Virus record (IMG/VR): IMGVR_UViG_3300022929_000171
Coordinates: 1 to 25,860 of that record
From: a virus
Length of the DNA stretch: 25,860 bases
Reading direction: 5' to 3' (one strand)
This document shows positions 1-25,860 of this stretch, piece by piece. Below the pieces are notes generated by a model. It was not told the origin of the DNA, did not search any database, and was given only the letters and a program-made list of their open reading frames with translations. Position 1 is the first letter of the stretch; the number at the start of each line of letters is the position of its first letter. A program made the translations under genes and the position numbers.

Positions 1-2
1 CA

Positions 3-317
3 GGTATTGAGAATGCCTCAGCGATGTCTAAGTTATTTGCGAAAGGGTCTGTAGAGAATGCAGCACTACAGATAACAATGGCAAAACAGAAGACTCAACA
101 GATGGAGCGTCAGCTTCGAGAGATTATTATCTACACTGTTGGGCAAGATGTTTACGTTGAAATGCTCAGAACTAGAGCGACAATCCGTAAGCAAAGGCTA
201 GACGCAGCAAGAGCTAGAGCAGCACGGAAACGCTTAATCATTGACGGTATTGGATTTGCGTTTATTGGAACAATTCTTTTTGCTTGCGTTATGGCAGTAG
301 TAGGAGTGATAGTTTGA
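3..317 (+). CDS. C-terminal membrane-anchored small protein, possibly partial at 5' end
   Basis: The reading frame is open to the left window edge, so this may be the end of a longer gene. The first ATG is at 24 and would give 97 residues, but no good ribosome site precedes it. The visible part is a highly charged, Arg/Lys/Gln-rich helical stretch followed by one hydrophobic C-terminal segment (about residues 72-97 counted from the ATG). This fits a tail-anchored inner-membrane protein. It overlaps the next gene's TTG start by 4 bases (TTGA), so the two are probably translationally coupled. I do not recognise a named family. A lysis or envelope role is only suggested by the membrane genes that follow. 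Confidence 0.6.
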   Translation, partial: GIENASAMSKLFAKGSVENAALQITMAKQKTQQMERQLREIIIYTVGQDVYVEMLRTRATIRKQRLDAARARAARKRLIIDGIGFAFIGTILFACVMAVVGVIV

Positions 318-1501
318 GTCTAGTAGAATACGCCAAGACAGAACGTCAAAGAGAAATACTAGACGTATGGGAAAACTGCGGACGCAATAGTGCTAATGCA
401 GCTCATCGTTTAGGTATTACGACTTCTACATTGCGACATCATGTTTCTGCTGTTAAAAACTTTGCTGCTGCTTCTGGATATTCTGACAACTGGGATGCAA
501 CTCGTCACGTTCCTGAAGGTGAGATAGTAATTGGTCGGTCTATCTACACTCAGGACGATGAAGGTAACAAGGCTTGGTTGAAGACCAAGAGGACAATGAC
601 CGAGGCACAGCGAGACAAGGCGCTGCAAGGTTTTGTTGATGGCTTAACTAAAGGTCTTCCGCAGTACAAGCCGAAGGCTAAACCAAAGACCAAGAAGTTT
701 GCTGAAGATTTACTGCCTACTATCGCAATAGGTGATGCTCACTTCGGCATGAGGGCTGACGCAAGAGAAACAAAAGAAAGAGACTACGACACAAAGATAG
801 CCTCGGCAAATATGCTTGACGCTATAGATTACCTCGTGGACTTATCTACCCCTTGCGAACACTCATTGCTAATTAATGTCGGTGATTTTATCCACGCTAA
901 TGGATCAAGTGGTACTACTTTTTCCGGGACAAAATTAGATGTAGATACAAGAATCGAAGTAGTGCTAGAGACAGCAGCACAGACGTTTATCTTCGCGATA
1001 GACAAGATGCTATCCAAGCACAAGAACGTCACTGTCATCATGGCTCGTGGCAACCATGACTCAGATACAGCAATTGCTCTTGCATTGATACTGAAGTTTT
1101 ATTACACGCAAGAGAAAAGGGTAACTATCTTAGACCCTCACGGTTTTTTCCATACGCTACAGTTTGGCAAGAACCTCATAGCTGTACATCACGGCGACAA
1201 GGTTAAGGCAGAAAAGCTAGGAGCAATCCTACCTAAGATGCTACCTGAGCAGTGGTCAAGCACAGTGTATAGGAAGTGGATTGTCGGACATATCCATCAT
1301 CAGAACTCTATCGAGACATCTAATGGGTGTTTCGTGGAAGCGATGGGGACGTTGTCTCCTCCTGACTCTTGGCATGCAGGAGCGGGGTACGGTGCGTCCA
1401 GTGTGATGAACCAGATTACATTCCACAAGGATGGCGGCGAAGCTGTTAGACACGTTTATCAAATCAGAGCCTCTCGGAAAGCTCCTGACCTGACATTATA
1501 G
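314..1501 (+). CDS. HTH-fused calcineurin-like metallophosphoesterase
   Basis: About 395 residues. The N-terminal ~50 residues look like a helix-turn-helix (NSANAAHRLGITTSTLRHHV). A Lys/Pro-rich linker follows, then a metallophosphoesterase core with the full motif set: GDAH (D141, H143), GD (D191), GNHD (246-249), HHGD (about 292-295) and GHIHH (325-329). The family hydrolyses phosphodiesters or phosphomonoesters with two metal ions; here the substrate is unknown, but the HTH suggests DNA. I chose the TTG at 314 because AGGAG (302-306) lies seven bases upstream and the TTG overlaps the previous stop. The upstream in-frame ATG at 284 has no ribosome site and would overlap the previous gene by 34 bases. 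Confidence 0.85.
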   Translation: MSLVEYAKTERQREILDVWENCGRNSANAAHRLGITTSTLRHHVSAVKNFAAASGYSDNWDATRHVPEGEIVIGRSIYTQDDEGNKAWLKTKRTMTEAQRDKALQGFVDGLTKGLPQYKPKAKPKTKKFAEDLLPTIAIGDAHFGMRADARETKERDYDTKIASANMLDAIDYLVDLSTPCEHSLLINVGDFIHANGSSGTTFSGTKLDVDTRIEVVLETAAQTFIFAIDKMLSKHKNVTVIMARGNHDSDTAIALALILKFYYTQEKRVTILDPHGFFHTLQFGKNLIAVHHGDKVKAEKLGAILPKMLPEQWSSTVYRKWIVGHIHHQNSIETSNGCFVEAMGTLSPPDSWHAGAGYGASSVMNQITFHKDGGEAVRHVYQIRASRKAPDLTL

Positions 1502-1508
1502 GTGTAGT

Positions 1509-1760
1509 ATGGAAGACCGACTCTCAAGAGTAGAAAGAAAGATTGACTCATTGCAGGAGGCGATTATCTCTTTGGCACGAGTAGAAGAAAGATTGGTTAC
1601 GGTCTTCAACCGTCAGTCTAAGATAGAGGCTCAAGTAGATAGCATGGAACAGAAGATGGACGCAATGGCAGAAAGTATTGCGACATCTATGGCTACAGAA
1701 AGGATTGTTTGGATACTAATTGCTGCTGCTATTGCGGCGTTCTTTAACTTTATGGAGTGA
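1509..1760 (+). CDS. Coiled-coil, tail-anchored membrane protein (XhlA-like)
   Basis: 83 residues: a long amphipathic coiled coil (about residues 1-65, with heptad-spaced Leu/Ile/Val/Met) and one C-terminal membrane helix (WILIAAAIAAFF), ending just after it. This layout resembles the hemolysin XhlA family, small phage membrane proteins that accompany holins and endolysins. It sits just before a lipoprotein and a lipase, so a lysis or membrane role is plausible but not shown. The next gene starts at or just after its stop (GTGA/ATG overlap zone). Confidence 0.7.
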   Translation: MEDRLSRVERKIDSLQEAIISLARVEERLVTVFNRQSKIEAQVDSMEQKMDAMAESIATSMATERIVWILIAAAIAAFFNFME

Positions 1761-1762
1761 TT

Positions 1763-1957
1763 ATGAAATACCTATTGATACTACCCGTTGTATTCTTGAT
1801 GTCATGTTCACAGTTAGAAGTTGTGGGAACTGCCGTAGATAGATACTGCGAGCTGTCTCCTACTCAAAGACTGGCTAACCGTGAAGCAATAGCAGAAGTA
1901 GTAGCACCTAATACAATCCAAATAGAGTGCGTAGATAATGCAGAAGATAGCATCTAA
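1763..1957 (+). CDS. Small outer-membrane lipoprotein (possible o-spanin)
   Basis: 64 residues from the ATG at 1763. GGAG at 1754-1757 gives good spacing, better than the in-frame GTG at 1757. A short basic start (MK), a hydrophobic stretch and the lipobox LMSC predict signal peptidase II cleavage before Cys15. The mature part contains two further Cys (in RYCEL and IECV), which could form a disulfide. The gene directly follows the XhlA-like protein and its last 20 bases overlap the lipase start. Its place in the late operon fits a spanin-type or envelope role, but no Rz partner is evident. Confidence 0.7.
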   Translation: MKYLLILPVVFLMSCSQLEVVGTAVDRYCELSPTQRLANREAIAEVVAPNTIQIECVDNAEDSI

Positions 1958-2630
1958 GCTGTCATTAGACGCTTACAAGGACGACATGGTTGGCGCGTTC
2001 AAGATAGAGAACAAGCTAACCTCTACCGTTGCGTATGTGAAGTTAACACCTGAGTGTAACTACGTTGTCTTTCGCGGCACTAACTCTATTGGCGATTGGT
2101 TGTTTAATCTTTCCGCTGTCCCTGCGTACTACAATAAACGGTGGACGCATGGTGGGTTTGCACTAGCACACAAGTCTGTATGGAAACGAATCAGACGGTT
2201 GCTAGACCCAAACAAGAAGACCTTGATTACTGGTCATTCTCTTGGCGGTGCATTAGCTGAACTATCAGCATGGGCGTGTAGAGACTTTACAGATTTGACA
2301 TTGATTACCTTTGGCAAGCCAAGGGTTTTCTTTCGCGGTTCTAAGAAGAAGATGAACCACGATGTACAAATCTCTTACGTTTCAGGCAGTGACGTTGTAA
2401 CTAGAATACCGAAGTTTGGATACGAGCCTGACTCAAATCAGGATCTAGTATACTTTGACAACTGGGGGCAAGTCTTCTTCAATCCTCCCAAGGGTTATGT
2501 AAGTAATGACTTCGGTTTAGGCGACTCAATCTCAGATCACTCGATGAAAAGTTATGACAAGATGGTTAATGATATGCACCTTAGTATTGCAGAGTTGCGC
2601 CATAACCGACAACCTCTCAGACGGGTATGA
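1938..2630 (+). CDS. Class 3 lipase-like alpha/beta hydrolase
   Basis: 230 residues with class 3 lipase features. A FRGT motif (45-48) is followed by the nucleophile elbow GHSLGG (Ser101), an Asp in SGSDVV (Asp152) and a late His in SDHS (His201), giving a complete Ser-Asp-His triad in the usual order. Members hydrolyse acyl esters of glycerolipids. No signal peptide is visible, so cytoplasmic accumulation and release at lysis, or packaging in the virion, are both possible. It overlaps the upstream lipoprotein gene by 20 bases and a downstream lipoprotein gene by 77 bases. The enzyme family is clear; a role in disrupting the host outer membrane is inferred from context. Confidence 0.85.
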   Translation: MQKIASKLSLDAYKDDMVGAFKIENKLTSTVAYVKLTPECNYVVFRGTNSIGDWLFNLSAVPAYYNKRWTHGGFALAHKSVWKRIRRLLDPNKKTLITGHSLGGALAELSAWACRDFTDLTLITFGKPRVFFRGSKKKMNHDVQISYVSGSDVVTRIPKFGYEPDSNQDLVYFDNWGQVFFNPPKGYVSNDFGLGDSISDHSMKSYDKMVNDMHLSIAELRHNRQPLRRV

Positions 2631-2766
2631 TCGTGGCGACATTGCTAAGGGATTGGTGGAGGACTTTAAGATTTATTGTACCGCACCTGTCACCTACATT
2701 CGCAGAGCGGGTAGGACAGTTGTATTAGCAACCACAGGAATACTTTTACCGGACGTATGCCCATGA
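2554..2766 (+). CDS. Small lipoprotein overlapping the lipase gene end
   Basis: 70 residues. MTRW followed by a hydrophobic run and the lipobox LVLQSC gives a lipidated Cys15. The mature part is short, with further Cys residues (YCTAP and PDVCP). It starts inside the lipase gene in another frame (77-base overlap), an arrangement typical of overlapping small phage lipoproteins such as Rz1. The signal peptide supports a real gene despite the overlap. Its C-terminus overlaps the next gene's ATG by 10 bases. A spanin or envelope role is a hypothesis. Confidence 0.65.
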   Translation: MTRWLMICTLVLQSCAITDNLSDGYDRGDIAKGLVEDFKIYCTAPVTYIRRAGRTVVLATTGILLPDVCP

Positions 2767-2942
2767 TCGTAGAGTTTCCAGACAACAAAACAGAACGGTT
2801 GATAGAAGACGCAATGGAGCAACTTGGCGCTTGGGTAGAAGGCCAAATAGAACTAGGGGTAAGCCCTATCATTTTAATAGGATTGATGGAGACATATAAG
2901 TCTGCACTCTCCTATAACCTGCTAGTAGATGAGGACGAGTAA
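2757..2942 (+). CDS. Small acidic hypothetical protein
   Basis: 61 residues, acidic, predicted helical, no membrane segment or recognised motif. Its first codons overlap the preceding lipoprotein gene, and its stop overlaps the next ATG (GTAATG junction at 2942), so it is probably translated by coupling. In-frame ATGs at 2757 and 2763 are both possible starts. Function unknown. Confidence 0.6.
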   Translation: MPMIVEFPDNKTERLIEDAMEQLGAWVEGQIELGVSPIILIGLMETYKSALSYNLLVDEDE

Positions 2943-3889
2943 TGCCAACAGATAGTAAAGACATATTTGGAAACTTAATTCCTGACTTTGGAATTGAGGG
3001 TGGGCTTGCTTCTTATCTTCCGGGACAAGAGTCTGCTTTTAATCCAGAAGCAATTCGCGAAGTATTGAGTGGCTCAATTGAAGCAGGTCTAGCCAATCTT
3101 CCTACAAGCATTGGCGGCAAAACTGAAGAGCAAATTATTCAGGATATTGCTGACTTCCTTGCTGCTCAAGACGCAACAGATTATGGTGATTTAAATTTAA
3201 ACACAACAGCTAACGAATTAACTAATGGCGTAGATATGCTTGACCCTGAAGCTACAGGTTTGGGCGGTGATGAAAGCATTGTTACTGACGATGAGCAGTG
3301 GGACAAAGTAGACAAAACAGAAGACCTTGGCTCACTGTTGCAAGACGCACTAGACATCTTTGGTTTAGGAAATCTTGACAAAGCTATTGTGAATGTTGCT
3401 GATGTAGTCAATGACCGTAACATCTCTGTTCAGGATGTTGCTGCTGCGTCAGGTAATACCGTTGAATACGTCAATGACGCTTTTGAAAAAGCCGGAGTTA
3501 AGATTAACAATCAAGGCGAAGTTATTGATGATGACACAGTTACTACTGGTGGCGATTCAACTACTACAACTACAACCACAACAACAGGTGGCGGTGCTTG
3601 GCAGAATACAGGTGGAGGTGTTACGGAAACTGTCGGCGACAGACAGATTGGTGACGGACTAATAGTCCCCAAAAGAGATGTGGTTGTTGACGATAGACCC
3701 AAGACAATTCTTCCTGCTTTGCCTAAACCAGAGCCTAAGCAGACAATGAATCTGACTTTAATGCAGTCAATAGTAAACGACACGCCAGTGACAGAATCAA
3801 TCTTATTCCCAACTAAGTTCACTAAGTTGGAGAACGTACAACAAGGAATGTTTGGTGAATTCCTTCGTGCCGCAGGAGGCAGACGATGA
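2942..3889 (+). CDS. Hypothetical structural-region protein with poly-Thr linker
   Basis: 315 residues. The N-terminal ~200 residues are acidic, soluble and partly helical. A run of nine Thr codons then leads into a Gly-rich stretch (about residues 205-228), a typical flexible linker, and a basic C-terminal part (PKRDVV, PKPEPKQ) follows. AGGACGAG precedes the ATG. The stop overlaps the start of the tail tube gene by 4 bases (ATGA). The position just ahead of the tail genes suggests a virion or assembly protein, but I recognise no family. Confidence 0.7.
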   Translation: MPTDSKDIFGNLIPDFGIEGGLASYLPGQESAFNPEAIREVLSGSIEAGLANLPTSIGGKTEEQIIQDIADFLAAQDATDYGDLNLNTTANELTNGVDMLDPEATGLGGDESIVTDDEQWDKVDKTEDLGSLLQDALDIFGLGNLDKAIVNVADVVNDRNISVQDVAAASGNTVEYVNDAFEKAGVKINNQGEVIDDDTVTTGGDSTTTTTTTTTGGGAWQNTGGGVTETVGDRQIGDGLIVPKRDVVVDDRPKTILPALPKPEPKQTMNLTLMQSIVNDTPVTESILFPTKFTKLENVQQGMFGEFLRAAGGRR

Positions 3890-4533
3890 CATACCTAGAA
3901 GCAATCAATAGTGTCCTTCGGCGATTGCGTGAAGACCAAGCTAACACAGCATTAGAGTCTGACTACTCCGCATTGATCGGAGACTTTGTTAATGACGCAA
4001 AGAGAATTGTAGAGAACTCTTGGAACTGGTCTGCCCTTCGCGACACAATCCTAGTCAATACAGTTTCGGATACGTCAGAGTATTCTTTAACTGGCTCTGG
4101 TCAGGAGGCAGTCCTCAAGGATGTCATTAACGATTCATCTAACAGGATGATGAGGCTCGAAACAAAGTCATTCTTTAACAACGTCTACTACAACCAAGAC
4201 GTAACCAGTGGCTCACCATCCACTTACACTATCACTGGTGTGGATGCTAATGACGATTTAAAGGTCAAGGTATACCCACAGCCTGACGGTATATATAACC
4301 TGCGTTTTGATATGTCCAAACCCCAAGGATTAATCAGTGCTGATGCAACTAAGATCAAAGTGCCACACAACCCTGTGGTTCAGATGGCATTCGCGATGGC
4401 TCTACGGGAGCGTGGTGAAACAGGCGGTCAGTCAGCAGCAGAACAGTTTGCTATTGCGTCCACTGCTTTGTCTGATGCGATAGCTATAGACGCTAACCGT
4501 TACCCTGATGAAACTACTTTTATGGTGGTATAG
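3886..4533 (+). CDS. Head-tail adaptor / tail tubular protein A-like
   Basis: 215 residues. It begins with the helical pattern of podovirus adaptor or tail tube A proteins (YLEAINSVLRRL, then FVNDAKRIVENSWNWSALRD). A beta-rich centre with the KVKVYPQPDGIYNLRF strand motif follows, and the end is helical and Ala-rich. Such proteins form the ring between portal and nozzle. The ribosome site AGGAGG lies inside the upstream gene's end. The next gene starts directly after the stop and looks like the matching nozzle protein, which strengthens the call. Assignment is by pattern recognition and order. Confidence 0.7.
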   Translation: MTYLEAINSVLRRLREDQANTALESDYSALIGDFVNDAKRIVENSWNWSALRDTILVNTVSDTSEYSLTGSGQEAVLKDVINDSSNRMMRLETKSFFNNVYYNQDVTSGSPSTYTITGVDANDDLKVKVYPQPDGIYNLRFDMSKPQGLISADATKIKVPHNPVVQMAFAMALRERGETGGQSAAEQFAIASTALSDAIAIDANRYPDETTFMVV

Positions 4534-6057
4534 ATGGCACAACAACTCCAAAGTATCACCATTACCGCTCCGGGATTTGCGGGTATTAACACCCAAGATG
4601 CACCGTTGGCACAGGACGCAAGTTTTTCTGCCGTTGCGGATAACTGTGTGATTGATAAGGAAGGACGTATTGCCGCAAGGAAGGGTTATACCTTACTAAA
4701 CGGTAACGATCTTCTTGGTTCGTCAGATGGCATAGAATCTATGGGTGAGTACGTTGCCGCAGATGGTGATGTTACTTTCCTGTCGGCAGGTAACAACAAG
4801 ATATTCTCAGGCACTACCACGATGGTAGATGAAACGCCTGCCTTATATACCATCACAGCTAACAACTGGAAGTTTGTACCTTTTAACGATCACATGTACA
4901 TCTTCCAACGAGGACACGAGCCTTTGGTTTACTCGGATCATGCGGGTGTACTTGAGGCAATGTCCTCTCATACTCATGCGACAGGAACACCGCCAGAAGG
5001 TCATGTAGCTATCGCTGCATTTGGTCGGTTATGGGTGGCAGACTTTGATGGTGACAAGTCCACTATCTACTGGTCAGACCTACTCAACGGTTCTGGGTGG
5101 TCAGGTGGCTCTACAGGCTCGATTGATATTACACAGGTCTGGCCTAATGGATACGACACTATCACCGCTATGGCGGCACACAATGGCTTTCTGATTATCT
5201 TTGGCAGGAACTCTATCATAATATATGAAGGAGCAAGCAGCCCTGCGAGTATGACGTTATCTGATACAATCTCGAACGTAGGTTGTGTGGGTAGAGATGC
5301 GGTAGTCTCCACTGGTAAAGACTTGATATTCCTAGACGACTCGGGTGTTCGTAGTTTGTCAAGGACAATTCAAGAGAAGTCAGCTCCTATTGGCGACATC
5401 TCAAAGAACGTCAACAACGATATCAAGTCTCTCTTCGCGGCAGAGACAGGGAATATCAGTATGCACTACTCGCCAAGACAAGCGTTTGTGTTACTAAACT
5501 TCCCAGTATTGGGTGTGGTCTACGCTTTTGACACACGCTTCCCTCTACAGGATGGGAGCTTTAGAGCGACTACTTGGTCGCATATTAATCCACTCTGCTT
5601 CGCGGAAACATCTACTGAGAAACTGTACGTTGGTGTAGCAGATGGCATTGGTGAGTACACGGGATACACCGATAACAATACGGGTTATCAGTTGAGTTAC
5701 TTCAGTCATCCCTTGAGCTTTGGCAATACGTCAAACTTAAAATTCCTGAAGAAGATTAACCTGACAACCTTTGATGGCGCTGAAGCTACAGTGGTATTAA
5801 ACTGGGCGTATGACTATTCTGGCAACTACAGAAAGCAAGCCTATGTACTACCGCAGTCCAATGTAGCGCAGTACAACATATCAGAATTCAACACGGACGC
5901 TGAGTATTCATCGTCTATTGCTTTGATTAAACGCAAGAAGATCAACGCCTCTGGTCAGGGTACAGTCGTAGCCGTAGGGGTAGAAACAACTGTTGAGGGT
6001 AACTCGATTGCCCTTCAAGAGATTAACATTCAAGCTCTGATGGGAAGGATAGTCTAA
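4534..6057 (+). CDS. Tail nozzle / DNA stabilisation-type beta-propeller protein
   Basis: 507 residues. The start (APGFAGINTQDAPLAQD, then NCVIDKEGRIAARKGY) is characteristic of the phage tail protein group related to P22 gp10 and functionally like T7 gp12. These are beta-propeller proteins that close the tail tube and hold packaged DNA. The body is beta-rich with repeated aromatic strands (RLWVADFDGDKSTIYWSD). Genes for this protein usually follow the adaptor gene, as here. The stop overlaps the next ATG (TAATG). The structural class is well supported; the exact tail position is inferred. Confidence 0.75.
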   Translation: MAQQLQSITITAPGFAGINTQDAPLAQDASFSAVADNCVIDKEGRIAARKGYTLLNGNDLLGSSDGIESMGEYVAADGDVTFLSAGNNKIFSGTTTMVDETPALYTITANNWKFVPFNDHMYIFQRGHEPLVYSDHAGVLEAMSSHTHATGTPPEGHVAIAAFGRLWVADFDGDKSTIYWSDLLNGSGWSGGSTGSIDITQVWPNGYDTITAMAAHNGFLIIFGRNSIIIYEGASSPASMTLSDTISNVGCVGRDAVVSTGKDLIFLDDSGVRSLSRTIQEKSAPIGDISKNVNNDIKSLFAAETGNISMHYSPRQAFVLLNFPVLGVVYAFDTRFPLQDGSFRATTWSHINPLCFAETSTEKLYVGVADGIGEYTGYTDNNTGYQLSYFSHPLSFGNTSNLKFLKKINLTTFDGAEATVVLNWAYDYSGNYRKQAYVLPQSNVAQYNISEFNTDAEYSSSIALIKRKKINASGQGTVVAVGVETTVEGNSIALQEINIQALMGRIV

Positions 6058-6290
6058 TGTCGAACTATACCAAACTTACTAACTTCGCAGCCAAGGACGC
6101 TTTGGTTAGCGGCAACCCTGCCAAGGTTGTTAAAGGCTCTGAGGTCGGAGCTGAATTTGACGCAATCCAAGTGGCAGTGGCAACGAAGTCTGACTCAGCG
6201 TCACCTACTTTTACTGGCACAGCAACAACAGATAATCTGACAGTGAGCGGTACTTTCACAGTCGGCACGATTGATGGAGGTACTTACTAA
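6057..6290 (+). CDS. Short tail-fibre N-terminal-like protein
   Basis: 77 residues. The sequence (YTKLTNFAAKDAL, GNPAKVVKGSEVGAEFD, then PTFTGTATTDNLTVSGT) matches the virion-proximal start seen in many phage tail fibres and spikes. Here the protein ends after one beta-repeat-like segment instead of running into a long fibre. It overlaps both neighbours by TAATG junctions, so it is clearly part of the operon. It may be a fibre-anchoring stub, a remnant after loss of the receptor-binding part, or a small assembly partner. Confidence 0.65.
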   Translation: MSNYTKLTNFAAKDALVSGNPAKVVKGSEVGAEFDAIQVAVATKSDSASPTFTGTATTDNLTVSGTFTVGTIDGGTY

Positions 6291-7396
6291 TGTGGGAAGA
6301 AATTGGAAACTTTTTAAAAAATTTACCCGGAAGTCAAACTGGTAATCTTCTATCAGGTATTGGTGGCGCGTTAGCGCAGGGTAGAATTGCTGAAGATATT
6401 AGTGCGCTAGGTAAAGATGCAACTACTGCAATCTACGGTCAGAACTATCAAGTACCAGAAGGCGGTTTGCTAGGTGAGATAGGTCGTCAAGTAGAGTTCA
6501 GACCCTTTACTGTTACTACACCTACTGGTTCTCGCGCAACATTAAACGCAGGTGGCATGGCTACAATGCTCAGTCCTACAGAGCAGGCGTTACAAGCTAG
6601 AATGCTAGGGTTTGGCTCTGAGGCTTTTGGTATGCTTGGCGATCCAGAAGCAAGGCGACAAGAGCAAGAGAATGTAATCGGGATGCTGACTCAAGACCCT
6701 ATGCAAAGAGCTACTCGTGAGCAGGACATCTTTGGTCGTATGCAAGCAACTCTTGCACCTGAGCAAGAACGTGCAAGGTTAGGTCTAGAAGAGCGTCTAG
6801 CAAATCAAGGCAGACTAGGTGTTAGGACTGCCATGTTTGGCGGTACGCCAGAGCAGTTAGCACTAGAGAAGGCTATCGCAGAACAGCAAGCAGGTCTTGG
6901 CGTAAGTGCTATGGAACAGGCTAGAGCAGAGCAAGCACTACAGTCACAGCAAACCCTCGCGGGATTGGGCGAGACACGAGCAAGACTAGGACTACTAGGC
7001 GAGCTAGGTCTGTCTTCTATCCCTGCTGCTTACGCAGGGCAGAATCAGCTACTTGCAAACTTGCAACCGCAACTTGAGGCACAGCGTATACAGTCCGCTT
7101 TACAGGCTACTGGTCTGGGTCTAGGAGCGCAATTAGCAGAATCAGGACTAGAGGCACAGCTTGGCTACGAAGCGTTGGCAAATGCAATACGCCAGCAGCA
7201 ATATCAAGGCTTGTTTGATTTGTTAAAAGGTGAGCAGCAAGGCTCATCAAAATCAACTAGCTCATACACAGGCCCGAACCTAGACCAAGCCGGAGCAACA
7301 GCATTTCAATCATTTTATGATAGCTATGTAAACACAGGCATGAGCGCCAAAGACGCAGCAGAACAAGCAATGCGCGATGTTGGCTTTAAATTTTAA
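6290..7396 (+). CDS. Putative internal virion / DNA ejection protein 1
   Basis: 368 residues. The N-terminus is Gly/Leu-rich and partly hydrophobic. Most of the protein (about 95-310) is Gln/Ala/Glu-rich helix with many LGLxxxLAxQ-like patterns, and the last ~60 residues are Ser/Gly-rich then helical. This composition, followed by two larger helical proteins, matches the set of three ejection proteins of podoviruses (as T7 gp14, gp15, gp16 or P22 gp7, gp20, gp16). No sequence-specific family is claimed. It starts by TAATG coupling. Confidence 0.6.
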   Translation: MWEEIGNFLKNLPGSQTGNLLSGIGGALAQGRIAEDISALGKDATTAIYGQNYQVPEGGLLGEIGRQVEFRPFTVTTPTGSRATLNAGGMATMLSPTEQALQARMLGFGSEAFGMLGDPEARRQEQENVIGMLTQDPMQRATREQDIFGRMQATLAPEQERARLGLEERLANQGRLGVRTAMFGGTPEQLALEKAIAEQQAGLGVSAMEQARAEQALQSQQTLAGLGETRARLGLLGELGLSSIPAAYAGQNQLLANLQPQLEAQRIQSALQATGLGLGAQLAESGLEAQLGYEALANAIRQQQYQGLFDLLKGEQQGSSKSTSSYTGPNLDQAGATAFQSFYDSYVNTGMSAKDAAEQAMRDVGFKF

Positions 7397-7409
7397 CAGG
7401 AGTTAAACA

Positions 7410-9089
7410 ATGGCTATAAACATTCAGTCCTTATTCGCGGACATCATTGATACTCCTGAGCAGCGTCAGATGAAAATGCTACAGGAAGGTATGCTCAAGG
7501 GTGACAGGCTTGCGTCAGGTCTTACTGGTCTGACACGAGCAGCAGCGCCACTTGCTCAGGTAGCAGGTCAGCTTGGTGTGCAGCGTCAGGAAAACCTACG
7601 CCGTGCAGTACAGCCTATGCTTGGGATTGACCCAAGGACTACTGGCGAGAAGATGGCTGAGCAGCTTCAAAACCTAGACCCAGAAAACCCTGACAGTCTA
7701 TTACAGGCGGCTCAGGCTTTGCAGGCTACTGATCCTGTTCGTGCTGCTGCTTTGCGACAGGCCGCAGCAGAAGTAACTCGTGCTGCAAAGAAGCGTGAAC
7801 AAGAACAACAGCTATTTGATCTGCAAGTTGCGGGTGAAAAACAAAAACAAACTCTTGCTGGACAAAGTTACGCTCTTGAAGAAGGACGTTTCTTACAGGG
7901 TATGCGGGACAGCGCGCTCCAAAGACAGAACATATTACTTACACAACAAAGACTACAAGGTAATATTGATGACGAGCAAGAAGCTAGAAAATTGCGTAAG
8001 CAATTACAGGAAGAGCGTGAAACACTGCAAGACACAATTGCTCAAACATATGAAAAAACAAACCCAGAACTTGCCGCATTTGCTAAATCAGGTTTGATGT
8101 CAGATGATGCGATGTCAAAGTTGATTGTGCCAAAAGCTACAGAATGGGTTTATGAAACAGAGCGTGTCTTGAAGAATGGTAAGCCAGTGAACATGCGTGT
8201 AGCTGTTGACAGCGCCAACCCAAGAAACAGAATTAGAATGTTTCCTTCCGAGGATCAACCAGATCCAGTGGCAAAGCCAGACGTTCCATCTTTAACATCA
8301 ACGTATGCAGATGCCTATGCTGAGACTATTGCAAACAATCCAACTCTATCTGCAATGCTTGAGGGCGAGAGTCAGTTTTGGGGCGAGGACATTAATGCTG
8401 CGATGACGTTGCCGGAGCTTAGTGATCTTATGCACACTATGCGTTTTGCAGAAGACTTATCACTTCCGGAAGTGAATACAATCATTACTGAGATAGCGCG
8501 CAATGAGCCAGATTCATTGGCAAGAGGCATTATACCTGTCGAATACATTAACGCTGCCAAAATGAGTCGTGGAGCTGGTGGGTATCCTCCGCTTGTAGGT
8601 GGGCAAGATACAGGTAGCGCAATGAATCCTCCTCCTGTTACCGAAGATTTGGCTGCAAAATTTCCGGGACTCAGGATTGTAGGAACGCAACCTAGTACAC
8701 AGCCAATGCCGCAACAAGATGGATTGCCAAATCCATTTAACGTAAGTGCGGATATGTTGCAACCGCAAGCGCAGCAGGAGTCTTTCCAAGTAGCACCCAC
8801 TGCACAGCGTGGCGTTGGATGGGATCAGGCGTTTGAAGCTAAGATTGAGTTTGAGCAACAACGAGTAAGAGAAGGTGTTACTTCTCCGCAGAGATTGGCT
8901 GTAGTTCAAAACAATTATGTCAAGGCGCTAGAGAAAAATAAGTCTCGACTGCAAGATGAGATTCGTTATTTGAGCGGGTTAAAAAACTACAAGAGCTTTA
9001 ATAAGGATGAGCGTATTGCGAAAGCCAAAGCAGAGCTTAAGAAGACTGAGGATCGCATTGCGCGATACAAGCCCAAAACTAACAGCTAG
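7410..9089 (+). CDS. Putative internal virion / DNA ejection protein 2
   Basis: 559 residues, rich in Gln, Glu, Arg and Ala. A strong coiled-coil region lies at about residues 115-215, a Pro-rich disordered part at about 395-460, and a charged helix at the C-terminus. CAGGAG at 7399-7404 gives a good ribosome site. It lies between two other large virion-type genes with only short gaps. Size, composition and order fit an ejection protein, the middle member of the set. Other-frame ORFs inside it are shadows. Confidence 0.6.
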   Translation: MAINIQSLFADIIDTPEQRQMKMLQEGMLKGDRLASGLTGLTRAAAPLAQVAGQLGVQRQENLRRAVQPMLGIDPRTTGEKMAEQLQNLDPENPDSLLQAAQALQATDPVRAAALRQAAAEVTRAAKKREQEQQLFDLQVAGEKQKQTLAGQSYALEEGRFLQGMRDSALQRQNILLTQQRLQGNIDDEQEARKLRKQLQEERETLQDTIAQTYEKTNPELAAFAKSGLMSDDAMSKLIVPKATEWVYETERVLKNGKPVNMRVAVDSANPRNRIRMFPSEDQPDPVAKPDVPSLTSTYADAYAETIANNPTLSAMLEGESQFWGEDINAAMTLPELSDLMHTMRFAEDLSLPEVNTIITEIARNEPDSLARGIIPVEYINAAKMSRGAGGYPPLVGGQDTGSAMNPPPVTEDLAAKFPGLRIVGTQPSTQPMPQQDGLPNPFNVSADMLQPQAQQESFQVAPTAQRGVGWDQAFEAKIEFEQQRVREGVTSPQRLAVVQNNYVKALEKNKSRLQDEIRYLSGLKNYKSFNKDERIAKAKAELKKTEDRIARYKPKTNS

Positions 9090-9098
9090 GATAATCTC

Positions 9099-12059
9099 AT
9101 GGCAGTGAGTCAAGTTGAAACTCCAAACGGAGTAATAGACATTGAGCACCCAGAAGGCACTCCAGAATCTCAACTACTTGAGTTTGCGGCAGCGTCTCTG
9201 GGTATTCAACCAGTTGCACAAAAAGCAGAACCCCTAGAAGAGCCGTTAGATATTGCGGACTTCCCTCTCGCCTCACAAAAGAACATGGATAACTTTTCCG
9301 CTATGGAGAAGTTTACCTATGAATTCGCAAAGGCAGGGAGTTTAACAGGCAACCTTGCAGCTCTTGGTGCGGCTATTATGCCGTCATGGGGAGGAATGTT
9401 TGTTGGAGGTGGGCAGTACGGGTTGTGGGCTAGTCCAGAAGAAATCTTTGGCGAGAACTATGAAGATTTAACTATAGATCAACGCAGAGAAAAGATGCTG
9501 GAGTTTAAGGACAACCTACTTCGCGAAGACTTCCCAAGGCTACATCAGTTAGCACAGGAAGGTGAGTCTACTGGTGGCTACGGGGTGGCTGGTGCGTTCT
9601 TTAAGTCTATTGCAGACCCTAGTATTGCATTGCCAGCAGGCAAAACTATTAAAACAATCACTGCTCTAGGCGCACTGTACGGTGGCGCGTATGAAGTATC
9701 TCGCGGACTGCTAGAGGATGGCGAGATTGATGCCGCTATGGCAACAGCTACGGCTGTGGGCGGCGGTATTCTTGGTGGCGGTATAGCTGCTGCTGTTAGA
9801 AAAGTTGCGCCACTATACAACAGCGTCAAGGCAAACAAAGATAAACCAAAGAAGTGGCCTGATGTTAAGACTGCAAATGAAACTGCTGAGCAACTTAACA
9901 GCGAGATGCTTTTGATACAGGCTGAAGGAGGGCTTGAGCCAGATGCTAACATTCTGGTTGCTGCGGCAGAGCGCCTACAGATTCCGGCGAAGACTCTAAA
10001 GAAAACAATTGAGAACAAGACAATCCCACTTGAAGTTCACGCTGAAGAGATAGCCCGTGCAGTAGAGGGATTTGGCAGGCAAACAACATTTGGAAGAATT
10101 GTTAGCCAGACTCGTGGCACAGCGGCAGATTTGCTTGCTCCAATTGATGACAGGATTGGCGCAATCAGTAGACCAATACTAAAAGCAGTAAACGAGTATG
10201 AGCTAGGAGTATTGCAACGCACAGCAAGATACCAAGATTCAATTGCTGGCTTTGACAAACTTGAAAAAGCCCTGCCAACTGATGATCTTAAGTTGCAGTT
10301 TGAAGAATCATTATTGAACTACGAAATGAATACGGCATTGCCGCGACAAATACTAAAGCAAAATGGTGTTGAAACTGTTTCGTTAAACCTTCGCGGAACA
10401 CAGACTAGAACAGTAGATGAAATCTTTGACAGCATAGACTCTACACTTAAGGAGATTGGCGAAGAGTGGAGCGAGCTGAAAGGTGGAGAGGTAACTCTGC
10501 GTGATCTTTTCTTTCCGCGAAGTGTAGCAGACTATAAAGGTTTGCTTGCTTACTACGGAAAGACTGGAAGCAAAGAGCTAGACAAGATGTTTGACATCAA
10601 AGCCAAGTCTCTGGGTTTTAGTTCTCGTGCAGAGTTATCCGAAGACGAGTTGAGTAAAGTTGCTTTGGATTACATAGAGGGCGTCAGGTATCAAGCTGCC
10701 GGAAAACAGGGGCAAAAGAATGTTCGCCAATTTAAGCAACGCAAGATAGAGCAGGTTGGTAGAGGCTTGATGCCATACTATGCAAAGTCATCGCAAACTC
10801 TTGGACGATACGTCTCAGAGATGGCTGAGCACATTGAGAATGCTAGGCTATGGAAGCGACTAGACTCGAAGGTTGATGATCTTGATAACGTAAACAACAA
10901 CGAAAGCATAGCTCAACTCATCGCAAAAAAGAGAGCCAAGAATGAGATAACAAGCGAAGAAGCAGAGCAGCTTAAGTCTTTACTAGAGGCGCGCTTTGTC
11001 TCCGGCAAGAAGAGCATGCACGGAACGCTACAGGCGCTTCGCAATGTATCGAACATGGTTTTGCTTGCTAACTTTAGATCAGCTACTACACAGCTAGGTG
11101 ATTTGTTCACTAGCCCATACCGTTACGGCGCGAAAGAATCATTCAAGGCAATGTTTCAGGTGGCTACTGGCAGGGCAGATATTGATGTAGACCAGCTAGG
11201 CATTGCTAAGATTATTTCTACTGAGTTAACTGGCGCAGGCACAACAGCAAAGTGGCTAGACAAAATGTTCGCAGCTTCTTTCTTTAAAGCGATTGATAGG
11301 CTTGGCAAGAACGTCTCGCTGCAAGCAGCATTTAATAAACATCGTGCGCTTGCTAGAACAGAGAAAGGTATACAAGAACTTAAAGAAGAGTATGGCGACT
11401 ATCTTGGTACAAGGATGGATAGTTATATTCGTGACCTGCAAGATGGAGTGGTGAGTCAAGACGCTATGCTTGTAAACTTTACAGAGATTGTGAAGATGCA
11501 GCCATTGACTCCACTACAGAAGTCTAAGGTCGCTCTTATGAACCCTGACCTTGGCATATTTTATATGCTTAAAACCTACGCTTTGCGTCATTTGAGCATG
11601 GTAAAAAATGACATCACCAAGGAGTTGGATAAAGGAAACTATCTAGGAGCTGGCAAGAAGTTTGTTGCTTACTCTGCGATTGTTGGCGGCGGCAATGCGA
11701 CAATCAAAGAAGTGAAGAACTGGGAAGATGGCAAAGGGTTTGATATTGATCGAGTGCCAGATCACTTCATAGACTCAATGCTGAACCTTGCATTAACATC
11801 TCGGTATGCCACAGAGAACGCAATTAGAACTGGCGACTGGGTAGGTCTAGCCACAGAAGCTGCGGCTCCCCCTTTGTCAGCGTATACTAATATCTCGAAA
11901 GATATTATGGCGTTGAACAAAGCAAGGATTGAAGGGGAGGTATCTATGAAGTGGATGCGCAACATCCCCATTGCTGGCAGGACAATGTACAACTTGTTCG
12001 GCGGCGGCAAGGAAGAGTTCCTTGAGAGAGAAGCTAAAGAACGAGCAAGAGAAAACTAA
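9099..12059 (+). CDS. Large internal virion / ejection protein 3
   Basis: 986 residues, the largest gene here. The N-terminus (TPNGVIDIEHPEGTPESQLL) resembles the short motif that begins many large phage internal virion proteins. A Gly/Ala-rich, weakly hydrophobic stretch (about 185-235) could insert into a membrane. The remainder is a long helical body without a recognised enzymatic motif; no transglycosylase signature was seen. AGGA precedes the ATG. It is the last gene of the rightward operon: its stop overlaps the stop of the opposing DUF3310 gene by 4 bases, and a terminator follows. Confidence 0.65.
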   Translation: MAVSQVETPNGVIDIEHPEGTPESQLLEFAAASLGIQPVAQKAEPLEEPLDIADFPLASQKNMDNFSAMEKFTYEFAKAGSLTGNLAALGAAIMPSWGGMFVGGGQYGLWASPEEIFGENYEDLTIDQRREKMLEFKDNLLREDFPRLHQLAQEGESTGGYGVAGAFFKSIADPSIALPAGKTIKTITALGALYGGAYEVSRGLLEDGEIDAAMATATAVGGGILGGGIAAAVRKVAPLYNSVKANKDKPKKWPDVKTANETAEQLNSEMLLIQAEGGLEPDANILVAAAERLQIPAKTLKKTIENKTIPLEVHAEEIARAVEGFGRQTTFGRIVSQTRGTAADLLAPIDDRIGAISRPILKAVNEYELGVLQRTARYQDSIAGFDKLEKALPTDDLKLQFEESLLNYEMNTALPRQILKQNGVETVSLNLRGTQTRTVDEIFDSIDSTLKEIGEEWSELKGGEVTLRDLFFPRSVADYKGLLAYYGKTGSKELDKMFDIKAKSLGFSSRAELSEDELSKVALDYIEGVRYQAAGKQGQKNVRQFKQRKIEQVGRGLMPYYAKSSQTLGRYVSEMAEHIENARLWKRLDSKVDDLDNVNNNESIAQLIAKKRAKNEITSEEAEQLKSLLEARFVSGKKSMHGTLQALRNVSNMVLLANFRSATTQLGDLFTSPYRYGAKESFKAMFQVATGRADIDVDQLGIAKIISTELTGAGTTAKWLDKMFAASFFKAIDRLGKNVSLQAAFNKHRALARTEKGIQELKEEYGDYLGTRMDSYIRDLQDGVVSQDAMLVNFTEIVKMQPLTPLQKSKVALMNPDLGIFYMLKTYALRHLSMVKNDITKELDKGNYLGAGKKFVAYSAIVGGGNATIKEVKNWEDGKGFDIDRVPDHFIDSMLNLALTSRYATENAIRTGDWVGLATEAAAPPLSAYTNISKDIMALNKARIEGEVSMKWMRNIPIAGRTMYNLFGGGKEEFLEREAKERAREN

Positions 12060-12307
12060 CCCCTCGGTAAACGCCTCTCCTCCATCGTGGGGAGGGGCTT
12101 TCTTTTCAGCTCCTCTTCAATCAAGAATTCACAGAACTGCTTTATCTTGCGAAGGTCGTCCACTCCTCCCTTATCCCGCCATCGCGAGATGTATTTCACA
12201 ATAGCGCCCTCGCAAAAACCCAACTCGTTAGCCATGATGTATTCAATAGGCTGAATCTTTAGCTTCTGGTAGTGAGCACCTGCCACTTGGTAGTCTGTTG
12301 ATTTCAA
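12056..12307 (-). CDS. DUF3310 family protein (SaV-like)
   Basis: 83 residues with the DUF3310 signature: HYQKLKIQPIEYIMANELGF, GAIVKYISRWRDKGG and DLRKIKQF. This small phage family has been annotated as nucleotide kinase-like, but its biochemistry is uncertain. The start is a TTG that overlaps the upstream stop (TTGA), with AGGAG five bases before it. It is the last gene of the leftward operon, and its 3' end also encodes the hairpin that terminates the opposing late operon. Confidence 0.85.
   Translation of the reverse strand: MKSTDYQVAGAHYQKLKIQPIEYIMANELGFCEGAIVKYISRWRDKGGVDDLRKIKQFCEFLIEEELKRKPLPTMEERRLPRG
12073..12106 (+). terminator. Rho-independent terminator of the late operon
   Basis: A 10-base-pair stem (GCCTCTCCTC with GGGGAGGGGC, two G-U pairs, six-base loop CATCGT) is followed directly by TTTCTTTT. 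It lies 13 bases after the stop of the large virion gene. It works only for rightward transcripts, because the other strand has no T-tract. It falls inside the C-terminal codons of the opposing gene. Confidence 0.85.
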
Positions 12308-12525
12308 TGTATCTCCTCTCCTTGCTTCTCTGCTATCTCAAGGTACTCAATGAACTGCTTCTTGAGTTCATCGCTGCTGTGAATAAACATACTGAAGTCT
12401 TCCAGCATGATTCCGATTGTCCCGATGACGTTACGATCATGGCCTTCTGAGTTATAGATTGCATCTTCAAGCCAGACGTTCAACTCATCTACGGACACAG
12501 GATAAATGTTTATGACTTTACTCAT
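12304..12525 (-). CDS. Acidic hypothetical protein
   Basis: 73 residues, acidic, helical, no recognised motif. It overlaps NinG by 4 bases (ATGA) and the DUF3310 start by 4 bases, so it is translationally coupled on both sides. Function unknown. Confidence 0.65.
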   Translation of the reverse strand: MSKVINIYPVSVDELNVWLEDAIYNSEGHDRNVIGTIGIMLEDFSMFIHSSDELKKQFIEYLEIAEKQGEEIH

Positions 12526-12986
12526 GCGATCCTCTTCTCGTGATACTCAATCAGCTTTAGAAACTCTGACAGTATCTCTTCGTAGTCGGCCTTGTATCTC
12601 TTAACTGGTGTCGCTTTTTTAGCGATCATCTCTTGCACGAAGTCTCTGCCATACATATCTTCCATAAAGAGCGTGTACGACTGAGCAGCAGACCCGTGCT
12701 TCATTCCCCACATATTGCAGGCGGCACACTGGGGATGTACGTTCTCAATCTCCAATGCCCAGTAGGATGAGTTACCCTTTGGTATGAAATGACCGCCTTG
12801 CATATCCTTATAGTGCTTGGTCACACCACAAGATACGCATGAGCAGTAGCCATTGTCGTCCGATGCGGCAAGTCTGGCTAATTTTTGTACAGCTTTGTAG
12901 CAATCCTGCTTTAACTGTGCGGAGGTCTTCGTCTTGGGTGTAGACTTTCTCTTGGCTCGTCTGGGTGCTGCTCGCTTTATCGCCAA
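12522..12986 (-). CDS. ninG: NinG-like (Rap) recombination protein
   Basis: 154 residues. A basic N-terminus is followed by the NinG zinc-binding core: C50-x2-C53, GGHFIP (His66), then CAAC (Cys87, Cys90) and a later His97. The core resembles an HNH-type fold. Lambda NinG (Rap) acts in recombination at branched DNA and Holliday junctions. The start is a TTG inside the preceding gene's end; the basic residues directly after it match the family. It belongs with NinB, ERF and YqaJ in the same operon. Confidence 0.85.
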   Translation of the reverse strand: MAIKRAAPRRAKRKSTPKTKTSAQLKQDCYKAVQKLARLAASDDNGYCSCVSCGVTKHYKDMQGGHFIPKGNSSYWALEIENVHPQCAACNMWGMKHGSAAQSYTLFMEDMYGRDFVQEMIAKKATPVKRYKADYEEILSEFLKLIEYHEKRIA

Positions 12987-13162
12987 AACCTACCATCCTT
13001 GAGGGATAGTAATGTTTTCTCCGCTCTTTGCTGTGTCTTGTCGTCCATGCTGTCGTACCTCATTTTGAGTAGCGCAACACTGAACTCTTTCTTGGTGACG
13101 GGATAGGCTTGTAATGCTATCTCAACATCGACTGGTAATACATACTCATCCTTTGCTTCCAT
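12977..13162 (-). CDS. Small hypothetical protein
   Basis: 61 residues, mixed charge, probably all helical, no recognised family. It overlaps the downstream NinG start by 10 bases and the upstream gene by 17 bases, as expected for a true gene in this packed operon. Function unknown. Confidence 0.55.
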   Translation of the reverse strand: MEAKDEYVLPVDVEIALQAYPVTKKEFSVALLKMRYDSMDDKTQQRAEKTLLSLKDGRFWR

Positions 13163-13331
13163 ACAACCCTAGCCTCTTAGTATAGTGAGAGGTGTACTTT
13201 CGATGCAGCTCTATTTGCAAGGCCACTAAAGCATTGTAGGTTTCCTTGACCTGCTTGTCATCAAGTTTATCCAAACCGATCTGCAATTCATCAATGGCTT
13301 GGTGTACCACTTCCATCATATCATTACTCAT
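13146..13331 (-). CDS. Small helical hypothetical protein
   Basis: 61 residues from the ATG at 13331, which has GGAG with five-base spacing. The in-frame GTG at 13337 sits inside that ribosome site and is less likely. The first 40 residues look like a coiled coil (Leu/Ile every third or fourth position); the end is basic. Function unknown. Confidence 0.55.
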   Translation of the reverse strand: MSNDMMEVVHQAIDELQIGLDKLDDKQVKETYNALVALQIELHRKYTSHYTKRLGLYGSKG

Positions 13332-13333
13332 GT

Positions 13334-13729
13334 TCACTCCTTATAAAAGATATGCCTACCTATCTGCCTTCGAGTCTGTAATCCGTCAACCCAATAAGGA
13401 TTAACATCATCCCTGTGGTAATAGGTAGAGCCTTCAGTTACATCGTACAATCTCTCAGCGTGTATCGCGATAGACAGGGCTTGCGTGTAAGCATCCTCAT
13501 CCGTAATCGTTTCTGGCTTGCCATCGCACCAATACGAGAAGTGGCATTGGTTTCTAAGAGGGCTACCCATCCAATACCTGCCTTGCTTTACCACTTCGCA
13601 AGGAGTGTCAGGAAAGTAAGGACTATGCACTCTGTTCATAATAGTATTCGCTACTGCAACCTGTCCCTCTAGTGGTTCTGATCTAGCTTCAAAGTAAATC
13701 GCCATTGCTATACATACAATCTCAAACAT
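13334..13729 (-). CDS. SleB-type cell wall hydrolase
   Basis: 131 residues from the ATG at 13729. The sequence AMAIYFEARSEPLEGQVAVANTIMNRV is the Hydrolase_2 (SleB) signature, with the Glu-Ala-Arg motif near residues 14-16. It is followed by CEVVKQGR, QCHFSYWCDG and a final YYHRDDVNPYW-type segment. The family cleaves peptidoglycan (lytic transglycosylase-like). The longer frame upstream (to 13873) lies entirely over the preceding gene and is rejected. Placement in the early operon, away from the other lysozyme, is unusual. No signal peptide is clear. Confidence 0.85.
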   Translation of the reverse strand: MFEIVCIAMAIYFEARSEPLEGQVAVANTIMNRVHSPYFPDTPCEVVKQGRYWMGSPLRNQCHFSYWCDGKPETITDEDAYTQALSIAIHAERLYDVTEGSTYYHRDDVNPYWVDGLQTRRQIGRHIFYKE

Positions 13730-13922
13730 CAGGTTTTCGTCCTCTCTTTCTGCGCTTGAACCCAACCTCGATGTGTTGGCGTTTAGGTCTTGGTGCGCCC
13801 CCGTGACGTTTGCGTACCATGTACTTATCCCCGAAAGGAAAGACATAATACACAACTCGTTCATCGTGAGCACACCACTCTGCTTCCTCTAATGCTTGCG
13901 CAAAGTCATCAAAGATAATCAT
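13722..13922 (-). CDS. Small basic-tailed hypothetical protein
   Basis: 66 residues: an acidic N-terminal half (IIFDDFAQALEEAEW) and a strongly basic C-terminal tail (FKRRKRGRKPDV). This suggests nucleic-acid binding. It overlaps NinB by 4 bases (ATGA) and the hydrolase start by 8 bases. No family recognised. Confidence 0.6.
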   Translation of the reverse strand: MIIFDDFAQALEEAEWCAHDERVVYYVFPFGDKYMVRKRHGGAPRPKRQHIEVGFKRRKRGRKPDV

Positions 13923-14338
13923 TTGCGACAGGGGAAGGGAACGTAGATGTTAAACTTCTCCGATAACAAGTGGCTAAGGTGCTTGTGTATCTCGTCATAG
14001 TCGTAGGCAGTAACATTTGAACTAGACTTCTCACCAGTAACAGCAACTTGTATCGGTTTCCACAGGTACTCCTTGACCAGATCAGTTGTCCAAGGAATCT
14101 CTGCATCATGCTTGAGAGTCTTCTTCATATCCAAAGAGGACTCGTTTAGTTTCTCTGCCAACAGTCGGCAGTAAACATGGAGCGCATTATTCTGCGCAGT
14201 GGTGCGGGTCTTCCCCGCTTTCCACTTGATCGTTAGATACTTTTTTTCTTTATACAGGGTAGTCATGTGCTCCACGAACATCTTCAAAGCGTGATCGCTA
14301 TTCACTACCCAGAACTCTCCTTGCGGCATGTTACTCAT
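13919..14338 (-). CDS. ninB: NinB-like recombination protein
   Basis: 139 residues. The pattern LTIKWKAGKTRTTAQNNALHVYCRLLAE matches the NinB family, which in lambda (Orf) binds single-stranded DNA and SSB and assists annealing recombination. Full length for the family. It overlaps the small gene upstream by 8 bases. With ERF, YqaJ and NinG it forms a phage recombination set. Confidence 0.85.
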   Translation of the reverse strand: MSNMPQGEFWVVNSDHALKMFVEHMTTLYKEKKYLTIKWKAGKTRTTAQNNALHVYCRLLAEKLNESSLDMKKTLKHDAEIPWTTDLVKEYLWKPIQVAVTGEKSSSNVTAYDYDEIHKHLSHLLSEKFNIYVPFPCRK

Positions 14339-14510
14339 CCTTATCCGGCCTCCACTTCATACCGATAATGTTCATAGATTCTTTCTTTGCCTTGTCGGAA
14401 TAAGTGCAGGGGGGAAGCTGCTTGATCTTCCCGCCTGCGCCCAGATATTTTTCAATATCCTTTTCCAACCGCTCCGAAATCTCTTTGTTGTGGAGCGTTG
14501 GTATTGTCAT
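14331..14510 (-). CDS. 59-residue hypothetical protein between Cro-like gene and NinB
   Basis: A short ORF starting MTIPTLHNKEISERLEKDI and ending WRPDKDE. It begins with an ATGA overlap with the stop of the Cro-like gene and ends overlapping the NinB start by 8 bases, filling the otherwise empty 168-base gap. GAGAAG lies just before the ATG. It has a charged helical start and a single Cys in LPPCTYS. Overlaps on both sides are the main support. Function unknown. Confidence 0.65.
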   Translation of the reverse strand: MTIPTLHNKEISERLEKDIEKYLGAGGKIKQLPPCTYSDKAKKESMNIIGMKWRPDKDE

Positions 14511-14713
14511 ATCTCTTCTCCTAATTTATAGACATCATCCATAGTCATCTCAAGTGAGTCGCAAATCTGCTTGTACCTGTGCAGAGTAATGCTTGCTCGC
14601 TCAAGTGTATGAGCGTAGTTAGCAGGTGTGCAATCAATCTCTGCTGCTACGGTCTTGAATAGCACACCCTTTTGCTGATGCGCTTTCCTTATTGCTGAAC
14701 CTATGTGAATCAT
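14507..14713 (-). CDS. Cro/XRE-like HTH regulator
   Basis: 68 residues from the ATG at 14713, preceded by AGGAG with good spacing; a longer start at 14737 lies inside the upstream gene. The pattern IGSAIRKAHQQKGVLFKTVA, then CTPANYAHTLERASITLHRY, then CDSLEMTMDDVY follows the helix order of small Cro/CI-type repressors. It would bind DNA as a dimer. It is the only clear transcription regulator in the window and a candidate for binding the operator-like palindromes at 20354-20378 or 22277-22294. Target is inference. Confidence 0.65.
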   Translation of the reverse strand: MIHIGSAIRKAHQQKGVLFKTVAAEIDCTPANYAHTLERASITLHRYKQICDSLEMTMDDVYKLGEEI

Positions 14714-14721
14714 ATCCACTC

Positions 14722-15210
14722 CTATGCTACACGCCACACACGAATACTCTTGTCCTTCTTAAAGTCTGGAGTCTGTCTAGTCGCGAGAGTCATCTTTAAT
14801 TTCTTGCCAACACCAAGGCTAATGCAGCGTTGGCTCTCTCCTGTAACAAGGAACGAGCTGCCAACCTTCATCTTCTTTAAAGTGTTTTCAACGATGGAAG
14901 AAAAACCTACTGGGTTTGCAGGCTGTATTGGGGGAATAGGAATATCATCGTTGACTTGTAAGACAGAACCAGCAGGATATTCTGTAGCGTCAGATTTAAC
15001 GGTAATCACTTTATCTTCTGGCGCAGGAATATTTTCCTCTACAGTTAATTCTGTTTGAGGCTTCTCATCTTCCAGCGGAAGGTTGCGCCAAACTAACTTC
15101 TCAACTGCTTCACTAAGATTCGCCAACCCGCAGATATCCTTGTATTCTTTAAGCGATTGAAAGGTTACTTGATCTAATCTAAGTTGAACATTCTTTACTG
15201 GTCTTTTCAT
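14722..15210 (-). CDS. Hypothetical protein with N-terminal RHH-like segment
   Basis: 162 residues from the ATG at 15210, which follows GGAGGATGAT; an upstream in-frame ATG at 15261 has no such site. The N-terminal ~45 residues (basic strand VKNVQLRLDQ, then two helices) resemble a ribbon-helix-helix DNA-binding unit. An acidic, Pro-rich linker follows (about 50-100), then a C-terminal domain (about 105-162) with basic strands (GVGKKLKMTLATRQT) seen in small phage proteins. Could be a regulator; I cannot name it. Confidence 0.6.
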   Translation of the reverse strand: MKRPVKNVQLRLDQVTFQSLKEYKDICGLANLSEAVEKLVWRNLPLEDEKPQTELTVEENIPAPEDKVITVKSDATEYPAGSVLQVNDDIPIPPIQPANPVGFSSIVENTLKKMKVGSSFLVTGESQRCISLGVGKKLKMTLATRQTPDFKKDKSIRVWRVA

Positions 15211-15225
15211 ATCATCCTCCAAGTA

Positions 15226-15241
15226 GGGGGCTTGCGCCCCC
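15226..15241 (-). repeat. Intercistronic GC hairpin, GNRA loop
   Basis: On the transcribed strand GGGGGC-GCAA-GCCCCC forms a six-pair stem with a GCAA (GNRA) tetraloop. It lies seven bases after the stop of the SSB-tailed gene and just before the ribosome site of the next gene. No T-tract follows, so it is not a normal terminator; mRNA stabilisation or a processing signal is more likely. Confidence 0.7.
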
Positions 15242-15247
15242 GTTAAA

Positions 15248-15487
15248 TTAAAATGGCACATCTTCCATTGAGATTTCTGTAACTGGAGCAGCAGGTCGCG
15301 TCTCCCCCTTTGGCTTGACGGATAGGCTGAAGAACTTCTTGCCAGCCTTAGACTCCTTCAACCATGCGTTGAGGTAGAAGTCTTCTCCGTTTACATTCAG
15401 CGTCCCGTTATAATCTGAATGCGTTTCTTTTTCTTTGCGCTCGTTCTTGAACAATGCGCCACGGTTAGTATCATCATAATCAGACAT
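15248..15487 (-). CDS. Small protein with SSB-like acidic C-terminal tip
   Basis: 79 residues. The core (NGTLNVNGEDFYLNAWLKES, then KKFFSLSVKPKG) is beta-rich, like a small OB-like fold. The end is MEDVPF, which resembles the acidic D-D-I-P-F tip by which single-stranded DNA-binding proteins recruit partners. Its place between the YqaJ exonuclease and other recombination genes fits a role in DNA metabolism. It is much shorter than usual SSB proteins, so SSB activity is only a suggestion. AGGAG precedes the ATG. Confidence 0.7.
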   Translation of the reverse strand: MSDYDDTNRGALFKNERKEKETHSDYNGTLNVNGEDFYLNAWLKESKAGKKFFSLSVKPKGETRPAAPVTEISMEDVPF

Positions 15488-15495
15488 ACAATCTC

Positions 15496-16095
15496 CTAGT
15501 TAAAAAACTGATTTACATTTTCTTCAATTAAATTAACAGCCTTGGTAACACACTCCTCCAGTGCTGCGATGTATTCCTCATCGCGCTCAACTCTCACGAT
15601 CAGGGGCTTCATGTTGGGATGATAGGACACGAAGTCCCACCACTCCCGCTGAGTTATCCATAGACAACCCATCACTTGCTGCTTATACCGCGAAGGAAGT
15701 ACCCCTCCTCTTAGGTATTCAACGTGCGTGGCAGGGGCAGGGGCTTTGATCTCTAGTCCCCCGTCCTCACCTATCAATCCGTCTGGCGAACACCCTGCTT
15801 TCAGTGTGTCGTGCAGACAGAATCCAACCTCTTGAACTTCAACATCTTTCATGAGGCAGTACATATCACGAGCCTCTGGTTCTAACTCAGTTCCGCGAAT
15901 CATGTGATGAGATTGATATATCTCTTCGCGCTCTCCGGTTAGCCGCTCTGCCACTAGCTGATTGATGTAGCTATCAGCTTGCGTAGACCAGACTCCTTTG
16001 GTCGTAACAATCTTAGAGAACATGGATGCACTCGGTATACCAAGGCGAGCCTCGAACCACTCGGGGCTACCCTGTTCGTGGTTACAGATTTTCAT
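15496..16095 (-). CDS. YqaJ-like phage exonuclease
   Basis: 199 residues from the ATG at 16095 (GGAG site upstream; the track-longer start is inside the preceding gene). Motifs: GSPEWFEARLGIPSAS (9-24), RGTELEPEAR (67-76), CSPDG (Asp105) and LEIKAP (Glu115-x-Lys117), the PD-(D/E)xK nuclease core of the YqaJ/lambda exonuclease family. It resects double-stranded DNA 5' ends to give single strands for the annealing protein. The ERF gene two positions upstream makes this a standard exonuclease-annealase pair. Confidence 0.9.
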   Translation of the reverse strand: MKICNHEQGSPEWFEARLGIPSASMFSKIVTTKGVWSTQADSYINQLVAERLTGEREEIYQSHHMIRGTELEPEARDMYCLMKDVEVQEVGFCLHDTLKAGCSPDGLIGEDGGLEIKAPAPATHVEYLRGGVLPSRYKQQVMGCLWITQREWWDFVSYHPNMKPLIVRVERDEEYIAALEECVTKAVNLIEENVNQFFN

Positions 16096-16297
16096 CCTGC
16101 CACTCCTCAATCTCCTGTTCTATCCAAGCCACAATCCTTCGTGCTTTGGTTGTATCGTCTCTGCCATAGTTGAGGATATTCAATGCTGTCTGAATCCTCT
16201 CATTCCACAACTGCAACTCTGCTGCTTCTGCTTCTTCTTCCTCGCGATCCATTGAATCAAGATAGCGATTTAAGTCTATGATTACTGGGTCTGTCAT
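16082..16297 (-). CDS. Acidic helical hypothetical protein
   Basis: 71 residues from the ATG at 16297 with GGAGGACG directly upstream. Glu-rich (DREEEEAEAAELQLW) and Trp-containing, predicted helical. It overlaps the zinc-ribbon gene by 41 bases and the exonuclease start by 14 bases. It could be a small cofactor of recombination proteins, but no family is recognised. Confidence 0.6.
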   Translation of the reverse strand: MTDPVIIDLNRYLDSMDREEEEAEAAELQLWNERIQTALNILNYGRDDTTKARRIVAWIEQEIEEWQDENL

Positions 16298-16439
16298 ACG
16301 TCCTCCATGAATTAGCAAGTAAATCTTGCAGTGATTTACACTTATCACACATCATTAAGTGTAGTTTGATCTGCGTTTTACACATACCGCAGCGTACTCC
16401 GTTGCGAATTGGTGTTTGTTTTTTCTTCTCCTCTGTCAC
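16257..16439 (-). CDS. Small zinc-ribbon protein, GTG start
   Basis: 60 residues. Two CxxC pairs (CGMC at 17-20 and CDKC at 31-34) form a zinc ribbon. The start is the GTG that overlaps the ERF stop (GTGA), with TGGAG eight bases before it; the longer upstream frame lies inside the ERF gene. The C-terminal 20 residues are basic. Its position between ERF and YqaJ suggests a DNA-related partner role. Confidence 0.6.
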   Translation of the reverse strand: MTEEKKKQTPIRNGVRCGMCKTQIKLHLMMCDKCKSLQDLLANSWRTYDRPSNHRLKSLS

Positions 16440-16993
16440 AACTTGCTCTCCAGTATTTCCTTGGCACGAGCGAACTGCTGCGCTGCCAACTCCTCTACTG
16501 ACTGGCACTTGAATGCTTTACAGAATCCAGCCTTGTCGCTGTTAGTTCTCTCGATTAATTGGTGAATGGTCTTGGCCTGTCCAGCATTAATAAACTTAGG
16601 AGCAGACTGGGTTGCCGCATTACCGTCATCATCCTCGGCAGGTATACCAGCTATAGCCTGTAAACTATAGCGCCTTGCATAACTCAGACATGAGCCTACT
16701 GACTGGGCATCCATCTTACCTAGTGGTATAAAGTATTCCTGCTCTAGCCATTCGCCAGATGAGTGCATGAGTCTGGTAGTAACACCTACTGCGTTGTCTG
16801 CGCTGACTGGGAACTGCACATAGCTCAATCCATTAGCCGCGAAGTGTGGCTTGATAGCCTGTATTACAGAGCCAAGGTCTGCGTACTTCGACTTAAAAAA
16901 TGGGTTTGAATTCCCCTTAATCGCTGCGCCCATCGTCCCTTGTGCTTGCGACATAGCTTCAGCTAGGTTCTTGATTGATTCAGATTGCTTCAT
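16436..16993 (-). CDS. erf: ERF-family single-strand annealing protein
   Basis: 185 residues. The ERF pattern is clear: NLAEAMSQAQGTMGAAIKG, NPFFKSKYADLGSVIQAIKP, GLSYVQFP, TRLMHSSGEWLE and SCLSYARRYSLQAIAGIPAEDDDGNAA. The ERF family (P22 Erf) forms rings that anneal single-stranded DNA in phage recombination and genome circularisation. The last ~50 residues look like a small helical domain. GGAGG precedes the ATG. Circularisation by Erf in P22 depends on terminal redundancy, which fits a headful-packaging phage. Confidence 0.9.
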   Translation of the reverse strand: MKQSESIKNLAEAMSQAQGTMGAAIKGNSNPFFKSKYADLGSVIQAIKPHFAANGLSYVQFPVSADNAVGVTTRLMHSSGEWLEQEYFIPLGKMDAQSVGSCLSYARRYSLQAIAGIPAEDDDGNAATQSAPKFINAGQAKTIHQLIERTNSDKAGFCKAFKCQSVEELAAQQFARAKEILESKL

Positions 16994-17282
16994 GATTATC
17001 CTCCGGTAGTTTTGAATCTGCGATTGCCCCTATTGCATACTGCTTGCCGTACTCCTGCAAACCTTTGCGAGCAATATCAATCTCAATGTCGCCAAGGTAT
17101 TTAACATATTCAATCGGGGATAAATTTAGTGAGCGCATACACTCACGCTGTACATCTGAATGATGCACCCAATAGATAAGACTATTGATTTCGTACTGCG
17201 GGACTGCGCTCCAATCAATATAATCTTCGCGCAGGTAGTTCAGGTAGGTGTGCTCGCGAGCGAGCCAGTTGCGTATGTTCAT
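16980..17282 (-). CDS. Hypothetical protein upstream of ERF
   Basis: 100 residues, rich in Tyr and Trp in the first half (NYLREDYIDW, SLIYWVHHSD), no membrane segment. GAGGAGG lies seven bases before the ATG. It overlaps the ERF start by 14 bases. No family recognised; probably an accessory replication or recombination gene by position. Confidence 0.65.
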   Translation of the reverse strand: MNIRNWLAREHTYLNYLREDYIDWSAVPQYEINSLIYWVHHSDVQRECMRSLNLSPIEYVKYLGDIEIDIARKGLQEYGKQYAIGAIADSKLPEDNHEAI

Positions 17283-17322
17283 TACTCATCCTCCTCAAGA
17301 TGTAATGTAATACTACTTCGGG

Positions 17323-18291
17323 TTAATTGTCGTTGTCAACACTTGTATCAAAAGAAAATTTATGTGGCCTCCCTTCTCTCTCGGTGAGCTGCAAACTGTT
17401 GGGGTGAAAGTAAAAGTTTAATGCTCCTTCCCAACTACCATGCCGCTGCTTGGCTATGATGATTGAGTGGTCGTAAGTTTTCCCTAGATATTCCTGCTGC
17501 TTTTCGTCCAGTTCTCTGAGCTTTGCTATCTCCTTGAGCGCCTCGCGCTTCCTGTTTGGTTGAATGATTATCACGTTATCTGCCATGTCGGATAGTGAAC
17601 CCGCTCCTCTAATACTGTATCGCGAGGGAGCAATAGATTCGTCATCGTTCGGCGGCTTCTTAACGTGGGTTACTATGTGAAGGTGTGCGTTGTTACGCTT
17701 GACGATGTACTGCATCTTGTTAATGAACTCATTCTGCTGATTGTAGTCGTCATACTTCAGTGCAACCTTGCTGAGTGAGTCCAGAACAATATGGCTACAG
17801 CCTAGCTCCTTGGCTGCGTAGTGTATAAACCCAATGATTCTCTCGGGGGGCAGGGTATCTAGCGCATCGAATATATATATGCGTCCGTCAGCCCAGTCCA
17901 TAAAGCGATTCACGAATTCATCTGATGGTCTGCCTTCCTGTGCTCCTGCTGCCTGCATTAACATCCGGTGCAGCGTGACTGTCGGCTGCATCTCAAGCGA
18001 GCAGATGCAAACCTTACTAGTCTTCGCGAGGTGTAGCATGATCTGTCCTAGTACCATACTCTTCTTCGATCCATTGTACCCAGTAATCATGGTCAGCTCG
18101 CTAGGTCTATAACGGAACAACTCGTGAGACTTAGGGAATGGCATCGCCTCACCATACAACTGGTTGTCGGTATTGTTGTACTCTAAGAGATCGGTTCGCC
18201 AGTGTGAGCTTGACTTGAGATCTTGCGCCTCAAGCGTACCCAGTAAGTCCACATACGATTCATAGTCCAGACCGTCAGGTATATTTATCAT
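17323..18291 (-). CDS. DnaB/RecA-fold replicative helicase-like ATPase
   Basis: 322 residues, a single RecA-type ATPase domain. The P-loop is GYNGSKKS (71-78), a variant with Lys where Gly normally precedes the Lys-Ser; Walker B is HIVLDSL (Asp171). A later stretch (HIVTHVKKP, then SIRGAGSLSDMADNVI) matches phage DnaB-type helicases. The N-terminal primase-binding domain of full DnaB is missing. It would unwind DNA at the fork as a ring. It starts by ATGA overlap with the winged-helix gene, which may load it. Confidence 0.85.
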   Translation of the reverse strand: MINIPDGLDYESYVDLLGTLEAQDLKSSSHWRTDLLEYNNTDNQLYGEAMPFPKSHELFRYRPSELTMITGYNGSKKSMVLGQIMLHLAKTSKVCICSLEMQPTVTLHRMLMQAAGAQEGRPSDEFVNRFMDWADGRIYIFDALDTLPPERIIGFIHYAAKELGCSHIVLDSLSKVALKYDDYNQQNEFINKMQYIVKRNNAHLHIVTHVKKPPNDDESIAPSRYSIRGAGSLSDMADNVIIIQPNRKREALKEIAKLRELDEKQQEYLGKTYDHSIIIAKQRHGSWEGALNFYFHPNSLQLTEREGRPHKFSFDTSVDNDN

Positions 18292-18917
18292 CGGCTCACC
18301 TCCCAGTTATCATCCGATTGATTCTCTTGCTTGTGTCTTCTCTCCCATGTTCTTATTGCTGCCTTCCAATCCTTCATCGTGTCGCGTCCAACCTTCCATC
18401 CTCGAGCAGCGTACCAATCCACAAACCTCTCGCCATCAATACCATTCGCTCGGGATTTACAATAGGCAGTAACCTCATCTGCTGTTGGAGGAACGAAACG
18501 CTTTACTACCTTCTTCTCCTTCTTCTCATTCTTATAATTCTTAAGGTGTGGTGCGTTGTTGGTAGGTTGCTGGTGAGTTGCTGGTGAGTTGCTGGTAGAA
18601 TCTTGATACTTATCGTAGTAAGTTATTGTAATGATTGAGTATTTGTTGGTAGTTTGCTGGTGTATCATGCCATCACTTATGAGTAGCTTGAGTACCTTTC
18701 TGATGGTGTTCTCATTCATGCCCAATCTGTCAGCATAAACCTTGCGTCCGAAGACAAGTTGCCCTCTCTTTAAATGGATGAGTTGCCCATTAAATAGGCG
18801 GGTCTTGTCCTCGAAGTTAGCGCGGATTAACATCTCCAACCACAGTCGCAGTGCGTCCGCATCCTTCCAAATCCAGTGGTCAATCATTGACCTGTTAATC
18901 TTTATCCATCCTCCCAC
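18288..18917 (-). CDS. Winged-helix replication initiator / helicase loader-like protein
   Basis: 209 residues. The first ~105 residues (GWIKINRSMIDHWIW, LKRGQLVFGRKVYADRLGM, NTIRKVLKLLISDGMI) form a winged helix-turn-helix like phage replisome organisers (lambda O- or DnaD-related). A Ser/Thr/Asn/Gln-rich linker (about 110-130) and a basic C-terminal domain (about 140-209, DWYAARGWKVGRDTMKDWK) follow. The start is GTG, with AGGAGG eight bases upstream inside the primase gene. Direct coupling to the helicase gene supports an initiator or loader role. Confidence 0.75.
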   Translation of the reverse strand: MGGWIKINRSMIDHWIWKDADALRLWLEMLIRANFEDKTRLFNGQLIHLKRGQLVFGRKVYADRLGMNENTIRKVLKLLISDGMIHQQTTNKYSIITITYYDKYQDSTSNSPATHQQPTNNAPHLKNYKNEKKEKKVVKRFVPPTADEVTAYCKSRANGIDGERFVDWYAARGWKVGRDTMKDWKAAIRTWERRHKQENQSDDNWEVSR

Positions 18918-19315
18918 AGTTTGTTCCTCCTCGCGATTAATATCTTGGCGTTGATGATGTCTCGCTTGTCCTTCTCGCTGAGTCTCACCCCGTTCGCCAG
19001 TGTGTGCGGTAACAGTTCAAGCATTGACTCTGCGACAGCGTACTCCTCGTCTCTGGTCTTGCGAAACAGGGGCTTGTAGTTCTCTGTGACTGGTTGAATC
19101 ACCCCAAAGTCCAGACCCAATGACTCTAAGATACCTGCTGCTGAACAGCCAGCGAAACAATGTATCAACACTCGGTCACCTGTCTCGCGAATTGATAGGG
19201 ATGCCCCCTTGTCTGAGTGGCTAGGGCAGAGCGCCATGTATCGGCGATGCCCTTGCTTTGATGAGGTTTGCTTGACGCCATCTAATGATGCTATGAGTAG
19301 GTCTATATCTGCCAT
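18902..19315 (-). CDS. Primase zinc-binding domain protein (truncated primase)
   Basis: 137 residues. The N-terminal 62 residues match the DNA primase zinc finger: CPSHSDKGASLSI (Cys30, His33) and HCFAGCSAAGILESLGL (Cys53, Cys57). The Toprim/polymerase catalytic domain normally following is absent, so it cannot synthesise primers alone. It may direct host primase or sense DNA for the helicase. The ATG at 19315 lacks a nearby ribosome site; a strong one sits 50 bases upstream, before a small leader ORF. Confidence 0.8.
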   Translation of the reverse strand: MADIDLLIASLDGVKQTSSKQGHRRYMALCPSHSDKGASLSIRETGDRVLIHCFAGCSAAGILESLGLDFGVIQPVTENYKPLFRKTRDEEYAVAESMLELLPHTLANGVRLSEKDKRDIINAKILIARRNKLWEDG

Positions 19316-19362
19316 TGATTTACACAGGAATACACAGTATGATGTGCTCGATTACTGCTCAT
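19303..19362 (-). CDS. 19-residue leader peptide overlapping primase start
   Basis: A short ORF (MSSNRAHHTVYSCVNQWQI) follows the strong ribosome site GGGAGGAGG immediately before its ATG and ends 13 bases inside the primase gene in another frame. Because the primase ATG has no ribosome site of its own, this leader probably delivers ribosomes to it by termination-reinitiation. The spacing between the purine run and ATG is very short, so use of the start needs proof. Confidence 0.45.
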   Translation of the reverse strand: MSSNRAHHTVYSCVNQWQI

Positions 19363-19386
19363 CCTCCTCCCTCGTAGTATGTAATC

Positions 19387-19404
19387 AGCCCCCTTCGGGG
19401 GGCT
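19387..19404 (-). repeat. Stop-proximal GC hairpin
   Basis: AGCCCCC-TTCG-GGGGGCT on the plus strand (CGAA loop on the transcribed strand), seven pairs, overlapping the stop codon of the FDXHR gene. No T-tract follows in the transcribed direction. Same type as the hairpins at 15226, 20432 and 20684. Confidence 0.7.
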
Positions 19405-19660
19405 ACCTTTCTATCTTTGGTGCAGCTTGCTTGCGCACCCAGTCCCCGTTAGCTCTCCTCACTAGACCCGCTGATTCAGGCGTGACACAGAACCTATCCA
19501 GTCCAGTACCTTTGCGGTGCATATCAAACGGTATCTCGCTTGAGAAAATTTCCCAACACTCCACACACATTGACCTCACGCTACCCACTGCAAAGTTAGG
19601 GTAAGGTCTCACCCCTTTCTTGGGTTCTACTTTGTACTGCTTCCAGTCCTTCTTTTCCAT
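19403..19660 (-). CDS. FDXHR-type putative zinc-binding protein
   Basis: 85 residues. Motifs CVEC (32-35), FDMHR (45-49), a further Cys58 and the following PESAGL...RRANGDWV segment match the small phage FDXHR zinc-binding family. The zinc site would be built from the Cys and His residues. Biological role not established. It sits in the block of small genes before the replication genes, and its stop lies inside a GC hairpin. Confidence 0.75.
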   Translation of the reverse strand: MEKKDWKQYKVEPKKGVRPYPNFAVGSVRSMCVECWEIFSSEIPFDMHRKGTGLDRFCVTPESAGLVRRANGDWVRKQAAPKIER

Positions 19661-19672
19661 GTCATCCTCCCG

Positions 19673-19897
19673 TTAGTTGCAAGTTACTTCGAGGTGCTTA
19701 AAGTTAGGCCATCCGAATTCCATACTGGTCTCGCGTCCAAGACAAACCATCTCGGCATATAGCTTTAGCTCGCGCTGCTCTACCTCGAACTCTCCCTCGC
19801 CTAGCAGTAGACCAAGGGTCAGTGAGATTATCAGAGCCATTAGTACAAGTAAAATCTTGAGCGCTTTATTTTCTTCTTTGAGTTTTGTGTATCGCAT
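19673..19897 (-). CDS. Single-pass membrane protein
   Basis: 74 residues: a basic N-terminus (MRYTKLKEENKALK), one membrane helix (about residues 13-33, ILLVLMALIISLTLGLLL) and an acidic outer or periplasmic part of about 40 residues with two Cys. Likely N-in, C-out. Function unknown; a superinfection or envelope role is possible for an early membrane gene. Confidence 0.65.
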   Translation of the reverse strand: MRYTKLKEENKALKILLVLMALIISLTLGLLLGEGEFEVEQRELKLYAEMVCLGRETSMEFGWPNFKHLEVTCN

Positions 19898-19901
19898 TGT
19901 T

Positions 19902-20096
19902 TCAATTCCTCATCTGTCTTACTGTTGTGTAAAATAATTCTTCCAAGCAATCAGCTAGTATTATTCCCAACCCATTGGTCACTAGCAGTAGACGACACAA
20001 CGCCATCTTGTCGTCTGCTTGTTGGTATTGTTGGATGGTTTCTTCCGTGACCAAAGCGTCTAGCTCTGCGTCAATATCTCTTGCCTTGTATCGCAT
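19902..20096 (-). CDS. Small hypothetical protein
   Basis: 64 residues, acidic start and helical, with a Leu/Val-rich middle (LCRLLLVTNGLGIILADCLEEL) that is amphipathic rather than a clear membrane helix. It shares the opening codons MRY-K/T with the next gene, and AGAGGAG precedes the ATG. No family recognised. Confidence 0.6.
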   Translation of the reverse strand: MRYKARDIDAELDALVTEETIQQYQQADDKMALCRLLLVTNGLGIILADCLEELFYTTVRQMRN

Positions 20097-20098
20097 TG

Positions 20099-20269
20099 TT
20101 ATTTCTCCTCTATGATTCGCTTGATTCGATGTAGGTCGCTATGCCTTCTGCTTAGTACGGTTGCGCCTTGCTCGCTGAGTCCTTCTTGGTTTAAGTCTTC
20201 CGTTAAACCGTTTATTGCAGCGTGAAGTAGCTCCAGTAAAATATAGGTTTCGTTGTTATTAAATTCCAT
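20099..20269 (-). CDS. 56-residue hypothetical protein
   Basis: Starts MEFNNNETYILLELLHAAIN and ends RIKRIIEEK; entirely helical and charged. AGGAG lies six bases before the ATG and the stop is two bases before the next gene's ATG, both matching the local operon style. Too short for most gene finders. Function unknown. Confidence 0.6.
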   Translation of the reverse strand: MEFNNNETYILLELLHAAINGLTEDLNQEGLSEQGATVLSRRHSDLHRIKRIIEEK

Positions 20270-20353
20270 TTTGTTCTCCTTGATTTAGAGGATGCTGAAA
20301 GGACACACCTGCACCACAGGTTTACGGCCTGCTGCCAGACGGGGAACGATGTT

Positions 20354-20383
20354 GACTATAGTCTATAGACCGAGGTCTCACTA
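20354..20383 (-). promoter_or_regulatory. Palindrome cluster over candidate internal promoter
   Basis: Three overlapping inverted repeats: GACTATAGTC (20354-20363), GTCTATAGAC (20361-20370) and AGACC-GA-GGTCT (20367-20378). On the minus strand TATAGT (20355-20360) matches the -10 consensus at 5 of 6 positions, with a weak -35 TAGTGA (20378-20383) 17 bases away. This looks like an operator overlapping a leftward promoter. Confidence 0.4.
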
Positions 20384-20431
20384 TTTACCCATTAGCTGAT
20401 GCAAGTGTGTCTTTACAACACCCTCAGTGAT

Positions 20432-20447
20432 GCCCCCTTTCGGGGGC
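20432..20447 (-). repeat. GC hairpin with GAAA tetraloop
   Basis: Transcribed strand GCCCCC-GAAA-GGGGGC, six pairs with a GNRA loop, eight bases after the stop of the 69-residue gene. Shares the identical 15-base flank CAGTGATGCCCCCTT (20425-20439 here, 20677-20691 in the other copy) with the hairpin at 20684. No T-tract. Confidence 0.75.
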
Positions 20448-20454
20448 GTTGTGA

Positions 20455-20664
20455 TTAGAGATTGAACAGGCCGCAGAGAATCTGCCCATTAGTTTTCCAT
20501 AGCTTTCCACCTCGGCATTTATAGATAGGGAAGGAATCAAATCTTTCGATGTTGACCTTTTTCCTCACGATATATTGCTTGCCATCAATACCTTTGAAAT
20601 CGGAGAGGCGTTTTACTTTTTGTGATAATTCAAAACGATACTCGAGCGGTGATACATAAAACAT
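20455..20664 (-). CDS. Small basic hypothetical protein
   Basis: 69 residues, basic and aromatic, beta-rich (KQYIVRKKVNIERF, FPIYKCRGGKLWKTNGQ), with two Cys. CTGGAGG precedes the ATG. GNRA hairpins flank it on both sides (20432 and 20684), which makes it look like an inserted cassette. More AT-rich than its neighbours. Function unknown. Confidence 0.6.
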   Translation of the reverse strand: MFYVSPLEYRFELSQKVKRLSDFKGIDGKQYIVRKKVNIERFDSFPIYKCRGGKLWKTNGQILCGLFNL

Positions 20665-20683
20665 AGTGCTTACCTCCAGTGAT

Positions 20684-20699
20684 GCCCCCTTGCGGAGGC
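20684..20699 (-). repeat. GC hairpin with GCAA tetraloop
   Basis: Transcribed strand GCCTCC-GCAA-GGGGGC, five Watson-Crick pairs and one U-G pair, GNRA loop, eight bases after the ArdC stop. It shares the 15-base flank CAGTGATGCCCCCTT with the hairpin at 20432. The change in the stem keeps pairing only as RNA of the transcribed strand, which supports an RNA-level function. Confidence 0.75.
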
Positions 20700-20706
20700 G
20701 TTTAAG

Positions 20707-21579
20707 TTACGCTGCCTCAGAGACAGCCTCGCTCTCTGCTTTCTGTAAATCGTGTAGGTACTGCGCTGCCTTGGCTGCATGGCTTGCTGCTTGCACGATC
20801 AACTTCTTGTCATTCTTAAGGCCACGCATCCAGTTGTTTAGATACTTGGCATGGTCTGGTCTTGGTGTGTTGCTGATGCCTAGATCAGCGCATAGGAACG
20901 CTGCTCCCATCTCTGCGACTAGCTCCTCCTTGGCGTACTCGCTCGAACCAAACCCGCAACGCTTGAGTCTATCGAGGCGCGATGAGTGACCAGTCCAGTG
21001 AGTCAATTCGTGCATTGCCGTGCTGTAGAACTCTTCGATCTCATCGAACTGCGCAGCGGCAGGCATTCTTATCAGATCTGCACTCGGTGCGAAGTAGGCA
21101 GAATCGAACCCCTCTACCTCCTCGAATCGCGCTCCGGTATTCTTTATGAACTCCTCAGCCTTAGCGATGCGCTCGACTTCGGGCAGCGGTTCGGCGGTAG
21201 GTAGTGGTTCGACATCCTCTACCTGCGCAGCGTTAAACACCGTGCTCATTTTCAGCATTGGTATGCGCTTCTTGTCGCCTGTCTTTTTATCCTCGTATTC
21301 GTTGATCTGAAAAAATACTATCTTAGTACCTTTTGACCCCTTCTTAACCTTGTGACCTTTCGCTTGCCACGCTTTGAAGGTTCCGAACCGTGGGTCTGCG
21401 AACCCGCTAGACCAAAGCATGACCGTGTTAATTCCTCGGTATGCCTTGCCAGTTCCTATGCTATAAGGCATGCCTGCGATGCCGTCACTCTTCCACGGTT
21501 TCACCCAATCGGTGCCGTGCTCTTCCATCAGTTGTAATATCTTGTCGGTTACTTCTTGGTATGCGTCAAATTTAGCCAT
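20707..21579 (-). CDS. ardC: ArdC-like antirestriction protein (ssDNA-binding/metalloprotease)
   Basis: 290 residues in two parts. The N-terminal ~120 residues match the ArdC N-terminal (DUF1738) ssDNA-binding domain (WVKPWKSDG, YRGINTVMLW, FGTFKAWQAKGHKVKKGSKG). The C-terminal part is a zincin-like metallopeptidase with HELTH (His190, Glu191, His194) and a downstream helix EELVAEMGAA (third-ligand candidate Glu219 or Glu223). Family members protect incoming DNA from host restriction. GGAGGAGG lies inside the upstream gene's last codons. It is among the first early genes, as expected for a defence-evasion factor. Confidence 0.9.
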   Translation of the reverse strand: MAKFDAYQEVTDKILQLMEEHGTDWVKPWKSDGIAGMPYSIGTGKAYRGINTVMLWSSGFADPRFGTFKAWQAKGHKVKKGSKGTKIVFFQINEYEDKKTGDKKRIPMLKMSTVFNAAQVEDVEPLPTAEPLPEVERIAKAEEFIKNTGARFEEVEGFDSAYFAPSADLIRMPAAAQFDEIEEFYSTAMHELTHWTGHSSRLDRLKRCGFGSSEYAKEELVAEMGAAFLCADLGISNTPRPDHAKYLNNWMRGLKNDKKLIVQAASHAAKAAQYLHDLQKAESEAVSEAA

Positions 21580-21581
21580 CG

Positions 21582-21779
21582 TTAAACCTCCTCCGGTTCT
21601 AGTTCGCTTTCTGGGTATGCGTATTCAGTATTAATCCAGAACAAATCCGCTCCATCTGGGTCTGCGTATTCTGGATCAACTCGCATCAAAGCGCGAGTGT
21701 CATCGTTAATATCGTGCGCTATCACTAGGCCAGAAAAGTAATAGCCACTATCTTCAAATATCATTCTAAGGTTTTCCAT
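21582..21779 (-). CDS. Very acidic small protein next to ArdC
   Basis: 65 residues with about 17 Asp/Glu, only three Arg and no Lys, giving a strongly negative protein. Aromatic-rich (FEDSGYYFSG, LFWINTEYAYP). Its last codons carry the ArdC ribosome site, so the two are co-expressed. The charge suggests a possible DNA-mimic, but no family is recognised. Confidence 0.6.
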   Translation of the reverse strand: MENLRMIFEDSGYYFSGLVIAHDINDDTRALMRVDPEYADPDGADLFWINTEYAYPESELEPEEV

Positions 21780-21782
21780 TGC

Positions 21783-22022
21783 TTACACTCCCTTGTAAAT
21801 TTCAACTTCGTAACAGTCTGAGCCTAGATCATCTAGCTCGTTCCAGTAGGTAAAATGCGCCTCGTTTTCCACAATCTGAAAAGTCGGCTCAGTTACTCCT
21901 AAGCCTTCCAGTTTAGCGAGCCATCGGTCTAGCACTCGTTCGTCACGATCATCTAGCGGCTCATCGTTTACCAGCGCATGAACTGCCCACGTTGGTAGCA
22001 CTACAGTATCCCAATATTGCAT
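21783..22022 (-). CDS. Acidic hypothetical protein, first gene of the early operon
   Basis: 79 residues, acidic and aromatic (MQYWDTVVLPTWAVHALVND, then HFTYWNELDDLGSDCYEVEIY). CTGGAGG lies eight bases before the ATG. Similar small proteins are often seen beside ArdC-type genes in phages and plasmids, as I recall. As the first gene after the early promoter it is probably made immediately after infection. Function unknown. Confidence 0.65.
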   Translation of the reverse strand: MQYWDTVVLPTWAVHALVNDEPLDDRDERVLDRWLAKLEGLGVTEPTFQIVENEAHFTYWNELDDLGSDCYEVEIYKGV

Positions 22023-22045
22023 TTGCTTATCCTCCAGTTGATTCA

Positions 22046-22072
22046 GTAGAACGCGCTCGGTAGAACGCGCTC
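22046..22072. repeat. Two tandem copies of GTAGAACGCGCTC
   Basis: Identical 13-base copies at 22046-22058 and 22060-22072, one turn-plus apart (14-base period), within 50 bases of the first early gene. Could be a protein-binding site or a slippage duplication. Confidence 0.7.
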
Positions 22073-22250
22073 AGTTGATGCAACTAGTGTCAATTTGTAT
22101 TAACCAGTAAGCCTATGCTCCGCTTACCTTCACCATCGATTCGCTCACACAAGAGCGTCCCATCCGGCAGCCCGCGCTATAGCCCACGGTTGCTTGAATC
22201 ACTGTTGCTGCTATCACTGGCGAGAGGCATCTGTGCGCTTCAGCCGTGGC

Positions 22251-22267
22251 GGTAGCACCCTGCTACC
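22251..22267 (-). repeat. Leader hairpin GGTAGCA/TGCTACC
   Basis: A perfect seven-pair stem with a three-base loop in the untranslated leader of the early transcript. CCACGG and CCGTGG copies further along (about 22182-22248) could form an additional long-range stem. Confidence 0.6.
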
Positions 22268-22276
22268 TAGTGATTC

Positions 22277-22294
22277 GTTGTTATCCTTAACAAC
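22277..22294. promoter_or_regulatory. Operator-like palindrome at the early start site
   Basis: GTTGTTA-TCCT-TAACAAC, a perfect 7-4-7 inverted repeat, begins about two bases after the predicted leftward start. It could bind a repressor dimer, or form a 5'-terminal hairpin on the early mRNA. The core TAAGGATAA (minus strand) is repeated in the -10 region. Confidence 0.55.
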
Positions 22295-22303
22295 TTGGAG
22301 TCC

Positions 22304-22331
22304 ATTATCCTTATATTGTCGAGAAGTACAA
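22304..22331 (-). promoter_or_regulatory. Candidate leftward early promoter
   Basis: Minus strand: -10 GATAAT (22304-22309, 5 of 6) and -35 TTGTAC (22326-22331, 3 of 6) with a 16-base spacer. Start predicted near 22296. It is well placed for the entire early operon, but the -35 match is weak. Confidence 0.45.
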
Positions 22332-22432
22332 TAACCTAGACCAATATTTTTTTGAAACTTTGTATCAATTTTGAGTGTCGTATCAGACTGGGTTTCGCCT
22401 ATATAGAAGGGAGACTTGACGCATAGAAACTA

Positions 22433-22448
22433 CTGTATGGATATACAG
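22433..22448. promoter_or_regulatory. LexA-like SOS box
   Basis: CTGTATGGATATACAG fits the enterobacterial/gammaproteobacterial LexA consensus CTGT-N8-ACAG with an alternating AT-rich N8, and the preceding TA extends the match. TTGACG (22416-22421) sits 11 bases upstream, but no convincing -10 follows it, so the controlled promoter is not identified. Confidence 0.5.
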
Positions 22449-22600
22449 CGAATTGCGTGTATTGAACGATCGGCATGCAACCAATACCAAGGCAAGGGGT
22501 AACGCTAAAATCGCTCAGAAGGCAAATTTGAGCGTCTGAGAGGCATTCAGGTTTCTGAGTGATTATGGGCATCCGGTGATAAGGAAATGTTATATAGTGC

Positions 22601-22670
22601 TGATCGGGTGATGGGTAGGTGATTGGGTGATGGGTTGATCGGGTGATCTGGTGACGGGGTGATTGGGGGG
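22601..22670 (+). repeat. Octamer array TGATNGGG (eight copies)
   Basis: Eight consecutive units: TGATCGGG, TGATGGGTAGG, TGATTGGG, TGATGGGT, TGATCGGG, TGATCTGG, TGACGGGG, TGATTGGG, then GGG. The period is 8 bases apart from one unit with three extra bases. The plus strand has more than four GGG runs separated by 4-12 bases, so a G-quadruplex is possible. The location beside terminase genes suggests iterons, a packaging site, or a regulatory array. Confidence 0.75.
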
Positions 22671-22930
22671 TCTGTATTGGTTGCTGCGCTGACCCTCACC
22701 CCTGCCCGTTGGCTCTGCCTCTCTGACCCCAGTAGGCAGTGAAGGCATTCTCTCAGCTCTGAAATAAAGCGAACGCTCGCTCGATAAATCAGGCAAAGGG
22801 GGAAAAGATCGGAGACGGGGGGAGGGCTGGCTCGCGCGCGTTACATATAGTTGCCCCCCAAATTTGCAGCAGGCCAAATTAGAAAAAAAAGCAAAACACA
22901 AATCCTCCACACCCCGCACGAATAGCGCAT

Positions 22931-22956
22931 TTGACTAAATGTTGGCGTAATATAAT
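22931..22956 (+). promoter_or_regulatory. Possible rightward promoter before packaging genes
   Basis: TTGACT (22931-22936, 5 of 6) and a perfect TATAAT (22951-22956), but with only a 14-base spacer, which is short for sigma-70. AT-rich DNA follows to the first packaging gene. An activator could compensate, or only the -10 may be used. Confidence 0.4.
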
Positions 22957-23009
22957 AAATCATGGTTTAATTGCTTAACTTTTAATCAACCAACAGTTAC
23001 GAAGATGTA

Positions 23010-23393
23010 ATGGAAGACAACACAAACAACACTACAGAAGACCTGCCCGTAAAGCGTAAGCGTGGTAGACCCCGTAAATCCGAACTGATCCCAGAGAAGC
23101 GGGGCAGAGGACGACCCAAGGGTGACCACTCCGCTATGCAGGAGATGAAGCAGAGGTTCTTGGCTAGGAGAGATACGCCTGCCGTAATCAATGCGATATA
23201 CAAGGCGGCTATGGATGACGATCATAAGAACCAAGCTGCTGCATGGAAGCTGATTATAGATAGGGTCTTGCCTGTCAGTGCATTCGACAAGGATAAGATG
23301 GGCGGCAGACCAACGGTTAACATTACTATCTCTGGCGTAACAGATATGCCGAGCATAGAGGGCGAGGTCATTGACCATGAACAGATTGATTGA
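23010..23393 (+). CDS. AT-hook DNA-binding protein, possible small terminase
   Basis: 127 residues. Two AT-hook-like motifs (KRKRGRPRKSE at 15-25 and KRGRGRPKGD at 30-39) would bind the minor groove of AT-rich DNA. A helical part (AVINAIYKAAMDDD, NQAAAWKLIIDRVLPVS) and a short C-terminal tail follow. Position just before lysozyme and large terminase, and resemblance to small pre-terminase proteins of marine phages, suggest DNA recognition for packaging. It overlaps the lysozyme start by 17 bases. Confidence 0.65.
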   Translation: MEDNTNNTTEDLPVKRKRGRPRKSELIPEKRGRGRPKGDHSAMQEMKQRFLARRDTPAVINAIYKAAMDDDHKNQAAAWKLIIDRVLPVSAFDKDKMGGRPTVNITISGVTDMPSIEGEVIDHEQID

Positions 23394-23796
23394 TCTACTG
23401 GTTAAGCATGAGGGCTTGCGCACCAAACCATACGAAGACTCTGTTGGTGTCCTAACAATAGGCGTAGGACGCAACCTAGATGACGTAGGCTTATCCCATG
23501 ACGAAATCTACTATCTTTTGAAGAATGACATCCGCAGATGCGAGGAAGAACTAGATAACTCCTTTAGGTGGTATAAAGACCTCGATCAAGTAAGAAAGGA
23601 TGCTATGATAAACCTATGCTTCAATCTTGGTATATCAAGGTTGAGGAAGTTCAAACTGGCTTTACGAGCTATGGAAGTACGGGATTACGAGGATGCAGCG
23701 GATGAATTTTTAGATTCGCTGTGGGCTACCCAAGTAGGTCAACGAGCTATGGAAGTCACTTATATGATTCGATTTGGAGAATACTATGGACAATAA
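23377..23796 (+). CDS. T4-type lysozyme (endolysin, GH24)
   Basis: 139 residues from the ATG at 23377. The catalytic triad spacing equals that of T4 lysozyme: HEG (Glu12), PYED (Asp21) and LTIG (Thr27), with the GVGRNLDDVGLS segment after it. It cleaves the MurNAc-GlcNAc bond of peptidoglycan. An in-frame TTG two codons upstream is a less likely start. No signal peptide is visible, so a holin or other membrane lesion would be needed. A 15-base sequence occurs twice in frame (23664-23678 and 23742-23756), encoding RAMEV each time. Confidence 0.92.
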   Translation: MNRLIDLLVKHEGLRTKPYEDSVGVLTIGVGRNLDDVGLSHDEIYYLLKNDIRRCEEELDNSFRWYKDLDQVRKDAMINLCFNLGISRLRKFKLALRAMEVRDYEDAADEFLDSLWATQVGQRAMEVTYMIRFGEYYGQ

Positions 23797-24016
23797 ATCG
23801 CGAAGAAATACATCAAATCAACAAATTAAAAAAAATACAGCAATGAAAAAACAAGCTGCTCGTGATGATTTTCAGCAAAAGAAAAAAGAATCTATGCTGC
23901 GATCATACAAAAATTTTGTTGATAATCATTTGAAAGATCCAACCAGACAAGCAAAAGTAAAGAAAGATTCTTTGTATAGAATGGCTCTTGAACTTGAAAA
24001 AAATAATTCAAAATAA
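23786..24016 (+). CDS. AT-rich, highly charged small protein
   Basis: 76 residues from the ATG at 23786, preceded by GGAG with six-base spacing. Very rich in Lys, Asn and Gln (SNQQIKKNTAMKKQAARDDF), likely helical and basic. Its DNA is clearly more AT-rich than the lysozyme and terminase genes, suggesting separate acquisition. It overlaps the lysozyme end by 11 bases. Could bind DNA or RNA; no family recognised. Confidence 0.65.
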   Translation: MDNKSRRNTSNQQIKKNTAMKKQAARDDFQQKKKESMLRSYKNFVDNHLKDPTRQAKVKKDSLYRMALELEKNNSK

Positions 24017-24032
24017 GTAAAGGAATAAAGTT

Positions 24033-24125
24033 ATGCCTCAAGTAGACGGAAAGAAATATCCTTATACTCCTGCGGGAATGGCAGCAGCCAAGAAAGCAAA
24101 GAAGAAGGCTAAGAAGAAAAAGTAA
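24033..24125 (+). CDS. 30-residue Lys-rich peptide
   Basis: MPQVDGKKYPYTPAGMAAAK followed by nearly uninterrupted Lys and Ala. AAAGGAATAAAG precedes the ATG and the stop overlaps the terminase ATG (TAATG). Short peptides with a G-K-K-Y/F-P-Y-T start and a basic tail recur in marine phages near packaging or head genes, as I recall. The charge suggests DNA binding. Too short for usual gene finders, but coupling and ribosome site support it. Confidence 0.7.
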   Translation: MPQVDGKKYPYTPAGMAAAKKAKKKAKKKK

Positions 24126-25372
24126 TGAATCTAAACATAAGTCTCCTTGATTGGCAGAAGGAAGTCTGGAACGACCCAACCCGTTTCAAGGTAGTTGCTG
24201 CGGGTCGTAGGACGGGCAAGTCTCGTCTTGCGGCCTACCTTTTGATAGTCAACGCCCTGAAGTCCGATAAGGGTCAGGTGTTTTATGTCGCACCAACCCA
24301 AGGCCAAGCACGAGACATTATGTGGAACTTGCTCCTAGAGATAGGACGACCAGTAATAGAAAACTCCCACGTTAACAATATGCAAGTCCGTCTAATCAAC
24401 GGGACAACTATTAGCTTGAAAGGCGCAGACAGACCTGAGACTATGCGTGGTGTAAGCCTCAAGTTTCTGGTCATGGACGAATACGCAGACATGAAAGCAG
24501 ACGTTTGGGAACTTATACTCCGACCTGCGTTGACAGACCTGAAAGGAGAGGCTTTGTTTATAGGCACACCAATGGGTAGAAATCATTTCTATGAACTCTA
24601 CAAACTAGCCAGTTTAGGCGAAGACAAGACCTATAAAGCATGGCACTTCACCAGTTACGACAACGATCTCCTAGAGAAGTCGGAGATAGATGCAGCCAAG
24701 AAATCTATGTCCTCCTACGCATTCCGTCAGGAATTCCTAGCCTCTTTTGAAGCTAGAGGCTCTGAGATGTTCAAGGAGGATTGGATAAAGTTTGATGAGG
24801 AAGAGCCGACTACTGGTGATTACTATGTAGCCATTGACCTCGCGGGTTTTGAAGAGGTAGGTAAAAAGACCAAAAATAAGAAACTTGACAACACTGCAAT
24901 CGCTGTGGTAAAAGTCGGCGAATATGGATGGTGGGTTTGTGATATAATAGCCGGACGCTGGGAGTTGAATGAGACTGCCCAGAAGATATTTCAGGTTGTT
25001 AGGGATTACGAACCAGTATCAGTAGGGATAGAGAAGGGTATTGCTAGGCAAGCCGTTATGTCCCCGCTGACCGATCTCATGAGGAAATATCAGCGTTTCT
25101 TCCGTGTAGAGGAATTAACTCACGGTAACAAGAAGAAGACAGACCGTGTGATGTGGGCATTACAGGGTAGGTTCGAGAATGGCGTTTGTACTCTCAACAA
25201 AGGAGAGTGGAACGTACAATTCATGGACGAGATATTTCAATTCCCTGATGCTCTTACACACGATGATATGGTGGACGCACTAGCCTACATAGATCAGTTG
25301 GCTACTGTGTCCTACGCTTATGACTTTGAGATTGATGAATACGAAGTCATAGATTCTGTTTCGGGATATTAA
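24125..25372 (+). CDS. terL: Terminase large subunit
   Basis: 415 residues. ATPase: Walker A AAGRRTGKS (25-33), Walker B FLVMDE (114-119) and the IGTP coupling motif (about 146-149). RNase H-like nuclease: YVAIDLAG (Asp238) and the C-terminal HDDMVDA (379-385, Asp380/381/384). This is a complete genome-packaging motor that cuts concatemers and pumps DNA through the portal. It follows the Lys-rich peptide by TAATG coupling and precedes the portal by one base. Confidence 0.95.
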   Translation: MNLNISLLDWQKEVWNDPTRFKVVAAGRRTGKSRLAAYLLIVNALKSDKGQVFYVAPTQGQARDIMWNLLLEIGRPVIENSHVNNMQVRLINGTTISLKGADRPETMRGVSLKFLVMDEYADMKADVWELILRPALTDLKGEALFIGTPMGRNHFYELYKLASLGEDKTYKAWHFTSYDNDLLEKSEIDAAKKSMSSYAFRQEFLASFEARGSEMFKEDWIKFDEEEPTTGDYYVAIDLAGFEEVGKKTKNKKLDNTAIAVVKVGEYGWWVCDIIAGRWELNETAQKIFQVVRDYEPVSVGIEKGIARQAVMSPLTDLMRKYQRFFRVEELTHGNKKKTDRVMWALQGRFENGVCTLNKGEWNVQFMDEIFQFPDALTHDDMVDALAYIDQLATVSYAYDFEIDEYEVIDSVSGY

Positions 25373-25373
25373 T

Positions 25374-25860
25374 ATGCTAGAAAGCAACGAAGATAAATTC
25401 GGCATAGAAGAGACGCTTGAGTCTTGGGTAATGGAGAAGTGCCGCGAGTGGCGCGACCATTACGAGTCAAACTACGAAAACAAGTTTGACGAATACTACC
25501 GTCTCTGGCGCGGGATATTCTCTTCGGAAGACCGTAACAGAGATTCTGAGCGGTCACAGATTATCTCCCCTGCCCTACAGCAAGCCGTAGAGTCTTCGGT
25601 TGCAGAGATTGAGGAAGCAACCTTTGGGCGTGGCAAGTTCTTTGATATTAAGGATGACGACCAACAACCACAGGACATAGCGTACCTTCGCGATCAGTTA
25701 ACAAAAGATTTCAAAAAGAACAAAGTCCGCAAAGCAGTAGGAGAGTGTTTGATTAACGCCGCTGTATACGGAACAGGTATTGCTGAGTTAGTCCTCGAAG
25801 AAAGAAAAGATATGCGTCCTGCTTCGCGTCCTACTATGGACGGTCAACTACAAGAAGTAG
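25374..25860 (+). CDS. Portal protein, N-terminal part (cut by window edge)
   Basis: 162 codons are visible and the frame remains open at the edge. The N-terminus is charged and helical (CREWRDHYESNYENKFDEYY), followed by a portal-like segment (RSQIISPALQQAVESSVAEI, EATFGRGKFFDI) and NAAVYGTGIAELVLEE. Position directly after the large terminase is the standard place. Portals form the dodecameric ring for DNA entry. The remainder lies outside the window. Confidence 0.85.
   Translation, partial: MLESNEDKFGIEETLESWVMEKCREWRDHYESNYENKFDEYYRLWRGIFSSEDRNRDSERSQIISPALQQAVESSVAEIEEATFGRGKFFDIKDDDQQPQDIAYLRDQLTKDFKKNKVRKAVGECLINAAVYGTGIAELVLEERKDMRPASRPTMDGQLQEV

Follow-up and report, generated by a model that had tools for sequence, protein, structure and literature searches.

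A class 3 lipase gene and the overlapping gene of a small lipoprotein (lipoprotein B, lpB) probably form the outer-membrane (third-step) part of a lysis module in uncultured marine tailed phages. The pair was analysed in an IMG/VR virus record of 25,860 bases (the window), which is a fragment, and in related IMG/VR contigs, where the module comprises a small membrane protein, the lipase, the overlapping lpB, often a holin-like protein with two transmembrane (TM) segments, and a GH24 lysozyme. Its association with lysis is well supported by gene context. Most likely the pair acts at the outer membrane as a substitute for spanins, because no Rz/Rz1 pair was found and the lipase lies among lysis genes. 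A sequence-only reading of the window had proposed lipase-assisted disruption of the outer membrane; the lysis-module context and the failure to find Rz/Rz1 agree with this proposal, and the two further proteins that it had counted as parts, lipoprotein A (lpA) and an XhlA-like protein, were dropped.

Cassette genes in the window

Positions of the cassette and associated genes are listed in Table 1. Only two lipobox ORFs were present in the window, namely lpA and lpB. In reversed sequence, used as a control, there were none in the window and six in 430 kb of window and relatives under a laxer rule. The sequence-only reading had described an intact Ser/Asp/His triad with GHSLGG in the lipase, lipoboxes in both flanking genes and overlaps of 20 and 77 bases. 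The triad and both lipoboxes were recovered as described, and the overlaps (lpA/lipase, 1938-1957, 20 nt; lipase/lpB, 2554-2630, 77 nt) agreed to the base. No regulatory RNA was matched in the cassette with Rfam. A promoter scan of the cassette stayed at shuffle level, and terminator-like sites were within about 1 sd of shuffle level.

Table 1. Lysis-related and neighbouring genes in the window (positions in nt)
Feature	Position	Strand	Remarks
Membrane protein, 3' part, C-terminal TM (CTM170 family)	1..317	+	listed ORF 24-317; cut by the left end of the window
XhlA-like membrane protein	1509..1760	+	cytosolic coiled coil and C-terminal TM (predicted); accessory or holin candidate
Lipoprotein A (lpA)	1763..1957	+	lipobox LMSC followed by S, MKYLLILPVVFLMSC followed by S; accessory
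Class 3 lipase (alpha/beta hydrolase)	1938..2630	+	230 aa; GHSLGG; Ser101-Asp152-His201; without signal peptide
Lipoprotein B (lpB)	2554..2766	+	lipobox LQSC followed by A, MTRWLMICTLVLQSC followed by A; mature part ~56 aa; start within the lipase gene
61-aa conserved neighbour	2757..2942	+	kept after lpB in the near group; no Pfam match
GH24 phage lysozyme (endolysin)	23371..23796	+	PF00959, E 3e-17; phrog_7

Class 3 lipase

The protein was matched by Pfam Lipase_3 (PF01764) with E 3e-17 and 63.1 bits (cut-off 22), and a profile matched class 3 lipases of the PDB at 1e-8. The catalytic residues S101, D152 and H201 were invariant across 54 distinct lipase sequences, gaps and truncated positions aside, and GHSLG or GHSMG was present in 199 of 201 lipases. 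The AlphaFold2 model (pLDDT 83, pTM 0.85) had feruloyl esterase A and the fungal class 3 lipases of Rhizomucor and Thermomyces as its closest PDB folds (E ~1e-10 to 1e-8). It is thus a member of the class 3 lipase family with predicted activity on lipid esters. The top structural match was the feruloyl esterase, and class 3 lipase folds include esterases with other substrates, which counts against a phospholipid substrate. The LysB family was absent from the Pfam and PHROG matches of the lipase, and a fold search against viral proteins gave no LysB-named protein among the significant matches; the fold neighbours were class 3 lipases. Nor did the Pfam and PHROG searches return any virion-type domain. 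In the window lipase, no stretch was hydrophobic enough for a signal peptide or TM segment, as would fit an enzyme released by a holin. Outside the overlap, the lipase had a median dN/dS of 0.076 and lpB one of 0.098, and at such low values both are selected proteins under purifying selection.

Lipoprotein B

In an alignment of 19 relatives, lpB residues C15 (the lipid-bearing residue), Y41, C42, R50, R54, G62 and C69 were invariant. Asp at position +2 was absent in all relatives scored. A u-spanin of the T1 gp11 type was considered and rejected, since lpB has no C-terminal TM segment and its hydrophobicity is too low: the 18-aa maximum of the mature part was at most ~1.4 in all relatives except one (1.7). 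Matches of the Rz1 profile phrog_1275 to lpB occurred in three records and were confined to the signal-peptide part. The AlphaFold2 model of lpB was of low confidence (pTM 0.45) and was left unused. No homologue of lpB was found among the isolated phages of INPHARED.

Conservation of the lipase-lpB pair

IMG/VR was scanned first with a single protein, which yielded 36 lipase loci, and then with a profile, which raised the number to 102, with identities as low as 43%. In the 66 loci analysed, lpB followed the lipase in 59, and a GH24 lysozyme lay downstream in 33. The far groups (43-51% identity) carried a diverged version of lpB. In four loci (L019-L022) lpA was absent and lpB was replaced by an unrelated lipoprotein, so that the position behind the lipase stays occupied by a lipoprotein despite the change of family. 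lpA itself was present in 43 of the 66 loci and was rejected as a core part, being missing in the far groups and in L019-L022. The conserved three-gene order expected by the sequence-only reading was therefore confirmed in part: the lipase and the downstream lipoprotein form a stable core, to which neither lpA nor the XhlA-like gene belongs as a conserved member.

Profiles were also built for lpB and for NTMcc, a protein with an N-terminal TM segment and a coiled coil that is the usual upstream gene in groups at 43-51% lipase identity. Each found >370 IMG/VR relatives, and the 80 best were retained for analysis. Searches based on lpB are circular for linkage to the lipase or narrow in pattern, and the NTMcc search, being blind to both lipase and lpB, served as the unbiased test. 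Among its best 80 loci, lipase was the next gene in 76 (74 complete, two cut by a contig end), and lpB followed the lipase in all 71 loci long enough to judge. The four without lipase (L276, L277, L286, L296) also had no lpB. The commonest order, NTMcc-lipase-lpB-holin-like-lysozyme, was found in 67 loci, and most others had sub-orders of it. Clustering of the 201 lipases gave 44 groups at 90% identity and 12 at 70%. Because some loci are overlapping fetches of one contig, breadth is more safely judged from these cluster numbers than from the loci.

L097 has lipase and lpA and no lpB, which counts against a functional lipase-lpB pair. Six related contigs had lpB, holin and lysozyme without an adjacent lipase. 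In the longest of these records (G018, covering L398/L399; 56.7 kb), the lipase stands alone at 53762-54508 on the minus strand, ~11 kb from lpB-holin-lysozyme; four other lpB-only records searched, all shorter, contained none. Given the joint loss in the NTMcc loci and the distant copy in G018, lipase and lpB are mostly kept or lost together.

Where the lipase was not adjacent, a strongly basic protein of 48-49 aa (MPLKKGK...) preceded lpB (L198, 3326-3472; L204, 4843-4989; L218, 3629-3778). Its gene was considered as a replacement of the lipase in the six contigs and rejected, because G018 has its lipase elsewhere. Where readable, NTMcc loci without lipase and lpB instead encode a 40-aa TM peptide, a different holin-like protein of 124-126 aa and lysozyme (L276, 157-1322; L277, 4007-5162; L286, 3989-5140). 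This holin-like protein presumably resembles the holins of gene transfer agents.

Search for spanin genes

One relative of 34.6 kb (G001) carries a direct terminal repeat of 127 nt and was accordingly treated as a complete circular genome. Lipobox genes and genes encoding an N-terminal TM segment were sought in this genome, the window and 13 further long records (430 kb in total). The recurring lipobox genes were lpA and lpB or its replacement in L019-L022; others were scattered and did not recur beside the cassette. Around 144 lipase genes (986 kb), no plus-strand lipobox gene other than lpB was found. The Rz family PF03245 was above cut-off in none of 14 long records, and phrog_1026 (Rz) matched none of 16. 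As a control, the phrog_1275 profile found Rz1 of Brenneria phage BREN6 at 6e-19. Thus the Rz/Rz1 pair elsewhere in the genome that would speak against the earlier proposal was found neither in the complete relative nor in 15 other long records; spanin sequences are very diverse, and absence by search is not proof of absence.

Within the late region, NTM91, a 91-aa membrane protein with a helical tail, was the sole type II candidate. It occurs in a minority of records (for example G001, G002, G011 and G016), where by its sequence it could be a separated i-spanin, and is absent in the window.

Membrane proteins encoded upstream

The XhlA-like gene, noted as such in the sequence-only reading, does resemble XhlA, albeit weakly: the match to PF10779 (E 7e-4, 20.2 bits) was below the cut-off of 34.7 and denotes a resemblance only, and phrog_937 ('hemolysin') was matched with E 2e-5. 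It lies upstream of the lipase in 43 of 66 loci. In other groups it is replaced by unrelated membrane proteins, either NTMcc or CTM170. The latter has a full length of ~155-170 aa in relatives, and a CTM170-like gene directly precedes the lipase in L182, L197, L203, L232 and L234. According to the charge (positive-inside) rule, the XhlA-like protein is N-in with a C-terminal TM segment (29/29), CTM170 has a cytosolic soluble part (21/21), and NTMcc is N-out with an N-terminal TM segment and a cytosolic soluble part (46/47). The XhlA-like protein as an i-spanin was rejected on this predicted topology.

Directly before the lysis genes, the late cluster of the window encodes a metallophosphoesterase/exonuclease (314-1501; phrog_704, E 4e-86) with an N-terminal HTH-like region. 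In the slot upstream of this exonuclease, the unrelated CTM170 and NTM91 alternate among close relatives (window, 1-317; L035, 8104-8376; L013, 5716-6222). Both may be holins that can replace each other, or lysis genes of another kind.

Linkage to lysis genes and host

In the clade of the window, the GH24 lysozyme is detached from the cassette and no separate holin was recognised. In the clade at ~60% identity the lysozyme gene directly follows the cassette, and it was found downstream in L023-L034, many of L068-L117 and most of L159-L315. The holin-like gene of relatives was matched by phrog_1544 (unknown function) only, with no Pfam holin and no match in INPHARED, so it is called a holin by virtue of its two TM segments and its position. 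A virion protein acting at entry was the other finding that would have spoken against the earlier proposal; in relatives, the lipase lies among holin-like and lysozyme genes and not among virion genes.

In Brenneria phage BREN6, a homologue of NTMcc is followed by holin, endolysin, Rz and Rz1. Since it heads a normal lysis cassette there, the position of the upstream gene is a lysis-cassette position. In Roseobacter phage CRP-823, a homologue of the XhlA-like protein precedes an annotated holin and an M15 peptidase; both alternative upstream genes hence occur in lysis cassettes of ordinary phages.

The whole cassette including lpB was present on a contig (L316) assigned to a Gammaproteobacteria MAG. 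A lysozyme match is found at two places on this contig, 34.3 kb from each other, the pattern that reading a circular phage genome more than once around would give, and L316 is weak evidence of a Gammaproteobacteria host. From the lipoproteins, this MAG and the distant Roseobacter-phage relatives, we infer a Gram-negative host.

Among the early/replication genes, the window also encodes a SleB-like cell wall hydrolase (13334-13873, minus strand; PF07486, E 4e-23), possibly a second peptidoglycan hydrolase besides the GH24 lysozyme.

Proposed mechanism and alternative explanations

In the proposed sequence of events, the lipase would build up in the cytosol, while lpB would leave the cytosol, receive its lipid anchor and be sent on to the outer membrane. 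Opening of the inner membrane by the holin would let lysozyme and lipase escape, and the peptidoglycan would be removed by the lysozyme. The lipase, docked by or acting with lpB, would then cleave acyl esters of the outer membrane's inner leaflet, and also those of the inner membrane, and the outer membrane would fail without a spanin. Catalysis on phospholipids, contact of lipase and lpB, the site of action, release by the holin and sufficiency without spanins are all predicted from gene content and context. The wider version of the proposal, in which a class 3 lipase, let out by the holin and recruited or activated by an outer-membrane lipoprotein of its own, replaces spanins as a means of enzymatic outer-membrane disruption widespread in the sea, has about even chances of being correct.

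Alternatively, lpB (and lpA where present) might be an o-spanin and one of the coiled-coil membrane proteins an unrecognised i-spanin, the lipase being only a helper. Spanin genes often overlap, lpB is a small lipoprotein of outer-membrane type with conserved Cys as o-spanins can have, unusual spanin topologies are listed as possible by Kongari et al. (PMC6139136), and NTM91 provides a type II protein with helical tail in a minority of records. We consider this arrangement unlikely, as the partners adjoining the lipase keep their soluble part in the cytosol according to the topology predictions given above, NTM91 is missing in most records including the window, and a spanin pair should co-evolve, whereas the partners belong to three unrelated families and lpB to one. 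Attack of the lipase on the inner membrane, as helper or replacement of the holin or as a factor of lysis timing, with lpB performing the outer-membrane step, would be compatible with the missing signal peptide, with the membrane protein that nearly always adjoins the lipase and with the lack of a recognised separate holin in the clade of the window. It appears rather improbable given the holin-like gene in the same module of many relatives, and co-loss and co-retention with a lipoprotein point to the periplasmic side.

Least of all do we expect a metabolic or virion enzyme (membrane-lipid recycling, entry) that is encoded near lysis genes by mere proximity. The class 3 lipases of phages P-SSM2 and Cr-LKS4 away from annotated lysis genes and the unlinked copy in G018 argue for such an enzyme; the tight, overlapping position in the lysis module in most loci and across 44 clusters, the linkage to lpB and the lack of virion-type domains argue against it and make it very unlikely.

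Comparison with known lysis systems

An esterase can perform the third lysis step, as described for LysB of phage Ms6 in mycobacteria (PMC5707550). Like the cassette lipase, this mycolyl-arabinogalactan esterase of mycobacteriophages is a serine esterase encoded with holin and endolysin and assigned to the outer-envelope step; it differs in family and substrate, is mycobacterial and has no lipoprotein partner. Rz/Rz1 and u-spanins (lambda, T1; PMC6139136) share with lpB the small lipoprotein of outer-membrane type and the overlapping gene pair beside holin and endolysin. The overlap partner of lpB, in contrast, is an enzyme, where a spanin pair has a type II membrane protein; no Rz family was matched, and lpB lacks a C-terminal TM segment or proline-rich tail.

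In Pseudomonas syringae phages related to nickie (PMC12173070, 2025), the gene of a GDSL lipase precedes those of holin and endolysin. This is likewise a lipolytic enzyme in the lysis cassette of Gram-negative phages, with esterase activity measured on 4-MU substrates. It differs in its GDSL family and carbohydrate-binding domain; the passages covered mention no lipoprotein partner, and the authors propose a surface substrate. Disruptins (phiKT; PMC12819732) also disrupt the outer membrane in phages without spanins and are short cationic peptides, in contrast to the enzyme described here. Class 3 lipases of phages P-SSM2, XacN1 and Cr-LKS4 are of the Pfam Lipase_3 type with 25-37% identity over about half of the protein, and those of P-SSM2 and Cr-LKS4 are not in a lysis cassette. 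Among the isolated phages of INPHARED, the cassette was not found and only distant lipases were. The literature covered, from which most subscription journals are missing, yielded no paper describing a class 3 lipase within the lysis cassette of a phage.

In the survey of Gram-negative phages by Kongari et al., 91 of 677 phages (~13%) had no recognisable spanin, and 31 of these had a lipoprotein but no i-spanin (PMC6139136), the same pattern as in the lpB cassette. P-SSM2 is on their list of spanin-less phages, which together with its distant class 3 lipase is suggestive only, because that lipase is not near annotated lysis genes. How the outer membrane is broken in spanin-less phages was called open in 2018 (PMC6139136) and in 2026 (PMC12819732). 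The lipase and lpB are a concrete candidate answer for a large marine group. If this is correct, enzymatic attack on lipids would be a further way through the Gram-negative outer membrane, beside fusion by spanins and the action of peptides (disruptins), and pairs of lipase and lipoprotein might be of use with endolysins.

Other genes of the window

In the early region (19673-19897, minus strand), a small type II membrane protein with a periplasmic tail of the pattern 'MVCL...GWPN...C' is encoded; similar proteins were present in G002, G004, G010 and G011. It possibly serves superinfection exclusion. The gene located after the cassette (2942-3889) varies from 77 to 590 aa among close relatives and contains low-complexity stretches, a variability suggesting a fast-changing protein.

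Follow-up and report, generated by a model that had tools for sequence, protein, structure and literature searches.

What role is played by a tandem array of short G-rich repeats that lies between the early genes and the packaging genes of a phage? The array occurs in a phage fragment, a complete virus record of 25,860 bases (the window, i.e., the whole stretch of DNA that was analyzed), and the original prediction offered three roles for it: origin iterons, a packaging recognition site or transcription control.

The array and its genomic setting

The leftward gene block of the window (12.0-22.0 kb) codes for an O-like initiator, a DnaB-like helicase, Erf and YqaJ recombination proteins, NinG and an ArdC-type anti-restriction protein, and the rightward block, from 23010, for an AT-hook-like ORF, an endolysin, the large terminase and the portal. 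The array is located within the approximately 1 kb that separates the two blocks and is flanked by divergent transcription units (the closest leftward ORF starts at 22022, and the closest one of the rightward packaging block at 23010), as would be expected of an operator array. The features considered below are the following:

18288-18917, minus strand: DnaD-like or lambda O-like replication initiator or helicase loader (phrog_2514, 4.8e-37; phrog_345, "replication initiation O-like", 1.3e-6)
18542-18597, minus strand: 11-base tandem iterons in the initiator gene, the best origin candidate, away from the array
22433-22448, no strand: LexA/SOS-type box CTGTATGGATATACAG, upstream of the leftward early operon
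22533-22813, no strand: cassette replaced in the relative L121, with flanks 99.5-100% identical on both sides
22601-22667, plus strand: the array, eight octamers of the TGAY-NGG type, kept in L149 and, altered, in L165
22675-22702, plus strand: core motif TATTGGTTGC followed by C-rich ACCCTCACCCC, the switch point from G-rich to C-rich
22811-22890, plus strand: conserved block before the packaging genes, GGAGACGGGGGGAGGG ... ATATAGTTGCCCCCCAAATTTGC ... AAATTAGAAAAAAAA, from family comparison
23010-23393, plus strand: putative small terminase (TerS), AT-hook-like, named by position only (Pfam AT_hook below cut-off; no confident PHROG match)
24125-25372, plus strand: large terminase (TerL), from profile matches

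All relatives used for comparison are metagenome contigs. Relatives of approximately 34.2-34.9 kb exist, one of which has a 127-base repeat at its ends, as a circular assembly would. Among named phages there was no DNA match to the window; their TerL matches were all below 60% identity, and a tail protein gave 2 weak matches. The host search through genome contigs matched four MAG contigs from four unrelated lineages, and no host was therefore assigned. Loci L101 and L144, in which the pattern was read as lying in an unrelated coding context, and L160, from the same contig as L009, were dropped; L113 was omitted from most family comparisons without inspection and was later shown to be a true family member.

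The eight units predicted at this place are indeed found, starting at 22601, 22609, 22620, 22628, 22636, 22644, 22652 and 22660, but only four of them (22601, 22620, 22636 and 22660) are exact copies of TGATNGGG; the remainder comprise one TGACGGGG, two TGATGGGT and one TGATCTGG. Seven units begin with TGAT and one with TGAC. The eight-base period, described earlier as regular over 67 bases, is the strongest of its kind in the window, although one of the spacings (8, 11, 8, 8, 8, 8 and 8) breaks it: the lag-8 self-match of 42/60 is the highest in the window for lags 7-12, compared with at most 33 in 30 order-2 Markov shuffles. The array receives TRF scores of 51 in an 8-base and 65 in a 24-base description. 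Its seven GGG runs all occupy the plus strand, as had been noted. Two minus-strand ORFs, of 50 and 109 aa, cross the array, and the longer has no match in Pfam or PHROG.

Nine further viral contigs contain the same octamer array, and only three of these have a TerL at all, be it a distant one. In three contigs with only distant TerL (L085, at 1629, L086 and L087), a TGATGGGG array overlaps the start of a leftward ORF; this array type arises independently.

Origin and packaging roles

As origin iterons bound by the replication initiator, the array would have in its favor that it consists of short direct repeats close to the GC-skew minimum (approximately 22.0-22.5 kb); this minimum, however, coincides with the switch in gene orientation. 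According to a published account (PMC7466680), the lambda origin lies in the middle of the O gene. The present phage is similar in that it combines tandem repeats with an O-like initiator, but its lambda-like iterons are those within the initiator gene (18542-18597), whereas the array lies 3.7 kb from that gene. At lag 11 the initiator gene of the window self-matches at 31/36 positions, and 15 of 19 orthologues (window included) reach at least 24; shuffling the window gene 40 times gave 23 at most. The iterons sit in the linker of the gene, and because 11 is not a multiple of three their periodicity is a feature of the DNA. Lag-11 repeats, by lag count alone, also occur in L102, L134, L131, L105 and G005, in which the N-terminal part of the initiator differs. 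The units of the array, by contrast, change too fast for a conserved initiator: L109, with 91% identity in the initiator N-terminus and 77% in part of the early region, carries TATTGGGT units instead. Since the initiator gene has its own conserved iterons in most orthologues, the origin role is disfavored, and we consider it very improbable.

The reading of the array as a pac or cos subsite, recognized by the AT-hook protein and the terminase, draws on its position, approximately 340 bp before the putative terS, and on its TGATC-type repeats. The latter recall the pac site of P1, which consists of seven TGATCA/G hexamers inside pacA (PMC10028697); the likeness lies in short direct repeats that begin with TGAT near packaging genes. 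The array differs from that site in containing only two TGATC[AG] and three GATC, rather than some seven hexamers with GATC, in lying outside terS, and in being missing from a strain with identical terminase. The strain in question, L121, has putative TerS and TerL proteins 100% identical to those of the window and no array, and L004 (TerL 99.8%; TerS 94.7% over 113 aa) also lacks it, its similarity ending at 22816. The block at 22811-22890, present in 30 of the 44 TerL loci whose upstream sequence extends for 2 kb or more, would be a better candidate than the array for a late promoter or packaging site. Because L121 lacks the array despite its identical terminase proteins, a packaging role is disfavored and appears improbable. 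All in all, the array is probably neither a replication start nor a packaging signal.

Contig ends were also considered as a guide to the genome ends and were rejected: their distances from TerL are spread (an end occurs within 5 kb in 58 of 80 loci), and a few ends that group immediately to the left of the block near 22811 (6 of the 58 loci within 70 bp) are ambiguous, as assemblies that break off at the variable cassette could yield them too.

A replaceable cassette and its strand polarity

Close relatives of the window serve as natural experiments. L149 is 99.2% identical over 22457-25860; 25 of the 26 differences lie to the right of 24600, and the array is unchanged base for base. In L121, identity is 100% over 21403-22532 and 99.5% over 22814-25860, but the cassette in between is a different one. 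L121 might conceivably be an assembly chimera, though its two arms fit the same haplotype. Its cassette carries its own SOS-type box and its own G-rich tract, and matches other relatives well only in the right third. Otherwise unrelated to that of the window, it retains the array 16-mer TTGGGTGATGGGTTGA (0/1000 shuffles; the next best relative reaches 11).

The third relative, L165, is 94% identical to the window from 22606 to 23788 and lacks approximately 210 bp to the left of the array, SOS-type box included. In its array, one TGATCTGG unit is duplicated exactly and the first two units are missing. Over the array and core motif (22617-22710), 1 of 94 positions has changed, versus 17 of 100 in 22711-22810 (Fisher 8e-5), a contrast that comes from one pair, with boundaries picked after the alignment was inspected, and that recent recombination could also produce. 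There are 0/47 changes in 22854-22900, and the change rate of array plus motif does not differ significantly from that of the coding flank (p=0.24). Absence from close relatives, which the original prediction had named among its refuting conditions, is seen in L121 and L009 but not in L149 or L165.

Throughout the family, the cassette is a hypervariable intergenic segment between the conserved early-gene leader and the conserved block preceding the packaging genes. In pairs of relatives with right flanks 86-98.5% identical, the cassettes fall below 75% identity in 21 of 24 cases, the pairs not being independent. A strict core, TATTGG[CTG][TA]GC, occurs in 30 of the 51 relatives with at least 150 nt upstream, and 21 lack it. 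G exceeds C in the 45 nt to the left of the core in 28 of these 30 loci (the exceptions are L099 and L103), C exceeds G in the 35 nt to its right in all 30, and CCC is found within 80 nt to the left in none; the 30 loci are not independent, as near-duplicates were kept (L007/L008/L126, L102/L131/L134 and window/L149). Both medians were matched at 0 of 5500 other positions in these loci. Because 12 of the 30 tracts are significantly periodic (p<0.05), with best periods of 6, 7, 8, 11, 12 and 14, repeats recur at the place of the array with different units. The pattern TGATN?GGG occurs in 9 of 40 tracts, versus 2.3 expected (300 shuffles, maximum 7). Across the family, then, the unit sequence varies and the G-left/C-right polarity persists.

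Other elements occupy the same region. Within 480 bp of the conserved block, a strict SOS-type box (CTGTN8ACAG) is found in 27 of 46 relatives and a relaxed one (CTGKN8ACAG) in 36 of 46, whereas the remainder of the loci predicts 0.013 strict boxes per 480 bp. No integrase was detected among the window ORFs searched. The conservation of the box suggests, by its sequence, SOS-linked early control in a phage that lacks an integrase among those ORFs. In some relatives GTGTTACC octamer repeats adjoin the SOS-type box. Five DnaA-box-like TGTGGATAA repeats lie in this intergenic region in L031 (2965-3038), L035 (3707-3780) and L120 (1156-1228) and are absent there in the window. A palindrome-like CGAACGCTCGCTCG / CGAGCGTTCGTTCG, in either orientation, is present at 22770-22783 of the window and in many relatives (L012, L098, L109, L122 and L128).

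The leader of the leftward early operon (22195-22294, minus strand) contains a candidate structured RNA around a conserved core. Its outer helix is kept by wholly different sequences: GAATCACT/AGTGATTC in the window, GATAGAC/GTCTATC in L009 and GCGGGCTT/AAGCCCGC in L109. By eye the L165 helix pairs with a mismatch, and the script found only 4 pairs. The candidate has no Rfam match, and a viral scan recovered it in no more than four contigs. A perfect 14-base direct duplication, GTAGAACGCGCTCG (22046-22072), lies just outside the leftward operon.

The regulatory reading and its alternatives

We tentatively favor, at somewhat less than an even chance, the view that the array forms the G-rich half of a fast-evolving cis-regulatory element between the early and late genes. 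The element would consist of a G-rich tract, a TATTGGYTGC core and C-rich ACCCTCACCC; it is short and strand-asymmetric, lies in a divergent control region, and would belong to a cassette exchanged wholesale among phages of the family. In this lineage the G-rich half would have expanded into octamers via whole-unit duplication. We infer that the element acts on transcription, for which two options may be proposed: (i) a phage or host regulator may bind the units as repeated weak sites, or (ii) the tract, G-rich on the non-template strand, may promote opening of the strands or R-loop formation in rightward transcription. The G-richness of the plus strand beside the core would be more important than the number of copies or the exact unit. 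The position, the polarity, the unit duplication, the cassette replacement and the low substitution in one 94% pair are direct observations. Transcription control emerges as the best of the three roles originally offered, as it fits the position and the behavior of the cassette, although no sigma-70-like promoter was found in 21950-23050. This lack of a promoter signal, a negative pairing test and the loci without polarity or strict core count against the regulatory reading.

The pairing test concerned a conserved hairpin between the G-rich left and C-rich right tracts, which was rejected. Tracts bind their own partners no more strongly than those of other loci (duplex -16.9 vs -17.8, p=0.91; fold -20.3 vs -21.1, p=0.89; n=23 loci after removal of 7 near-duplicates), and the folds of the window are unexceptional (RNA z -0.05 and -0.08; DNA z -1.81). 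Rfam returned no gathering-level match; a SNORD86 match at 22509-22564 was below the Rfam cut-off and was taken as chance.

A selectively neutral repeat, generated by slippage in a hypervariable intergenic spacer and with G-richness as a by-product, would account for units that differ among relatives and are absent from many, for the clean unit duplication in L165, and for the same octamers in other viral contigs mostly without TerL. The polarity kept on the left and right of the core (28/30 and 30/30 loci) and the conservation of array and motif relative to their neighbor in L165 argue against this explanation, which we regard as rather unlikely. Alternatively, a lineage-specific repressor or activator may bind TGATNGGG cooperatively, such that cassette swaps alter regulatory or immunity specificity. 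The units common to the window, L149 and L165 are consistent with such an operator array, as is the 16-mer that L121 still carries within a swapped cassette between identical flanks, and a small early ORF at 14507-14737 (minus strand; no match in Pfam or PHROG), which reads as HTH-like, would be a possible binder. The different units of L109 weigh against it, and we judge it unlikely.

A broader proposal, of which we are distinctly doubtful, takes 22533-22813 as a hypervariable regulatory "specificity cassette" that is swapped whole between phages whose genomes are otherwise identical, its fixed G-left/C-right polarity around TATTGGYTGC and its multi-copy units being kept because a common factor that controls the early/late switch reads them. 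Such a cassette would resemble an immunity region, but without a repressor gene. Finally, the plus strand of the array might build a G-quadruplex switch, as its seven GGG runs on one strand, its G4Hunter scores (mean 1.39; maximum 1.80 over 25 nt, a value exceeded in the window only by the 1.92 at 22798) and canonical motifs in 4 of 30 relatives (L007, L008, L009 and L126) might suggest. The canonical pattern (four G3+ runs, loops 1-7), however, is seen in the array only when loops of up to 12 are allowed; with loops of at most 7 it occurs nowhere in the window, and it is absent from 26 of the 30 loci. The G-quadruplex potential attributed to the array was not borne out at this loop length, and such a switch seems highly improbable.

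Mosaicism is a known property of lambdoid immunity and control regions, and the present locus is alike in that a compact control cassette is exchanged between near-identical flanks. It differs in that the swapped 281 bp are purely intergenic and hold no repressor gene. G-tract/R-loop elements, e.g., those of the ColE1 or mitochondrial replication-primer regions, share with the array, which is known here from sequence alone, a tract of G runs and a strong strand asymmetry.

Comparison of near-identical strains can thus make a repeat that looks like an origin or a packaging site unlikely to be either. The results point to a general trait of this uncultured phage group, namely a swappable, strand-polarized control cassette that lies between the early and the late genes. 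Its exchange could alter how co-infecting relatives regulate or exclude one another.
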